Notes under the pieces: generated by a model | Databases searched by the model: none | Told to the model about the DNA's origin: nothing | What the model saw: the letters and a program-made list of their open reading frames with translations, nothing else | Source: an uncultured SAR116 cluster alpha proteobacterium | GTDB lineage: Bacteria > Pseudomonadota > Alphaproteobacteria > Puniceispirillales > Marisalimonadaceae | Length of the DNA stretch: 64,000 nucleotides | NCBI GenBank assembly: GCA_902619615.1 | Contig: CACNFD010000005.1 | Location: forward strand, 57,057 to 121,056 | Direction of reading: 5' to 3' | Made by a program: the position numbers and the translations under genes | Part shown: one piece after another, positions 1-64,000 of the stretch | Position numbering within the stretch: the stretch's first letter is position 1 | How the letters are laid out: each line of letters begins with the position of its first letter

Positions 1-497
1 AATCTTCTCAAGCCATCAGTGTTTTCTTAGGAGGAATAGTTTTAATTCTATTTTTATGTGTAGGTTATTCAGATGCCAACCCCTCTTTCATTTTTGAATG
101 GTTAGTATCGACTTTAGGATATAGCTTTTTAATCATAACGACTTTCCTAACTTTTATTGCTATTATAAGTATTATAAATATTAGTAATTATAAAAATATA
201 AGAAGAAAATTTTGGTTTGAAACAGGTTTGCAAGTATCTAATTTGATTTCTACCTTAGCTTTAACTTACACTCTTCTAGGAATAAGTCTCGGTATTGGTG
301 AGTTATCATCATCTAAATTAGATATTGATACAATCAATCAAACTATTTCTAAATTAACTCAACAATTTAGCATGGCTTTCATGACTTCGGTAATAGGTTT
401 ACCTTTGTCAGGTTTGTTTAGAAGTCTTTTAATTATAATTTATGAACATTTCACTGTTCAATCCCTTAAATCATCCTCAAAATTATTAAGCAAATAG
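1..497 (+). CDS. MotA/TolQ/ExbB-like channel protein, 5' end outside window
   Basis: The frame is open from base 3 to the TAG at 495-497, so the ORF-track start at 228 is internal and this is the C-terminal part of a longer membrane protein. I see hydrophobic segments at ISVFLGGIVLILFLC and LGYSFLIITTFLTFIAIISI, then the two-helix signature of the MotA/TolQ/ExbB family: ALTYTLLGISLGIGEL followed by QFSMAFMTSVIGLPLSGLF. In that family these helices line an ion channel that couples proton or sodium flow to movement of a periplasmic partner. It heads a plus-strand run with two single-span membrane proteins 8 bp and about 570 bp downstream. The partner could be one of these or the ExbD-like gene at 12744. 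Family level is fairly sure; the specific role is unknown. Confidence 0.7.
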   Translation, partial: SSQAISVFLGGIVLILFLCVGYSDANPSFIFEWLVSTLGYSFLIITTFLTFIAIISIINISNYKNIRRKFWFETGLQVSNLISTLALTYTLLGISLGIGELSSSKLDIDTINQTISKLTQQFSMAFMTSVIGLPLSGLFRSLLIIIYEHFTVQSLKSSSKLLSK

Positions 498-505
498 GTG
501 AAAAA

Positions 506-1066
506 ATGAAATTTTTAATATTTAATGTAATTGTATTGTGCTCTCTTGGTTATTTATTAAGCTCTAAGCCTAACGAAAATTTTAATCAATGGTTTTCAAA
601 TACAAAAGATAAAATTACTAACATATCTAAAGAAGAAGTAGTTAAAACCATTAAAAAAGCCACTTCAAGTAATAAATCAATAGATGATAATCAAATAACA
701 AAAACTTCTGATGAAATTAAAGAATTAAATACTGATAGCAAACTCAATTCAAATAAAAAAAATTCTAATGAAGTTAAGGTTCAGGAAAATTCAAAAATAG
801 CTAATTTAGATATTAAAAAAGAAATTGAACAAAAAACAAACGATAATGAGATTAAGAAAATTATAAATGATATTTTAGAAGCTAAAAATAAAAATTCATT
901 TAAAGAAAAAGTTGAAATTGATAATGGTGAAACTTATAAACAAGAAAAAATAAACCAGAAAGTAGAAATTTCTGAAGAAAAGTTTATGTCTCTAGATGAA
1001 AGGGAGAATGCTCTTGCTCAGTTAATAATTGATATGGAATTACTTCACATTAAAACCTTGAAATAA
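506..1066 (+). CDS. Bitopic membrane protein with long charged, probably coiled-coil periplasmic part
   Basis: 186 residues. An N-terminal hydrophobic stretch (FLIFNVIVLCSLGYLL) acts as signal anchor, and the rest is very rich in Lys, Glu, Asn and Ile, as in an extended or coiled-coil segment (residues about 25-160). A short better-conserved-looking tail follows (LDERENALAQLIIDMELL). It lies 8 bp after the MotA/ExbB-like gene and its stop overlaps the next start by one base (TAATG), so all three are probably cotranslated. No family recognised. An elongated single-span protein beside an ExbB-like channel is reminiscent of TolA or TonB, but there is no sequence evidence for either. Confidence 0.6.
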   Translation: MKFLIFNVIVLCSLGYLLSSKPNENFNQWFSNTKDKITNISKEEVVKTIKKATSSNKSIDDNQITKTSDEIKELNTDSKLNSNKKNSNEVKVQENSKIANLDIKKEIEQKTNDNEIKKIINDILEAKNKNSFKEKVEIDNGETYKQEKINQKVEISEEKFMSLDERENALAQLIIDMELLHIKTLK

Positions 1067-2091
1067 TGAAGAATACCGGCCGAATAACTATTTATATTAA
1101 TATCACTGCATCAATTTTATTTGTCTTGTATTTTGTTTTAATTTTAATCAAACCAAATAATGATAAAAAAGTAGAAATAGAAAATAAAAATAAAGTATTA
1201 CAACACATTAAAATCTCGAATCTTGAAAATGATTTGATAATAAAAGATGTAACTCTTCCACATTTAGAAATAAACAAACTTGATTATAAAAATAAAAAAA
1301 ATTTTAAATTGTTGCCATCAAAAACTGTTCCTGAAAATAAAATTGTTCAGAATGTTAAAATAAATCCTATTGATTATAGTGATATAAAAGTTAAAGATTT
1401 AAATATAAAATCAAAAGATCTTTCAATTTTACAACCAGTTGTCTTTGAAAAGAAAATTGAACTTATATCAATAAAGCCTATTAAAAAAAATTCTTTAAGG
1501 ATTAATGATAAGGACAAAGCTAAAGTAAATGTTGATAATAAAGAATTGTTAAAATTTAATAAATTGGAGTTAATAAAAAATGGCAAAAATATTTTAGAAA
1601 ATGTTAAGGATGATTTTCTGTTTGAATTTAGATGGCCTCTAAAAACTCTAAGTCACGATAAAATTTATAAAATTCTTAATGAATGTTTGTTTAGTCAGAC
1701 TGTTTTATTGAACAAGAACAATCAGATATTCGGTCTCAATGGTTTAATTAATAGAAATGATTTTAAAGAAAAATATTCTAGTATAATAAGGATGCCTAAC
1801 AATGTTTATTCAAACAAAGAAAATACTATTATTAAACAAATAAGAACAAAATACCTGAATAATGAAAAGGGACGTCATTTACGAATTTTTGATAAAAATA
1901 CTGATGCTTATATAATTGGGTATCTATTAAAAATTTCTGAAAGAAATAATTTGAAATTAAAAAAAATTCAAGGTCAATACTTAATTGATAATAATAAACT
2001 GTATTTAGATAAACTAATTATAAATAATAAAAAAATTTCAAATAGAATATTATTGAGTCATTTAAATAAAAGATGTTATGGTTTAGCCTAG
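1066..2091 (+). CDS. Bitopic membrane protein, unknown periplasmic domain
   Basis: 341 residues. One transmembrane segment near the N-terminus (INITASILFVLYFVLILI, about 8-25), a low-complexity Lys/Asn/Ile-rich linker to about residue 190, then a globular-looking C-terminal domain of about 140 residues containing NECLFSQTVLLNKNNQIFGL and a final KRCYGLA, with two Cys that could form a disulfide. The start codon overlaps the preceding stop, indicating coupling with the 186-residue protein. The anchor, linker and C-terminal domain layout resembles TonB or TolA, and the neighbouring MotA/ExbB-like channel fits, but the C-terminal domain is not one I recognise. Function unassigned. Confidence 0.6.
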   Translation: MKNTGRITIYINITASILFVLYFVLILIKPNNDKKVEIENKNKVLQHIKISNLENDLIIKDVTLPHLEINKLDYKNKKNFKLLPSKTVPENKIVQNVKINPIDYSDIKVKDLNIKSKDLSILQPVVFEKKIELISIKPIKKNSLRINDKDKAKVNVDNKELLKFNKLELIKNGKNILENVKDDFLFEFRWPLKTLSHDKIYKILNECLFSQTVLLNKNNQIFGLNGLINRNDFKEKYSSIIRMPNNVYSNKENTIIKQIRTKYLNNEKGRHLRIFDKNTDAYIIGYLLKISERNNLKLKKIQGQYLIDNNKLYLDKLIINNKKISNRILLSHLNKRCYGLA

Positions 2092-2107
2092 TTATTAGGC
2101 TAATATA

Positions 2108-3394
2108 ATGAAAATAAAAAGAAGAAATTTTAATAAACTTTTAACCTCAACCATTGTAGCAAGTTCTTTTTCCTTCAATAGTTATGCAGAAAATTATTCA
2201 GGACCTGTTAATTGGGCAGGGGTAAGTTTTTTGTTACCATTCAGTGAAATAAAAACATTAATGCCAGTAACAAAAGCTGCATCAGAGTTCAAAAGTGATC
2301 TAGATAATGCTTCATACTTTAATTCTTATTTAAACAAAAGCTTAAAAGAAAAACCCATTAAAAATATTGATCTTAGATTAGAAGGTTTCGCTGAGAATGC
2401 TACATTAGCATTTACATATGGATTTTCAGCTGAATTTGACTTTGGGGAGTTTAAAGACAATGAAGTCAATAAAACTGCTTATTTGATGTATTCCTTTGGG
2501 CAAAGCTTATTATACAACGTTTATGATAGAGTTATAATATCTTCTGTTCCAATACGAGCAATCTCTACTAACTTGATATCTGAAAAAGAAAGTATCAAAT
2601 ATCCTGATATAAAAGCTGAACTTATGAAAAGAGCTTTTTATAATACATCAAATCCACAATCCACAATGTTAGAGCAATTTAGAATTATGGTTGGAAAACA
2701 ATCATTTAAGAAAAAAGCATGGGAAGGCAAAAAACCAAGGGTAGTTATGGTAAGTCTTTCCGAAAATAGCAAAAACCTTTTTAATAATTTTGGTCTTACA
2801 AAAGAACAATTTATGAGTTTTTTAGGACAGTCATCGACGTTTGCTTTTGGTTATAAATTAGAAAGTCCAATTTTACCTTTTATGATGAACGCTGCTTTAA
2901 CAAATACAACTATCAGTAGATTTGATTTTGCAACTAAGTTGTATAATAAAATTGATGTAAAATTACCTAATCCTGATTTAGAAATAAAAATTTATCATCA
3001 AGGTTGGGAATTTGCAGAAGAAACATATCAAGAAAATGCTAAATCATTATTAAAAGTTAGTTTAGGTATGGCAATAGAAATTGAAATATATGACAATTTT
3101 GATGAAACGGTTTTATATAAACAATACTTTTTTGCAGAAAAAACTTATATTGAAAATAAAAATAAAATTATGCGCTCTGATGCTGCCAACGTATGTGAGC
3201 TTACTGAGGCTATATTAGAAAGAGCATTTTTTAGTATTAAACATAAAAACTACAGAAATAAAATTATTTCGGGTGACGAAGTACAATCTCAATATACTTC
3301 TGCAATTTTTCAGTTAGATACTGATAAACCTGAAGAAGTGAACAAACAATCAGAGCTTGTTTTGAGTGTGCTTCCTCAGGCTGATACTTTTTAA
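2108..3394 (+). CDS. Exported protein of unknown function with Tat-like signal
   Basis: 428 residues. The N-terminus reads KRRNFNKLL, then a moderately hydrophobic stretch and a likely cleavage site after SYA. The twin Arg followed by x-F-x-K resembles a Tat signal, which would mean export in folded form; a Sec signal is also possible. The mature part has a mixed composition with no cofactor motif I can identify, and begins NYSGPVNWAGVSFLLPF. It is the last gene of the first plus-strand run, 16 bp after the bitopic protein, and its stop lies one base from the converging stop of the Sel1-like gene. No family recognised. Confidence 0.6.
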   Translation: MKIKRRNFNKLLTSTIVASSFSFNSYAENYSGPVNWAGVSFLLPFSEIKTLMPVTKAASEFKSDLDNASYFNSYLNKSLKEKPIKNIDLRLEGFAENATLAFTYGFSAEFDFGEFKDNEVNKTAYLMYSFGQSLLYNVYDRVIISSVPIRAISTNLISEKESIKYPDIKAELMKRAFYNTSNPQSTMLEQFRIMVGKQSFKKKAWEGKKPRVVMVSLSENSKNLFNNFGLTKEQFMSFLGQSSTFAFGYKLESPILPFMMNAALTNTTISRFDFATKLYNKIDVKLPNPDLEIKIYHQGWEFAEETYQENAKSLLKVSLGMAIEIEIYDNFDETVLYKQYFFAEKTYIENKNKIMRSDAANVCELTEAILERAFFSIKHKNYRNKIISGDEVQSQYTSAIFQLDTDKPEEVNKQSELVLSVLPQADTF

Positions 3395-3395
3395 A

Positions 3396-4910
3396 CTAAC
3401 TATTTCTTTTTTTTCTAAACTTGCTTCTGAATTTTGTGTTTTCAGAGGTAACAGGCTTTGGCAGGGTGATTTTAGTTCTTGAAGCATAAGATTTTACACC
3501 AGTGTAAACTTCACAAGCAATCTTTTCATTTTTTCCTGTAATCCCGATGGTTTTTGTCAATTCATAAAATCCTGATCCACCAAATCCACCTCCTGACATT
3601 AAATTGGCAGCAAGTGAAAATAAAAGACTTTGATTTCTAAGAAGTAGAATCTCGTTATCATGCGAAAGGTTAGCAATTTGAATTTTCCCTTGTTCATCAA
3701 CTTTTTTTGTTGCACTGAGGGCTTTTTGTACTCTTAAATTCATTTCTTCATTAATTATAACCATTCTCTCAACAAGCTTGTTATCTGTAGCAACCTTGCT
3801 TGCTAGAACAGCGTATTGAGCTTTAAGTTCGCTTAATTGTTCACCTAAGCCTAAATTTTCTCCTAACGCGTCAAGTATGGCATGTTGTCTGTTTTGTTGT
3901 TCTATAAGAAATGGCCACCAACCACTCTTAGGATCGTTTTTTTCTGATTTAGATAGTTCTGCCATTACTTGCTTATTCATTCTTCTGGCATCAGCTAATT
4001 GTGACTGATATTGTTGTTTATAAGGATTTCTATTATCAGCAGCAATTTCAAAAAATACAGTCTCAGCCCATTTAAAAGGATTTAATCCTTTGAAAGGTCC
4101 GTCAGTATTCAGATTTAATTTTTTATCGCCTGCTCTTTGATAGCCAGTTAAAGCATTCATATTACCAGCTTGAATATTTTGTTTTACATTTATACCATAA
4201 AACTGCCACGCACCATAAATTGTAAGAGCACCTATGTTATCTGGTCCCTTAATGGCTTTAGATATATATTGTATTCCAAGATTTTTCTTACCACCAATAT
4301 CTCTTAAATAATAATGAACAAGACCATATGCAAATAGAGCATCAGCTTTTATTTGTTTCTTATTTTTATTAAAACCAGTTTTCATGTCACCGATAGCTCT
4401 GATAGTTGCTAGATCGTCGATGCTTTTCATTCTTAAAAATCTATTAAAAAGTGTCTCAATTTCTTTCGTTTCGAAGGCTCCATTAAATGTATTTAGTGAT
4501 GAAACATAAGGGTCATTACTTGAAGATGGCATGGAGTTCAAGATTTTGACAATTTCACTCCTTTTTTTTCCAAAATCATTTTCAACTAATGCAACGTTTG
4601 GCTTTGGTAGATTTTTAATAGTTTGAGGTATAGTGGGTTCACACATTTGTTTAGCTAGTTTTGTGTTTGAATTGTTCCCAGACATACTTTGCCCACTAGT
4701 GTTCATATTTGTTGAACTTTTGTTTTGGTTTAATCCCTTGAGCATTCCTCCTAATGGATTAGATCCAGAATTGGTTTGAGGGATTTTTAGTTTTTCACCA
4801 ACATCCTTTTGAATTTTATCAGTAAGCGCTTTCAGATCAAAAGCATGAACATTTTTAGATATAGCTAAAACTAAAAATATATAAAAAAAGTTCTTAAGAA
4901 ATTTTGTCAT
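3396..4910 (-). CDS. Exported Sel1/TPR-like repeat protein
   Basis: 504 residues. Sec-type signal (FLKNFFYIFLVLAISKNVHA, cleavage near 23), then a Gly/Asn/Ser-rich low-complexity region to about 85. Residues about 150-290 look like Sel1-type helical pairs (ADALFAYGLVHYYLRD, GALTIYGAWQFYG). The C-terminal half is helical with a possible coiled coil (LGLGEQLSELKAQYAVLASK), and a glycine-rich stretch MSGGGFGGSGF lies near residue 440. Sel1 repeats usually scaffold protein contacts in the periplasm or envelope. It is the last gene of the five-gene minus-strand operon, 21 bp after the 530-residue paralogue. Repeat assignment is tentative. Confidence 0.55.
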   Translation of the reverse strand: MTKFLKNFFYIFLVLAISKNVHAFDLKALTDKIQKDVGEKLKIPQTNSGSNPLGGMLKGLNQNKSSTNMNTSGQSMSGNNSNTKLAKQMCEPTIPQTIKNLPKPNVALVENDFGKKRSEIVKILNSMPSSSNDPYVSSLNTFNGAFETKEIETLFNRFLRMKSIDDLATIRAIGDMKTGFNKNKKQIKADALFAYGLVHYYLRDIGGKKNLGIQYISKAIKGPDNIGALTIYGAWQFYGINVKQNIQAGNMNALTGYQRAGDKKLNLNTDGPFKGLNPFKWAETVFFEIAADNRNPYKQQYQSQLADARRMNKQVMAELSKSEKNDPKSGWWPFLIEQQNRQHAILDALGENLGLGEQLSELKAQYAVLASKVATDNKLVERMVIINEEMNLRVQKALSATKKVDEQGKIQIANLSHDNEILLLRNQSLLFSLAANLMSGGGFGGSGFYELTKTIGITGKNEKIACEVYTGVKSYASRTKITLPKPVTSENTKFRSKFRKKRNS

Positions 4911-4931
4911 TTTTTTATCCTTATAGGTTAA

Positions 4932-6524
4932 TTATTTGAATGCACTAGAGCCAGTTCCAGCTCCTTTAAAGCCACCTTTTGAACTGCCACTTGATTCTGG
5001 ACTAGAGCTTGAAGATTTTTTAGGAGTATTGGATTGAGACTTGGCTTTAGCTTGACCTTCTTTAAATCCTTTTTGAAAAGAAGATTTATCTTTTTTTGCA
5101 TCATCAATTGCTTTGTCAAAACCTGCTTTTACTCCCTTAGATCTTTGATTTTCTCTAATCATATCTTGAGTAACTCTTGCTTGAGATGCCTCCATTAATT
5201 GAGCTTGTCTAACTGCTTTAGATGAAATTCCATAAATCGAAACAAACATTTCCTGACCTGAGATAGGGTGTGTGTATTTTTTTCCTTTTAATTGGGACAT
5301 ACCTTGAATATCAAGGTCTTCAACTTTTTGAGAAATAGTTTCAGCAAAAGATGTTACTGACTGATTTTCTGTTTCACCCACATTCCCAGTAGTAACTTCT
5401 TGTAATTTTTCTTTAGCACTTCTTTTAGAAGAAGCTTCTGAAAATAATACAAATGCTATTTGCTTTTGAGCGCTCAATTGTGCTTGTCCTTTTGCTGTTC
5501 TTGTAGCTTTTGAGGATTTACCTTTAAGGGGACTGGAACCAATTGATATTAACCAGAAGTTACCTTTGTCATCAAAAAATTTCCTTACACCTTGGGCTGT
5601 AGACCAATCTATAGAATTTATAAAATCTTTCACAGATAAAGAACCTGGGTCATAAGCTACCTCTTGACCAGAATAAAGCATTCTTGCTCTTTCTTCTTCT
5701 TTTGTCGTCCATATACTAACAATTGTTGTAGCATATTGTTCTCCATCCCAAGATTCAAAGCTTGCTATAGGAACAAGACCAACCACATTCATTTTTGAAA
5801 ATGTTTCAATAGAACTCACATTTTCTTGTTGCAAAGATCCTCTAAGGGTTTCTAATTCATTTTTTAAATTATTTAGATCAGTCTCAGTTGCTTCTAAATC
5901 TGCTTTTGCTTTTGCAAGATCATCTGCTAGTTTTTTCTCAACTTTGCCTGCGTCAAATTCTGGATTTATTCTTTTAATAGTCGCAGTAATTCCTTCCTTA
6001 GCTAACACAGAAAAATCAATTCCATTGAACTTAGCAGCCTCTGCTTTATTTGCTCTCCTAAGAGCAAGTTTATAGTTTCTGAATGCCTTATTAATTTTAT
6101 TCTGTGTAGCCTTCATTTTGTTATCAAATTCAGTAGAGAAGGGTGACTCTGGCATAGTTATAACATCCTCTGCTGACATAGTGGTTCTTATAAACTCTAT
6201 AAATTGTCTTTTAGCTTCAAGAGATGCCTCAGAAGCTTTAATTCTTCTCATTGTTAGGAAGTCGGGATTGCTTGCAGGATCGGGCTCAGGCAAAACTGCT
6301 GTTCCCACAGCCACAAACAAGCCATCATTGTCACCCTCAGTTAGGCCAACTTCGTTTAAAAACTCTTGTGCTAAGTCTTCTGATGATGCGCTTTCGCTAT
6401 AAAGAGGTGCTTCGGATTTTTGTGTCTTCTCAATTACTTCATTAGTTGTTTGCGATGCAACTGAGTAAGAGTGGCTTGATATTGAAACTATTAAAATTAA
6501 AATTGTTTTAATTAAAATTTTCAT
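4932..6524 (-). CDS. Exported protein, short paralogue of the 913-residue CsgG-like protein
   Basis: 530 residues with an N-terminal signal (cleavage near SYSVAS). The whole mature part is homologous to the first ~500 residues of the protein encoded at 6945-9686. Shared blocks include STEFD, NPDFL/NPNFL, ISAEDLITIP versus MSAEDVITMP, GQAQLSAQKQ versus GRAELFAQKE, and the identical SFQKGFKEGQA. Residues about 195-235 form a heptad-like coiled coil (KADLEATETDLNNLKNELE). It ends in a Ser/Gly-rich tail where the paralogue instead continues into FlgT-like and CsgG-like domains. It is the fourth gene of the minus operon. The family is unknown to me; the duplicated domain may act as an envelope or outer-membrane-associated assembly module. 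Confidence 0.65.
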   Translation of the reverse strand: MKILIKTILILIVSISSHSYSVASQTTNEVIEKTQKSEAPLYSESASSEDLAQEFLNEVGLTEGDNDGLFVAVGTAVLPEPDPASNPDFLTMRRIKASEASLEAKRQFIEFIRTTMSAEDVITMPESPFSTEFDNKMKATQNKINKAFRNYKLALRRANKAEAAKFNGIDFSVLAKEGITATIKRINPEFDAGKVEKKLADDLAKAKADLEATETDLNNLKNELETLRGSLQQENVSSIETFSKMNVVGLVPIASFESWDGEQYATTIVSIWTTKEEERARMLYSGQEVAYDPGSLSVKDFINSIDWSTAQGVRKFFDDKGNFWLISIGSSPLKGKSSKATRTAKGQAQLSAQKQIAFVLFSEASSKRSAKEKLQEVTTGNVGETENQSVTSFAETISQKVEDLDIQGMSQLKGKKYTHPISGQEMFVSIYGISSKAVRQAQLMEASQARVTQDMIRENQRSKGVKAGFDKAIDDAKKDKSSFQKGFKEGQAKAKSQSNTPKKSSSSSPESSGSSKGGFKGAGTGSSAFK

Positions 6525-6533
6525 AAAATACTC

Positions 6534-6941
6534 CTAATTAATATTATATTTTTTAAAAAATAATTCCTTTTTAGGAAAGGCGAAAACCACAATATATTTA
6601 TCTTTAAATCTTCTATCTTCAATTTTCCTAGAATTATTAAAATTTAGTTTTGACTTATTTGAAACGTTAATTTCTTTTTTGTTAAAGAATTTAGAGGTAT
6701 TAATAAAGAAAGACTTGAACTGGTTTATGGAATCTAACATTCCTTGTCTAGATAATAATTTCCTACTAGATCCTTTTTCCCATTTATAAATAATCTGAGA
6801 AAAATAAAAATTTTTAGTTTCAAAAACTTTAGAATTTTTAAAATCATTATTTCTAATTTTTTCAAATTCATTTTTAATGGTTGAAGCTAAACTAGAAAAA
6901 TTAAAAATAACAAAAATAAAAATTATTAAAATTTTTTTCAT
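6534..6941 (-). CDS. Small exported protein of unknown function
   Basis: 135 residues with a clear signal peptide (KKILIIFIFVIFNFSSLAS) and a basic mature domain of about 115 residues ending in DKYIVVFAFPKKEL. It sits between the two large paralogues, 3 bp after the 913-residue protein and 9 bp before the 530-residue one, so it is part of the same transcript. No recognised family. The closing strand-like YIVVFAF is reminiscent of small FlgT/LPP20-type domains, but this is only a resemblance. Confidence 0.5.
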   Translation of the reverse strand: MKKILIIFIFVIFNFSSLASTIKNEFEKIRNNDFKNSKVFETKNFYFSQIIYKWEKGSSRKLLSRQGMLDSINQFKSFFINTSKFFNKKEINVSNKSKLNFNNSRKIEDRRFKDKYIVVFAFPKKELFFKKYNIN

Positions 6942-6944
6942 TTT

Positions 6945-9686
6945 TTACCAGTCTTTATCTTTATCAATTTTTTTCATCATTTTTTTGTTTTTTGCCTTAA
7001 TTATTTTAATTTTTTCTTTGGCAATGTCAGAAGCAGAAGGCAGTTTTTCAAATATTGGTCTTATAATAATACCTTGTTGTGCATCTAATGAAGTTTCTTT
7101 ATCTTCTAAACTTATTAATTTTAAAACGGATTGCTTAGATGAACCTTCTAGAAATTTTGCTTTACCAACAATATTCTCAACCCTTCCAGAAAATTGGTTT
7201 AATGTTTGATCTATGACCCTTGGTCCTAACTTAATGATATTATAAGTACTTTTTTTATTAAAAAAGCTATTACCTTGGTCAACAGTCAACTTATTGTTCT
7301 TGAAAGCTATAAGTTTAGCAGGGAAAAAGGTGTCAGTTATTTTTCTTGCTAATCTCTCAGCGATTAATTTAGAAAACTTAGATAAACTTCCTCCGGCTTG
7401 TGATAGTGACATACTATCAGAGAAGATGATTTGTGATGTTGCAATATCAACAATGCTAACAGTTAAATCTATTTCAGATTGTTTGGTTGATATTGTCTCT
7501 CCCATCAGTTTTGCTTTTATAGTTTTATTATTTATATTTTGTAGAGAAGTAACTATAATATAATCAGCACCGACTTTATTACCTAATTTTGCTAATTCTT
7601 CAGTTCTTACATTTGAGCCTTTAATAAAATTTATCTCTTTATCAATTTCTTTTGAGTTTTTTCTATCCAATAGGGCAAACCTATTACTTTTAACAAGCAT
7701 TGATCTCAGTTGTGGATTAAATATTTTTTCGAAACTTTTCGCAGAGGATCTATCTTTTATTCGATTATTAATTTTGACTGGTGAGACGACAAATCTCATT
7801 CTTTTAAGCTCTGAGGATAGTTGTAATTTTGATACATTTACATTCAATTTAGCTTCAAACATTTCACCAGATTGATTTTTCCCAACTGATATGATTTGCC
7901 AGCTCTGGATAACACCTTTTGTGCTTTGTTTTACTTTTTCTTGAAAGGATGAAGAAGAAGCAAAAGTTTCATCTCCATCTTTAACTGTTTCAAAAGAAGC
8001 CATGTTAGAAGATGTCTGAGATGACATTTGAAGGCCATTCACCTGAGAAATTGCTTGTACGAGACCATCCTTGATCGCGTCTTTAGAATTGAAACCTACA
8101 CCAGTAATTGAGACTGAAACCACAGTTAGTTTGCTTCTGGAATTTGATTCAGTTGAAGATGTTGGGTTTGGATTTTTACCTGATACTTTAGTTTGTGGTT
8201 TTGCATTAGCTTGACCTTCTTTAAATCCCTTTTGAAAAGAAGCTTTATCTTTTTTTGCGTCATCAGTTGCTTTGTCAAGGCCAGATTTTACTCCTTGAGA
8301 CCTTTGATTTTCATTTATCATATTAACGCTAGCAGAATATTGTGATGCTTCCATAGCTCTGGCATTTAGTGTAGATGAAACAGATAATGAATAAACAGCC
8401 ACATACATTTTTTGATTAGTAATAGGGTGGGTGACAATGTCGCTAAATCTCTTTGAAGCACCTTGAATTTGAAGGTTTTCAAGCTTTTGGTAAATTGTTT
8501 CTGCAAATGAGCTTGCTACTTGATTTTCAGAAGTACCATCAGCTTTAGACATTTCTTGAATCTTATCTTTGGCTTCTCTACTTAAAGTAACATCACCTTT
8601 AAGTGCAAGTGCAAGTTCCTTTTGTGCAAATAACTCTGCTCTTCCTTTTGCTGTCCTCATTTGCGCAGATGATTTGCCCTTAATTGGTGTTGCTCCAATA
8701 CCAAATAAAAAAAACTCACCTTTATTATCAATAAATTTTCTACCACCTATTGCTGATGCCCAATTAGTTGTTTTGATATAATCCTTAACACTCATATTTC
8801 CTGGTTCAAGCTTTATTGGAACTCCCTTCAAAAGTGCTAGAGACCTTTGTTCTTGCTCAGGAGACCACATCTTTATTACTGCAATTTCATATTGTCCATC
8901 TACAAATGACTCGAAATGAGCAACTTGATACGCACCTACAAGTGTCATTGATGATAATGTCTTGACAGAGGATGTGTTTTCTTGCGAAATCTGACCTTGC
9001 AATTTTTTGGCTAATTGTTTTAAAGAACTTATTTCACTCTCTAAGGCTAAAAGTTCTGCTTCAGCTTTTTTTAAATCTTTAGCTTTTTTTTTGCCGGAAG
9101 CATCTATTTTTATATTTAATTTTGAAATAAATTGAGACAGTGGGCCAGCCATTACAGCACTAATAGATATACCATCTATATTATTAAAATTATTACTAAG
9201 TGTTTTATCGTAGTTAATTGCAGCCTTTTTGTATTTTCTAATTTTACTTTGTAATTTCAATTCTAAGTTATATTTTTTCTCATCAAATTCAGTTGATAAT
9301 CCAGAACTAGGAATAGTTATAAGGTCTTCTGCTGAAATTGTAGTTCTAATATATGATATGATGTCGCCTTTAGCAGTAATATTAGCCTCAAAGGCCTTCA
9401 TTGCTCTAATGTTCAAGAAGTTAGGATTTGTAGATGGATCTACTTCTTCAAATACACTGCTTCCAATGGAAATAAAAAACCCTTTATCTTCGTTCCAACC
9501 TTCAGACACTCCTGCATCTAAAATAAAATCTTGTGCTAATTCAGATGCAGTTTTATTTTCTAGAACAAATGGCTCAGAATTAGCTAGATTCCTCACTCTC
9601 TCAACTTCATTTGCGTTTGCATTTAAGAAGAAGAAAAATGATAGCAGAAAGACGTAACGTTTCTGTAAAAAAAAAGATTTTAACAT
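6945..9686 (-). CDS. Large exported protein with duplicated N-domain plus FlgT/LPP20-like and CsgG-like domains
   Basis: 913 residues. Signal peptide (FLLSFFFFLNANA), a ~470-residue N-terminal domain shared with the 530-residue neighbour and including a coiled coil (about 205-240), and a polar linker around 500-545. A ~100-residue domain beginning ITGVGFNSKDAIKDGLVQAI then resembles the FlgT/LPP20 N-domain. The C-terminal domain has the hallmarks of CsgG/LpoB-like proteins: RFALLDRKNSKEI, then ELAKLGNKVGADYIIV, then SIVDIATSQIIFSD. CsgG-fold proteins act at the outer membrane or as wall-synthase activators. It is the second gene of the operon. The CsgG-like call is by motif recognition only; the N-domain is unrecognised. 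Confidence 0.7.
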   Translation of the reverse strand: MLKSFFLQKRYVFLLSFFFFLNANANEVERVRNLANSEPFVLENKTASELAQDFILDAGVSEGWNEDKGFFISIGSSVFEEVDPSTNPNFLNIRAMKAFEANITAKGDIISYIRTTISAEDLITIPSSGLSTEFDEKKYNLELKLQSKIRKYKKAAINYDKTLSNNFNNIDGISISAVMAGPLSQFISKLNIKIDASGKKKAKDLKKAEAELLALESEISSLKQLAKKLQGQISQENTSSVKTLSSMTLVGAYQVAHFESFVDGQYEIAVIKMWSPEQEQRSLALLKGVPIKLEPGNMSVKDYIKTTNWASAIGGRKFIDNKGEFFLFGIGATPIKGKSSAQMRTAKGRAELFAQKELALALKGDVTLSREAKDKIQEMSKADGTSENQVASSFAETIYQKLENLQIQGASKRFSDIVTHPITNQKMYVAVYSLSVSSTLNARAMEASQYSASVNMINENQRSQGVKSGLDKATDDAKKDKASFQKGFKEGQANAKPQTKVSGKNPNPTSSTESNSRSKLTVVSVSITGVGFNSKDAIKDGLVQAISQVNGLQMSSQTSSNMASFETVKDGDETFASSSSFQEKVKQSTKGVIQSWQIISVGKNQSGEMFEAKLNVNVSKLQLSSELKRMRFVVSPVKINNRIKDRSSAKSFEKIFNPQLRSMLVKSNRFALLDRKNSKEIDKEINFIKGSNVRTEELAKLGNKVGADYIIVTSLQNINNKTIKAKLMGETISTKQSEIDLTVSIVDIATSQIIFSDSMSLSQAGGSLSKFSKLIAERLARKITDTFFPAKLIAFKNNKLTVDQGNSFFNKKSTYNIIKLGPRVIDQTLNQFSGRVENIVGKAKFLEGSSKQSVLKLISLEDKETSLDAQQGIIIRPIFEKLPSASDIAKEKIKIIKAKNKKMMKKIDKDKDW

Positions 9687-9701
9687 TACTCACCTATAAA
9701 A

Positions 9702-10841
9702 TTATATGCCTTGGGCTTTTAAGCTATTTACAATTTCTTGTGCAGCTTTCTCACCAGCTTTTATTAAAGCATTTTTTTCAGCCTCATTGTCTTCTAATCC
9801 TTGTGATCTTACCTGGACTGGACCGATAGATGCTACTACTTCAGGAAATCCATCAATTATTTGGGACACGTCTACTCTTATACTTGCTGATACTGTAAAG
9901 TTTCCACTAACTTTGTCTACAAGAGCAGTATTCACATTAATGGTACCAATAGCAACGAAACCAATGATTTTGTTACATCTATCATTTTCGGCAATAGCAT
10001 CAAAAATTTCAGCTTCGGTGTCATCAGTTAATTTATCCAGTGTTGAAAATTCTTCTTCAATTATATCACTTGGAGGAGCACCACATCTCTTTGCAAATGA
10101 CGGATATCTAATACCTCTAAAACCATTGTTACTTAATGTTTTGGCTATGTTATTATTTAAGTCAGATGAAGGCATTATAACCCATGCTCTTTCCGAAGAT
10201 CTTTGCTTTATTTCTGTGCTTCCACCTGTAACTGTTTTTTTAAAAGCACTGGCTTCTTTGTTCACGACAGTTGTAGTTCCGTCTGTAGTAGCATTTTTTT
10301 CAGCAGCTACTCCTTTTTCAACTTTTTGAATTTTGGCAACTTTATTATCATATACTTTTGTATCAGTTGATTCTGCTTTTCTGGCTATAAAAAATGAAAC
10401 CATTCTTTTACGCTTTTTACCCGAATTAGAACTACTTGCTGTGTTATTTCCGCCATATAGAAGGGACTCAAAAAGTTTACCATTAACTGTAGCTCTAACT
10501 TTAACGTTTAGTTTAAGATCTTTTTGATCTTGTTTTGACTTAGTAACGTTAACAAAACTATCAGTTTGTGAATTTATAGTTTCTTTCACTTTAAGATATT
10601 GGTCTAATTTATTTCTTTCAGTAACACACTTACTAATAAATTTTTGTAAAACACTTTGTTTAGCTTTTGTGATACCTTCTGAAATTACTTCAGGTGATGG
10701 TTTGGGAGTTCCAGAAAAAAAACCTTTTGGTTTTGGTATATCAACACTCACAGTCGCATCAAATGTTGTGTCAGCATTACATACAGCAAAAGCGTTCAAA
10801 GGAAAGAATATCATAATTGAAAGGAAAATAAATTTTTTCAT
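9702..10841 (-). CDS. Exported FlgT/LPP20-like protein, first gene of minus operon
   Basis: 379 residues with a signal peptide (FIFLSIMIFFPLNAFA). An early domain (EGITKAKQSVLQKFISKCV) followed by LKLNVKVRATVNG looks like the FlgT/LPP20-type N-domain. After a Thr/Lys-rich stretch the C-terminal half (about 210-379) carries VIMPSSDLNNNIAKTL and ends with EAEKNALIKAGEKAAQEIV, a pattern typical of envelope proteins in which a strand pair is followed by an amphipathic helix. Four Cys could form disulfides. It is 15 bp upstream of the 913-residue gene and divergent from the plus operon at 11076. Domain names are tentative; export is well supported. Confidence 0.6.
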   Translation of the reverse strand: MKKFIFLSIMIFFPLNAFAVCNADTTFDATVSVDIPKPKGFFSGTPKPSPEVISEGITKAKQSVLQKFISKCVTERNKLDQYLKVKETINSQTDSFVNVTKSKQDQKDLKLNVKVRATVNGKLFESLLYGGNNTASSSNSGKKRKRMVSFFIARKAESTDTKVYDNKVAKIQKVEKGVAAEKNATTDGTTTVVNKEASAFKKTVTGGSTEIKQRSSERAWVIMPSSDLNNNIAKTLSNNGFRGIRYPSFAKRCGAPPSDIIEEEFSTLDKLTDDTEAEIFDAIAENDRCNKIIGFVAIGTINVNTALVDKVSGNFTVSASIRVDVSQIIDGFPEVVASIGPVQVRSQGLEDNEAEKNALIKAGEKAAQEIVNSLKAQGI

Positions 10842-11075
10842 GTTTAACCCGGATTTAAAAATTAATACTTTTATTATTAAATTTAATTACTTTTAATAAA
10901 CAATAATATATAATATAATATACAACATGTTAATTGAAAATTAGACAATAATATAAATACTAATTTATATTTAATTTCAGAGCGCTCATCCAAATATAAA
11001 ATTAATTTGTTTAATTTACTAAAAACTGTCTGTTTTTTCCATAAACAAATTGATTAAATAAAATGGAAAACGAAA
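10842..11075. promoter_or_regulatory. Divergent intergenic region between the two envelope operons
   Basis: 234 bp of very AT-rich sequence between the first genes of the divergent operons (379-residue gene on minus, 249-residue gene on plus). It must hold both promoters, but in such AT-rich DNA I cannot single out -35/-10 boxes with confidence. A GC-richer island, cagagcgctcatcc, near 10979 is the only non-AT feature and contains the palindrome AGCGCT. No small ORF or hairpin terminator seen. Confidence 0.4.
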
Positions 11076-11825
11076 ATGATTAAGAATTTTTTTTTCAAGA
11101 ATATCTTTACAATTCTTTTGTTATTATTTGTTACCCCTTCATTCTCTCAAGAAACCAATTTATTAAATAAAACTTTTTTAATTTTTTTAGAAAAAGAGTT
11201 TTTATCTAATCAGATCATAACTAAGAAAAACTCTAATGAAGATTATGTCACAATTTTAGATATCAAAAAGTCTGAATATCTAGTTTCTTTCGATTTGTTA
11301 AATAAAAACATCAATCAAGATTGGCTTTTAATCCCAACATTAAAGATTGTTAATAAAGTTGATAATAAAACATATGCTTTTTCTAGATCACTTGCTTTTG
11401 AAAAAAAATCCAACCTTTTGGAAATAGAAACAATTGCTAAAATGTTAGTGAGCTCTAGCTTAGAGCAGATGAAGAAAAACGGTATCCAATTTGTAATAGG
11501 CGACAAACAATTTGTTGATAAAAAAGAAAAGAAAATCGTCATCTCTCTAAATTATTTCAACTCATGTGAGAGTAACAAAATTATTGATGTCATGGAAAAA
11601 GAGTTTCCAGGTTTCATTCACATGGAAACTGAAGGTCATAATACACAAAGTAAAACTAAATTAGCTTACTATACTGTCTCTACAATATATAAAATTAAAA
11701 AATGGCTTGGTCTGACAATCAATGAATATGGTTTTAGTCCAGATGATTTTTTTATTAGGGTTTATAAATCAAAAATTGATATCAACAAACTCAGCAAATC
11801 AAAATATTTTTATGTTTGTGAATAA
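11076..11825 (+). CDS. Exported protein, first of two tandem paralogues
   Basis: 249 residues with a signal peptide (IFTILLLLFVTPSFS, cleavage near SFSQ). The C-terminal ~90 residues share a pattern with the next gene: a strand-rich start (NYFNSCESNKIIDVM), EFPGFIHM, a YYT segment, and a Lys-rich helix with KKWLGLTI. Two Cys lie in the C-terminal part. It is the first gene of the plus operon and 1 bp from the following start. The family is unrecognised; the duplication with the neighbour suggests two related periplasmic subunits. Confidence 0.55.
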   Translation: MIKNFFFKNIFTILLLLFVTPSFSQETNLLNKTFLIFLEKEFLSNQIITKKNSNEDYVTILDIKKSEYLVSFDLLNKNINQDWLLIPTLKIVNKVDNKTYAFSRSLAFEKKSNLLEIETIAKMLVSSSLEQMKKNGIQFVIGDKQFVDKKEKKIVISLNYFNSCESNKIIDVMEKEFPGFIHMETEGHNTQSKTKLAYYTVSTIYKIKKWLGLTINEYGFSPDDFFIRVYKSKIDINKLSKSKYFYVCE

Positions 11826-11826
11826 G

Positions 11827-12696
11827 ATGAACAAAATAAAAGCTACATTTTTAATAATATTTTTATCATTGATATCAATGAATGCTTATTCTGCTGAGCA
11901 AAAACCATTAATTTCATTATATGTATTAGGAGAAAATAAAAACAATAAATCTATCAAAATATCTATACAATCAACTCTTAATCAAAGCGGTTTTGTAATT
12001 AAAGATGGCAATAGGTCTATCAAAAATTTAGATTTAAAAAACACAAAAAATTTAGATAAGCTTCTTGAAAATTCTGATATTTTAAGTGACATTATTGATG
12101 CTGAATTATTGATTACTTTAAAATTAAATTATCAGCGTATCAATAAACTATCATCAAGTGTTTATATTTCTTCAGAAATATACAATACCCAAACAAAAAA
12201 TTATATATCTACTTGGTCTACTCCAAGGAAAATTATCAAGTTTCCTAAGGATTGTGATAATATTTGTGAAAACCTTTTATTAAGTGAAAAAGTTATTCTA
12301 TTGTCTGATCAACTTGGGAATAGTATCTTAAGAATTCTGGATGCAAAGTTAAAAGAACAGAAAAATTATAGTAATATTTCGAAAGTTTATAATTTTAAAT
12401 TTTATAATTTTAAAGATAAAGATATCATCTATTTAACAGATATAATGGTAAATGAATTTCCTGGATTTATCAAAATTACTAATGAACAAAGTTTTGGCAA
12501 GCAGAATAGCTGGTCTTACTATTCATCTACTGATTTATTGAAATTAAAAAAATGGTTAGTGATTTCATTATCAGACATAGATCTTAAAATTGACAAGGAT
12601 TATGAGATATCAGTGTCTGACAATAATTTTTTTATTAAAAAATTCCCATCATTTAACTCTTTAGGCTCAAAAGGCAACACAAAGAAATTTAATTAA
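11827..12696 (+). CDS. Exported protein, second of two tandem paralogues
   Basis: 289 residues when started at the ATG at 11827 instead of the ORF-track start 11722. That ATG directly follows the preceding stop and gives a proper signal peptide (ATFLIIFLSLISMNAYSA). The C-terminal region repeats the pattern of the upstream gene (NEFPGFIKI, SYYSSTDLLKLKKWLVISL). The N-terminal half (LISLYVLGENKNNKSIKISI) looks like a mixed alpha/beta periplasmic domain. No known family. Part of the operon that continues with the ExbD-like gene. Confidence 0.55.
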   Translation: MNKIKATFLIIFLSLISMNAYSAEQKPLISLYVLGENKNNKSIKISIQSTLNQSGFVIKDGNRSIKNLDLKNTKNLDKLLENSDILSDIIDAELLITLKLNYQRINKLSSSVYISSEIYNTQTKNYISTWSTPRKIIKFPKDCDNICENLLLSEKVILLSDQLGNSILRILDAKLKEQKNYSNISKVYNFKFYNFKDKDIIYLTDIMVNEFPGFIKITNEQSFGKQNSWSYYSSTDLLKLKKWLVISLSDIDLKIDKDYEISVSDNNFFIKKFPSFNSLGSKGNTKKFN

Positions 12697-12743
12697 ATCA
12701 AAAAAGTTTCTAATTTTTCCATAATTTAAATATGGAGAAAAAT

Positions 12744-13154
12744 ATGAACTCGAATTACTCACATAACCCTCTAACTGAAGTTGCTTTAGCATTATCAATG
12801 GCATTTTTTGCTTTAATGGTCCTAACAATTTTTGCACTTTCTCAAAAACAATTAAAATCAACTGAAAGTGATAAAATTTCAATAAATTCAAAATCTTCAG
12901 TTAATAAAGACAAAAAAGATGAAAAAAGAACATTAGTTTTTTATCACAATAAAAATTTTTATGATCAAAATCTAAAAAGATGGAGACTTAAAAATCATGG
13001 AGAAAAAACCGTCCGATATACCTTAGCTGTTCCAACAAAAATGTCAGTTAAAGAATTATTTGAAATTAAAAATCTTTTTCAAGGTTTTGACCTGCAAGTT
13101 ACTGAGCAAAACCAGCAATGGAATGAAGCTTTAGAGAAAATATCAACTAAATAG
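12744..13154 (+). CDS. ExbD/MotB-like bitopic protein with Glu in the ion-binding position
   Basis: 136 residues from the ATG at 12744, preferred over 12732 because GGAG lies 6 bp upstream. The layout is ExbD-like: a very short cytoplasmic start, one transmembrane helix and a periplasmic domain of about 100 residues. The start of the helix, NPLTEVALALSMAFFALM, lines up with the ExbD/TolR pattern in which Pro is followed two residues later by the proton-carrying Asp (P-x-x-D-V-x-L-x-L); here that position is Glu12. ExbD, TolR and MotB use this acid to couple ion flow through an ExbB/TolQ/MotA channel. A channel-type gene lies at the left edge of the window. The ExbD relationship is inferred from layout and helix motif only. 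Confidence 0.55.
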   Translation: MNSNYSHNPLTEVALALSMAFFALMVLTIFALSQKQLKSTESDKISINSKSSVNKDKKDEKRTLVFYHNKNFYDQNLKRWRLKNHGEKTVRYTLAVPTKMSVKELFEIKNLFQGFDLQVTEQNQQWNEALEKISTK

Positions 13155-13165
13155 GATAAATTATC

Positions 13166-13777
13166 ATGAAATTAGTATTAACAATAATTATAATTTTATC
13201 AGCTTCTATGGCGAATGCTAAAAGTTATAATCGTCCATATATAAAAATGTTATTAATTGAAAATGCAAGGCTCTCAGAATACGTTACTCCTGCCTTAGCA
13301 ATTGCAGTAGCTAAAGTTGAATCTGATTTAAGGCCTGATGCAGTTAGTAACAAAGGCGCTATAGGTGTAATGCAAATTATGCCACGTACTGGGTTATTAG
13401 AATTTGGAGTAAAAAGAAAAGATTTATTTAACCCAATTATTAATATTAAAATAGGTGTTAAATTTTTAGACCAATTAATAAAAAAGTATAGAGGGAATAT
13501 TGGAGTTGCCTTATCACATTATAACGGAGGTTCAGCAGTTGGAGTATGGCCAAATGTAAAAATTATTCCTGCTACGTATCCCTATGTTGTAAAAGTCTTA
13601 AAAAAGTCCAATGAATTAGTTAATATGGCACCTACATTACGAAAACAAAAAGATTTGATTGAAGCAAAATTCAAACTAATTCAAAGTAAAGAAAAGTCCG
13701 AAATCGATTTATTAGTTGCTAAAATAGATGATTGGTTGGAGATTTATAACAATTATAAATTAAATAAAATAAATTAA
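13166..13777 (+). CDS. Lytic transglycosylase, SLT domain
   Basis: 203 residues. Signal peptide (LTIIIILSASMANA, cleavage near 18) followed by a soluble-lytic-transglycosylase domain: the catalytic Glu52 in AVAKVESDL, the NKGAIGVMQIMP block, and LSHYNGG. Enzymes of this family cut the glycan strands of peptidoglycan in the periplasm, leaving 1,6-anhydro ends, often to open the wall for a trans-envelope complex. The remaining ~70 residues after the domain are helical and charged. It follows the ExbD-like gene by 11 bp, which fits a machine that needs a local gap in the wall. Family assignment is firm. Confidence 0.88.
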   Translation: MKLVLTIIIILSASMANAKSYNRPYIKMLLIENARLSEYVTPALAIAVAKVESDLRPDAVSNKGAIGVMQIMPRTGLLEFGVKRKDLFNPIINIKIGVKFLDQLIKKYRGNIGVALSHYNGGSAVGVWPNVKIIPATYPYVVKVLKKSNELVNMAPTLRKQKDLIEAKFKLIQSKEKSEIDLLVAKIDDWLEIYNNYKLNKIN

Positions 13778-13831
13778 TAAATTAATTTGTGTTAATCTTA
13801 TTATTAATTTTTACTTTAGTTAGGTTTTTAA

Positions 13832-15550
13832 ATGCGTGACAAACTTTTTTTTGACGACTGGAAAGAGTTTACTCTTCAAAAACCTGATGAGGTTATTTTA
13901 AATCATTTTGAAAACATAAAAAATAAAACTACGATAAATGGAACTTTAAAGTACCCAAATTTAAAAGAAGTAAACAAAGTTTTTGCGCTTTTTATAACTC
14001 ATAATTATGGATCAGTAATTTATGAATTATGTAATTTTTTAAGATATTTAAGTCAAAATAATTTACCTTTTTACAATATCATGATCATGGACAATAATGA
14101 TCTTTTAAAAAAAATTAAAAAAATAAATTTTAGAAACAGCCATGAAATATCAAACAAATTCACCTTAAAACTAGAGAGTTATAATTTTGATATTGCTTAC
14201 TCTAGAATTTCAAATTTAATTATAATCATTGAATTTTTAGAAGAAATTTTAGGTCTTGAGGAGATATTGTCATTAGATAAATCTATTAATAAAGCAAATT
14301 CCCAAAGTGATTTAAAAGCAGTTTCAAATAATATTTCTAAGAAAGTTTATTCTTATTTAAAGAACTTACTTCCAACATCACATCTGCAAAGTTTTTCAGC
14401 AGCAATTGGAAATCTCATTATAAAAATAAATAAAGATGACAATCATAAGATCGTGTCGGAGGATATATCGGATGATTTTATATTTGAGTTTTGGGTTTCC
14501 TCAGGGTCAGGAGAAAAAGATTTATTAATTAAAACCTTTACTTTAGCTGCTGATTTATGTCTGACCTATAAAAAATCAATAGAACTTAGTGAAAAATATC
14601 AAGTCTCTTCAAAGCATAAGGATTATGAGGAGTATTCTGCGAACTCGATTTCAAACGAAGTGTTAAATGAATTTCTTGAACAAATAATTTCAAATGATGA
14701 GCATGTGTTTTCAAAAAGTTTTAACAAACTTAGTATTTTGAATTCCAATAAAATTAATATTCTTAAGAAAAAAGAGCTTGGAGATATAGAAGTCTTTTCT
14801 AAATATGATGATTTATCTATGAAACTACCTTTAACTATTTTAAGAATATGTGTATTTGGAAACATGCAGAATAAGATAATAGAAAATGGAAGAAGAAAAA
14901 AAATAGATCTTCCTGATTTTTTTCAGTCATATTGTGATGATTCCAAATATTATGAACAAAGCCAAATTATACTAAACATTATAAATAATAATTCTTTTTT
15001 ATGTGAAATTTTATTTTATAAACTATGGTCCTTTGAAACTCCTAAAATTTTAAATATGATTAGAAACTATTTAAATAAGGATGAAAGTATTTTATTTGAA
15101 AACTTTTTAAATCAGAAAAAAGAAACTCTTGATTTTGATCCTAATTTAGATGACTTTGCACTCCTTAAAGAATTAGATAAGAAAAAAGAGAATTACTCTC
15201 CAGATGAATATAGAGAAGAAATTTTAACTAATTTATACAATGAATTTAAAATTTATATTAAATCGAGTGAATTCCAGTCTAACTTTAATAGTTTCTTAAA
15301 TTTCTTGAGTAAGACTAAAAAAAATTCTATTTCTTTTCGAAGAAGTGGCTTTGATTTTAATAAAAGTAATAAAGAAAATCTTGAAACAATAACTGAAATT
15401 TATAATGCTCTTATGGTTATTAAAGAGTTTTTGTGCAATTTTTTAGAAACCTTAAATCAAAATGTAAATAATCTGAAGTTTAAATTTAATGAAGATAAGA
15501 TAATTTTCTTTGAACATTTTAAATTATTATATTCTAAAGAAGGTATTTAA
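13832..15550 (+). CDS. Large cytosolic protein of unknown family
   Basis: 572 residues, without signal peptide or obvious transmembrane helix, Asn/Lys/Ile-rich and largely helical. The first 130 residues include a hydrophobic, Rossmann-like strand pattern (KVFALFITHNYGSVIY, NIMIMDNNDLL). The middle contains ISDDFIFEFWVSSGSG; the C-terminus is helical (LMVIKEFLCNFLETLNQNV). I find no nucleotide-binding, nuclease or helicase motif. It lies 54 bp after the transglycosylase and overlaps nothing; the next start is 1 bp after its stop. Its position between a wall hydrolase and a membrane-anchored protease suggests a cytoplasmic component of the same system, which is inference. Confidence 0.5.
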   Translation: MRDKLFFDDWKEFTLQKPDEVILNHFENIKNKTTINGTLKYPNLKEVNKVFALFITHNYGSVIYELCNFLRYLSQNNLPFYNIMIMDNNDLLKKIKKINFRNSHEISNKFTLKLESYNFDIAYSRISNLIIIIEFLEEILGLEEILSLDKSINKANSQSDLKAVSNNISKKVYSYLKNLLPTSHLQSFSAAIGNLIIKINKDDNHKIVSEDISDDFIFEFWVSSGSGEKDLLIKTFTLAADLCLTYKKSIELSEKYQVSSKHKDYEEYSANSISNEVLNEFLEQIISNDEHVFSKSFNKLSILNSNKINILKKKELGDIEVFSKYDDLSMKLPLTILRICVFGNMQNKIIENGRRKKIDLPDFFQSYCDDSKYYEQSQIILNIINNNSFLCEILFYKLWSFETPKILNMIRNYLNKDESILFENFLNQKKETLDFDPNLDDFALLKELDKKKENYSPDEYREEILTNLYNEFKIYIKSSEFQSNFNSFLNFLSKTKKNSISFRRSGFDFNKSNKENLETITEIYNALMVIKEFLCNFLETLNQNVNNLKFKFNEDKIIFFEHFKLLYSKEGI

Positions 15551-15551
15551 G

Positions 15552-16067
15552 ATGGATAATAAAGATAAAATTTCAGACACCTTTTTAGCATTAAATTATT
15601 TAAATTTATCTAAAAATTATTCTACGCCAGAACTAAAATCAAAATTCAACATTAAAATGGTTTGGGATGTTTACTTAAACCCACTTAAATACCAAGATCA
15701 AATTAATGAATTTTTAAAAAACAAAGTTTTTTCTGATGCTTATTTTTTAATTCTTAAAAATGAAGGGTGTATTTATCAATCAAAATTAAATGCTGCATCT
15801 AGTGAAAGAATATTTTCTAGATCATCAAATGAATTTAAAATTGAGATAGTTAAATCAAATAAAAATGAAGACGTATATTATTTAATTATTAAATTCATTA
15901 ATGATATTGATTTACAACTTTCAAATTTATATGTTATTTGCGACAATAAAAGTGATTGCATAAAGCTACCTTTTTTAAATGATAAACAGGCTCAAATTTT
16001 GATAAAAAAATCTGATAACTTTTTTAACCTTATTACAAACCCTAACGCAGAGATTTTTATAAGGTGA
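15552..16067 (+). CDS. Small cytosolic protein of unknown family
   Basis: 171 residues from the ATG at 15552, chosen over the ORF-track start 15510 because it follows the upstream stop directly and avoids a long overlap. No signal or membrane segment. The N-terminal part looks helical (FLALNYLNLSKNY); the second half is strand-rich (EDVYYLIIKFIND, LYVICDNKSDCIKLPF), suggesting a small beta-sandwich or mixed domain. Its stop overlaps the GTG start of the Lon-like gene by two bases, so the two are translationally coupled. Function unknown. Confidence 0.5.
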   Translation: MDNKDKISDTFLALNYLNLSKNYSTPELKSKFNIKMVWDVYLNPLKYQDQINEFLKNKVFSDAYFLILKNEGCIYQSKLNAASSERIFSRSSNEFKIEIVKSNKNEDVYYLIIKFINDIDLQLSNLYVICDNKSDCIKLPFLNDKQAQILIKKSDNFFNLITNPNAEIFIR

Positions 16068-17392
16068 AAAAATATACAGTTATGATTCCTACTACTAATA
16101 ATGTAGTAGGTATTACTGATATAGTAAAAGAAGATCCATTGGTTTCTTCAGTTATATGTGAAAATAATAATTTAGAAGCCTTGCCAATCAGCTCTTTTTA
16201 CAATTCTTTTGTAAAAAGCCCTACTGGAATAATTGAAAAATTAGTCGGACACTCCTCATTTAGGATAGATATAACCAAACCAATTCATAATGGAAAAAGT
16301 TGGCAATTGGCGATTGCTATAGCCCATATTTTCACAAAACATAATATTTTAAATTTTTCAAATGAAAATCAGCTTTTAACAAATAAAACGGACGAAATTA
16401 TTTGGGCAAGTGGAACTATCAATTCAAATTTAGAAATAAAAAAAATAAATTACCTTGATCAAAAAATTGATAATTCAATGAATTTTTTCAAAAATTGTAT
16501 AAAAAATGAAGTTCAAATTAATATTATATTGAGTATTCACAATAAAGATGATTTAAACAGCCTTTTGATAAATAATAAATTCTTAAGAGACGCAATAAAA
16601 ACTAAATTAATTAAAGTTTTATTTTTTAAGAATTTATATGATCTATTTGATCATTTGAATTTAAAAAATTTACTAAAAAAACCAACTAAGCGGTTATATT
16701 TTTTTCAAAAATCAAAAAAAACACTTAACTTACTTTCTATCATCTTTGTAACAATTTTGTTTGCTCTTATGTTCATAAATGTTTGGCAAAAAACTTCACC
16801 TTTAATAATTTTAAATAACAATAAAAACTATAGTTTATTACTTACAACTTTAAAAATGTATAGATATGGTAATTTGACTGAAAGGGTAATCGCTTATGTT
16901 TATGATTACATTCAGACACTGCAGTCAAATGAAATAAACAAACAAATGAGATTAAATTTTATTCCATACAATGAATTAGAAACTAATAAATTAAAATGTA
17001 CACCAGGTAGTCAGTCTATAGATCATGTCTGTAATTTAAACTTAGAGGTTTCTAATATTGGAGTAGATACAGTTTTTTTGTGGGCATTAAAATTTTCTAA
17101 TCTTAATTTAGAGGAAAAAGGATTTCAAAAAACTAATAAGAAATCAGATATAGTAAATGGCATGATTAAAAGTAACGAAGCTTTCTTAATTGATATAAAA
17201 AATAGCCATGAACCTATAACTCTATTTATAGTTTATAGTAAGGAGTTTGATATTAAGATCATAGATTGGTTAAAGCGTGTTGATAGAGAAAAGTCTTTGC
17301 TAGAAACAACTATTAAGAGGATAAGAGCCCTTGGTTATGGTTATACGATTAACAGCATTAAAAATGTGAAATTAATTGAAAATAAAATTTAA
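16064..17392 (+). CDS. Membrane-anchored Lon-like (S16) protease domain protein
   Basis: 442 residues, GTG start overlapping the previous stop. Residues about 50-165 match the proteolytic domain of Lon: NGKSWQLAIAIAHIF corresponds to the Ser-containing block (Ser79), SGTINSNLEIKKINYLDQK aligns without gaps to the Lon block containing the catalytic Lys (Lys134), and ILSIHNKDDL corresponds to the following IP-x-N-x-x-DL motif. There is no ATPase domain. One transmembrane helix (about 221-240, LLSIIFVTILFALMFINVW) is followed by a ~200-residue, probably periplasmic domain with two Cys (KCTPGSQSIDHVCNLNL) and a strand-rich region. An N-terminal cytoplasmic peptidase with a periplasmic sensor-like tail is unusual. 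The S16 similarity is my own alignment by eye. Confidence 0.62.
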   Translation: MKKYTVMIPTTNNVVGITDIVKEDPLVSSVICENNNLEALPISSFYNSFVKSPTGIIEKLVGHSSFRIDITKPIHNGKSWQLAIAIAHIFTKHNILNFSNENQLLTNKTDEIIWASGTINSNLEIKKINYLDQKIDNSMNFFKNCIKNEVQINIILSIHNKDDLNSLLINNKFLRDAIKTKLIKVLFFKNLYDLFDHLNLKNLLKKPTKRLYFFQKSKKTLNLLSIIFVTILFALMFINVWQKTSPLIILNNNKNYSLLLTTLKMYRYGNLTERVIAYVYDYIQTLQSNEINKQMRLNFIPYNELETNKLKCTPGSQSIDHVCNLNLEVSNIGVDTVFLWALKFSNLNLEEKGFQKTNKKSDIVNGMIKSNEAFLIDIKNSHEPITLFIVYSKEFDIKIIDWLKRVDREKSLLETTIKRIRALGYGYTINSIKNVKLIENKI

Positions 17393-17415
17393 ATTATAAA
17401 AAGAGGAGGTAATAT

Positions 17416-18255
17416 ATGAACAAATTAGATGTAATGAATAATAGTTTTAATATTAAACCTTTTGCACCAAATTTAGGAGCAATTATAACTAACGTAGATT
17501 TATCTAATGATATAAATGATGCAGAGCTTAAAGTCATAAGAGATGCTTTTCATAAATATCAGGTTTTATTTTTCCAAAATCAATCTGAAATTTTACCAGA
17601 AAATCATATAAAGTTTGGTAAATATTTTGGAGATTTGCATATCCATCCTGCAGCTCCTAAAATGAAAAACTATCCCGAAATCTTTGAAATACATACCAAC
17701 AAAAATAGTAAGATATCTAATGGAGCAGAAGATTTTCATTCTGATGTTTCTTGTGACATGGAACCACCTCTCGGAACAATGCTCCAACTTCATATACTTC
17801 CTGAATGTGGTGGGGACACAATGTTTGCAAATATGTATATGGCCTATGAATCTTTAAGTAAACCTATGCAAAAGTTTTTAAGTGGTCTTAGAGCGTTTCA
17901 TGAATCTGAACATTTTTATAAAGGAAGATATAATAAAATAGATGAAAATATAAAATATCCATCTGCTCTTCACCCTGTAGTCAGAACACATCCTGTAACT
18001 AAAAAGAAGGCATTATATGTAAATCGCTTTTTTACAACGCAAATTGAAGGTTTAAGTCAACATGAAAGTAAACTTATTTTAAATTATTTATTTGAACATT
18101 GCGAAAAAACAGATTTTCAGATTAGATATAGATGGAAACAAAATGATATGGCTTTTTGGGATAATAGATGTACCCTGCATAAAGCAATTTGGGACTATTT
18201 TCCTAATGAAAGGAAAGGAAGAAGGGTTACAATTAAAGGCGACAAACCTTTTTAA
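17416..18255 (+). CDS. TauD/TfdA-family Fe(II)/2-oxoglutarate dioxygenase
   Basis: 279 residues, typical length for the family, with a strong RBS (aggagg) 6 bp upstream. Iron-binding facial triad: His108 and Asp110 in FHSDVS and His255 in TLHKAIWDY; Arg269/270 in KGRRVTI is placed to bind 2-oxoglutarate. Members hydroxylate or cleave sulfonates, sulfate esters, phenoxyacids and related carboxylates while decarboxylating 2-oxoglutarate. The next gene is a CaiB/BaiF CoA transferase and a sulfatase follows, so a role in breakdown of a sulfur- or carboxylate-containing compound is likely. Substrate cannot be told from sequence. Confidence 0.85.
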   Translation: MNKLDVMNNSFNIKPFAPNLGAIITNVDLSNDINDAELKVIRDAFHKYQVLFFQNQSEILPENHIKFGKYFGDLHIHPAAPKMKNYPEIFEIHTNKNSKISNGAEDFHSDVSCDMEPPLGTMLQLHILPECGGDTMFANMYMAYESLSKPMQKFLSGLRAFHESEHFYKGRYNKIDENIKYPSALHPVVRTHPVTKKKALYVNRFFTTQIEGLSQHESKLILNYLFEHCEKTDFQIRYRWKQNDMAFWDNRCTLHKAIWDYFPNERKGRRVTIKGDKPF

Positions 18256-18305
18256 AACTTTTTATAATGTTATTGTTGCGCAATTAATTTATTACCTAAA
18301 AAGTG

Positions 18306-19517
18306 ATGTTTAAACCTCTTGAAGGCATACAAGTACTAGACTTTACTCATGTATTAGCGGGTCCAGCATGTTCTTATTATCTAGCCCTCTTAGGGGCTAA
18401 TGTGATTAAAGTAGAATCCGTTTTTAAAGGTGATTCAATGAGGCATAGGGGAGGTACTTATGAAGAGGGAAATTTTATTGGAATGAGTACTCCTTATCTT
18501 ACTCAAGCTTCTGGTAAAAGATCAATTGCGATTGACATTAGCAAAAAAGAAGGTTTTGAAATTTTTGAAAAACTTTTAAAAATCTCTGACGTTCTAGTTG
18601 AAAATCATTTACCAATAACATTAGATAAACTTGGGTTAACTCCAGATTACTTTAACATAATTAATAATAAACTTATTCATTGTTCTCTTACGGGCTATGG
18701 AAGAAATGGAGATAAAGAAAACGTACCAGCATATGATGTAAATATCCAAGCAATAAGTGGTCTAATGAATTTAACTGGTTTTGAAGAGCAAGGACCAGTT
18801 AGAACAGGTGCACCAATTATAGATTATGGAGTTGCATTAGCAGCTAGTTTTGCAATTTCAAGTGCTCTTTTTAAAAGATCACAAACTGGTAAAGGAAGTT
18901 TTATTGATGTGTCTATGTTAGAAACTGCATATACACTTATGAGTTCCACCGTTGTTGATTATCTAACCACAGGCAATGAACCAAAGCAGAGAGGGAACGC
19001 TGCTAATAGTAAAAGTCCAGCTGCAGGAAGTTTTGCTTGTAAAGATGGCTTAATCTCCCTTGGAATTAATGAAGAACATCAGTTTGTTGCGTTAGCTAAA
19101 ATGTTAAAAAAAGAGAAATGGCTTGTTGACGAGAGATTTTCAAATAAAAATAATCGAAAAAAAAATAAAGATTTACTTATTGCGGAGCTTCAAGAAATCT
19201 TAAAAACTAAAACTGCTGAACAATGGGAAAGACTTGCTAATAATTTTAAAGTTCCTGCTGCTAGAGTTCTGTCCTTAAAAGAAAGTTTAAACCTAAAACA
19301 AAATTGCGCTCGAAATTTTATTCATGAATTTGATAGTGATAACCTTAAAGTCCTTACCTTACCATTTCGATTTAATAACCAAAAAAATCATCCTCCAATT
19401 ACGCCTCCAAGTAGGTTAGGACAAAATACTGTTGATATTTTAAAAGAATTAGGTTTTAAAAATTATCAAATCAAACTCTTTAAAAAAAACAATGTAGTTT
19501 TTTTTGAAGATAAGTAA
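18306..19517 (+). CDS. CaiB/BaiF-family CoA transferase
   Basis: About 403 residues from the ATG at 18306 (a GTG at 18303 is the alternative; the paralogue at 22366 begins with the same MFKPL). The N-terminus, GIQVLDFTHVLAGPACSYYLALLGA, and KVESVFKGDSMR are the family hallmark, and the conserved Asp that carries the acyl-anhydride intermediate is expected near residue 170 in GAPIIDYGVALAASFA. Class III CoA transferases move CoA between carboxylic acids in the cytoplasm. It sits 50 bp after the dioxygenase gene, suggesting activation of the oxidised product or of the substrate. Confidence 0.88.
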   Translation: MFKPLEGIQVLDFTHVLAGPACSYYLALLGANVIKVESVFKGDSMRHRGGTYEEGNFIGMSTPYLTQASGKRSIAIDISKKEGFEIFEKLLKISDVLVENHLPITLDKLGLTPDYFNIINNKLIHCSLTGYGRNGDKENVPAYDVNIQAISGLMNLTGFEEQGPVRTGAPIIDYGVALAASFAISSALFKRSQTGKGSFIDVSMLETAYTLMSSTVVDYLTTGNEPKQRGNAANSKSPAAGSFACKDGLISLGINEEHQFVALAKMLKKEKWLVDERFSNKNNRKKNKDLLIAELQEILKTKTAEQWERLANNFKVPAARVLSLKESLNLKQNCARNFIHEFDSDNLKVLTLPFRFNNQKNHPPITPPSRLGQNTVDILKELGFKNYQIKLFKKNNVVFFEDK

Positions 19518-19712
19518 TTTGGTAATACTAAATTTTTTATAATTAACTTTGGCTGTAACGATTTTATTGTATTGTATTGCCTGTTTTTCTCAAAAATTAA
19601 AATTATTTCAATATAAATAATATTTTCATAAATTATTTTTATATAACAAAAGATATTTTTTATTTTATTAATATTTTTTGGACTACTAGTATATTTATAA
19701 AAAGAGAAAAAA

Positions 19713-21254
19713 ATGTCAGAAAAAAAACCTAATATTATTTTTATTACATCAGATCAACAAAGAGCAGATTGTTATGGTTTTGCTGGTCGTAAAATTTCAA
19801 CTCCACATTTGGACAAATTAGCAAAAACTGGTAGCCGTTTTGATTCATGTATTACGCCAAATTTAGTTTGTCAGCCCTCAAGAGCTTCAATTCTTACTGG
19901 TCAACTACCTTTCACACATGGGGTTTGTGATAATGGCATTGATTTAAACCCAGAAATTGCGGAACTTGGATTTGCAGAACAACTTAATAAAGTAGGCTAT
20001 AAAACTTCATTTATTGGTAAAGCGCATTTTGCTACTTCCTCAACTTTTGAGCCTACTGGTACACCAGAATGCAAACATAGTTCAACAAAATTTGGTTCAG
20101 AATGGTATGGTCCTTACATGGGCTTTAAGCATGTTGAACTCATGACTTTAGGCCATTGGTATAAAGAAAAAGGGCCTACACTTCCACCAGAAGGTCAACA
20201 TTTTGAACGTTTTGTATTTGAAGAAGTTGGTGGACCAGAGATTTTTGATATTTGGCATAAACCAGCTAAACCAGGTTATGGTGCCGCTCAAACTTGGCAT
20301 TCATCTTTACCTGTAGCATTGCATTCAAGTACATGGTGTGGGGATAGGGCGATCTCTTTTTTAAATAATCAAAATAAAAACGAACCTTTTTGTTCTTGGG
20401 TATCATTTCCTGATCCTCATCATCCTTTTGATTGTCCTACTCCTTGGAGTACAATGTATAATCTAGATGATGTTGATTTACCTGCTGAAGGTCAAAAAGA
20501 CTTAGATAATAGGCCTTGGTGGCATAAAGCTTCTTTGGAAAGTGAACCAAATCTTGCTGATCCCCAACTCAAATTTTTTAGAGCTAAGCTTTCTCGTTCA
20601 GTAGATCAAACGGAAAAACAATTGAGGGAGATGACTGCAAATTATTTTGGAATGATTTCATTAATAGACCATAATGTAGGCAGAATAATTTTAGAACTAA
20701 AAAGATTAGGCATGGATAAAAATACTATTATTATCTATTCAACTGATCATGGAGATCTTTTAGGTGATCATGGCTTATATTTAAAGGGACCAACTCCATA
20801 TGAAGGTCTATTAAGGGTTGGATTGATTGTAAATGGTCCAAATATACCTAAAAATAAAGTTATAAAAGATCCTGTTTCTACAATGGATATTGCAGCAACA
20901 ATTTGCGATATTGCTGGAGCAGAATTGCCTCATGTAGCTCAAAGTAAAAGCTTGATACCAGTCATAAGAAACAATGAATCAAGAGATGTTGCACATAGTG
21001 AGTGGAAAGTTAATGCTAGTAGGTGTGGCGTTGAGTTAGAACTACGTACCGTAAGAACAAAGAATGCAAAACTTACAATTGAAAAAAATACTGGTGCTGG
21101 TGAAATGTATAATCTTGATATTGACCCTAATGAGATGACAAATCTATTTAATGATGATAATTCGAGTAATCTTAAAAAAGAGTTGATGGATATGATTGAA
21201 GAAAGACCAGGAAAAGAATTATCAAATTTTGATGAACCTGTTGGAATGGCATAA
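19713..21254 (+). CDS. Type I sulfatase
   Basis: 513 residues, no signal peptide, so probably cytoplasmic. It has the sulfatase start (PNIIFITSDQQRADCYG, metal ligand Asp14), the active-site signature CQPSRASILTG with Cys53 for conversion to formylglycine, and the C-terminal metal-site block STDHGDLLGDHG. Such enzymes hydrolyse sulfate esters. The Cys-type active site needs a maturation enzyme (FGE or anSME), not present in this window. A 195-bp AT-rich gap without genes precedes it; the dioxygenase at 21285 follows 30 bp downstream. It could also act on phosphonate monoesters, as some relatives do. Confidence 0.88.
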   Translation: MSEKKPNIIFITSDQQRADCYGFAGRKISTPHLDKLAKTGSRFDSCITPNLVCQPSRASILTGQLPFTHGVCDNGIDLNPEIAELGFAEQLNKVGYKTSFIGKAHFATSSTFEPTGTPECKHSSTKFGSEWYGPYMGFKHVELMTLGHWYKEKGPTLPPEGQHFERFVFEEVGGPEIFDIWHKPAKPGYGAAQTWHSSLPVALHSSTWCGDRAISFLNNQNKNEPFCSWVSFPDPHHPFDCPTPWSTMYNLDDVDLPAEGQKDLDNRPWWHKASLESEPNLADPQLKFFRAKLSRSVDQTEKQLREMTANYFGMISLIDHNVGRIILELKRLGMDKNTIIIYSTDHGDLLGDHGLYLKGPTPYEGLLRVGLIVNGPNIPKNKVIKDPVSTMDIAATICDIAGAELPHVAQSKSLIPVIRNNESRDVAHSEWKVNASRCGVELELRTVRTKNAKLTIEKNTGAGEMYNLDIDPNEMTNLFNDDNSSNLKKELMDMIEERPGKELSNFDEPVGMA

Positions 21255-21284
21255 ATTGTAATTAAATAGGAAATTCTTGTAATT

Positions 21285-22286
21285 ATGAAAACTAGTAAAA
21301 TCAAAGGTGAATGGACGACAAAAGAGCTTCAAATTGATAAAAACTGGTTAATAAATTTAGATCATTTAGATAAACAAGAACTTTTTAAAGCTACTAAATT
21401 TGCAATTAAATCTAATAAATCTCTTTATGATATTAAAGATTCAGACTTTCCATTAAATAATTTTGTTAATAAAATTAATCTTATAAAAAAACAAATTCAG
21501 TTTGGTTTTGGATTCGTTGTTATTAAAGGGCTTCCTATCACAGAATTTAATGATGAAGAAACAAAGGTAATGCTCTGGGGTTTAGGACAATATTTGGGAT
21601 ATCCTGAAAAACAAGATAAAGCAGGATCATTACTTCACGTAGTCACTGATACTGGGGCAAGTTTTGCCAATACTGATCATATAAGAGGGTTTCAAACAAA
21701 TGAGGAACTTCAATTTCATACTGATGGAGCAGATATTTTTGCTTTATTATGCATAAGAAATGCTAAAAAAGGAGGATTATCTAAATTAGTATCATCAGTA
21801 GCAATATTTAAAGAAATTGAACAAAACAGACCTGATCTTGCCAGAGTTCTTCAAGAACAATTTCATTTTGACTCCAGAACTCAAAATCCAAACGACGACA
21901 AAATTCAAAAAATCCCAATATTTGTAAAGCATGATAATCTCATAACAGCTTTATATAAAAGAAGATATATCAGGTCAGCTCAACGTTTTGAAGAAGTCCC
22001 AAAGTTAACAAAATTACAATTTGAAGCTCTTGATCTGTTGGATAAATTATGTAATGACGATAAGTTTTGTTTAAGCATGAATCTAAGTCCTGGAGATCTA
22101 GAAATAGCTAGTAATGCAACTACGTTTCACTCAAGGGAAACTTATGAAGATTATCCCGATCCTAATAAAAGAAGATGCATGATTAGATTATGGTTATCTA
22201 TGTCTTATGAAAGGCCCCTTCCAGAAGTTTATAAGAGAACTAGAGAATGGGAGCCAACATTCAAAAGAAGAGGTTTAATTAATTAA
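21285..22286 (+). CDS. TauD/TfdA-like Fe(II)/2-oxoglutarate dioxygenase, long form
   Basis: 333 residues. The His-x-Asp pair is His145 and Asp147 in LQFHTDGAD; the distal His lies in TTFHSRETYED and the 2-oxoglutarate Arg in RRCMIRLWLSM. This arrangement, with a longer N-terminal part (GFGFVVIKGLPI), is that of the clavaminate-synthase-like/TfdA subgroup and differs from the other two TauD proteins of the window. It follows the sulfatase by 30 bp and precedes a CaiB/BaiF gene, repeating the dioxygenase and CoA-transferase pairing seen at 17416-19517. Substrate unknown. Confidence 0.8.
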   Translation: MKTSKIKGEWTTKELQIDKNWLINLDHLDKQELFKATKFAIKSNKSLYDIKDSDFPLNNFVNKINLIKKQIQFGFGFVVIKGLPITEFNDEETKVMLWGLGQYLGYPEKQDKAGSLLHVVTDTGASFANTDHIRGFQTNEELQFHTDGADIFALLCIRNAKKGGLSKLVSSVAIFKEIEQNRPDLARVLQEQFHFDSRTQNPNDDKIQKIPIFVKHDNLITALYKRRYIRSAQRFEEVPKLTKLQFEALDLLDKLCNDDKFCLSMNLSPGDLEIASNATTFHSRETYEDYPDPNKRRCMIRLWLSMSYERPLPEVYKRTREWEPTFKRRGLIN

Positions 22287-22365
22287 ATTAAAATATTAAC
22301 TACAATTATAATTTTTTCAGGCTATCACTTTAGAGTCGAATAAGTTTTAAATTTAGGAGTTTTAT

Positions 22366-23571
22366 ATGTTTAAACCACTCAAGGGTATAAAAGTTTTGGA
22401 TTTGACTGGAGTTTTAGCAGGTCCTTATTGTACTTACCAATTAGCTTTACTGGGTGCTGAGGTAATAAAAATAGAGAATCTTGAGCAAGGTGATTGGACA
22501 AGAGTTGGCGGAAAAGATCAATCTCTTAATAGCTTATATATGGGGACTTCATTTTTAATTCAAAATTCAGATAAAAAGTCTATCCAAATAAACCTAAAGT
22601 CAGAAAAAGGAAAAGAAATTGCATTAGAGTTGATTAAAAGGGTTGATATTTTTGTTGAAAACATGAGACCTGGAAAAGCTGAAAAATTAGGTCTTGGTTG
22701 GAAAGAGGTTTCAAATATTAATAATAAAATTATTTATTGTTCAATTTCTGCATTCGGTCAGGATGGACCTTTCAAGAATAGGGGTGCTTATGATCACGTG
22801 GTTCAAGGGATGAGTGGAATTATGACCACTACTGGAACTAAACAAACTGGCCCAACTAAAGTGGGTTCCCCCTTCATAGACTACTCAACGGGAATGAATG
22901 CTGCATTTGCTATCGTGTCTGCAATTCATGAAGTTAAACAAAAACAAAAATCTATTAGACTTGATGTTTCCATGCTTGATACGTCATTTTTGTTAATGGC
23001 AAATATGGTTACTGAACATTTGAATTCTGGATGGATACCTACCCCAATGGGAAATGAAGCGCAAAGTGGTTCACCTGCATCTGGAATGTATAATACTCTA
23101 ACATCCCCTATTTTACTTGCTGCAAACAATAATATTCAATTTTTATCTTTATGTAAGGCACTAAACACAATTGGGTCATTTGATGCTGAAAAGTGGAAAT
23201 CAGAAAAAATAAGAAAATCAAAACAAAGTGAGCTTAGAGAGGAATTTCAGAATATATTTATTACAAAAACAGCAGAAGATTTAGAAATACTTTTAAATAA
23301 TTTTGATGTGCCTGCTGGAAAAATAAGATCATTACCAGAGGCAGTAGCAGAAAAGCAGTTCAAAGAAAGAAAATTGTGGAATAAAATAAATATAAAAAGT
23401 ATTAACAAAGATTTTTTGGTGCCAAGTATTGGTTTTAAAGTTGATAAAAATGAGGTTTCACCCAAAAATCCACCTCCAACTTTAGGAGAAAACACTAAGG
23501 AAGTTTTGCAAAACATTGGAATAAATAAAGATCTATTAGGGGTACTTAAAAAAGAAGGTGTGATTAATTAA
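22366..23571 (+). CDS. CaiB/BaiF-family CoA transferase
   Basis: 401 residues with RBS taggag 7 bp upstream. N-terminal GIKVLDLTGVLAGPYCTYQLALLGA and KIENLEQGDWTR identify the family; GSPFIDYSTGMNAAFA carries the expected active-site Asp. It is a diverged paralogue of the gene at 18306. The 3' end overlaps the convergent enolase-superfamily gene by 8 bp. Likely transfers CoA to a carboxylate intermediate of the same catabolic route. Confidence 0.88.
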   Translation: MFKPLKGIKVLDLTGVLAGPYCTYQLALLGAEVIKIENLEQGDWTRVGGKDQSLNSLYMGTSFLIQNSDKKSIQINLKSEKGKEIALELIKRVDIFVENMRPGKAEKLGLGWKEVSNINNKIIYCSISAFGQDGPFKNRGAYDHVVQGMSGIMTTTGTKQTGPTKVGSPFIDYSTGMNAAFAIVSAIHEVKQKQKSIRLDVSMLDTSFLLMANMVTEHLNSGWIPTPMGNEAQSGSPASGMYNTLTSPILLAANNNIQFLSLCKALNTIGSFDAEKWKSEKIRKSKQSELREEFQNIFITKTAEDLEILLNNFDVPAGKIRSLPEAVAEKQFKERKLWNKINIKSINKDFLVPSIGFKVDKNEVSPKNPPPTLGENTKEVLQNIGINKDLLGVLKKEGVIN

Positions 23572-24676
23572 ATTTCTTGAGTTCTAATTCATTTATTTTT
23601 ACGCCCACCCCAAAACTATTTGCTGGAAGTCTTGATTTACCATTTATAATTTCAGGATTTGGATTTTTTAACAATGTTTTAAAATATTCAGTTTCTTTAT
23701 ATTGATATTCCATCAAAGGTGGCTCATTCGCAGCTGCACAGATTTGAAGAGTATGAGCGTGAGCTATTGGCCCAGTTGGATTATGAGGTGAAAATTTTAC
23801 ATTATGGTCATTAAAAAATTTATCTAAAGCTATAAGCTCATCTGGCCCGCCTGCGTATTTAATATCAGGCATCATAACGTCGTACACACCAGATTTGACA
23901 TATCTTTCAAAACCTACAGTAAGAATTTTTTTTTCCAAACCAGCTAAAAACATACCTTTTGAATTTGTAATTGATCTTATTTTTTTTATTTCTCCTAAAC
24001 TTTCAATTGTTTCTGGTATAGGGCACTCTAACCAATATAAATTTAAACCCTCAATCTCTTTGATTAGATCTATAGTTGTTTCAAAATTAAATCTCCAATG
24101 ACAATCAATCATTACATCAATCTTTGGATCCACATTTTGCTTGATTGTGTTTATCCTCTCTAATCCAGGTTGCATTGCTTCTCGTATCTCTTTAGATGTC
24201 AATCCTGCTGAAACCTCATCAAAAGGAGCAAACTTAATTTTTGTGAAGCCATCTTTCAATACTTCATGCAGTTTATTTACAATTCCTTTAGGAGTTCTAT
24301 CGACAGTTGAACGGTTAAAATTAGCATATATGTTTACTTTTTTGCGATTATTACCAAAAATTGAACTAATTGATTTTTCTTTTAACTTACCCTCAATATC
24401 CCATAAACACTGCATGATTGCTGAACTCAGTGCAGCTTCTACAATATTGTTAAAAGGTAATGGTTTTTTTAAATCTTGAGGTGTTAAGTAATGCTTATTC
24501 AATATCAATTCAAAAATCTTTTCACTTTGTGTCAAAATTTCGTTCTCTTTTCCCTGAAGTGTTGCTTCACCCCATCCGGAAATACCAATATCATTTTCTA
24601 ATTTTACAAATAACCATTTGGTTTTCTTCGTAACATTAACTTCAAATAAATTGGATTTAATAATTTTATTTGTCAT
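23564..24676 (-). CDS. Mandelate racemase/muconate-lactonizing-type enolase-superfamily enzyme
   Basis: 370 residues, no signal. Metal ligands appear at Asp191 (IDCHWRF), Glu217 (YWLECPI) and Glu248 (LAGLEKK); a K-x-K motif (TKIKFAP, Lys148) and His298 (FSPHNPTGP) are positioned as general base and acid. This combination fits acid-sugar dehydratases such as the galactonate/mannonate groups. It abstracts a proton alpha to a carboxylate and usually eliminates water. It is transcribed towards the CaiB gene and divergently from AcnX, with an 89-bp AT-rich gap that must contain both promoters. Substrate unknown. Confidence 0.82.
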   Translation of the reverse strand: MTNKIIKSNLFEVNVTKKTKWLFVKLENDIGISGWGEATLQGKENEILTQSEKIFELILNKHYLTPQDLKKPLPFNNIVEAALSSAIMQCLWDIEGKLKEKSISSIFGNNRKKVNIYANFNRSTVDRTPKGIVNKLHEVLKDGFTKIKFAPFDEVSAGLTSKEIREAMQPGLERINTIKQNVDPKIDVMIDCHWRFNFETTIDLIKEIEGLNLYWLECPIPETIESLGEIKKIRSITNSKGMFLAGLEKKILTVGFERYVKSGVYDVMMPDIKYAGGPDELIALDKFFNDHNVKFSPHNPTGPIAHAHTLQICAAANEPPLMEYQYKETEYFKTLLKNPNPEIINGKSRLPANSFGVGVKINELELKKFN

Positions 24677-24765
24677 ATAAAAAATTTTAATAAATTATAA
24701 ATATATAAAATAAAGTTATATTTTTTATATTTTTTGTAAATACATATTTTCAAAGGAGGAAATGG

Positions 24766-25992
24766 ATGCACTTAAATGATGAAGAAAAATCAATGCTTAA
24801 TGGTGATTTTGGTAAAGCAAAGAAATGGGCACTAGAACATCAAATAAAAGTAGGAAATTTTTTTTCTGCCAGTAAATTTGTAAATGTAAGTCAAGCACAT
24901 ATGATGGTGGATCCTGAGTCAATAGGTCAAGCAGGAGTTATTTTTTTAGAAGATTTAGTTAATAAGGGTGCTAAAGTATCTATCCCTACTATAACTGACC
25001 CAAGAGGTGTTGATTTGAATTATTATAAGCCACTTGGTCAGACTGAAGAAATGGCTGAGATAGATCGAAGAACAAATAAAGCTTGTATTTCAATGGGTAT
25101 TATAATGACTGACACTTGTGTTAATTATCAAACTATTATGCCCCCAGTCTATGGAGAACACGTTGCGTATGGTGACACGGGTGTAGTAATTTATTCCAAC
25201 AGTGTATGTGGAGCAAGATCTAATTTTGAGGGAGGTCCTTCAGCTTTAGCTGCAGGTTTGACTGGAAGAACACCTGATTATGGTCTCCACCTTGATAAGA
25301 ATAGGTTACCAACTAAGAGATTTTGTGTGAAATACCAACCAAAAGATCTAACAGATTGGGGAATTTTAGGAGCTATTATTGGAAAACAACTAGGGTCTTA
25401 TTGGGAAGTTCCCATAGTAGAGGCTTTAGAAGTAGTTCCTAACTCTGATGAAATGAAACACTTGGGTGCCGCTATGGCAAGTTATGGATCCACACCTTTA
25501 TTTCATCTTCATAATATTACACCTGAGGCAAAGAATCTTAAAATTGAACAATTTGATAATCTTGATTTAATCGACATAAATTCGTCTGATTTTGAATCCT
25601 TAAAATCTTTATTTGGTCGAAAGGGTGATAAAATAGATGTAGTTGTTTTTGCTGCACCTCAATTATCAATAGTTGAAATGCAAAAAGTTGCTAGTTTAAG
25701 CAAGGATAAAAGCTTTAAGGTACCAGTCATAGTTTGTACATCACCACAAGTATATGCAGACTCATTAAGAATGGGATTTATTGAAAAAATCGAAAATTCT
25801 GGTGCAAAGGTTTTACAGGGTACCTGTTTCTATCAACAATACGCTCGTGAAATTGGAGAGGCAAATGGTTGGAAAAAATTATTAAGTAATTCAACAAAAA
25901 TTGTTAATATATTAGGTGGCTATGGATATACACCTGCCTTAGCAAGTATGGAAAATTGCATTCTAGGAGCAGTCAAGGGGGAAATAGTATGA
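24766..25992 (+). CDS. AcnX (DUF521) large/catalytic subunit
   Basis: 408 residues, preceded by aaaggagg 6 bp upstream. It matches the aconitase-X catalytic domain: DTCVNYQTIMPPVYGEHVA, VIYSNSVCGARSNFEGGP and GRTPDYGLHL, with the Cys residues expected to bind the iron-sulfur cluster. AcnX enzymes are hydro-lyases; characterised members dehydrate cis-3-hydroxy-L-proline (bacteria) or phosphomevalonate (archaea). The swivel subunit gene overlaps its stop (ATGA), so the enzyme is a two-subunit form. The following Tct-type transporter may import its substrate. Confidence 0.88.
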   Translation: MHLNDEEKSMLNGDFGKAKKWALEHQIKVGNFFSASKFVNVSQAHMMVDPESIGQAGVIFLEDLVNKGAKVSIPTITDPRGVDLNYYKPLGQTEEMAEIDRRTNKACISMGIIMTDTCVNYQTIMPPVYGEHVAYGDTGVVIYSNSVCGARSNFEGGPSALAAGLTGRTPDYGLHLDKNRLPTKRFCVKYQPKDLTDWGILGAIIGKQLGSYWEVPIVEALEVVPNSDEMKHLGAAMASYGSTPLFHLHNITPEAKNLKIEQFDNLDLIDINSSDFESLKSLFGRKGDKIDVVVFAAPQLSIVEMQKVASLSKDKSFKVPVIVCTSPQVYADSLRMGFIEKIENSGAKVLQGTCFYQQYAREIGEANGWKKLLSNSTKIVNILGGYGYTPALASMENCILGAVKGEIV

Positions 25993-26396
25993 GTAAAATA
26001 TTGAAATGTCACCCAGGTATAGGTGATAAGACAGAAGGGATTGTTTTATGTGCCAACGATAATTTTTCTGCTCGTTATGATTTAGATAGAATTAAAGGTG
26101 TATTTTCAAGACCACAACATAAATTATTTGGTAAGTCGTATAAAAACAAGATTTTAGTTCTTAATGAATCTAAGGGAGGTGTGGCTTCTGCATGGATGTT
26201 ATATGAAATGAAGATAAGAGATGTTGTTCCAAAAGCAATTCTTTTTAACAAGGCTAATACCATATTAGCTCAAGGAGCAGCTCATGCAAATTTAACTATG
26301 TGTGATAGATTTATAGACGGGGATATAACATCTTTATTAAAAACTGGTGATAAAGTCATTGTCGATCCTTCAGAAGGTTATATAGAAATTATATAA
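25989..26396 (+). CDS. AcnX (DUF126) small/swivel subunit
   Basis: 135 residues from the ATG at 25989, which overlaps the stop of the large subunit by four bases (ATGA); the track start at 25956 would create an unneeded 37-bp overlap. The core GVFSRPQHKLFGKSYKNKILVLNESKGGVASAW is the conserved glycine/serine loop of the swivel domain (split here for reading: SKGGVASAW is the key part). It completes the active site of the large subunit. Context and family agree well. Confidence 0.88.
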   Translation: MSKILKCHPGIGDKTEGIVLCANDNFSARYDLDRIKGVFSRPQHKLFGKSYKNKILVLNESKGGVASAWMLYEMKIRDVVPKAILFNKANTILAQGAAHANLTMCDRFIDGDITSLLKTGDKVIVDPSEGYIEII

Positions 26397-26484
26397 AAAT
26401 AATTTATGGATATATAAAAAATATAAATTTCTAATATTAAATATTTTAAATTAACATGTTAATATCATTTTTTTGGGGGTTATA

Positions 26485-27459
26485 ATGGTTTTTTTAAAAA
26501 ATAAATTTAAACTAATTTCTGTAATTTTATGTTCTTTTCTGTTTTCTTTTGGTGCTCATTCGTCTGATTATCCAACAAAACCAATAAATGTAATGGTTGG
26601 TTATGCAGCTGGAGGAGGAACAGATTCTTATGCCAGAACATTAGCCAGCTTTATACATGAGCATTTAGGTATGCCATTTATGATAACTAATAAACCTGGC
26701 GCCAGTGGTTTCATTGCAGCTAAAGCTGTTGCAGATGCAAAATCTGATGGATATAGGCTATATGTTATGGCGCCTGGACCTTTTTTCATTAAAGATGTAT
26801 TAGATGGTGATAAAGCTAAAGTTAAGCCATTAGAGGTTTTTAGACCTCTTGGGACAGTAGGTGTTCTAAATACTTCATTAATGGTTCCTATGGACTCTCC
26901 TTTTAAAACTGCCAAAGATTTTGTTGATTATTATAAAGCAAATCCTGATAAAGTAGCGAGGTGGGCAAATACAGGCAATGCAAGTTTACATACTTTAGGT
27001 GGACATGCTTTTTTACAAGCTAATGGAATAAAAGCTCAAACAATACCGCATAAAGGCGGTGCAAAAGCAAGGCTTTCTATTATTAGTAAACAAGTTGATT
27101 ACGGTTTTGTTGGAATACAATTGTTAGCTGGTTTTGATACGAAGATGCGACCTTTAGGTGCTTTAGGGAATACCAGAGATCCAAATTATCCAGATGTTCC
27201 AACTGTTGAGGAAGCTGGTTTGCCTCCAATGGGAATTGCAAATCCAATGATGGTTTGGGCAAAAAAAGATATTCCAGAAGATGCAGCTCAAAAATTAATT
27301 GTCGCAATTAAAAAAGTTGCTGAGAGTAAAGGTTTTAAAAAATTAATTAAAAAGCTTGGTTTATCAGCTATTTATGCTTCTCCAGAAGAATCAGTTAAAC
27401 TATTAAATGATCTAGGAGCTCAAGTGACACCTGTTGCTAAAAGAGTTTTCAATAAATAA
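26485..27459 (+). CDS. TctC/Bug-type periplasmic solute-binding protein
   Basis: 324 residues from the ATG at 26485, with GGGGG 5 bp upstream; the TTG start of the track (26473) overlaps that RBS. Signal peptide ends near GAHS. Mature motifs: YPTKPINVMVGYAAGGGTDS, TNKPGASG, and GNASLHTLGGHAFL, as in tripartite tricarboxylate (Bug) receptors that bind dicarboxylates, tricarboxylates, aromatics and others. A terminator-like hairpin separates it from TctB and TctA. Probably delivers a carboxylate related to the AcnX or DUF3604 chemistry. Confidence 0.9.
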   Translation: MVFLKNKFKLISVILCSFLFSFGAHSSDYPTKPINVMVGYAAGGGTDSYARTLASFIHEHLGMPFMITNKPGASGFIAAKAVADAKSDGYRLYVMAPGPFFIKDVLDGDKAKVKPLEVFRPLGTVGVLNTSLMVPMDSPFKTAKDFVDYYKANPDKVARWANTGNASLHTLGGHAFLQANGIKAQTIPHKGGAKARLSIISKQVDYGFVGIQLLAGFDTKMRPLGALGNTRDPNYPDVPTVEEAGLPPMGIANPMMVWAKKDIPEDAAQKLIVAIKKVAESKGFKKLIKKLGLSAIYASPEESVKLLNDLGAQVTPVAKRVFNK

Positions 27460-27463
27460 AATG

Positions 27464-27494
27464 AAAAGGCCATTTACAAATGGCCTTTTTTTTT
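27464..27494 (+). terminator. Hairpin with T-run between receptor and permease genes
   Basis: Perfect stem AAAAGGCCAT/ATGGCCTTTT with loop TTACAA, followed by a run of T, 4 bp after the receptor stop. It has the form of an intrinsic terminator and would let the receptor be made in excess of TctB/TctA. It overlaps the ORF-track start of TctB, which argues for the later start at 27498. Confidence 0.75.
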
Positions 27495-27497
27495 AAA

Positions 27498-28001
27498 ATG
27501 TTCAATTTAAATAAATTAAAAAATTTTAACTTTTCTTCTGGGTTAGCTTTACTCATGATTAGTTTGTTTTTATTATTTGATATTAGATCAACAGAATTTT
27601 CTGATGTCACAACAGGGGAAGGAGTTGTAGGTCCAAAAACAGCTCCAACTTTCTTAAATATTGGAATAATTTGCCTATCAATTCTATTAATAATTAGTAG
27701 TTTTTCTAATAAAAACAGTAATGAGAAATTAGAAAATATTGATTTGACTTTAATTTTGAAAAAAGTCCTATTGATATTAATTACCTTTTTATACTTGTTT
27801 TTGACTAATTTTATAGGATACTTAACAAGTACATTACTGATAATACCCTTAATACTTTACATATTTGAAAACAAAAATTTAAAAAAAAATTTAGGTATTT
27901 CTATTAGTGGAGCTCTTATTTATTATATTTTTTTTATTAAAATTTTAGGTTTACATAACCCTGATCCTTATTATGAAATTTTTAATATTGTGAGCTTCTG
28001 A
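27498..28001 (+). CDS. tctB: TctB-family small membrane subunit
   Basis: 167 residues from the ATG at 27498; the track start at 27480 lies inside the terminator hairpin. Four hydrophobic segments (LALLMISLFLLFDI, FLNIGIICLSILLIISSF, LLILITFLYLFLTNFIGYL, ISGALIYYIFFIKILGL) and the early periplasmic-loop motif GPKTAPTFLNIG fit TctB, the small membrane subunit of tripartite tricarboxylate transporters. It overlaps TctA by one base. Confidence 0.85.
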   Translation: MFNLNKLKNFNFSSGLALLMISLFLLFDIRSTEFSDVTTGEGVVGPKTAPTFLNIGIICLSILLIISSFSNKNSNEKLENIDLTLILKKVLLILITFLYLFLTNFIGYLTSTLLIIPLILYIFENKNLKKNLGISISGALIYYIFFIKILGLHNPDPYYEIFNIVSF

Positions 28002-29494
28002 TGGAAATTTTAAATGGATTTGATTATTTATTTTCTAATACTTCTGCATTGATATTTGTTTTTTTAGGTGCTGTTGTAGGTATGGTAGTTGGAGCTATTC
28101 CAGGTTTATCAGCTGCTGCGGCTATTGCAATGATTGTACCTGCTACATTTTACTTGGACCCACTATCAGCACTTGGTTTTTTGTATGTAATTGGCAAATC
28201 AGGAAGATATGGAGGATCTATTTCTGCTATATTGTTTAATACACCAGGTACTGCGGCAGCAGCAGCCACAATGCAAGATGGATATCCAATGACACAAAAA
28301 GGTCAGTCAGGAAAAGCTCTAAAAATTGCTACAGTTGCATCCGTATTTGGAGATTTTATAGGTGAATTTATTTTAATATTTGGTGTGGCTTACATAGCTG
28401 CTTGGACACTGTCTTTTGGTCCTCCAGAATATTTTGCAGTTTATTTTGCAGCATTTGTCATAATTGGAAGTGTTATAGGAAAATCCATTATTAAGGGAAT
28501 TGTCTCTACTTTATTAGGAGCTTTGTTGTCACTTATAGGAATGGATCCAATTACGGGTGAATCGAGATATACATTTTACATTTATGAACTTGAAAATGGT
28601 TTGAATCTTGTTCCTTTATTAATTGGATTATTTGTCTTTTCAGAAATTTTGTTTCAATTTAATAAAGTTCTATCCAGCAAAATTGAAGAGATTTCTATAA
28701 AATCCAACATTAAATCTGACCATTCATTATCTTTTTCTGAAATTAAAAAATGTTTAATGATCATGACCAGATCTTCTGCGATAGGAGCATTTATTGGAAT
28801 GATGCCTGGTTTAGGTTCAGCTGTTGCATGTTTTGTTGCGTATGGGGAAGAAAAGCGGAGGTCCAAAAATAAAAAATTGTGGGGAACTGGAATTATTGAA
28901 GGGGTTGCTGCTCCTGAGTCAGCTAATAATGCTGTTTCTGGACCAACAATGATACCGCTTCTAACTCTAGGTATTCCAGGTAGTACAATAGCCGCAATAT
29001 TAATTGGAGTATTCTTGATACATGGAATTCAAGTAGGGCCTACAATCTTTGCTACTAGTAAAGAACTTGTTTATGGTTTATTTGCTTGCGGTTTATTGGG
29101 AATTGTAACTTATGGTATAATTGGATACTTTTTCGGACCTTTACTTGGAAGAATTATCGCTGTTCTCTCTCCAAATATGATTTATCCTTTTGTTTTGATT
29201 ACTGGATTTATAGCTGCTTATTCAGCTAGGCAAAGCTTATTTGATGTAGGACTTGCAATTTTGTTCGGAGTTATTGGTTATTTGCTAAGATTGACTGGAT
29301 ATAGCCTGCCTGCTTTGTTAATAGCATTTGTTTTGGCAAGAAATGCTGAAGAAGCTTTTAGACAATCTCTACTTTTATCTGAACAAGGTATTGGTATTTT
29401 TTTAAACAGACCAATTGCGATTGCTTTTTTTGTTGTTGGATTATTTGTTTTATTTTTTCGTATAAAAACAAAAGATAAACCCTTGGAGAATTAA
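28001..29494 (+). CDS. tctA: TctA-family large permease subunit
   Basis: 497 residues with about 12 membrane segments. Family signatures: GAIPGLSAAAAIAM, GRYGGSISAILFNTPGT and its second-half counterpart GMMPGLGSAVACF, TLGIPGSTIAAI. TctA moves the substrate handed over by the receptor, driven by an ion gradient. Starts at the last base of TctB. Followed 3 bp later by DUF3604. Confidence 0.92.
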   Translation: MEILNGFDYLFSNTSALIFVFLGAVVGMVVGAIPGLSAAAAIAMIVPATFYLDPLSALGFLYVIGKSGRYGGSISAILFNTPGTAAAAATMQDGYPMTQKGQSGKALKIATVASVFGDFIGEFILIFGVAYIAAWTLSFGPPEYFAVYFAAFVIIGSVIGKSIIKGIVSTLLGALLSLIGMDPITGESRYTFYIYELENGLNLVPLLIGLFVFSEILFQFNKVLSSKIEEISIKSNIKSDHSLSFSEIKKCLMIMTRSSAIGAFIGMMPGLGSAVACFVAYGEEKRRSKNKKLWGTGIIEGVAAPESANNAVSGPTMIPLLTLGIPGSTIAAILIGVFLIHGIQVGPTIFATSKELVYGLFACGLLGIVTYGIIGYFFGPLLGRIIAVLSPNMIYPFVLITGFIAAYSARQSLFDVGLAILFGVIGYLLRLTGYSLPALLIAFVLARNAEEAFRQSLLLSEQGIGIFLNRPIAIAFFVVGLFVLFFRIKTKDKPLEN

Positions 29495-29497
29495 TTT

Positions 29498-31735
29498 ATG
29501 CCCTACCATAATTACGAGCAGCATTTAATGGGAAGTGCTGAGATTATTCCTAAAGGTAGCTTTGAGGTTGGTTCAATGCAGTCATTTAAACTAATTTACA
29601 AAGCTGGTAAATTTGGAATTGATGACCAAGGAGGATTTATGGTTGGTTTGCGTCCTCATTTTGATGGTAGTAAACTACAACAACATGACCCTAAAGCTGA
29701 AGGTTACGTTACTGTTGAAAGTTCAAAAAAAATACCAATTGAACTCAAAATTGAAATTAGGCGAAGTATAAGACCATTACAAAAAAATTTATATATCATT
29801 TGTAAAAAATTTTTAAAAGAAAACGACAAAATTATTATTAGAATTGGTGACAGAAGATTTGGATCTCCTGGGGTGAGGTTGCAAACATTTTGCGAAAAAA
29901 AGTTTGATTTTAAAATCCTAGTAGATCCTTTTGCTACTCAAGATTTCATACCCTTGCCTGATGGAAGGCACCCAGAAATTTCAATTGTACCTACTATTGG
30001 TAAAAACTGGAAATTAGTTGCTCCTTCTCTTAGAAGACCAAAAGAAAAGTTTAGAATTTCAATTAAATGTGAGGATAAGTGGGGCAATCCATCCAATAAA
30101 GTACGAATGGTATTTTTTCTTCACTCTAAAGAAAATATTATTGGATTACCAAAAAAAATAACTTTTAAGAAAGGTCAATTTTCTGTAATTATACATGATT
30201 TAAATATTCATAAAGAGGGTGTTTATAAAATTGAATTAAAAGATGTAGATAATAATATTTTGACTATAAGTAACCCTATTATAATCAAAAATTCTACATT
30301 TGCTCATTTCTGGAGCGACATGCATGGTCAGAGTAGAGAAACAATCGGAACAAATACTGCAGAAGAATATTTTAATTTTGCAAAAAATAAATCATTTTTA
30401 GATATATGTGGTCACCAAGGTAATGATTTTCAAATAACTGATAAATTTTGGAAAGAATTAAACAAAATAACTAAGACTTATAATAAAAATGGAGAATTTA
30501 TATCTGTTCCTGGTTATGAGTGGTCTGGTAATACATCAGTAGGTGGTGATCACAATGTTTGGTATAAAAACGAAGGACGTCCAATCTTCCGTTCAAGTAG
30601 GGCGCTGTTGTATGAAGAGAGTAAAAAAGGAAATGATGCTCATACTTCTAAAGAATTAATAAAAAAATTAAAAAATGAAGATGCGTTGGTTGTTGCCCAT
30701 GTTGGAGGACGTTATGCTGACATAGGTTATGCTCATGACGCAAACTTAGAACCTTCAGTTGAAGTGCACTCTGCGTGGGGAACTTTTGATTGGCTAATAA
30801 AAGATGCATTTAAATTAAATTATAAAGTTGGTATAGTGGCAGCAAGTGATGGTCATAAAGGAAGGCCTGGCGCAAGTTACCCTGGAGATAGTCTGTTTGG
30901 ATCTTATGGTGGTCTAACATGTCATTTATTACCGTTTTTAGACAGAGATAGTCTATTTGAAGAATTTAGAGCAAGGCATCATTATGCCACAACTGGAGCA
31001 AGAATTTTTTTGGATGTTAAAGGTGATTTTTCAAACAAAACTCATTTAATAAGTCCTATCAGTAAAAAGAAAGTATCCATCGATTCATGTTTGATGGGAG
31101 ATGATATTCTTACAGCTTCCAACGAACTCAAATTAAATGTAAAAGTTGAGGGCACATCACCTTTAGAAAAAATAGAGTTGTATGATGGTCTTAAACTTTT
31201 AAAGACTATATATGCATTTGAAAGAAATGAATTTAGTAATAGAATTAGAATTACATGTGCAGGTCAATATTATAGAGGTCGAGGTAGACTAGTAAATTGG
31301 GATTGTAAAGCATCATTTAAAACTGCAAAAATCATTAAATATAAGTGCTTTAATTTTTGGAATCCAAATCGACAACCAAAAAAATTAAACCCTAATACCT
31401 TGGAGTGGAAAACAGTTACAACTGGAGGAAACTCAGGAATAGATTTTTGGATCGCCAAAGACACATTTAAAAATAATCTAACAATTGAAAACAATTTCAA
31501 AAATATAAATATAAATATAAGTTCAATTGATTATAAACCTCGAGTATACAAATTTGGTGGTATGGATATCAGAATGCATATTCAAAAATTACCCAAAAAA
31601 CTTAGACAAACTAGCTTTGAAAAAGAATTTAATATAAATTTAAATAAATCTGATGATCATAGATTTTATATAAAAGTAATACAAGAGGATGGTCATCAAG
31701 CTTGGTCAAGTCCTATATATATTAAAAAAGTCTAA
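29498..31735 (+). CDS. DUF3604 protein
   Basis: 745 residues, no signal peptide. The DUF3604 core occupies about 265-520: FWSDMHGQSRETIGTN, ICGHQGND, VPGYEWSGN, GGDHNVWY, AHVGGRYAD and ASDGHKGRPGASYPG, with many His/Asp residues as in PHP-type metal-dependent hydrolases. An N-terminal beta-rich region (1-260) includes repeated strands and the C-terminus is also beta-rich. No biochemical function is established to my knowledge; DUF3604 genes often lie near sulfatases and TctA. Its last 4 bp overlap the convergent LysR gene. Cotranscription with TctBA suggests it acts on the imported compound. Confidence 0.85.
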   Translation: MPYHNYEQHLMGSAEIIPKGSFEVGSMQSFKLIYKAGKFGIDDQGGFMVGLRPHFDGSKLQQHDPKAEGYVTVESSKKIPIELKIEIRRSIRPLQKNLYIICKKFLKENDKIIIRIGDRRFGSPGVRLQTFCEKKFDFKILVDPFATQDFIPLPDGRHPEISIVPTIGKNWKLVAPSLRRPKEKFRISIKCEDKWGNPSNKVRMVFFLHSKENIIGLPKKITFKKGQFSVIIHDLNIHKEGVYKIELKDVDNNILTISNPIIIKNSTFAHFWSDMHGQSRETIGTNTAEEYFNFAKNKSFLDICGHQGNDFQITDKFWKELNKITKTYNKNGEFISVPGYEWSGNTSVGGDHNVWYKNEGRPIFRSSRALLYEESKKGNDAHTSKELIKKLKNEDALVVAHVGGRYADIGYAHDANLEPSVEVHSAWGTFDWLIKDAFKLNYKVGIVAASDGHKGRPGASYPGDSLFGSYGGLTCHLLPFLDRDSLFEEFRARHHYATTGARIFLDVKGDFSNKTHLISPISKKKVSIDSCLMGDDILTASNELKLNVKVEGTSPLEKIELYDGLKLLKTIYAFERNEFSNRIRITCAGQYYRGRGRLVNWDCKASFKTAKIIKYKCFNFWNPNRQPKKLNPNTLEWKTVTTGGNSGIDFWIAKDTFKNNLTIENNFKNININISSIDYKPRVYKFGGMDIRMHIQKLPKKLRQTSFEKEFNINLNKSDDHRFYIKVIQEDGHQAWSSPIYIKKV

Positions 31736-32622
31736 TTCTCTTCTTTCATCATCTTTTTTAAGTTTTTGATGAGAGTATTCAAAAAATTACTTGTATAGCC
31801 TTGACGAATAATAAGGCCTGTCTCTCTTGATACATCAAAATCACTTATTTCTATTTTGCAAAATTTTTCTGATTGAAATATTTCCAGAGTATTATGTGTT
31901 GTGAATAAAAGTAATGTGGAATTTAATAGAGAATTTAATGCAACATTTAATGAATTAGTGGAAAATGAAATGGTTGGACTTGGTAAATCTTTGGATGAAA
32001 AAAAGTTAAAAAATAATTCTTGAGTTTGTTTTGCTGTAGTTGAGATTGCCCATTTATAATTAGTAAGCTCTTTTAAAGAAATTTTTTTATTAGCTAAAGG
32101 ATGCATTCTTGACGCCATAACTATAAACTTATCTACTTTTAAGGGTTCAAAATAAAAGAATTCTTCATTTTGCGGTTTCCTGGCAAACAAGATATCTATT
32201 TTATTATCTTCTAATTTTTTAACTTGAAGATCTGGAAGGTCTACATTTAAGTCAACAACTAAATCTGGAAAACTTTCTAATGTTTTAGATATTGCTTTTG
32301 GAAGACAACTCAAGGTCCAACTTGCTCCAGCCCCTATAAAAATTTTTCCTTTTGTTCCTTGTTTGAAGTTATTTACTTCATTCCTTGCATTTTCTGTAAG
32401 TGCAATAATATTTTTCGCATACGGAATTAAAAGTTGGGCATTTTTACTAACCGTCAAGCCGCCTGAAACTCTTGTAAATAAAGTATCAATTCCAAAAGCA
32501 TTTTTTAAATTTTCAAGACGTTTAGATACTGCTGGTTGCGTTATGTTTAATTTTTCAGCTGCAGCAGTTATTCCTTTTTCTTCAATTACGGTTAGAAATG
32601 TTTTAAATTCTATTAGGTTCAT
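31732..32622 (-). CDS. LysR-type transcriptional regulator
   Basis: 296 residues. N-terminal winged HTH (FKTFLTVIEEKGITAAAEKLNITQPAVSKRLENL) shown by LNITQPAVSKRL, then the linker helix and an effector-binding domain (KGKIFIGAGASWTLSCLP). LysR proteins usually activate a divergent operon in response to a metabolite. It diverges from the sulfatase at 32715, making that sulfatase/TctBAC/sulfatase operon the probable target; it converges with DUF3604. Confidence 0.9.
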   Translation of the reverse strand: MNLIEFKTFLTVIEEKGITAAAEKLNITQPAVSKRLENLKNAFGIDTLFTRVSGGLTVSKNAQLLIPYAKNIIALTENARNEVNNFKQGTKGKIFIGAGASWTLSCLPKAISKTLESFPDLVVDLNVDLPDLQVKKLEDNKIDILFARKPQNEEFFYFEPLKVDKFIVMASRMHPLANKKISLKELTNYKWAISTTAKQTQELFFNFFSSKDLPSPTISFSTNSLNVALNSLLNSTLLLFTTHNTLEIFQSEKFCKIEISDFDVSRETGLIIRQGYTSNFLNTLIKNLKKMMKEEN

Positions 32623-32714
32623 GTCATAAATTATTTTTATCAGTATATAAAAATTATAAATTATATTTTATTATACTTGTTGTCTATGATAAATTGGTAA
32701 AGTTGGAGGGATTA
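32623..32714. promoter_or_regulatory. LysR/sulfatase divergent promoter region
   Basis: 92 bp between divergent starts. The inverted repeat ATAA-N7-TTAT at 32626-32640 fits the LysR T-N11-A pattern, but the AT-rich background makes this weak. GGAGG lies 7 bp before the sulfatase ATG. Confidence 0.35.
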
Positions 32715-34166
32715 ATGGAAAGTAAAAATTTACTTATTTTACTTTCTGACGAGCATAATAAGAGAATGCTTGGTGCAGTTGGTCATAGCCATGTCAGAAC
32801 ACCAAATCTAGATAAATTAGCTTCAGAAGGTGTTTTATTTGAAAATGCATATTGTAATTCACCAATTTGTGTTCCATCAAGAGCAATTTTAGCAACTGGA
32901 AGGTATAATGCTGAAATTGGATATTGGGATAATGCTGATCCATATGATGGTAAAATACCAAGTTGGGGACATCGTGCAGTTGAAGGTGATTGTGACGCAG
33001 TGTCAATTGGAAAACTTCATTTTTTAAATGACCAGGCACCAACTGGTTTTTCTGAGCAAATAAATCCATTGAATGTTGTAGGAGGAGTAGGTGATCTTTT
33101 GGGACTGATACGGCAAGAACTTCCTGTTCGCAAAGGTGCTGCAAATATGGCGAAAGATGTAGGCAGTGGAGAAACTACATATTCAAATTATGATAAAAAA
33201 ATAGCAGAAGATGCTAGTGACTGGATTTCTAATAGAAATGTTGATGATAAGCCTTGGGTTCTCTTTGTATCTTTTGTTTGTCCTCACTTTCCATTAATTG
33301 CACCCGAAGAGTTTTATAATATGTATCCTGAAAGCGAAGTTCCCTGGCCATTGTTGTATGAAGAAAATCAAAGAAGTCAGCATCCATACTATTTAGCAAT
33401 GAGGAAGTGTATGAACTATGATGACTACTTTGATGAAGATAAGGTACGCAAAGCGACGTCTGCATATTTTGGTTTATGTTCTTTTCTTGATCATAATATA
33501 GGTAAAGTACTAGAAACTCTAAATAAATCAGCCTTCTCAGAAAATACTAATATAATTTATACTTCTGATCACGGTGATGCTCTAGGAATGAGAGGTATGT
33601 GGGGAAAAAGTACTATGTTTGAGGAATCTGCTGGCATCCCTATGATTATAAAAGGTCCAGACATCTCAAAATCTAAAAGAATTAAAACCCCAGTTAGTTT
33701 AGTTGATATTTTTCCAACTGTTGTAGATAGTCTAAAATTAGAACAAAACTCAAAAGATAATGATTTACCAGGTAAATCACTCATCAAAATAGCTAATGAA
33801 AATGAAGATTATGAAAGAATAGTACTTTCAGAATATCACGCAGCAGCCTCTCCTGTTGGAGCGTTTATGTTAAGAAAAGGTAAATATAAGTATGTCTATT
33901 TTGCTGAAGGTTATAATCCTCAACTATTTAACTTAGAGGAAGATCCTTATGAAGAAAATGACCTAGCTAAGGACAATAATTTCAAAAAAATTCTTGAAAG
34001 CTTTCATGGTGATTTGTTAAATATATGTAACCCAGAAGAAGTAAATAAAAGAGCAAAAAGAGAACAAAATGAAAAAATTTTAAAACATGGTGGCGTAGAT
34101 GCTATCAAAGAAAGAGGAGATTTTGGTTATTCTCCTGCTCCTGGACAAAAAGCTGAGTTTGATTAA
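32715..34166 (+). CDS. Type I sulfatase
   Basis: 483 residues from the ATG at 32715, preferred over the TTG at 32694 because GGAGG sits 6 to 7 bp upstream. No signal peptide. Metal site Asp12 in LLSDEHNKRMLG, active site CVPSRAILATG with Cys52 as the formylglycine precursor, and TSDHGDALGMRGMWGKSTM near residue 285. It is closest in the window to the sulfatase at 37233 (shared PSWGH, PHFPL, GMWGKS/GLWGKS, SEYHA blocks). First gene of an operon with TctB, TctA, TctC. Confidence 0.9.
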   Translation: MESKNLLILLSDEHNKRMLGAVGHSHVRTPNLDKLASEGVLFENAYCNSPICVPSRAILATGRYNAEIGYWDNADPYDGKIPSWGHRAVEGDCDAVSIGKLHFLNDQAPTGFSEQINPLNVVGGVGDLLGLIRQELPVRKGAANMAKDVGSGETTYSNYDKKIAEDASDWISNRNVDDKPWVLFVSFVCPHFPLIAPEEFYNMYPESEVPWPLLYEENQRSQHPYYLAMRKCMNYDDYFDEDKVRKATSAYFGLCSFLDHNIGKVLETLNKSAFSENTNIIYTSDHGDALGMRGMWGKSTMFEESAGIPMIIKGPDISKSKRIKTPVSLVDIFPTVVDSLKLEQNSKDNDLPGKSLIKIANENEDYERIVLSEYHAAASPVGAFMLRKGKYKYVYFAEGYNPQLFNLEEDPYEENDLAKDNNFKKILESFHGDLLNICNPEEVNKRAKREQNEKILKHGGVDAIKERGDFGYSPAPGQKAEFD

Positions 34167-34679
34167 ATGCTAGCAAATGATATAGAAAAAAAAGAAAAAA
34201 AATCTGACTACTTTAAAGATATATTAATCGCATTAATGGTACTTGTCATAAGTGTTGGATGTTTTTTTACATATAATCCTGCAGATGCACCTCTGGACAT
34301 AGGCTCTGATGGAATGAATTTTGCTACCTATCCACTAGGGGTGGCATCATTTCTAACTGTTTTAGGGCTGATTTATTTAATTATTTCAATAAAAAAATAT
34401 TTATCGTCGAGTGACGATTTTGATTTTTATAATCAGATGTCACAAGCAATTAAGGATAATAGATCTCTATACTTCAAAAGATTAGGCACTGTTATTTTGC
34501 TTATATTGTTTGCAATAATTTTAGGCGAAATAAATTTTATGTTATTGACAAGTATTTTCCTTTTTTTCGGATTTTATTTATATGACCGAAGAGATTATAT
34601 CTTTATGATAATCTTGTCTCTATTAGGAGGAGGATTCAGTTATGGGTTGTTTGTCTATTTTCTTAAATTACCTTTATAG
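34167..34679 (+). CDS. tctB: TctB-family small membrane subunit
   Basis: 170 residues starting immediately after the sulfatase stop. A charged N-terminus is followed by four hydrophobic segments (ILIALMVLVISVGCFF, ASFLTVLGLIYLIISI, LGTVILLILFAIILG, MIILSLLGGGFSYGLFVYFL). The NFATYPLGVASFLTVLG segment matches the TctB first-loop region. Small membrane subunit of the second tripartite tricarboxylate transporter here. Confidence 0.82.
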   Translation: MLANDIEKKEKKSDYFKDILIALMVLVISVGCFFTYNPADAPLDIGSDGMNFATYPLGVASFLTVLGLIYLIISIKKYLSSSDDFDFYNQMSQAIKDNRSLYFKRLGTVILLILFAIILGEINFMLLTSIFLFFGFYLYDRRDYIFMIILSLLGGGFSYGLFVYFLKLPL

Positions 34680-34687
34680 GAGATGAT

Positions 34688-36178
34688 GTGTTAGAAGGTT
34701 TAATAGGTGGGTTTGCAAATTGTTTCGAACCATTTAACTTATTATTATTATTTTTAGGAACCTTTCTAGGTCTGCTTGTTGGTGCTTTGCCAGGTTTAAG
34801 CTCACCCATGGCTATAATAATATTATTACCTGTTACATATTCATTAGATCCGCTTCCAGCACTTTTAACTATGATAGGTGTTTATGTTGGTACCAAATTA
34901 GGAGGATCGTTCTCAGCTATTTTATTAAGAACTCCTGGTACACCAGCTGGTGCATGTACAGCACTAGATGGTTTTCCTATGGCTGAAAAAGGACAATCAG
35001 CACTCGCATTAGGTTATGCAACTTACTCTTCTTTTTTTGGAGGGGCTACAAGTTGGATAATAGCGGTAACTTGCATTCCTTTTATTTCAAGTATAGCTCT
35101 TAAATCTTCAAATGCTGACATAGCACTTATAGCTATTATGGGTTTAGTAATGGTTTCTGCATTCACTCGTGGATCAATGTTAAAAGGGTTTATTGGTGTA
35201 AGTATAGGTTTGTTAATAGGTGCAGTGGGAATGGATAGAACTGATGCAATTGAGAGATTTACTTTTGGATCTATTGATCTGCTATCTGGCGTTCCTTTTG
35301 CAGCAGCTTTAGTTGGATTATTTGGATTTGCAGTAGTAATTTCAGATTTATCTCTTATGAAATCTTCGTCTCAACTTGTGGCAACAAAATTTAAAATTGA
35401 ATTACCCTCTACATTAGATTTTTTAAAAAGATGGCGAGCTTGGAGCGTCGGAGGTTTTTTTGGAGCTATTATTGGCGCTGTTCCAGGAGTGGGAGCGGAC
35501 GGTGCAACTTGGCTTTCATATGGTGTAGTAAAAAATAATTCCAAGAATCCAGATAATTTTGGTAAAGGTGAACCTGATGGAGTTGTAGCACCAGAAACCG
35601 CTAACAACGGGACAACTGGAGGTACTATGGTCCCTATGTTAACTCTTGGTATCCCAGGAGATGCATCAACAGCAATCATGATTGGAGCCCTTTATTTACA
35701 TGGTCTTCAACCTGGTGTCACCCTTATGAAAACTGGTGCTGAAGTTGTTTATGGTATGTTGGCTGGCTTGCTGTTAGCTGGTGTATTTATGTTTGTGATA
35801 GCTCTAGGTGCAATAAGATTTTTTGTTTACGTGTTAAGGCAACATAGATCTATTTTATTTCCATTTGTAATGATATTTGCCACGATGGGAGCCTACGCAA
35901 GTTACAATGAATTCTTTCCAGTATATGTTGCTATTTTTCTTGGTGTGTTTGGGTTTTTCATGGAAGAAAGAGGTTTCCCAGTTGTTACAATCGTGCTTGG
36001 AGTTATTCTAGGTCCTATTATAGAGTATAACACAAGGGCAGCTTTACAACTCGCAGATGCAAATTGGTTTACGTTTGTAGATACTTGGCCAAGATTAATT
36101 ATGATTGGAATAATAGTATTCCTTGTTTTTAATGAAATTAGACAAGGCTTAATAAGACAGAAAATTTCAAAACAATAA
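34688..36178 (+). CDS. tctA: TctA-family large permease subunit
   Basis: 496 residues, GTG start with an aggag RBS upstream. Signatures GALPGLSSPMAIII, GTKLGGSFSAILLRTPGTPAG and the repeat half GAVPGVGADGATW, TLGIPGDASTAIM mark TctA; about 12 membrane segments. Works with the TctB before it and the receptor 16 bp after it. The tight linkage to two sulfatases suggests it imports a sulfated compound or its partner product. Confidence 0.92.
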   Translation: MLEGLIGGFANCFEPFNLLLLFLGTFLGLLVGALPGLSSPMAIIILLPVTYSLDPLPALLTMIGVYVGTKLGGSFSAILLRTPGTPAGACTALDGFPMAEKGQSALALGYATYSSFFGGATSWIIAVTCIPFISSIALKSSNADIALIAIMGLVMVSAFTRGSMLKGFIGVSIGLLIGAVGMDRTDAIERFTFGSIDLLSGVPFAAALVGLFGFAVVISDLSLMKSSSQLVATKFKIELPSTLDFLKRWRAWSVGGFFGAIIGAVPGVGADGATWLSYGVVKNNSKNPDNFGKGEPDGVVAPETANNGTTGGTMVPMLTLGIPGDASTAIMIGALYLHGLQPGVTLMKTGAEVVYGMLAGLLLAGVFMFVIALGAIRFFVYVLRQHRSILFPFVMIFATMGAYASYNEFFPVYVAIFLGVFGFFMEERGFPVVTIVLGVILGPIIEYNTRAALQLADANWFTFVDTWPRLIMIGIIVFLVFNEIRQGLIRQKISKQ

Positions 36179-36194
36179 CTAAAAGGAGGACGAC

Positions 36195-37154
36195 ATGAGA
36201 ATATTAATTTTAGGAATATTTTGTTTTTTTACTTTTCTGGGTAACTTAGCTTTAGCTGCATACCCTGAAAAACCAATAAGAATAATAGTGCCTTATAAAG
36301 CAGGTGGTGGAACTGATTCTATTGCCAGGGGATTTGTAGGTGCTTTTAGTAAGGCAGCAGGTGTAGATGTTGTCATTACTAATGTTAATGGAGGTGCAGG
36401 ATCTAAGGGTATAATTCAAGTTATGAAAGCTAAGCCAGACGGTTATAACCTTATTTTAACTGGGTCAACCGATATAATAGGACTTTCAACTTTTAGAAAA
36501 ATGCCTTTCAAGTCTATAGGTAGCCTTACACCAGTTGGAGGTATATATACTACGCCAACTTATGTCTTAGCTCACAAAGATAGAGGTTACAAAACTTTAG
36601 AAGAGGTAATAGAAAAATCAAAAGCTAATCCTGGTAAATTAATTGCAGGAATTGGTGGAAAGTTTGGTGCCCATGATGTTTTGGCTAATGCCGTTAATGG
36701 TTATAAAAATGCTGGGTTCAGAATTGTTGCCTTTGATGGTGGTGCAATGTTAAAGAAAGCTACTATCGCCAACGAAGTAGACATTTGTATAATACATTCT
36801 CCTGTTTTACTTAATGAGGTAAAAGCAGGATTATTAAATGTAATTGGTACAGGAGGATCTTTAGCAAAAATAACTTACCCACCAATTCAAAAAACAAAAA
36901 CACTAAGAGATATGGGAATACCTGCTGATGTCGGTGTTACAAGAGGTGTTTGGGCTCCAAAAGGAACACCAAAAGATGTTATTGCAAAACTAGAAAAATT
37001 TATAGAAGTAGCAACCAACAGTGAAGAATTTAAAAAGTTTGGTAATAATTTTGGTTTTGCTCCAAAATATTATACATCATCACAATTTTTAGATTTATTA
37101 AATTTAGAACAAGGTGTTTACACTGATATTAAAGGTAAATTTATGAGTAAATAA
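36195..37154 (+). CDS. TctC/Bug-type periplasmic solute-binding protein
   Basis: 319 residues with an aggagg RBS and a signal peptide (LGIFCFFTFLGNLALA). Mature start YPEKPIRIIVPYKAGGGTDS is the Bug-family motif. Receptor of the second TctBAC set; here the order is B, A, C, so the receptor is last and is itself followed by a strong hairpin before the next sulfatase gene. Confidence 0.9.
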   Translation: MRILILGIFCFFTFLGNLALAAYPEKPIRIIVPYKAGGGTDSIARGFVGAFSKAAGVDVVITNVNGGAGSKGIIQVMKAKPDGYNLILTGSTDIIGLSTFRKMPFKSIGSLTPVGGIYTTPTYVLAHKDRGYKTLEEVIEKSKANPGKLIAGIGGKFGAHDVLANAVNGYKNAGFRIVAFDGGAMLKKATIANEVDICIIHSPVLLNEVKAGLLNVIGTGGSLAKITYPPIQKTKTLRDMGIPADVGVTRGVWAPKGTPKDVIAKLEKFIEVATNSEEFKKFGNNFGFAPKYYTSSQFLDLLNLEQGVYTDIKGKFMSK

Positions 37155-37173
37155 ATCTAATCAAAATCTAAAT

Positions 37174-37206
37174 AAAAGAGAGATATATTGTCTCTCTTTT
37201 ATTTTT
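37174..37206 (+). terminator. Intrinsic terminator after the second Bug receptor
   Basis: Stem AAAAGAGAGA/TCTCTCTTTT with a 7-base loop (tatattg), followed by atttttt, 19 bp after the receptor stop. It separates the sulfatase/TctBAC unit from the sulfatase at 37233, although partial readthrough is possible. Confidence 0.75.
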
Positions 37207-37232
37207 TAGAGTATCATTTCAGGAGAAGATGA

Positions 37233-38672
37233 ATGAAAAATAAAAACGAAAACTTGATTATAATTATGTCAGATGAACATCAAGCTAAAGCACTTGGCTC
37301 AGTTAATCATCCTTTCGTTAAAACTCCTAATCTTGATAAATTAGCTTCTACAGGAATTAATTTTACTAATGCCTACACACCATGTCCAATATGCGTTCCT
37401 GCCAGGGCATCATTTGCAACAGGGCTCCCAGTTCATAAAAATAGATTATGGGATAATGCAATGCCATATTATGGACAATTACCTAGTTGGGGCCATATGT
37501 TACAAAAAGTGGAAGTTTCAGTTGAATCAATAGGAAAACTTCATTACAGAGCTCAAGACGATGATGATGGGTTTGATCAAAAACATATTCCTATGATGGT
37601 TTATAAGGGTGTCGGAATGGTTTGGGGTTCAATTAGACGAGAAAATGAACGAAAAACACGAGACCAAAGAATGTTAGGTGAATATATTGGTCCAGGAACT
37701 AGTAATTACACTGACTATGACGAAGCAGTTGTAAGTCAGACAATTAAGTGGTTAGAGAATAAATCAAAAGATAATAATAAAAAAGCTTGGTGTTTATATA
37801 TTGGGCTAGTAGCACCTCATTTTCCACTTGTGGTCCCTCAAGAGTTTTATGACATGTATCCTCACAAAATTTTACCTGAAACTAAATTAAACCCTAGAGA
37901 TGGGTATATACAACATCCTTGGATAAAAAAACAAAAAGAGCTTAGGAATGACGAAAATGACTTCAAAAATGAAGAAGAAAGATGGGCTGCAATAGCTTCA
38001 TATTACGGTTTATGTTCTTTTCTCGATTATAATATTGGAAAAATTATTAATAAAGTTTCAGAATGTGGATTTTTAGATAATACAACAATTATTTATACTA
38101 GCGATCATGGAGATAATGTGGGCGCAAGGGGGTTATGGGGAAAATCCAATATGTATGAAGAGTCAGCTGCTATACCACTAATAGTATCTGGCCCTAAAAT
38201 TAAACCTGCTAAATGTGATACACCAGTTTCTTTGTTAGACTTAACTGAGACAATAGTTGACCATTTTGGTGCAAAAAGCCCTAATAATGGGCCTGGTGAG
38301 TCTTTATATTATATTGCTAACAATTCACCAGACGAAACCAGGATTATATTTAGTGAATATCATGCATCATCTTCAGTTTCAGGCGCCTATATGATACGAA
38401 AAAGTAATTGGAAATATATATACTATGAGGGTTTTGAACCAGAACTGTTTGATCTTGAAAATGATCCAGAAGAAATTAATGATTTATCAAAAGACCCAAA
38501 ATATTCGAATATTTTGGTTGAGTTGGAAAAAGATTTACACAATATTTGCAACCCAAAAGAAATTAATGAGTTGGCATTTAAGGATCAGGACGACATGATT
38601 GAGCGTTATGGTGGAATAGAAGAAGCCAAAAAGTTAGGTGCAAATGCTGCTACACCTCCACCTAAAACATAA
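37233..38672 (+). CDS. Type I sulfatase
   Basis: 479 residues, aggaga RBS. Metal site Asp14 (IIMSDEHQAKALG), active site CPICVPARASFATG with Cys54 in C-x-P-x-R (Ala replaces the usual Ser; still within the accepted signature), and TSDHGDNVGARGLWGKSNM. No signal, so probably cytoplasmic. Clear paralogue of the 32715 sulfatase. Followed at 22 bp by an enolase-superfamily dehydratase and a TauD-like dioxygenase, which may process the desulfated product. Confidence 0.9.
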   Translation: MKNKNENLIIIMSDEHQAKALGSVNHPFVKTPNLDKLASTGINFTNAYTPCPICVPARASFATGLPVHKNRLWDNAMPYYGQLPSWGHMLQKVEVSVESIGKLHYRAQDDDDGFDQKHIPMMVYKGVGMVWGSIRRENERKTRDQRMLGEYIGPGTSNYTDYDEAVVSQTIKWLENKSKDNNKKAWCLYIGLVAPHFPLVVPQEFYDMYPHKILPETKLNPRDGYIQHPWIKKQKELRNDENDFKNEEERWAAIASYYGLCSFLDYNIGKIINKVSECGFLDNTTIIYTSDHGDNVGARGLWGKSNMYEESAAIPLIVSGPKIKPAKCDTPVSLLDLTETIVDHFGAKSPNNGPGESLYYIANNSPDETRIIFSEYHASSSVSGAYMIRKSNWKYIYYEGFEPELFDLENDPEEINDLSKDPKYSNILVELEKDLHNICNPKEINELAFKDQDDMIERYGGIEEAKKLGANAATPPPKT

Positions 38673-38694
38673 TTTGTAAAAAAGGAAGGTGAAA

Positions 38695-39873
38695 GTGTCA
38701 AAATCAAAAATTAATAAAATTGAATTAACATCTTTTGAAATTGAACTAATTGATATTGAGGAAAATAAAAGCGGTATTGGTATTTTTTATTCTCCAAACT
38801 CTAAAAAAAAGCATATTAGATTTGGAATAAGAATTTTTGATACTGATGGCCATGTGGGAGAATATATTCCTCCAAGAAGTAGAGCTAAGGTAATTATGGC
38901 TGCCTCAGAGGCTCTTTCATATCATATTATTGGTAAAAACCCACTCCATAGAGAAGAGATCTATCGACAACTTAGGGGGTTGTGCAAGCATATTGGAGAA
39001 GTAGGAATTGGACCTATAGATATTGCTTTATGGGATTTGGCTGGTAAAAAACACGATTGTTCAATATCGGATCTTTTAGGAGGTTATCGTAAATTACTTC
39101 CGTCATATGCTAGTACTATGCATGGAGACAGGGAAAAAAATGGTTTATCTAGTCCTGAAGCTTACGCTGATTTTGCAGAAGAATGCTTAGAACTAGGTTA
39201 TAAAGGTTATAAAATGCATGGATGGAACAAAGGTGATGTAAAAGAAGAAATAGAAATGTTAAAAGCTGTAGGTAAACGTGTTGGCGATAAAATGAAAATT
39301 ATGTATGACGCTGGGTGCCATTTTAATACATTAGCTAATGCTCTTGAAGTTGGAAAAGTATGTGATGAATATAATTTTTACTGGTACGAAGATCCTTATA
39401 AAGACGGAGGCGTTTCTATAAATGGTAATCAAGTACTATCCCAAAACTTAGAAACTCCTATACTAGTTGGTGAACATGTAAGAAATTTAGAGACTTCAGT
39501 AGATATGCTAACTAATGGTGCCTCTTTTTTTTCTAGAGCAGATCCAGATTATGATGGAGGTATTACAGGTTGTCATAAACTAGTGGCATCTTCTGAAGGT
39601 TTAGGTATTGATTGTGAAGTTCATGCCTGCGGACCTGCAATGAGGCAATTAATGGCAGCAAGTAGAAATTCAAATTTTTATGAAGTAAATTTAGTACATC
39701 CAAAATGTAAAAATCCTTGGTCTCTTCCTGTTTATAATGAACAATATTCAGATCAACTTGATTGTATTGATGAAAATGGAAATGTTAAGGTTTCTGATCA
39801 ACCAGGTTTGGGAGTTAAATATGATTGGGAATATATTGAAAAAAATAAACTTAACACGATAATCCTGAATTAA
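38695..39873 (+). CDS. Mandelate racemase-type enolase-superfamily enzyme
   Basis: 392 residues from the GTG at 38695, chosen because AAGGAAGG lies 5 bp upstream; the track start at 38689 overlaps that RBS. A capping domain is followed by the barrel with K-x-H in GYKMHGWN, metal ligands in IMYDAGCHF, WYEDPYKDGG and LVGEHVRN, and a late His in CEVHACGP. These residues fit acid-sugar or related alpha-hydroxyacid dehydratases. It is only distantly similar to the enzyme at 23564. Cotranscribed with the preceding sulfatase. Confidence 0.85.
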   Translation: MSKSKINKIELTSFEIELIDIEENKSGIGIFYSPNSKKKHIRFGIRIFDTDGHVGEYIPPRSRAKVIMAASEALSYHIIGKNPLHREEIYRQLRGLCKHIGEVGIGPIDIALWDLAGKKHDCSISDLLGGYRKLLPSYASTMHGDREKNGLSSPEAYADFAEECLELGYKGYKMHGWNKGDVKEEIEMLKAVGKRVGDKMKIMYDAGCHFNTLANALEVGKVCDEYNFYWYEDPYKDGGVSINGNQVLSQNLETPILVGEHVRNLETSVDMLTNGASFFSRADPDYDGGITGCHKLVASSEGLGIDCEVHACGPAMRQLMAASRNSNFYEVNLVHPKCKNPWSLPVYNEQYSDQLDCIDENGNVKVSDQPGLGVKYDWEYIEKNKLNTIILN

Positions 39874-39900
39874 TTTTTTATTAAATAAACAGTTTTTAAC

Positions 39901-40746
39901 ATGACAAATTATTCAACAATAAATGTTAAACCTCTCTCAGGTAATATTGGGGCGGAAATTGATGGTGTTAATTTAAAGAAAATTACTAAAAAACAATTTA
40001 AAGAAATTAAAATAGTATTTGGTAAATATGGAGTTATCTTCTTTAGAAATCAAAATCTCTCACCTGAAGAAGAAATAATTTTTGCAGAGTTGTGGGGTGA
40101 GATAAATATAAATCGTTTTTTTACAAATTTAGAAGGCTATCCTAAAATTGCATTGGTTTCAAAAGAACCTGCTCAAAAAAAGAATATTGGTGGTGCTTGG
40201 CATACAGATCATACATATGATTTAGAACCAGCTATGGGATCTATTCTATTTGCCCATCAAGTTCCAAAAAAAGGCGGGGACACCTTATTTTCTAGCATGT
40301 ATGCCGCCTATGAAACTTTATCAGATGGTCTCAAAGGCAGTTTAAAAAATATGTATGGAAGACACTCTAGTCGGCATGTTTTTGGAAATTCTCGTGCTAA
40401 AAGAAACGATGATACAGTCGGTAGAATAATTAACTCTGATAAAGCTAAACAAGATGCGATCCACCCTGTTGTTATTACACATCCACAGACAGGGAAAAAA
40501 GCTCTATTTGTCAATCCTACATTCACACTTGGATTTGATGGATGGAGTGATGAAGAGTCAAAACCACTATTAAACTATTTATACTCTCATGCAACCAAGC
40601 CAGAATTTACATGTAGATTTAAATGGGAAGAGGGTTCTATAGCATTTTGGGATAATAGATCTACATGGCATTTAGCTGTCAATGATTATCATGGCCAAAG
40701 GAGACTAATGCATCGCATAACTATAAATGGCACTAGATTAAAATAG
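39901..40746 (+). CDS. TauD/TfdA-family Fe(II)/2-oxoglutarate dioxygenase
   Basis: 281 residues. Facial triad His101 and Asp103 (GGAWHTDHTYD) and His257 (TWHLAVNDY), with Arg272 (RLMHRITI) placed as the 2-oxoglutarate binder. The HTDHTY form is the one seen in taurine and alkylsulfate dioxygenases. TauD-type desulfonation releases sulfite, and the gene is followed by a TauE/SafE-type exporter, which fits. Substrate not proven. Confidence 0.88.
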   Translation: MTNYSTINVKPLSGNIGAEIDGVNLKKITKKQFKEIKIVFGKYGVIFFRNQNLSPEEEIIFAELWGEININRFFTNLEGYPKIALVSKEPAQKKNIGGAWHTDHTYDLEPAMGSILFAHQVPKKGGDTLFSSMYAAYETLSDGLKGSLKNMYGRHSSRHVFGNSRAKRNDDTVGRIINSDKAKQDAIHPVVITHPQTGKKALFVNPTFTLGFDGWSDEESKPLLNYLYSHATKPEFTCRFKWEEGSIAFWDNRSTWHLAVNDYHGQRRLMHRITINGTRLK

Positions 40747-40838
40747 TTTTCTAAATGAAAAATTATCGTAACAAATATAATTTTTGATCATGTCATTCAA
40801 AAAAAATATTTTAACTTTATTTAATAAGTCCAAAATTA

Positions 40839-41594
40839 ATGAATTTTTTTTTCAATATTTTTGAATTTAATATAACTGTATTAATTTTTGCATCAGTATT
40901 CTTAGGAGGAATAATTAAAGGTACTGTTGGAATTGGTATGTCAATGTTTTCTGTTCCAATTATAGCATTTTTTCTGCCGCCTACTACGGCAATTATACTT
41001 TTATGTGTTCCAGTATTGATTACAAATATTATTCAAATGAATATTCCTAAAGGAATTGGATCTTTTAGATTTTTCCCAATGTTTATTGCATTAATTTTAG
41101 GAATTATAATAGGGTGTAATTTAATTTTAGAAATTAATTTGTCTACAATTTCTCAAATAATTGCTATCTCAATTATTTTTGCAGCCATTATAAATTTATT
41201 TGGGATTAATATAAAATATATCAACCCAAATCTTGAAAAGAAACTAACTATACCAATAGGTTTTTTTTCTGGAATAATTGGAGGTTTATCTACAATGTAT
41301 TCACCTTATATTTTGGCTTACCTAGTATCTGTTAACCTAGAAAAAGAAACTTTAATCAGAACCATGGCTACTTTGTATTTCATTGGCTCTATAATTATTT
41401 ACCCTATATGGATTTATAATGGTTTAGGTACACTTAACGACTTAATTTGGAGTGCCTTTTTAGTTTTACCAGCAATTTTAGGTCTAAAAATAGGAACAAG
41501 CATTAGAGGTATGATTTCTAATGAAAATTTTAAAAAAACAATACTTTACATATTAATAATAATTGGAATTTCCCTTCTGATTAAAAACACATAA
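40839..41594 (+). CDS. TauE/SafE-family membrane exporter
   Basis: 251 residues, about seven to eight hydrophobic segments, with the two-fold repeat of this family: FLGGIIKGTVGIGMSMFSVPI in the first half and GFFSGIIGGLSTMYSPYI in the second. Members are proposed to export sulfite, sulfoacetate or similar organosulfur anions. It lies 92 bp after the TauD-type gene and converges with the GST gene, 3 bp away. Confidence 0.85.
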   Translation: MNFFFNIFEFNITVLIFASVFLGGIIKGTVGIGMSMFSVPIIAFFLPPTTAIILLCVPVLITNIIQMNIPKGIGSFRFFPMFIALILGIIIGCNLILEINLSTISQIIAISIIFAAIINLFGINIKYINPNLEKKLTIPIGFFSGIIGGLSTMYSPYILAYLVSVNLEKETLIRTMATLYFIGSIIIYPIWIYNGLGTLNDLIWSAFLVLPAILGLKIGTSIRGMISNENFKKTILYILIIIGISLLIKNT

Positions 41595-41597
41595 TAT

Positions 41598-42224
41598 TTA
41601 GTCAGGAGGCATAGGAGCTGATAAAACAGTATTTTGATATGATTTTTTTTCAGACAAACGAGCTCCCCAATTAGAAATTCCTTTGAATTGTGAAAAATCA
41701 AAATCAAATTTAAGACATCTATTATACCAACAACCTGCTGGAATGTCAGCAAGGCTAAATTCCTCACCTAAAATGAATTTATTATTAATTAATTGATTAT
41801 CTAAAATTTTTAATAACGTAAATACCTGATCTTTAGCTTTTAAAACTTTATTAGGGTCTCTTTTATCAGGTGGTAGAAGAATTAGGTTTAATGTAATTAT
41901 TGCGCAGGGAGCTGCTAATGTAAAACCAGCCCAATCCATCCATTGATCTCTTAAAGCGATTATTTTATGATTTTCTAAATTTAAATGATTATATTTATTC
42001 GATAAATATTTAATAATAGCGTTAGATTCATATAAAAAAAATCCATCATCATCTATTAATGGAACTGTGCTATTGGGATTTAAATTCTTGAAAGATTGTT
42101 CCTTAGTGCCACCATATCTACCACCATAATCTAATGTTTCAAAATCAATACTTATTTCTGAACATAGCCATATTACCTTTTGAACATTACATGATGATTT
42201 TCTTCCATAAACTTTTAAAGTCAT
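41598..42224 (-). CDS. Glutathione S-transferase-like protein
   Basis: 208 residues. N-terminal thioredoxin-fold GST domain with YGRKSSCNVQKVIWLCSE (Ser/Cys at the glutathione-activating site), NPNSTVPLIDDDG and LYESNAIIKYLS; a helical C-terminal domain with FSLADIPAG. Could detoxify or cleave thioether or halogenated intermediates. 76 bp downstream of the aldo/keto reductase on the same strand. Confidence 0.88.
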   Translation of the reverse strand: MTLKVYGRKSSCNVQKVIWLCSEISIDFETLDYGGRYGGTKEQSFKNLNPNSTVPLIDDDGFFLYESNAIIKYLSNKYNHLNLENHKIIALRDQWMDWAGFTLAAPCAIITLNLILLPPDKRDPNKVLKAKDQVFTLLKILDNQLINNKFILGEEFSLADIPAGCWYNRCLKFDFDFSQFKGISNWGARLSEKKSYQNTVLSAPMPPD

Positions 42225-42300
42225 TTTAAATACTCATTTCTAATTTGAAAATGTTAATAATATTTAATTTCAATATACCACATTAAAACAAAAACAATTA

Positions 42301-43266
42301 TTATTTATTTCTTTCAGGAAAATCTAATCCTACCCCTTTTAAATGACTAAAATTTTGATTAATTTTGCTAATACATTCATCAGATAATTTTAAATTTAAA
42401 ATTGATTTAATATTTTTTTTTAAATGGTTAATATTTCCTGTCCCAAAAAGGACTGTGTCAATTCCTTGTTGATGTCTTACATATCTATAGCAAGCATCGA
42501 TAATGTTATTGGCTCCACTATCTTTTAAAATATATTCTAGGGGCTCTTTTTCATCTAAAAACCATTCAGGAAGTTGTTTATCTTTTACAAGTTTATGAAT
42601 GTCTTCCTGTAATCTGCCATTTACTGAAAACAGGCTTCTAACAACAAACATAGACATAGTAGCAATATTTTTAGACATTGTTTTTGGTAATATTTCTGTT
42701 TTTGCATTTTGGTTCATCATTGAGAATGCAAGCATTATCACATCAAAGTAGTTTGTGTTTATAGCCTTCGAAATTGTTATTTGATCTGGGTCTATTGGAG
42801 AAGATTCAGTTATTCCTAGAAAGCGGATTTTACCCTTTTCTTTTTCTTTTAGTAATTCTGGCACTAATGTAATTGCATGATCAAAATCTTTAGGTGCAAC
42901 TCCATGCAAATGAAAAATATCTATGTAATCCGTCTTTAGTTCTTTTAGTGAGTTTTCTATTCCTGAAATAATGTCTATATGTGAATATTTTTTATCTTTG
43001 GTTGAAACTTGATGTTTGGTTGAAATAACAACTTGATCTCGATTAACACTTTTAATTGCTTTTCCTAGAATTCCTTCTGTTCCATAGACATTTGCAGTAT
43101 CAAAAAAATTAACACCTAAATCCAAGGCAGTTTTTATAAGATTAATTGATTGATTTTCAGTTTTACCAGTTGATTTGCCAATTGTGCTTGATCCTCCACA
43201 CCCAAGGCAAGCAACACTCACTTTAAGACCAGTTTTACCAAGTTTAATGTATTCCATACTAGACAC
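42301..43266 (-). CDS. Aldo/keto reductase
   Basis: 321 residues. N-terminal YIKLGKTGLKVSVACLGCGG and the catalytic tetrad candidates Asp/Tyr in FDTANVYGTEGILG, Lys in VISTKHQ and His in IFHLHGV. NAD(P)H-dependent reduction of a carbonyl is the expected reaction. Divergent from the GMC oxidoreductase across a 139-bp AT-rich gap. Confidence 0.88.
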   Translation of the reverse strand: MSSMEYIKLGKTGLKVSVACLGCGGSSTIGKSTGKTENQSINLIKTALDLGVNFFDTANVYGTEGILGKAIKSVNRDQVVISTKHQVSTKDKKYSHIDIISGIENSLKELKTDYIDIFHLHGVAPKDFDHAITLVPELLKEKEKGKIRFLGITESSPIDPDQITISKAINTNYFDVIMLAFSMMNQNAKTEILPKTMSKNIATMSMFVVRSLFSVNGRLQEDIHKLVKDKQLPEWFLDEKEPLEYILKDSGANNIIDACYRYVRHQQGIDTVLFGTGNINHLKKNIKSILNLKLSDECISKINQNFSHLKGVGLDFPERNK

Positions 43267-43405
43267 ATAAAAATTTTAAATAAAATCAAATATATTATAA
43301 ATTATTATTTAGCTTTATATAATAAAAAATTGTTAATTAGATATTTTTATATTTAAGATATATTAGAGTTATTAATTACTTTTTAAATTAAATTTCGGTT
43401 GTCTA

Positions 43406-45019
43406 ATGGACGTTTTTGATTTTGTTATTGTTGGTGCAGGTTCAGCAGGAGCAGTTCTGGCTACAAGACTTTCAGAAAATAAAAAATATAAAGTTTTATT
43501 AATAGAAGCAGGTGGTAATGATAATCATCCTTGGCTTCATATTCCTATTGGAGTAGGAAAAACTCTTACAGACCACAGATTTATTTGGAATTTTCAAACT
43601 GAGCCTGAAAAAGAATTAAACAGAAGAAATATTTTATGGCCCAGAGGAAAAGTCTTGGGGGGGTCTAGCTCAATAAATGGAATGTTATATGTGAAAGGCG
43701 CTCCACATAGATATGATGAATGGAGAGATGGAAATAATCCAGGGTGGGGTTATAATGAGTTACTACCTTACTTTCGTAAGTTAGAAGATAGACGTGAAAG
43801 TAATCATCCAGATAGGGGGATAGGTGGCCCTATCAAAATATCTAGTGGAAGTTATCGTGACAAGCTTTCAGATGCTTTTTTTCAAGCTTGTGTTGATGTG
43901 GGAGCAAAACCTAATAAAGATTACAATATAAATTTTGATGGTGTTGGCTGGCTTCAATATTCTACAAAAAATGGACTAAGATGCTCTACATCCTCAACTT
44001 ATCTAAAAATTGCAAAAAAAAATAAAAACTTAAAAATTATAACAAATGCCGAAGTTGAAAAAATTATTTTTGAAGGAAAAAAAGCAGTAGGAGTTATATA
44101 TAATAGAGATAATTTTTCAAAAGAAATTCGAATAAGAGGTGAAGTGATATTATCAGCAGGTTCAATAAATTCACCGAAAATATTAGAACTTTCAGGTATT
44201 GGGCAAGGACCTTTATTGAAGTCTCATGGAATAGAAGTTCTTTCTGATATTAAAGGTGTAGGAGAGAACCTAACTGACCATTTGCAAACAAGACTTACTT
44301 ATGAAACTAATTTAAAAGTTACCGTAAATGACATATTAAACAATAAATTTAGAGGAGCTTTGGAAGCATTAAGATATATCGTTAGGCGAAATGGCCTAAT
44401 GTCTATTGCATCAGCAACTGTTCATGCGTTAATGAGAAGTGAAAATTCCAAAATATACCCAGACTTAAAAGTGCAAATAATGCTTATTTCTGGAAATAAT
44501 AGATATTCAAGAAAGAAAAATCATGGAATGGATTCTTTTTCAGGATTTAGTTTAGGAGTTTTTCCTTTATATCCATCCTCAAGGGGAACAACTCATTTAA
44601 GAAGTAATAATTTTAGGGACAATCCTATTATTAAAGCAAATTATTTATCTACACCAGAAGATAAAAATTTAACGATTAAAGGACTTAGGTTAGTAAGAAA
44701 AATTGCAACCCAGAAGTCTATTTCTCCATATATTGTTAGAGAAGTTCGTCCAGGAAAAAATATAGAAGATGATGAAAGTTTACTTAATTTTGCACGTGAA
44801 ACAGGACAAACTTCATGGCATTCTGTTAGCACTTGCAGAATGGGGAAAGGCCCAAATGATGTTGTTGATTACAATTTAAAAGTGTTTGGGATAGAAAATT
44901 TAAGGGTGGTAGACAGCTCTATAATGCCTTGTATGCCATCTTCTAATACTAATGCACCTTCAATTGTAATAGGTGAAAAGGGGGCTGATATTATATTAAA
45001 AAACACAAAAATGAAATAA
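43406..45019 (+). CDS. GMC-family FAD oxidoreductase (choline dehydrogenase-like)
   Basis: 537 residues. FAD-binding [24 protein letters not shown] signature 1 in [16 protein letters not shown], signature 2 in [16 protein letters not shown], and the catalytic His in [12 protein letters not shown] with the second residue Asn in [10 protein letters not shown]. Oxidises primary or secondary alcohols such as choline or polyols, passing electrons to the respiratory chain or another acceptor. Stop converges on the sulfatase at 45053. Confidence 0.92.
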
Positions 45020-45052
45020 GCTTTTAGTCAAGTTTTTGATAACTTCTTTTTC

Positions 45053-46534
45053 TTAAAATCTACCTTTTCGTTGTATTCCAGCTGAACTGGTATTCATTAT
45101 AGCATCAATATGTGAGTGCATTAATTTTAATTTTAACTTATCATTTATTCCTTTTTCCCAAAGATCTTCGAATTCTCCTGGATCGTTTTCTATGTCATAA
45201 ATTTCACCAAATCCAAGTCCATGATAAATTATTGTTTTATATCTTCCATCAAAGGTCATAGTAGCGTGTGTATCTCTAACAATTCTTGGAGATCCTAATG
45301 AGTCATTAAATTCTGAAACTACAACATGCTTGTGAAAGTTAACGTCATTACCTGAACACATTTTTTCAAAAAGGGACTTTCCCTGCATATAGTAAGGTAT
45401 ATTTATGCCTGCAGCATCCAAGATAGTTGGGGCTAAATCAACCAATTCAACTAATGCTGAACTAACTATGTCTGACTTTATCTTTCCAGGCCACGAAAAC
45501 ATTAATGGTACATGAACTAATCCTTCAAAAAAACGACTTCCTTTATAAATTAGTCCATGATCACCCAACATTTCACCATGATCACTATGAAAAATAATTA
45601 GAGTGTTTTGAAGTTGGCCTATTTCTTCTAAATGATTGATAAGTATCCCAAAATGTTTATCTAAAAGTTCAATCATGGCATAATAATGTGCCTTAACAAT
45701 TTTGCCATTAAATGATTCAGGAGGCCAATTGCCTGGGTTTTTATACCCACCCTCTGGCGGAGGTGGAGGATTTTCTCCGCCAGGATTTACAGCGTTAACT
45801 GCTTGCTGACAAACTTCTTTAAATTTTTTTTGTCTTTCAATATCATTTAATTTAAACAAAGGTCCAGGAAGGTCGTCTGGATTATACTTCTTTCTATATT
45901 CTTTTGGAGGATCAAAAGGAGGATGGGGATCAAATGGGTTAATAGATAACATCCATGGACCTTTTCTTTTTTTATTAATAAATTTTATTGCCATTTCAGT
46001 GCACCATGTAGTTTGGTGAAATTCCTCAGGGACGCCGTCACAGCAAAAATTATTTACGGGTTCAAAAAGTTTTTTTAGATTCTGTTTTTTTTCTTCTACA
46101 ATCCATCTCTTATAATCATCAGTCTCTGGATTTAATTTGGGAGTTGAATCGTGACTATAATAAAATGTATTGTATCCATCATCTGTTCTTTTTTCAACTC
46201 CTCCTTCAGCACTTGATAGATGAAGCTTACCAATTAGCCCGCAGTCATATCCTGCGTCTTTAAGTATTTTGGTAACTAGCACTTCATGATCAGGAAAATG
46301 TTCCGCACCATTTCTGTGTGCATGAGTTGAAGCAGGGTATCTTCCTGTCAAAAATGATGCTCTGCTTGGAGTGCAGATAGGACTTTGTACATACGCATTT
46401 TTGAATGTATATCCATTTTTCATGAATTTATTTATATTAGGAGTATTTATATATTGATTGCCAAGACCATTTATTGTGTCAAATCTTTGTTGGTCAGTAC
46501 AATACCAAATTATATTAGGTAAATTTTTCTTCAT
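45053..46534 (-). CDS. Type I sulfatase
   Basis: 493 residues, no signal peptide. Asp14 in IIWYCTDQQRFDT, active site CTPSRASFLTG (Cys54), FHSDHGEMLGDHGL and a Pro-rich insertion ENPPPPPEGG near residue 260. Most similar in layout to the 19713 sulfatase (TDQQR versus SDQQR; MLGDHG versus LLGDHG), so the four sulfatases form two subtypes. Divergent from the LysR fragment across 155 bp of AT-rich sequence. Confidence 0.9.
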   Translation of the reverse strand: MKKNLPNIIWYCTDQQRFDTINGLGNQYINTPNINKFMKNGYTFKNAYVQSPICTPSRASFLTGRYPASTHAHRNGAEHFPDHEVLVTKILKDAGYDCGLIGKLHLSSAEGGVEKRTDDGYNTFYYSHDSTPKLNPETDDYKRWIVEEKKQNLKKLFEPVNNFCCDGVPEEFHQTTWCTEMAIKFINKKRKGPWMLSINPFDPHPPFDPPKEYRKKYNPDDLPGPLFKLNDIERQKKFKEVCQQAVNAVNPGGENPPPPPEGGYKNPGNWPPESFNGKIVKAHYYAMIELLDKHFGILINHLEEIGQLQNTLIIFHSDHGEMLGDHGLIYKGSRFFEGLVHVPLMFSWPGKIKSDIVSSALVELVDLAPTILDAAGINIPYYMQGKSLFEKMCSGNDVNFHKHVVVSEFNDSLGSPRIVRDTHATMTFDGRYKTIIYHGLGFGEIYDIENDPGEFEDLWEKGINDKLKLKLMHSHIDAIMNTSSAGIQRKGRF

Positions 46535-46689
46535 GTGATTTATAATATTTATATTTATTTAGTTAAAATTATGAACAAATTTTAAGATTTTAGCCAATAC
46601 AACTTTTTTATTTTTTCATAACTTTTAGTTATGCATATAATTAATTTGTTTAATTTTTTTTATATATATATCATTATTTATTACTTATT

Positions 46690-46941
46690 ATGATTAAAAT
46701 TAGACAAATACAATTTTTTCTTTCTGTTCTTCAATACAATAGTTTTGTCAAAGCAACTGAAAGTTTGAATGTTTTACTGCAAAGTGTAAGTAAAGTCATT
46801 CGAGAACTTGAAGAAATTTTGCAAGTAAAATTAATTACAAGGCATACAAATGGAATTGAAATTACAGAATATGCAAGTTTCTTAGAAAATTATTCACATT
46901 TAATTCTTAAAGGTATTTCTAATGCAGAAAAAGAAATTTAA
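46690..46941 (+). pseudogene. LysR-type HTH domain without effector domain
   Basis: 83 residues, containing only the winged HTH (FFLSVLQYNSFVKATESLNV, VSKVIRELEEIL) and the start of the linker helix (ISNAEKEI), then a TAA. Normal LysR proteins have a further ~200 residues. No continuation is visible in the 51 bp before the transporter gene, so the effector domain has been lost and not merely frame-shifted. It may be a remnant or a stand-alone DNA-binding protein. Start ATG at 46690 gives the standard LysR N-terminus. Confidence 0.6.
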
Positions 46942-46992
46942 AGAAGTTCTGCTGAGTTAATTATTGAAAAATTAATTTTAGCAAGAAAGGAA

Positions 46993-48075
46993 ATGACTAA
47001 GATGGTAATGGTAAAAAATATTGCTAAAAAAAATATAAAAATCTTTATTAAAACAATTTTAATTGGCCTATTAGGTGGTATAATATTTAACTTCTTACTT
47101 TTACCATTACCGTGGATGCTTGGTCCAGCATTTAGTGTAGCTATTTTTGCTTTGTCAGGAGTAAATGTTGATTTAAGCAGAAATTTTCGTGCACCTTTTG
47201 TAGGTCTCACTGGTGTTTGGCTTGGAAGTTATTTCCAACCAAGCATTTTGAATGATGTTTATATATGGATTATCTCTCTTATTTTTTTGGTGTTATACGT
47301 GCCTTTAGCACACTTATTTTCATATTTTATTCTACTTAAAACTAGAAAAATAAATAAACCTGAAGCTTTTTTTATAGGTTCAGCTGGAGGCTTATTAGAA
47401 ATGACATTGGGCGCTGAAGAATGTAAAGCTGATGCCAAAAGAGTATCATTAACTCATATGACCAGAATTTTTTTAACAGTTATGTTTATCCCAAATTTAT
47501 TACTCATATTTTTTCCAGGCGCTTACGAAAGAGAAGCTACTTGGCCTAATTTGGAGGGTAGTTTTTTACATGTAATTGCATTTATTGTATTAATTCCATT
47601 AGGTCAATATATTGGTAAAAAACTAAATTTTCCTGGCCACTCTCTTTTTGGTCCTCTGATAATAAGTGCAATCTTACATGTATTTGGATATTTTAAATTA
47701 GAGGCAAACATTTCTTTTTTAATAATTTCTCAATTATTTATTGGAACTTTTTTTGGATGTAACATGAATGGAGTTTCTTGGAAAGTAGCTGGTAATTATT
47801 TAATTGATGCGATCATTGTAGTTTTGTCTCTAACCGTATGCATAGTTCCTTTTTTACTTATATTAGGATTATTAACATCAATAAATGTAGAAGCAATTTT
47901 ATTGGGTTTTGCACCTGGTGGAGTTAATGAAATGGGATTGTTGGCAGCTTTTTTAAATATTGAACCAGCTTATGTTTTGACACATCATTTATTTAGATTA
48001 TGCACGGTATTAGTGATGTTGATTTTTGCAAAAAAATTTCTTTATCCAAAATTTAAAAAAATTAAAAAATTTTAG
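46993..48075 (+). CDS. AbrB-family membrane protein
   Basis: 360 residues with about ten hydrophobic segments and the internal duplication typical of AbrB-type putative transporters (old name: putative ammonia monooxygenase): PLPWMLGPAFSVAIFALSG and GSAGGLLEMTLGAEECKAD in the first half; GFAPGGVNEMGLLAAFL in the second. Transport substrate unknown for the family. ATGs at 47002 and 47008 are alternative starts. Possibly once controlled by the LysR fragment upstream. Confidence 0.85.
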   Translation: MTKMVMVKNIAKKNIKIFIKTILIGLLGGIIFNFLLLPLPWMLGPAFSVAIFALSGVNVDLSRNFRAPFVGLTGVWLGSYFQPSILNDVYIWIISLIFLVLYVPLAHLFSYFILLKTRKINKPEAFFIGSAGGLLEMTLGAEECKADAKRVSLTHMTRIFLTVMFIPNLLLIFFPGAYEREATWPNLEGSFLHVIAFIVLIPLGQYIGKKLNFPGHSLFGPLIISAILHVFGYFKLEANISFLIISQLFIGTFFGCNMNGVSWKVAGNYLIDAIIVVLSLTVCIVPFLLILGLLTSINVEAILLGFAPGGVNEMGLLAAFLNIEPAYVLTHHLFRLCTVLVMLIFAKKFLYPKFKKIKKF

Positions 48076-48084
48076 TTGATTTAA

Positions 48085-48429
48085 TTATTCGGTTCTAATT
48101 TTTTCAAGACCAGTTGTGATTAATTTTATAAAATAACCATATAATATAGGTAGAAATGCAACTGAAAAAGCTGGCCATATATTTTCTGTGTTTGCGTGAT
48201 GATTGCCTATAATTACAATCCCAATCATTAAGCCAATCCAACCCATATAAACTGAACCATCTCCAAAGTTTTTTATAAAATTGCTAGATTTACCTTTTGC
48301 CAAAACGTAACCTAGTGATCCTCCCACAACTAGTAAAAATGAAGGTAAATCAATAAACTTGTTATAATCTATTGTTGATACAGCTCCAACAACCATACCA
48401 ATAATAATTATTACTCCAATTATCCTCAC
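48085..48429 (-). CDS. Small MotA-N-like membrane protein
   Basis: 114 residues with three to four hydrophobic segments. The start, IIGVIIIIGMVVGAVSTIDYNKFIDLPSFLLVVGGSLGYVLA (key part DLPSFLLVVGGSLGY), resembles the first two helices of MotA. The rest has GWIGLMIGIVIIGN and ILYGYFIKLI. No channel signature of full-length MotA follows. A broken homologue of identical length lies at 60266-60610. Function unknown. Confidence 0.6.
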   Translation of the reverse strand: MRIIGVIIIIGMVVGAVSTIDYNKFIDLPSFLLVVGGSLGYVLAKGKSSNFIKNFGDGSVYMGWIGLMIGIVIIGNHHANTENIWPAFSVAFLPILYGYFIKLITTGLEKIRTE

Positions 48430-48607
48430 TTAATTACCTAACGTATATGCGATTTTTTCTTCATTTAATTTATCTTAAATAAAAATAAATTAGAGTAAAC
48501 ATATAAATTTTTTTAGATATAAATATATTTAAATCAAATAATTGTTGATATTAAATAAAGTTAATTATCTACTATTTTTAGAATTAAACATATTGGTAAT
48601 AAAGTTC

Positions 48608-49309
48608 ATGGGTCTTTTAGGTAGTGCCGTTTTAGTAAATTGGGGCGGAATCGTTGAAGAAAAAGAAATTGAATATAATGAGTGGCATTCTAAAGAACAT
48701 ATGCCAGAGAGGATATCTTTACCTGGATTTTTAAGAGGTCTAAGAGCTGTTGGAATTTCTGGCACAGATTTAAATCACAAATATTTTATGATGTATGAGG
48801 CTGAACGAAAAGAAGTTTTTACATCCAGAAAATATCTAGAAAGGTTAAATAACCCAACTGAATGGACAAAAGAAATTTTATCAAATTACTTATCTCCGTC
48901 TAGAACGATTTGTAGTGTTATATGCAGCAAATCAATTGGTGTAGGAGGTTATCTCTCAACCATAAGATTTTTAGGTGATAATATTCCAAATAATCATAAT
49001 GTAGAAAATTTTAAATCCTTTGTTCCTGATATACTAAAATTAAACGGTGTTTCAGGTATGCATATTATCTTAGGTGATAGTAGTTATGGCCAGATGAATA
49101 CTGAGGAAAAAAAATATAGATCATCACAAGGTTTAAGTGATCAAATAGTATCTCAAGCAGTCATTATCGAAGGTTTGAATTATCTCTCTTTACAAACTGC
49201 TATTAAAAATTTTAAAAACAAATACTCTCTTAAAGAAAGTAATGACTTAATTATAAATTATTACTTTTGTCAGAATGTTTTAACTCAGCAAGATTTACTA
49301 CAAAAATGA
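48608..49309 (+). CDS. Dimeric alpha/beta-barrel-like protein, unknown function
   Basis: 233 residues from the ATG at 48608; the upstream track start (48542) adds a non-conserved hydrophobic tail of AT-rich sequence. The first half has YNEWHSKEHMPERISLPGFLRGLRAV, of which WHSKEHMPERI recalls ferredoxin-like dimeric barrels (EthD/DUF-type). Overlaps the FAD oxidoreductase by ATGA, so they are cotranslated. May be a small accessory or degradation enzyme. Confidence 0.6.
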   Translation: MGLLGSAVLVNWGGIVEEKEIEYNEWHSKEHMPERISLPGFLRGLRAVGISGTDLNHKYFMMYEAERKEVFTSRKYLERLNNPTEWTKEILSNYLSPSRTICSVICSKSIGVGGYLSTIRFLGDNIPNNHNVENFKSFVPDILKLNGVSGMHIILGDSSYGQMNTEEKKYRSSQGLSDQIVSQAVIIEGLNYLSLQTAIKNFKNKYSLKESNDLIINYYFCQNVLTQQDLLQK

Positions 49310-50547
49310 AAAAAGTAGCAATTATTGGATCAGGTATAGTTGGAATTTGCACAGCTGTTGAATTAATTAATAGAGGATTTTCAGTTACGGTAATTGATCC
49401 AAATCAACCTGGTTCACAAACTTCATATGGGAATGCTGGTGTGTTAACAGATTCTTCTTTGATGATCATTAATAATCCTCAATTACTTAGATCTTTATTA
49501 AGTTTAATCTTTAAAAGAAAGACATCTTTTAGATATTCAAAATTATTTGTATTTTCGAGATTATCTTGGGTAATTAACTTTTTAATGTTTAGTAAAAAAA
49601 AACATATGGAACTTGCAGCAAAAGCATTAAGGGAATTACAGGTTTTATCTTTAAAAACACATAAAAAACTTATTAAAAACACTAAATCGAACAATAACAT
49701 TGAAGCACCCGGATGGATGAAAGTTTTTAAAACAAAATTAAGCTATGAAAAATATGCTTATGAGTTAGATATTTTAGATAAAAACAAGGCTAGATATATT
49801 CTATTAAATACAGCAGAAATCAAGAAACAATTTCCTGATTTGCAAATTGAGTATTACAAAGGCGTTCTTTTTGAAAACTCACTGAGAGTAAAGTCTCCAA
49901 TAGAATTATCAAAAAATTATTTTAAATATTTTATAAAATTTGGAGGCAGTTTTTATAAAGAAATTTGTAAGGATATAAAATTCGTCAATGGGCATTGGAC
50001 TGTTGTATTAAATAAAAATAAAAAAATTTTTGATGAAGTTGTAATTTGCGCAGGTCCTTGGTCTAAGGATTTTTTAACTAACTTAGGTTATAAAATACCA
50101 CTTGCATGGGAAAGGGGATACCATCATCATTTTAGCACCAAGAATGATATTGATATTAGTCCAGCAATTCATGATGTGGATGGTGGTTTTGTTTATAGCT
50201 GTAACAAAAATGAAATTAGGGTAACATCAGGCGTTGAATTAAATTTCAGAGAAGCAGATTTAAATGAAAAACAAATTAATGAAGTAGTCCAAAAATTAAA
50301 AACAATTCTACCACTAAAAAATAAATTAACCAAAGATCCTTGGCTGGGCTCAAGGCCAACTATTGCAGATAGTCTGCCTATGATAGGAAAAGCACCTAAA
50401 CATAAAAACTTGTGGTTCAATTTTGGACATAATCACATTGGATTATCTACTTCAGCTGGCTCTGGGGTTGTAATAGCTGATATGATAGAAAATAAGCAAA
50501 CTTCTATTAATATTGATCCATTTTTACCAGATAGATTTATCTTGTAA
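49306..50547 (+). CDS. FAD-dependent oxidoreductase, DadA/DAO family
   Basis: 413 residues from the ATG at 49306 (ATGA overlap with previous stop). FAD-binding KVAIIGSGIVGICTAVELINRG, VICAGPWSKDFL, and the C-terminal FAD block RPTIADSLPMIGKAP and FGHNHIGLSTSAGSG. Typical of D-amino-acid dehydrogenases and related amine oxidoreductases. Converges with the SDR gene, 2 bp apart. Confidence 0.85.
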   Translation: MKKVAIIGSGIVGICTAVELINRGFSVTVIDPNQPGSQTSYGNAGVLTDSSLMIINNPQLLRSLLSLIFKRKTSFRYSKLFVFSRLSWVINFLMFSKKKHMELAAKALRELQVLSLKTHKKLIKNTKSNNNIEAPGWMKVFKTKLSYEKYAYELDILDKNKARYILLNTAEIKKQFPDLQIEYYKGVLFENSLRVKSPIELSKNYFKYFIKFGGSFYKEICKDIKFVNGHWTVVLNKNKKIFDEVVICAGPWSKDFLTNLGYKIPLAWERGYHHHFSTKNDIDISPAIHDVDGGFVYSCNKNEIRVTSGVELNFREADLNEKQINEVVQKLKTILPLKNKLTKDPWLGSRPTIADSLPMIGKAPKHKNLWFNFGHNHIGLSTSAGSGVVIADMIENKQTSINIDPFLPDRFIL

Positions 50548-50549
50548 TT

Positions 50550-51296
50550 TTATAAAAGTGATAAACCACCATCAACTTTTATTACTTGTCCAGTAATATA
50601 AGAAGCTTCATTTGATAGTAAAAAATTTACTAAATTGGCAATATCTTCAGGTCTTGCAAGTCTAGATAAAGGTATTTTATCTATAATTTTATCCCATTCA
50701 TCTTGTGATAGAGCAGAATGATTACCATCTTTTTTTGTATAACCTGGTGAAATTGCATTTACAGTTACATCATCTCTTGCTAACTGAAAAGACAGAGTTT
50801 GTGTAAGAGCTTCTAAAGCACTTTTAGCAGCAGCTGTAATTGGAAAAATTTTATTGTTTAAGCCAATACTCTTATTTACAAACGAACTAATAACAACAAT
50901 CCTGCCGCAACTTGATTTTTTAAAATCTTCAATGCATAAGTTAATGATTTCTGAAAATGACAGTGTCATAGTTTGAACTGATCTATCAAGATCGTCATAA
51001 TTAAATTTTCCAAATTCTTTTTTATCAGCATAACCAGCATTCGAAATAAATTGGTCAATACTACCAGTATTACTTCTTGCTAAATTAACTAATTCTTTTA
51101 AAAATATTTTTTGAGATAAGTCACCACAAATATATTTAACTTTTGCACCTTTATTTTCAGCAAATTGTATAACAGACTTTAAACCTTCTAAGTTAGACTT
51201 AGTTGTTAAAGTAAATGATACATTTTTAGAAGCCAGTTTTTTTACAGTAGCAGCTCCAATTCCAGAGGCGGCGCCAGTAATTAATATTGATTTCAT
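50550..51296 (-). CDS. SDR-family protein lacking the catalytic Tyr
   Basis: 248 residues, classical SDR length. NAD(P) motif TGAASGIGAAT and the NAG motif FISNAGYA are present, the Ser pair is in VVISSFV, and the C-terminus GQVIKVDGG is normal. The YxxxK motif is replaced by TAAAK (Thr154, Lys158): the reverse-strand codon is ACA where Tyr would be TAT/TAC. It may be catalytically impaired or use another chemistry. No frameshift seen. Confidence 0.85.
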   Translation of the reverse strand: MKSILITGAASGIGAATVKKLASKNVSFTLTTKSNLEGLKSVIQFAENKGAKVKYICGDLSQKIFLKELVNLARSNTGSIDQFISNAGYADKKEFGKFNYDDLDRSVQTMTLSFSEIINLCIEDFKKSSCGRIVVISSFVNKSIGLNNKIFPITAAAKSALEALTQTLSFQLARDDVTVNAISPGYTKKDGNHSALSQDEWDKIIDKIPLSRLARPEDIANLVNFLLSNEASYITGQVIKVDGGLSLL

Positions 51297-51420
51297 TTTT
51301 TTATAAACTTTATTTAATGTGATTTAATTATTCTCTTTTTATTGTTTTTTTTCAATAGTTTATATTATTTTATAGACAAATTATGTCTTAAACATAATAA
51401 TTTATTTAGGAGGCAATGTT

Positions 51421-52386
51421 TTGTCAGTATTACTCGGTCAAGGAGAGTTTAAATATAGGGTTGTTGAAGACTGGGCCAAACTCCCTGAAAATTGGTCATT
51501 TATGGATGTAGCTGGAGTTGCAGTCAACAGTAAAGACGAAGTCCATGTCTTTAATCGAGGTAGACATCCTATGATTATTTTTGACATAGATGGTAATTAT
51601 CTGAGATCTTGGGGTGAAAACCTGTTTTCAAGACCACACGGTATTCATATTGGTCCTGATGATTATATATACTGTACTGACGATGGAGATCATACAGTTA
51701 AAAAAATAGCACCTGATGGAAAATTAATATTTAAAATTGGAGTTCCTGGTAAACCATCAGAATTTATGTCTAATTTGCCATTTCATAGATGCACTCATAC
51801 TGCATTATGTTCAGATAATAACATTTTTGTATCTGACGGTTATGGAAATGCTTGTGTTCATAAGTATTCTCCTGATGGAAAACTAATTAAAACATTTGGT
51901 GAGTCTGGTACCGGACCTGGTCAATTTAATCTTGTCCATAATATTGTGGCTGATGATGATGGCTGGATTTATGTGGCAGACAGAGAAAATCACAGAGTAC
52001 AAGTTTTTAACACAGAGGGTAAATACGAGACACAGTGGAATAATCTTCACCGACCTTGTGGTTTATTTATGCCTAGAGGTAAATGTCCAATTTGTATTGT
52101 TGGAGAGTTGGGACCAGGACTATTAGTCAATAGAAAATATAAGAATTTAGGCCCAAGGTTAAGTATTCTAGACAATAATGGTAATTTAATTTCACGCTTG
52201 GGTGGTGAAAATGGTGCTGGCTTTGAAATAGGCCAATTTCAGGCACCTCATGGAATATCGCTAGATAGTAAAGGAAGTATTTATGTCGGAGAAGTTTCAT
52301 ATACAAATTGGCCTTATACATATGGAGATGAGCCAAAGCCAAAGTATTTAAAAACTCTTCAAAAGCTTGAAAGAGTTTTAAATTAA
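51421..52386 (+). CDS. NHL-repeat six-bladed beta-propeller protein
   Basis: 321 residues with a TTG start at 51421, supported by AGGAGG 7 bp upstream; no in-frame ATG is near. Repeats: FSRPHGIHIGPDDYIYCTDD, FNLVHNIVADDDGWIYVADRENHRVQVF, FQAPHGISLDSKGSIYVGE. This matches NHL propellers of the peptidyl-alpha-hydroxyglycine lyase type. No signal peptide is seen, so probably cytoplasmic. It is 94 bp before the ABC importer genes and may share their regulation. Confidence 0.82.
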   Translation: MSVLLGQGEFKYRVVEDWAKLPENWSFMDVAGVAVNSKDEVHVFNRGRHPMIIFDIDGNYLRSWGENLFSRPHGIHIGPDDYIYCTDDGDHTVKKIAPDGKLIFKIGVPGKPSEFMSNLPFHRCTHTALCSDNNIFVSDGYGNACVHKYSPDGKLIKTFGESGTGPGQFNLVHNIVADDDGWIYVADRENHRVQVFNTEGKYETQWNNLHRPCGLFMPRGKCPICIVGELGPGLLVNRKYKNLGPRLSILDNNGNLISRLGGENGAGFEIGQFQAPHGISLDSKGSIYVGEVSYTNWPYTYGDEPKPKYLKTLQKLERVLN

Positions 52387-52480
52387 ATTAGTATTATTAT
52401 TAATAAAGTAAAATAATTTGAAAGGAGGTTAAATTACACTTATCAAACTTACTAACTAAATCAAAGGAGGAAAATAAATT

Positions 52481-54001
52481 ATGAAATTAAAAAATTTTTC
52501 ATTTGCAATTTCTACAGCTACAATTATGGCATTTGGAAGTTTGTTTTCTTCAGCTTACTCTGCTGGCAAAGATATAACTATTGTCATAGCTGAAGAACCT
52601 GACATTGTAGATCCTTGTGAAGCTACAAGATCTGTTGTTGGGAAAATAGTTAAGCAAAATGTTACTGAAACATTAACGGAAATAAATCCTGCTGATGGAT
52701 CTGTAACACCTAGGCTTGCAACTTCTTGGAAGCAGACTGATAATCTTACCTGGGAGTTTAATATTAGGAAAGGTATTAAGTTTCATGATGGCGAAGATTT
52801 AAATGCAAAGGCTGTTGTCAAGTCAATTAATCGAGCGTTAAATCCTAAGTATGACTGTGAAATTAGAACGAAGTTTTTTGGAAACATAAAATTACAAGCT
52901 TCTGCAATAGGAAGTCATACCATTTCAGTTAAAACTGAATCACCTCAACCTATTATGCCTGCTTTGATGGGCACAATGACTGTTGTTAGCCCAAACACTC
53001 AAGAGGCAAAAGGTGTTCGTGATCCTAAAGGAACTGGTCCATATTTATTTAACACTTGGACCCCAGGTCAATCTGTTACTCTAAAGAGATTTGATGGATA
53101 TTGGGGAGATAAACCAGAAGTTGAAAATGCTACATATGTTTGGAGAAATGAGTCTGCAGTTAGAGCAGCCATGGTTAAAACTGGTGAAGCTGACATAGCA
53201 GCAAGCATTGGTGTCCAAGATGCCAATGATCCAAAAATGGATTTCAGTTATTTTAACTCGGAAACTTCTAGACTTAGAATTGATATGACAAGGGCCCCTT
53301 TAAACGACATTAGGGTTAGAAAAGCTATGAATCTAGCTATTGACTTAGATGGATTAATGGGAACAATTTTTCCAAAAGGTGTTGTCAAAATGACACAAAT
53401 TGTAGTTCCAAGTATCAACGGTCACAACCCAAATCTTAAGCCATGGCCATACGATCCTGCTGAAGCAAAAAGACTAGTTAAAGCTGCTAAGGCAGATGGC
53501 GTACCAGTAGATAAGGAAATTGTTTTGATTGGAAGATTAGGTATCTATCCAAACTCCACAGAAGCAATGGAAGCTATGCACGCTATGTTAACTGAAGTTG
53601 GTTTCAACATTAAAATTAAAATGATGGAAACTGCAGGATGGCTAAATTTCTTAAGTAGACCTTATGCTGAAGATAGAGGTCCAGCTTTGCAACAAAGTCA
53701 ACATGATAACAATAATGGTGACGCAGTTTTTTCAATGTTTAATAAATATGCATGTAAAGGTGCTCAATCTACAACTTGCGACAAGCAAGTAGACGCTTGG
53801 ATCACTGAGGCAACAGCTGCTACTGGAACCAAGAGAAGAGACACTTGGCGTAAAGCACAAAAGAAATTACATGAAGAAATTATACCTGATGTTCAAATGT
53901 TTCACATGGTAGGATTTTCTCGTGTAAACCCTAGAATTAAATTTACTCCTACTATTTCTACTAATAGTGAAATACAAATTTCTCAGGTGAAATTTAATTA
54001 A
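52481..54001 (+). CDS. ABC transporter solute-binding protein, family 5 (Dpp-type)
   Basis: 506 residues with a strong RBS (aaaggagg) and signal peptide (cleavage near SAYSAG). Mature motifs: IVIAEEPDIVDPCEATRS, RLATSWKQTDNLTWEFNIRKGIKFHDGE (core: ATSWKQ, FNIRKGIKFHDG), and KGTGPYLF. Family 5 receptors bind peptides, opines, or other medium-sized compounds. The hairpin after it separates it from the permease genes. Confidence 0.9.
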   Translation: MKLKNFSFAISTATIMAFGSLFSSAYSAGKDITIVIAEEPDIVDPCEATRSVVGKIVKQNVTETLTEINPADGSVTPRLATSWKQTDNLTWEFNIRKGIKFHDGEDLNAKAVVKSINRALNPKYDCEIRTKFFGNIKLQASAIGSHTISVKTESPQPIMPALMGTMTVVSPNTQEAKGVRDPKGTGPYLFNTWTPGQSVTLKRFDGYWGDKPEVENATYVWRNESAVRAAMVKTGEADIAASIGVQDANDPKMDFSYFNSETSRLRIDMTRAPLNDIRVRKAMNLAIDLDGLMGTIFPKGVVKMTQIVVPSINGHNPNLKPWPYDPAEAKRLVKAAKADGVPVDKEIVLIGRLGIYPNSTEAMEAMHAMLTEVGFNIKIKMMETAGWLNFLSRPYAEDRGPALQQSQHDNNNGDAVFSMFNKYACKGAQSTTCDKQVDAWITEATAATGTKRRDTWRKAQKKLHEEIIPDVQMFHMVGFSRVNPRIKFTPTISTNSEIQISQVKFN

Positions 54002-54014
54002 AAGTATAAAAGTT

Positions 54015-54052
54015 TTTCCAACCAGAGATATTTCTGGTTGGAAATTTTGTTT
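54015..54052 (+). terminator. Hairpin after the Dpp-type receptor
   Basis: Stem TTTCCAACCAGA/TCTGGTTGGAAA, loop GATATT, followed by ttttgtttt, 13 bp after the receptor stop. Has the form of an intrinsic terminator or mRNA 3' stabiliser, which would raise receptor levels above those of the permease and ATPase. Confidence 0.75.
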
Positions 54053-54069
54053 TAAATTACAATAAATTT

Positions 54070-54987
54070 ATGAGACAATATTTATCTAAAAGAATTTTTT
54101 CTAGTATTTTAGCTATCACTGGACTTTTTGTGATGGTGTTTTTTCTAGCTCGTTTAACTGGTGACCCAGGGCACTTGTATTTACCTATAGATGCTCCATT
54201 AGAGGTTAGAAAAGAATTTTCTGAGAAACATGGTTTTAATGATCCCATTTATATTCAATTTGGGAAATTTTTAGAAGACTTAACTGATGGTAATTTTGGT
54301 TATTCACTAAGAAAAGAAAGACCTGCCATTGACATAGTCTTAGAGGCAATTCCGGTTACTTTATCTTTGGCTGCTGTTGCAATGTCAATAGCTGTTGTAG
54401 GTGCTATTTTAATTGGTTCTTTAGCTGCATATAGACCAAATGGAATTTTTGATAGAATTTCAAGGGTTGTTTCTTTAACTGCTGCAAGTGCTCCAGATTT
54501 TTGGGTTGCTATAACAGCGATTTTAATATTTTCAGTTTCCTTAGGTTGGTTGCCTACGTCAGGAATTGGAGGAGTTCCATATTGGATAATGCCAATCGGA
54601 ATTTTGGTTATTAGACCACTTGGACTTTTGGTGCAAGTAGTAAGGGGGTCAATGATTACTGCTCTTAGTTCAGATTTTGTTAAAACAGCTAGGGCAAAAG
54701 GTGTAAAAGAAAAAGTAGTTATTTTTAAACATGCTCTTAGAAATGGTTTGTTACCTGTAATAACAGTTGCTGGTGATCAAGCCGCCGCAATTGCTAATGG
54801 TGCAGTAATTGTAGAAACAATATTTGGATGGCCGGGAATTGGGAAGCTCATGATAGATTCTATAATGCAAAGAGACTTTGCAGTTGTACAGGCCTCAATT
54901 TTAATTACAGCAATAGTTATACTTTCTATAAATATAATAATTGATATTGCGTATGCAGTTCTAGATCCAAGAATAAGGCATAAATAA
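54070..54987 (+). CDS. ABC transporter permease, DppB type
   Basis: 305 residues with six membrane segments. First segment IFSSILAITGLFVMVFFLARL; the cytoplasmic coupling (EAA-like) region is DFVKTARAKGVKEKVVIFKHALRNGLLPV, key part ARAKGVKE. C-terminus IDIAYAVLDPRIR is typical of DppB. Pairs with the next permease to form the channel. Confidence 0.92.
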   Translation: MRQYLSKRIFSSILAITGLFVMVFFLARLTGDPGHLYLPIDAPLEVRKEFSEKHGFNDPIYIQFGKFLEDLTDGNFGYSLRKERPAIDIVLEAIPVTLSLAAVAMSIAVVGAILIGSLAAYRPNGIFDRISRVVSLTAASAPDFWVAITAILIFSVSLGWLPTSGIGGVPYWIMPIGILVIRPLGLLVQVVRGSMITALSSDFVKTARAKGVKEKVVIFKHALRNGLLPVITVAGDQAAAIANGAVIVETIFGWPGIGKLMIDSIMQRDFAVVQASILITAIVILSINIIIDIAYAVLDPRIRHK

Positions 54988-54988
54988 T

Positions 54989-55903
54989 ATGCAATTAATT
55001 ATAGAAAAAAATCATTTAATAAATAAATTTAGAAAAATATTTTCTATGTTTATGAATGACAAGCTAGCTTTAATATCAATAATTTTTTTACTATTCATGG
55101 TTTTTTTAGCAATTTTTGGGCCCTCTTTAATTAATGAATCTTATACAAAAATGAATTTAAGACTTAGAAACTTAGAACCTTTTTCTTTTGATCATCACAT
55201 TATGTATTTTTTTGGGGCAGACGCACTGGGTAGAAGCATGATTGCAAGACTTATACTTGCTACACAAAACACAATGTTTATAGCAGGTAGTGCGGTGATT
55301 TTATCAATGACTTTAGGTGGAGTATTAGGACTAATTTCAGGTTATTATGGTGGTAGAACAGGAAATTTGATTATGAGAATGGCTGATATAATTATGAGTT
55401 TTCCCTCACTTTTATTAGCTGTAATCGTTTTATATATGTTCGATCCTGGCTTATTAAATTTAGTTATTGTCCTTGCCTTTACAAGAATGCCCATATACAT
55501 GAGAACTGCAAGAGCTGAGGTGCTTGAAATTAGAGAAAGGTTGTTTGTTTCAGCTGCGATATCAATGGGTGCTTCAAACCTAAGGATAATTTTTAAACAT
55601 ATAGCTCCATTGACAATTCCAACACTTCTTACGATTGCAACATTAGATTTTGCATTTGTAATGTTGGGTGAGTCAGCGCTAAGCTTTCTTGGTGTTGGGA
55701 TACAACCTCCTGAGGTTACTTGGGGTTTAATGGTGGCTCAAGGAAGGAACTACCTACAAATTGCATGGTGGTTGGCGTTTTTTCCTGGTCTAATTATTAT
55801 GTCAGTAGCTTTATCATTAAATTTATTGTCATCGTGGTTAAGAATTGTTTTAGATCCGAGACAAAGGTGGCGTCTAGAAAACATTGGTGATAAAAGTGAT
55901 TGA
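54989..55903 (+). CDS. ABC transporter permease, DppC type
   Basis: 304 residues, starts 1 bp after DppB. N-terminal segment LALISIIFLLFMVFLAIFGP, then the FGADALGRSMIARL motif of DppC/OppC and the coupling region ISMGASNLRIIFKHIAP; C-terminal LDPRQRWRL. Second half of the transmembrane channel. Confidence 0.92.
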   Translation: MQLIIEKNHLINKFRKIFSMFMNDKLALISIIFLLFMVFLAIFGPSLINESYTKMNLRLRNLEPFSFDHHIMYFFGADALGRSMIARLILATQNTMFIAGSAVILSMTLGGVLGLISGYYGGRTGNLIMRMADIIMSFPSLLLAVIVLYMFDPGLLNLVIVLAFTRMPIYMRTARAEVLEIRERLFVSAAISMGASNLRIIFKHIAPLTIPTLLTIATLDFAFVMLGESALSFLGVGIQPPEVTWGLMVAQGRNYLQIAWWLAFFPGLIIMSVALSLNLLSSWLRIVLDPRQRWRLENIGDKSD

Positions 55904-57497
55904 TGCAAATAAATCCTTATTAAAAGTAAGTAACCTTTCAGTTTCATTTGATACTACTGAAGGTTCTTTTGATGCAGTAAAATCTGTTAACTTTGACTTA
56001 AACAAAGGTGAAACATTAGCAATTATTGGGGAGAGTGGATCAGGTAAAAGTGTAACAGCATCTGTAATTATGGGTATTCTAACTTGTCCTCCAGGAAGAA
56101 TTAAAAGTGGCGAAGTTTTATTAAATGACCTTGATATATTAAAACTTTCAGATTCTGATAGAAGAAAGTTAATGGGAACTAAAGTAGCTATTATTTTTCA
56201 AGACACTTTATCTCACCTTAATCCTGTTTTTTCAGTAGGGTCTCAAATAGCAGAATGTTTCGAGGTACACAAAAATCTCTCAAAAAAAGAGAGTTGGGAA
56301 AAAGCAGTTCAATTATTAGAACGAGTTAGGATCCCACATCCATCAAGAAGGGCTAAAGACTTTCCTCATCAATTTTCTGGAGGGCAAAGGCAAAGAGTAA
56401 TGATTGCAATGGCTCTTGCTTTAGAGCCAGAGATAATCATAGCGGATGAACCTACTACTGCGTTAGACGTTACAATTCAGGCTAAAATTTTAGAATTATT
56501 AGGTGAACTTAGGGATGAAAGAAATATGGGTTTAATTTTAATTACCCATGATTTAGCTATTGCTGCAGAAATCTCTAACAAGGTAATAGTGCTTAATGAA
56601 GGTAAAATAGTAGAAAAAGGAATAACAAGGGATGTATTTATTAACCCTAATCATGCTTACACAAGGCAGCTAATGGATTCTATTCCTGGAAAAATAGCTA
56701 AACAGAAAAAGAAAATATCGAAAAAGTTTTCTGATCCAATCTTAGAAATAAAAAATATTTCAAAATTCTACGATACTATTGCCTGTGATGATGTAAGTTT
56801 TAATTTGTTTCCAAATGAAGTCCTGGGAATTGTTGGTGAGTCTGGGTCAGGTAAAACTACTATTTCTAATTTAATTTTAAGATTGGCAAATCCCTCTAAT
56901 GGTGAAATTTTGTTTCATGGAAAAAATATTTTAAATTTTAACAAAAATGATTTATTTAATTTTAGAAGGAAGGTTCAAGTAGTATTTCAAGATCCTTATG
57001 CATCCTTAAATCCAACTATGAATATATATAACATTATATCTGAGCCATGGTTAATCCATTCAGACTTTTTACATAAAAAATTACATAAAAGTAAAGTATC
57101 AGATCTTTTAACAAGTGTAGGCTTACATCCAGATGATGCAATCAAATTTCCTCATCAATTCTCTGGTGGACAAAGGCAGAGAATTGCTATTGCGAGAGCT
57201 TTGGCACTCAAACCAGAAATTATTATCTGTGATGAAGCAGTATCTGCTCTTGATGTCTCAATCCAAGCCCAGATAATAAAATTATTATTAAATTTGAGAA
57301 ATAAATTTTCTTTGTCATATATTTTTATTGCACATGATTTGCCAGTAATTAAGGATTTAGCTGATAGGGTTATTGTTATGAAATCAGGAAAAATTATTGA
57401 GCAAGGTGCAGTTGATGATGTATTTAACTTCCCTAAAGAAAAATATACAAAAGATTTATTAAAAGCTAGCCCTTCTATTGAAAATTTGATTAGTTAA
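55887..57497 (+). CDS. Fused DppD-DppF-type ABC ATPase
   Basis: About 536 residues; start uncertain among TTG 55884, GTG 55887 and GTG 55896, all overlapping DppC. Two complete ATPase halves: first with GESGSGKS, FSGGQRQRVMIAMALALEPEIIIADEP (key FSGGQRQR, IIIADEP), second with GESGSGKT, FSGGQRQRIAIARALALKP and IIICDEA. Joined by a short Lys-rich linker near 270. A natural DppD-DppF fusion supplying both ATPases of the importer. Confidence 0.92.
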   Translation: MIKVIDANKSLLKVSNLSVSFDTTEGSFDAVKSVNFDLNKGETLAIIGESGSGKSVTASVIMGILTCPPGRIKSGEVLLNDLDILKLSDSDRRKLMGTKVAIIFQDTLSHLNPVFSVGSQIAECFEVHKNLSKKESWEKAVQLLERVRIPHPSRRAKDFPHQFSGGQRQRVMIAMALALEPEIIIADEPTTALDVTIQAKILELLGELRDERNMGLILITHDLAIAAEISNKVIVLNEGKIVEKGITRDVFINPNHAYTRQLMDSIPGKIAKQKKKISKKFSDPILEIKNISKFYDTIACDDVSFNLFPNEVLGIVGESGSGKTTISNLILRLANPSNGEILFHGKNILNFNKNDLFNFRRKVQVVFQDPYASLNPTMNIYNIISEPWLIHSDFLHKKLHKSKVSDLLTSVGLHPDDAIKFPHQFSGGQRQRIAIARALALKPEIIICDEAVSALDVSIQAQIIKLLLNLRNKFSLSYIFIAHDLPVIKDLADRVIVMKSGKIIEQGAVDDVFNFPKEKYTKDLLKASPSIENLIS

Positions 57498-57519
57498 TAT
57501 ATTAAAAATTTTAGAAATT

Positions 57520-58947
57520 ATGAGTATAAAAATGAAGAATGAAGAACAAATTTGGGGATTAGTTGAAAATAAAAAAGAAGAATTTATAAATTTTTCAGAT
57601 CAAATTTTTGATACTCCCGAGATTTTATATCAAGAATTCAAGTCAGTATCAGAACATACTAAAATGTTAAAAAAAGAAGGATTTAAAATTACTGAAGGTA
57701 TTTGTAGTATGCCAACTGCAGTTATGGGTGAATTTGGAGAAAGTGGTCCAATTATAGCAATTTTAGGTGAATTTGATGCATTGCCTGGCTTGAGTCAAGA
57801 ATCTGGAATTACGAAACACAAACCATTAGAAAACACTACAAATGGTCATGGGTGTGGTCATAATTTGCTTGGTGCCGCTTCACTTCTTGCGGCCACAGCC
57901 ATTAAGGACTGGCTATTAAAAAATAAAATTAAAGCTAGAGTAAGATATTACGGATGTCCTGCTGAAGAGGGTGGGGCTGCTAAGACTTATATGGCTAGAG
58001 ATGGATTATTTGATAATGTTGATGTTGCCATATGCTGGCATCCAGCTACTTTCAACTCTGTTAACAAGCCAATTTCTCTTGCTAATTCAAGAATTGATTT
58101 TACATTTTTTGGTAAGGCAGCTCATGCAGCTACCGCACCTCATTTGGGCCGAAGTGCTTTAGATGCAATTGAACTAATGAATGTTGGGGTGAATTATATG
58201 AGAGAACATATGCCTGACTCGGCTAGAGTGCATTATGCTTATATGGATACTGGAGGCAATGCAGCAAATGTAGTGCATGCTAAAGCAACTGTTCGACATT
58301 TAATTAGAGCTACAAATTTAATGGAACTTCGTCCTTTAGTTGAAAGAGTTTATAAAATTGCAGAGGGTGCTGCTTTAATGACTGAAACAACAGTAGAGAA
58401 AAAAGTTTATAGTGGGGTTTCAAATTTATTAGGAAATAAATCATTAGAAAAAATAATGCAAACTGAGTGGGATAAGTTAGGACCTGTTAAATTTGATAAA
58501 AAAGACATAGAGTTTGCCAACAGAATTCGTTCAACTTTTACAGAGACTGAGATTTTAGATAGTTTTCAAAGAATAGGTGTTAAAGCTCCACTAGATTTAC
58601 CACTTTGTGATTTTGTTGCACCTCTTGACAATTCAAATAATGGAGGCATTGGTTCTACAGATGTTGGAGATGTAAGCTGGGTAGTTCCTACTGTTCAAGC
58701 TCGTGTAGCGACCTGTGCAGTTGGAACAACCTTTCATACATGGCAAACTGTAGCTCAGGGGAAATCTGCAGCAGCTCATAAAGGTATGATTCATGCAGCA
58801 AAAATTATGGCATCTACTGCTTCTAATCTCATCAATAACCCAGACAAAATTGTTGAAGCTAAAAAGGAATTCGATGATCAAATATCAAGAAATCCATATA
58901 TCTGTCCGATACCAGATGGAGTAATGCCTCCTATTTCAAAAGATTAA
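57520..58947 (+). CDS. M20-family amidohydrolase, AbgB-like
   Basis: 475 residues. Metal-site motifs GEFDALPG, GHGCGHNLLG, CPAEEGGAAK and ICWHPATFN match the M20 peptidases; overall length and the NGGIGSTDVGDVSW block resemble AbgB, a subunit of p-aminobenzoyl-glutamate hydrolase. Lies 22 bp after the ABC ATPase, so the importer probably brings in an amide or N-acyl amino acid substrate for it. ATG at 57532 is an alternative start. Confidence 0.88.
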   Translation: MSIKMKNEEQIWGLVENKKEEFINFSDQIFDTPEILYQEFKSVSEHTKMLKKEGFKITEGICSMPTAVMGEFGESGPIIAILGEFDALPGLSQESGITKHKPLENTTNGHGCGHNLLGAASLLAATAIKDWLLKNKIKARVRYYGCPAEEGGAAKTYMARDGLFDNVDVAICWHPATFNSVNKPISLANSRIDFTFFGKAAHAATAPHLGRSALDAIELMNVGVNYMREHMPDSARVHYAYMDTGGNAANVVHAKATVRHLIRATNLMELRPLVERVYKIAEGAALMTETTVEKKVYSGVSNLLGNKSLEKIMQTEWDKLGPVKFDKKDIEFANRIRSTFTETEILDSFQRIGVKAPLDLPLCDFVAPLDNSNNGGIGSTDVGDVSWVVPTVQARVATCAVGTTFHTWQTVAQGKSAAAHKGMIHAAKIMASTASNLINNPDKIVEAKKEFDDQISRNPYICPIPDGVMPPISKD

Positions 58948-58993
58948 TTATTTTTTTTATGTGAAATTTAATATATGTTCATTTAATATGAAT

Positions 58994-59070
58994 GCGCTCT
59001 TAGCTCAACTGGATAGAGTATTTGACTTCGAATCAAAAGGTTGGGGGTTCGAGTCCCTCAGAGCGCACCA
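58994..59070 (+). tRNA. tRNA-Arg (anticodon TCG)
   Basis: 77 nt cloverleaf: acceptor GCGCTCT/AGAGCGC, D arm GCTC...GAGT, anticodon stem TTTGA/TCAAA with loop CTTCGAA (anticodon TCG, reads CGA), T arm GGGGG TTCGAGT CCCTC, and encoded 3' ACCA. All stems pair (one G-U in D arm, one in T arm). Confidence 0.95.
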
Positions 59071-59083
59071 TTAATTTTTCTTA
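59058..59083 (+). repeat. tRNA 3'-end repeat, copy 1
   Basis: TCAGAGCGCACCA followed by TTAATTTTTCTTA, spanning the 3' end of tRNA-Arg and 13 bp beyond. An imperfect copy lies at 59639. Confidence 0.6.
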
Positions 59084-59111
59084 AACACATCATACTTCAA
59101 TCATAATTAAT

Positions 59112-59366
59112 TCAAAAAAACTTAGACCAAATTTCTAAAATAAAAATATATATACCATAACCATATAAACAGAAAACACAAAACTTTAGAATCTTATTTA
59201 AAATATCATCTGAAGTATATACCCATTGATGATAATTTTTTTCTAATCCTAAATCATCATTTTTCCTTTTATTCCATAATAAGAACCAATAAGGAATATT
59301 AAGCATGATGTAAAAACATATGGCTATGGTAATTAGACCTAAACCTAAAATTATTCCAGTACTCAT
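59112..59366 (-). CDS. Small membrane protein
   Basis: 84 residues with two hydrophobic segments (GIILGLGLITIAICFYIMLNIPYWFLLW, and FCVFCLYGYGIYIFIL) separated by a charged loop (NKRKNDDLGLEKNYH). The start overlaps the stop of a shorter upstream ORF (ATGA). Lies between the two tRNA-end repeats. No recognised family. Confidence 0.45.
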   Translation of the reverse strand: MSTGIILGLGLITIAICFYIMLNIPYWFLLWNKRKNDDLGLEKNYHQWVYTSDDILNKILKFCVFCLYGYGIYIFILEIWSKFF

Positions 59367-59479
59367 TTTTTTAATTCAATCATATTTAATCCTCTAATTT
59401 TTTTATTTATCCACCCAATAAGTATTGTAGGTGAGAACAATATAAATAATACGATTAAAATCAATTCTAACTTATTTAT
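59363..59479 (-). CDS. Possible small membrane peptide coupled to the 84-residue protein
   Basis: 38 codons too short for the ORF track: a hydrophobic stretch (LELILIVLFILFSPTILIGW) then WINKKIRGL. Its TGA overlaps the ATG of the following gene, suggesting coupling. The first codon after the upstream stop is ATA with AAGG before it; the first ordinary start is a TTG at 59464. Start unresolved. Confidence 0.3.
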   Translation of the reverse strand: MNKLELILIVLFILFSPTILIGWINKKIRGLNMIELKK

Positions 59480-59823
59480 TTATACCTTATATTTTATAAA
59501 TACGCATATTAAATACATTTTCAATATGAAAGAAATGTATATCAATTTGTACTTTAACTTAATTATAAATAAATAATAACATATAAAATCAATAACATAG
59601 GAAAATCATTTATGTACTGTAAGTAAACATAATTTCAGTCAGAGTGTACCACTAATTTTCTTATAATAATGATTTTATTAGATATTATACTTTATTCACG
59701 ATTAAACTGATGTCCATATTGATGCACAAAAAAGTTCCTCAAAGTGGATGTGGTAGATATAATAATTATTGAGGTTAAATAGTCCAAATACAGAGATAAA
59801 TATTGAATACGCATGAATGAGTT
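59480..59823. other. Gene-free AT-rich stretch with tRNA-end repeat
   Basis: 344 bp without a convincing ORF. Holds the second copy of the tRNA 3'-end repeat (59639-59663) and two of three copies of the 9-mer AATACGCAT (59499, 59806). Otherwise nothing recognised. Confidence 0.4.
59639..59663 (+). repeat. tRNA 3'-end repeat, imperfect copy 2
   Basis: TCAGAGTGTACCACTAATTTTCTTA matches copy 1 except for three transitions and one missing T over 26 positions. Looks like the outer attachment-site copy of a decayed element that integrated at the tRNA. Confidence 0.55.
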
Positions 59824-60264
59824 ATGGTTAGATTTTTTTTATTTATATTATTTGCGATAATTTCTAATAATGCAATTGCATCCGTCCAAGGTAAGACATT
59901 AATTTGTGATAAAGATAGTAGGGGATATAAATTTATTAGTAAGGATAAAGTTGAAATTTTGAGTATAAAGTTTGATGAACTAAGTATAAATTCCATTAAT
60001 CACTTATATGAACTCGCTGAAAACGTAATTTTAATTAAAAAACCACTAATAGAATTTAACAAAAATAAAAACTCTAAACCTATTGGATGGATTTTTAGAA
60101 GAACTTTAGACTATGTATCATTAGATTATGTTAATGGAGATTGGAGCAGGAGGTTTTTATGGAGTTGTAAAATCACTTCATCAGACCAGCTAGATAAAAG
60201 GTTAAAAATTAAAATTGAAAAATTAATAAAATCTAGTGTGAATAAGATAAAGGAGTTTAATTAA
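59824..60264 (+). CDS. Small exported protein of unknown function
   Basis: 146 residues. Signal peptide (FFLFILFAIISNNAIA) and a compact mature domain starting VQGKTLICDKDSRGYKFI with two Cys (LICDK, WSCKI) and the block KPIGWIFRRTLDYVSLDY. Followed by an RBS-like aggag and the broken MotA-N-like gene. Unrecognised family. Confidence 0.5.
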   Translation: MVRFFLFILFAIISNNAIASVQGKTLICDKDSRGYKFISKDKVEILSIKFDELSINSINHLYELAENVILIKKPLIEFNKNKNSKPIGWIFRRTLDYVSLDYVNGDWSRRFLWSCKITSSDQLDKRLKIKIEKLIKSSVNKIKEFN

Positions 60265-60265
60265 T

Positions 60266-60610
60266 ATAGTAAAGTATATTGGATTACTAATATGTTTGTT
60301 AATTATAATTGGAGCTATATCTCACGTTGGTTTGAATTATTATAATGATATGTTAAGCTTTTCATTTGTTGCAGGTGGAAGTGTTGGTTATGGTTTCTTA
60401 AAAGACCAAGAGGGTAAATTTATAATAAATTGTGGTAATGGTGCAGTTTATTTTGGATGGTTTGGTACTCTAATAGGATTAATAGCTTTAACTGCTGGTA
60501 AATGGGAGAATTGGTGAGATATAGATAAAACTGGTACTGCTTTGTCTTTAGCAATGCTGACTGTTTTTTATGGTTATATAATAAAACTGATTACTGTTGT
60601 TTTTAAATAA
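60266..60610 (+). pseudogene. Broken MotA-N-like small membrane protein gene
   Basis: Conceptual product 114 codons, the same length as the intact homologue at 48085-48429. Shared pattern: VAGGSVGYGF versus VVGGSLGYVL, CGNGAVYFGWFGTLIG versus FGDGSVYMGWIGLMIG, VFYGYIIKLI versus ILYGYFIKLI. An in-frame TGA at 60515-60517 interrupts it (NW-stop-DIDKTG), and the position equivalent to the start codon is ATA, 10 bp after AGGAG. Other genes here use TGA as stop, so a recoded Trp is unlikely. Confidence 0.65.
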
Positions 60611-60676
60611 GCTAATTAAAACTGTCACACTTACTAAAATAGAAGGCCATAAAGATAGAATACTTATTTAAAAAGT

Positions 60677-61015
60677 TTAGTTGAAGTCTTCTGAGGTAAA
60701 TTCATGTAAAACAATGCCTCTACTACCAACTACTTTATTAACAAAAGTTTTTACTTTTGGAGCATGATATTTATCTAACAGAGTTTGACATGCAACAAAT
60801 GCTTTTTCATCTCTATATTCAAATAATATTCCTACTCTTGCAACACCTTCTTTATTCCAAATTCTAGTTAAAACTCTCCTTAACATTCCAGCTTTTTTGA
60901 ATTCTTCAATAACTCTTGGAGTAAAAATTTCATCTTGCTTTTTGGCATACAATTCAAGTTCATTGTCTGACATAAACTCTCTTGTAGTATAATTAATTAA
61001 TTTTGATGTTGGCAT
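60677..61015 (-). CDS. Small cytosolic protein, NIPSNAP/dimeric-barrel-like
   Basis: 112 residues, no signal. Strand/helix pattern with GMLRRVLTRIWNKEGVARVG and ILFEYRDEKAFVACQTLLDKYH (key ARVGILFEYRDEKAF) is that of a single ferredoxin-like domain such as NIPSNAP or YciI-type proteins. Family call uncertain. Isolated, both sides gene-poor. Confidence 0.5.
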   Translation of the reverse strand: MPTSKLINYTTREFMSDNELELYAKKQDEIFTPRVIEEFKKAGMLRRVLTRIWNKEGVARVGILFEYRDEKAFVACQTLLDKYHAPKVKTFVNKVVGSRGIVLHEFTSEDFN

Positions 61016-61419
61016 TTAATCTTCCTATAAATTATGTAGATTTTAATAGATGCATATTTAGAATTTGTAAACCATAAAAATACTTATCTGCTGCACGCCC
61101 TAACTATAAATATTAAAAATATCTTTACGCTCAGGCAGTGTTACAAATAAATGTTATTATAGTTATTTATATTTATAAATATTCATGTTCTCGTTATCTG
61201 TAATACTAACGCTAAATTAAGATGTAACATTTAGGTTATACTAAACAATATAATGTTTTTTATACCTATGATCTAATGACTTAATACGCATAAATAGTCA
61301 TTTTATTGAAATTATAAAATACGAACAACATTTCATAATTTTTTATTTTAAGTTACAATAAAAAACGTTTTAATAATTTTTAAAATTTATAATTAATATT
61401 AATTAAAAAGTGGGGATAA
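61016..61419. other. Gene-free AT-rich stretch
   Basis: 404 bp between divergent genes. I see no ORF, hairpin or RNA gene. It contains the third AATACGCAT (61283) and promoter-like AT runs before the 61420 gene, whose RBS is gtgggga. Confidence 0.4.
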
Positions 61420-61821
61420 ATGATAAAAAATATTTTATTCAAGATAATGCCTTTATTAGTGTCATGTCTTATTTTTTCAAATAACGTTAATGCTCAAGGT
61501 TCAGCTGAGGATCAATATAAACAAATGGGTGGTGTAGCCGGTCTATCAGAAGTATGTTTTAAGTCTAAAAATTTAGAACTAGCCTTATTTAAGCAAATTG
61601 GTCAATTATTTTATACTCAACCAGAAATGGGTGAGATGATGTTTGGTCTTTTGTATTCTTACTTTGATGCTAAGTCAGTTGCTGTAGAAAATAAGGTGAT
61701 ATGGAATGGTACAACACAATCATATAATAAAAAACAATTTGACTGTAATAACGCCTCTGACACAAAACTTATCAAACAATTCGAAATGCAATTAATGAAT
61801 GGTTTAAAGTCCCAAGGTTAA
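61420..61821 (+). CDS. Small exported protein of unknown function
   Basis: 133 residues with a signal peptide (LVSCLIFSNNVNAQ). Mature part has a Gly-rich start (YKQMGGVAGLSEVCF), a helical middle (LGQLFYTQPEMGEMMFGLLYSYFDAKS; key QPEMGEMMFGLLY) and a second Cys (FDCNN), suggesting a disulfide-bonded helical periplasmic protein. No family recognised. Confidence 0.5.
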   Translation: MIKNILFKIMPLLVSCLIFSNNVNAQGSAEDQYKQMGGVAGLSEVCFKSKNLELALFKQIGQLFYTQPEMGEMMFGLLYSYFDAKSVAVENKVIWNGTTQSYNKKQFDCNNASDTKLIKQFEMQLMNGLKSQG

Positions 61822-61862
61822 TTAATAGCTTTAACTTTAAGATAAAACAATGTGATATTGAA

Positions 61863-61952
61863 ATGATTTCTATAAAAGATGCATCTATATCAAAATTAAA
61901 AGAGTTTTTGATTGAAAAAAATTTTGTTAATTTCCTTAAGAAAAAACTTTGA
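61863..61952 (+). pseudogene. Short IscA/HesB-like N-terminal fragment
   Basis: 29 codons reading MISIKDASISKLKEFLIEKN then a short Lys-rich tail and TGA. The start resembles A-type iron-sulfur carriers (strand, D/A, KxKEL helix) but all Cys-containing parts are missing. May be a remnant or chance. Confidence 0.25.
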
Positions 61953-62027
61953 TTTAAAATAATAAGGATTTTGACTAGAAATGATTATAGTAATTATATA
62001 AGTCTGTATGAGTGAGGAATGATTATC

Positions 62028-64000
62028 CTAATTAAATTGTACAAGCACTCTATCTTTATCACCCTGTAGTTCAGGGGTTTGTGAGCCTGAGGATTGTTGT
62101 ACAACGTTTTGTTTTACATATGCGTGTAACTCACGTGCTGTGATTTTATTGTTATTGTTACTGTCTGCATCACCTTCCATACCTTTCATGAGGAAGTATG
62201 AAAACATACCATGTTTTGCTTCTTCTAGTGGCTTGCTTGTCTGGTCACCTGCAGCTGCAGAAAAGACTGTGAAGTTTTCAGGTATGGATTGTTCAATTGC
62301 ACGTATGGTAATTGGTCTAGAAGAAATAAGCATATCTGTTCCACGTGTTGCTCCAGAATAACATGTATCTAAGAAAATTGTGACACTTCGTGGTTTAGCT
62401 TGTTTGATATCTTTGAATAACTCTTTTCTCTTAATTGCTGATGTTAATAGTCTAGGTGAACCATCATATGGAAGAAGAAACATATCTTTACCATCATCAG
62501 ATGCTAAGCCATGTCCTGCAAAAAATATGTATATGTCTGTAATATCTTCCTTAGTTGTACGATTTATCCAATCTTTTATAGCTAACCCTATTTCAACTCT
62601 ATCAGCTTTTTGATTAATCAATTCTTTTATATTAGCCCTAGGAACACCTAGTTTCATTGTTGCATAATCATAAAACTGTTGTGCGTCTTTATCTGCATAG
62701 ATAGCGTTAGCATTAGTTTTTTCGTAATCAGCCACACCTATTATAAGAGCAATAGCATCAGGATTATTAAATGCTTTTTTTTCTAAAGGGTTAAGCCTAT
62801 CAAAACTTGGGCCTGAAGCTTGTTCAATATCATCACGTTCAATGATTATATTTTTTGATGCCTTATTACCTTTTTTATCAAAAGCAACTATCTCAAAAGA
62901 AAGTCCACCACGAGGAATATATAATTCTGTTTCAAATATCCCTTTCTTTGAAAAAGGTATTTGTTCTCCATCTATTAAAATCTCAACAACCTCTGTATTA
63001 TCTGTTACAGTTCCAATTATTTTTGCGTTTGCTCCAATTACTTTATGAGAAGATTTTATTTTAGGCTTTTCTATATCATTATTAATTTTAATTTGTTCAC
63101 TTTTCTTTTTGGCTTCGAAGGCCGCTAGTTTCCTTTTTAATTCTTCTGCTTCACGTTTAATTTTATTAAATTCTTCTGAATTTGCAGCAGTCGCAGATTT
63201 AGGTTTTTTTTGAACTTTTAAGAATTCTCCATTTTTAAAAACACCTTTGAGAATAGAGCCATTAGCAAAAGTAAATGCTCCCTTACCGTGAGGTTTGTCA
63301 TCTTTTATTTGTCCGACGTATTTATCACCATTAGCCCATAGATAAATACCTTTTCCATTACCTTTGTCATTTTTATGCTCACCAACATATTTATCACCAT
63401 TAGACCAAACCATCGTTCCTTGTCCATAAGCAACATCGTTTTTGTGGCTTCCTACATATTTACTTCCATTTGAATAAATAAATGTACCTTTGCCATTTGC
63501 TTTACCATTTGCATGTTCGCCAAAATATTTATCTCCATTTTTGAATTTCATTATCCCATAACCATGTGCTTTGTCATTTTTATGCTCACCTTCATATTCA
63601 TCGCCATTTGCGTAAGTGAAGATACCTTTCCCATTAGCCTTACCATTTTTATGTTGGCCAACATATTTGTTACCATTAGCCCAAAACATAGTCCCTTTGC
63701 CGTTTGCAAAGTCTGATTTAAATTGACCAACATATTTGGCTCCATCTTTCCAAATTAATGAACCATAACCATCAAATTTATTATTTTTAAATTCACCATT
63801 GTAAATTGCACCATTAGAGAATTTGTGAGAGCCAGTGCATAGATGCTTATAATTTTGGTTAGAACATCGTTGCAAGGATTTTGATATTACTTCATTAGAT
63901 TTTTGATTTAATAAGTTAGCTATCGTGGCTTCAGGAAGTTTGATTTTTTTAGAATATTGGAAAACATTATCTTTCCAAATACCTTCTTTAGTTTTTCCAT
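62028..64000 (-). CDS. MORN-repeat plus caspase-like (C14) protein, N-terminus outside window
   Basis: The frame is open to the window edge; the TTG start at 63875 is only a track artefact because upstream codons continue a MORN-like repeat (EGIWKDNVF). At least nine MORN repeats of about 23 residues follow (NGDKYVGEHKNDKGNGKGIY type). Next come a coiled coil (REAEELKRKLAAFEAKK), an Ig-like beta domain (VTDNTEVVEILIDGEQI), and a caspase-like domain with His in IYIFFAGHG and Cys in FLDTCYSGA, both catalytic residues present. C-terminus PELQGDKDRVLV is typical of bacterial caspase homologues. Possible role in envelope stress or regulated proteolysis; substrate unknown. Confidence 0.85.
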   Translation of the reverse strand, partial: GKTKEGIWKDNVFQYSKKIKLPEATIANLLNQKSNEVISKSLQRCSNQNYKHLCTGSHKFSNGAIYNGEFKNNKFDGYGSLIWKDGAKYVGQFKSDFANGKGTMFWANGNKYVGQHKNGKANGKGIFTYANGDEYEGEHKNDKAHGYGIMKFKNGDKYFGEHANGKANGKGTFIYSNGSKYVGSHKNDVAYGQGTMVWSNGDKYVGEHKNDKGNGKGIYLWANGDKYVGQIKDDKPHGKGAFTFANGSILKGVFKNGEFLKVQKKPKSATAANSEEFNKIKREAEELKRKLAAFEAKKKSEQIKINNDIEKPKIKSSHKVIGANAKIIGTVTDNTEVVEILIDGEQIPFSKKGIFETELYIPRGGLSFEIVAFDKKGNKASKNIIIERDDIEQASGPSFDRLNPLEKKAFNNPDAIALIIGVADYEKTNANAIYADKDAQQFYDYATMKLGVPRANIKELINQKADRVEIGLAIKDWINRTTKEDITDIYIFFAGHGLASDDGKDMFLLPYDGSPRLLTSAIKRKELFKDIKQAKPRSVTIFLDTCYSGATRGTDMLISSRPITIRAIEQSIPENFTVFSAAAGDQTSKPLEEAKHGMFSYFLMKGMEGDADSNNNNKITARELHAYVKQNVVQQSSGSQTPELQGDKDRVLVQFN

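Follow-up and report, generated by a model that had tools for sequence, protein, structure and literature searches.

The five-gene block

The window, which is the whole 64,000-nucleotide stretch analysed here (G000:C5:57057-121056), belongs to a genome of 2.16 Mb that is 99% complete and whose closest named relatives are single-cell and metagenome genomes of the SAR116 cluster. Five genes coding exported proteins form a leftward (minus-strand) block in the order E-B-C-A-D. Gene E (9702..10841), the first of the block, encodes an exported protein of 379 aa. Gene B (6945..9686) encodes an exported protein of 913 aa, in which an A-like N-domain (residues 26 to about 495) is fused to a FlgT-like C-terminal part (from about residue 517 to 913). 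Gene C (6534..6941; 135 aa) is located between B and A; gene A (4932..6524) encodes an exported protein of 530 aa of the FTT1539c/DUF6844 type; and gene D (3396..4910; 504 aa, exported) lies directly downstream of A in SAR116 loci of this type. The reading frames of A and B are found exactly where the first-pass annotation of this DNA, made from the sequence alone, had placed them, and both proteins carry the signal peptides expected from its description of the pair as exported.

Gene C matches the first third of a gene of 402-412 aa in other SAR116 species (L051, L054-L056); in the window clade it is truncated and its 3' part is missing. The compared genomes are in part single-cell or metagenome assemblies, and one assembly contains two distinct A alleles (G044:C28 and G044:C109; 94% and 79% to the window), perhaps representing two strains.

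Protein A and its family

Protein A begins with a signal peptide, followed by two alpha/beta lobes with a helical coiled-coil (residues ~131-233) between them, a C-terminal helical tail, and a disordered end (...GTGSSAFK). The fold models of A and of the C-terminal part of B are built on 7-15 sequences and reach pLDDT values of 69-74; in the A model (pLDDT 73.9) the tail helix occupies residues 435-495, with moderate to low confidence. A Foldseek search with this model matches 4QVR, the structure of FTT1539c of Francisella tularensis (E 7.5e-11, prob 1.00), and the A-family profile also matches the 4QVR chain by sequence over most of A (E 7.2e-11). Profile and fold together place A in the Francisella FTT1539c (DUF6844-type) family. 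It falls below the cut-off of the curated Pfam family DUF6844 (PF20891, 27 bits), where a search up to E 1 gave no match; the A-like domain of B is set apart further by its fusion to a FlgT-like part. Two outgroup A-like homologues also score below the cut-off (19.8 and 20.6 bits); an Azospirillum homologue passes it at 86.1 bits. FTT_1539c appears among immunoreactive hypothetical proteins in PMC10963506 and PMC4207810, and a literature search for DUF6844 found no paper.

The FlgT-like C-terminal part of protein B

The C-terminal part of B (6945..8138, minus strand; residues 517-913) is delimited by fold search and by separate outgroup genes of 402-423 aa that encode this part alone. It had been labelled FlgT/CsgG-like, which is correct at the level of the fold. 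The best fold matches of its model (pLDDT 68.8) are to FlgT of the Vibrio H ring (3W1E, E 4.4e-19; 8Z5N, E 2.1e-18; prob 1.00), with 401-409 alignment columns that take in the three-domain FlgT fold; global TM scores of only 0.27-0.34 make the placement of the domains uncertain. CsgG-, PelC-, TolB- and LpoB-like folds follow FlgT in the match list. Residues 659-758 match Pfam LpoB (E 7.2e-8), the only Pfam family above cut-off in B, and some stand-alone homologues pass the Pfam CsgG cut-off; the Pfam domains of FlgT have no match in B. Profile searches of B and of its FlgT-like part against PDB sequences returned nothing useful and no solved FlgT, the resemblance emerging only in the fold search.

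B resembles the LpoB, CsgG and TolB-N domains in its LpoB match but differs from them in two respects: its N-terminus is without a lipobox cysteine (the translation has no cysteine close to where the signal peptide ends), and the matching domain makes up only a section of a longer FlgT-like chain. It resembles Vibrio FlgT in fold, but differs in the missing FlgT Pfam match and in lying outside a flagellar locus. The flagellar gene flgI of the source genome is on another contig (C25), and two relatives with FlgI (G007 and G004, 90-95% complete) have no FlgT-like gene. This distribution tells against a flagellar FlgT identity for the C-terminal part of B and indicates that the FlgT-like gene is not needed for flagella in these bacteria.

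Origin of the two-domain gene

Pairwise alignment of A with residues 26-519 of B gives 45.8% amino-acid and 58.6% nucleotide identity over 485 residues, so that the two are homologous, as the first-pass annotation recognized, although the 530-residue protein does not "equal" the N-domain of the larger one. The annotation had also posited domain gain or loss in the pair with the direction left open, and had proposed a search for the N-domain alone in other genomes. Separate A-like genes are indeed found in L052, L053, L065, L067, and L071, and their layout bears on the direction. In two genomes of the same genus (G006 and G043; L052 and L053) a FlgT-like gene (419-423 aa) and an A-like gene (476-477 aa) are separate and adjacent, and both proteins have signal peptides. 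The complete genome G249 (L065), from another family of the order, has the separate layout in the same gene order inside the full cluster; G150 (L067) likewise has the two genes separate, adjacent and in the same order; and on an Azospirillum plasmid (L071) they again lie side by side as separate genes, in reversed order and beside genes of the YcfL and LpoB types. The stand-alone FlgT-like genes of the outgroups encode 402-423 aa. The N-domain tree resolves A (80/80) and B (100/99) as two groups and leaves all stand-alone homologues outside them (100/100).

Since outgroups carry both parts as separate adjacent genes, B gained its N-domain by fusion and A lost no C-domain; as judged from gene layout and trees, B is a derived fusion of an A duplicate with the neighbouring FlgT-like gene, a gain rather than a loss. 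Domain loss would instead start from an ancestor with two full-length fused genes, one of which, A, later shed its FlgT-like part. The position of A and B as near neighbours in the same orientation would suit such a history, but it is scarcely credible given that the FlgT-like and the A-like part each exist in the outgroups as one independent gene, and that A orthologues keep a conserved C-terminus of their own (GxFKGxGTxSxAFK), with no FlgT-like remnant found. Short forms of B (742-775 aa), which are without both the coiled-coil and the tail, occur in L015 and genus g4; by these comparisons the fusion predates the split of the genus g1 and g4 lineages in this locus type.

At the corresponding site next to a TauD gene, G006 and G043 (L052, L053) carry a divergent version of the cluster; this suggests that the entire locus has been replaced between lineages. 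Gene relationships between species also look mosaic: L015 goes with L013 in A but stands well apart from the rest in B, D, E, and F.

The tail shared by A and B

A tract of 117 bp within the helical tail (in A, 5046..5162, codons 455-493; in B, 8205..8321, codons 456-494; both on the minus strand) is 87.2% identical in DNA between A and B, as against 56.1% in the rest of the alignment. It spans the segments at 5050-5095 and 8208-8255 that had been picked out by eye as nearly identical amid diverged flanks, and the codon-level comparison along the gene that had been proposed for them bears the observation out: pS between A and B is 0.31 in the tail and 0.49-0.66 elsewhere. Among codons for the same residue, 26 of 31 are identical in the tail and 92 of 170 elsewhere (Fisher p = 0.0013). 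Codon usage alone would give 17.8 of 31 in the tail (p = 0.0012); outside it the expectation is 85.9 of 170, so that the observed count stands at expectation, and most of the length is saturated at silent sites.

These p values are somewhat optimistic, since the tail had been named after the sequence was viewed. A permutation test for runs of matches searches the whole gene and is thus free of that pre-selection bias; it picks the same fragment, with p = 0.0003 for all variable sites and p = 0.018 for third positions. Statistical power is low for a tract of only 117 bp. The excess of identical silent codons in the tail is also seen in L007 (p = 0.03) and L013 (p = 0.015), and is not significant in L009 and L010 (p about 0.1). 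A DNA search of the whole source genome confines the tail similarity to A and B, the remaining weak hits being short AT-rich matches near the start of A. With no further copies in the genome, a simple repeat or low-complexity segment is rejected as the explanation, and neither of the outcomes that would have told against the first-pass observation (similarity no higher than elsewhere, or low complexity alone) is what the comparison gives.

Constraint or gene conversion

The tail similarity had been put down to strong constraint or gene conversion, and orthologues from the next species clade (L011) separate the two. Strong constraint on DNA or protein in both genes, with only the tail keeping its ancestral sequence, would fit the well-preserved amino-acid sequence of the A tail and the recurrence of its motif KGFKEG in A orthologues of genus g1. 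Between the window and L011, however, the A tail is 78.6% identical and the rest of A 79.3%; its pS of 0.78 is like that of the rest of A and marks saturation at silent sites, and 17 of 30 codons are identical where 17.2 are expected, which is chance level. The A tail has thus diverged as much as the remainder of the gene, with no protection of its silent sites. In B, moreover, no part is less conserved between orthologues than the tail (61.5% to B_L011, against 76.3% for the rest of B), and protein-level selection cannot yield 26 of 31 identical silent codons between older paralogues. Constraint is largely refuted by the orthologue comparison, and we regard it as very improbable.

Conversion is the supported alternative. 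The B tail of the window is closer to its paralogue A (87.2%) than to its own orthologues in L011 (61.5%) and L013 (65.8%). In the tail tree the four window-clade B sequences group with window-clade A (89/90), and a single B clade is rejected (AU p = 0.018); in the tree of residues 233-454 A and B each form one group (100/100). In the rest-of-gene tree L011 and L013 are unresolved, which makes the AU test there uninformative. The tract is short, its paralogue identity exceeds its orthologue identity, and its tree is discordant, all of which are marks of gene conversion. The parsimonious reading of these alignments and trees is short-tract gene conversion with A as donor and B as recipient, close to the base of the window clade; this direction is indicated by the A tail following orthology and the B tail departing from it. 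The tail is present in A always, even in g4, and is missing from the short B forms of L015 and g4, which again suggests that the tail belongs to A. The copy at 5046..5162 would thus be the donor and that at 8205..8321 the converted copy, although recombination with A from a close relative, in place of conversion within one genome, would leave the same pattern. Given the similar excess in L013, with the strongest signal in the window, conversion events may recur.

Under a further explanation, relaxed selection caused the B tails of L011 and L013 to diverge fast, and the window clade simply retained an ancestral A-like tail. B_L011 and B_L013 do sit on long branches in the tail tree, and the short B forms make plain that B can dispense with its tail. 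Fast divergence in those species leaves unexplained, however, why synonymous divergence between A and B of the window is so low (pS 0.31, against 0.78 for the A orthologues to L011); this A-B distance is measured within the window itself and is far below that of the rest of the gene. We consider this explanation unlikely, and conversion from A to B remains the reading followed below.

The surrounding envelope cluster

The block is part of a cluster of about 20 genes, running from L016:17598 to window position 17392, whose gene order is kept in SAR116 relatives. Its core (M, N, O, K, a lytic transglycosylase, a lipoprotein, R290, S127, a Mot-like gene, H, and G) recurs without A and B in other Alphaproteobacteria and in other Proteobacteria; the Mot-like gene is present in 16 of 288 alphaproteobacterial genomes and also in other Proteobacteria.

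The Mot-like gene, whose end occupies 1..497 on the plus strand, starts 31 bases before the window and encodes a four-helix membrane protein of 175 aa. Its profile matches the 8VVN chain weakly (E 0.0047) over the last two predicted helices; none of the family exceeds the cut-off of Pfam PF01618, one of seven members reaching E 0.041. On this weak profile match the protein is a tentative candidate for a MotA/TolQ/ExbB-like channel subunit. Gene K (12732..13154, plus strand; 140 aa) has no meaningful Pfam match; its single N-terminal transmembrane helix, with an invariant Glu at the start, would by its pattern fit an ExbD/MotB-like protein. The lytic transglycosylase (SLT; 13166..13777, plus strand) has NCBIfam lytic transglycosylase matches, and its G249 orthologue matches Pfam SLT (8.8e-23). 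Genes M, N, and O (13832..17392, plus strand; 572, 185, and 442 aa) are unnamed members of the conserved core. Across the cluster, names from Pfam and NCBIfam are almost absent. For eight proteins from two other genomes, belonging to the core cluster or lying beside it, NCBIfam returned no useful name. Literature searches combining FlgT with either LpoB and CsgG or ExbB and a lytic transglycosylase found no paper; the envelope cluster seems to be undescribed, and it is possible that it encodes an ion-driven complex.

A model for the history and role of A and B

Gene fusion and gene conversion are known processes. At the level of genes and trees, the comparisons establish a history in which fusion preceded conversion. 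An FTT1539c/DUF6844-type gene, adjoined by a FlgT-like gene in the ancestral layout, was duplicated before the SAR116 family (f1) type of the cluster diversified; one duplicate then joined the FlgT-like gene at its 5' end to produce B, and the other stayed free as A. In the window clade, the A sequence for the helical tail, about 120 bp long, would later have been copied into B by homologous recombination between the neighbouring genes.

The signal peptides, the FlgT-like and FTT1539c-like folds, and the fixed neighbours point to a role for A and B in the envelope, where they look like periplasmic parts attached to a membrane machine. Since their genes began as separate neighbours and then fused, A and the FlgT-like protein would be expected to bind each other. 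Both products could belong to a single envelope complex as scaffold subunits in the periplasm or at the outer membrane; the FlgT-like part would then build an outer ring, and the tail helix would serve as a contact common to both paralogues, which conversion would keep alike. We consider probable this overall reading, of duplication and fusion, later A-to-B conversion, and A and B as putative subunits of one envelope complex. More tentative, and on present evidence rather doubtful, is a specific version in which A and B serve as ring or scaffold subunits in an envelope machine of an undescribed kind, with a MotA/ExbB-like and ExbD-like ion-conducting drive, its own FlgT-like outer ring, and a peptidoglycan-cutting enzyme, the converted tail being a shared ring contact.

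The A/B pair provides a clean example, in wild marine bacteria, of fusion followed by short-tract conversion, and the fusion hints at joint action of the FTT1539c-type protein, immunoreactive in Francisella, and a FlgT-like ring protein. Of greater interest is the cluster itself, a candidate new envelope complex that is conserved in SAR116 and as far afield as other Proteobacteria. Within the same cluster, genes I (11076-11825) and J (11722-12696) share a short homologous stretch (31-41% over 55-80 aa) and are possibly another paralogue pair.
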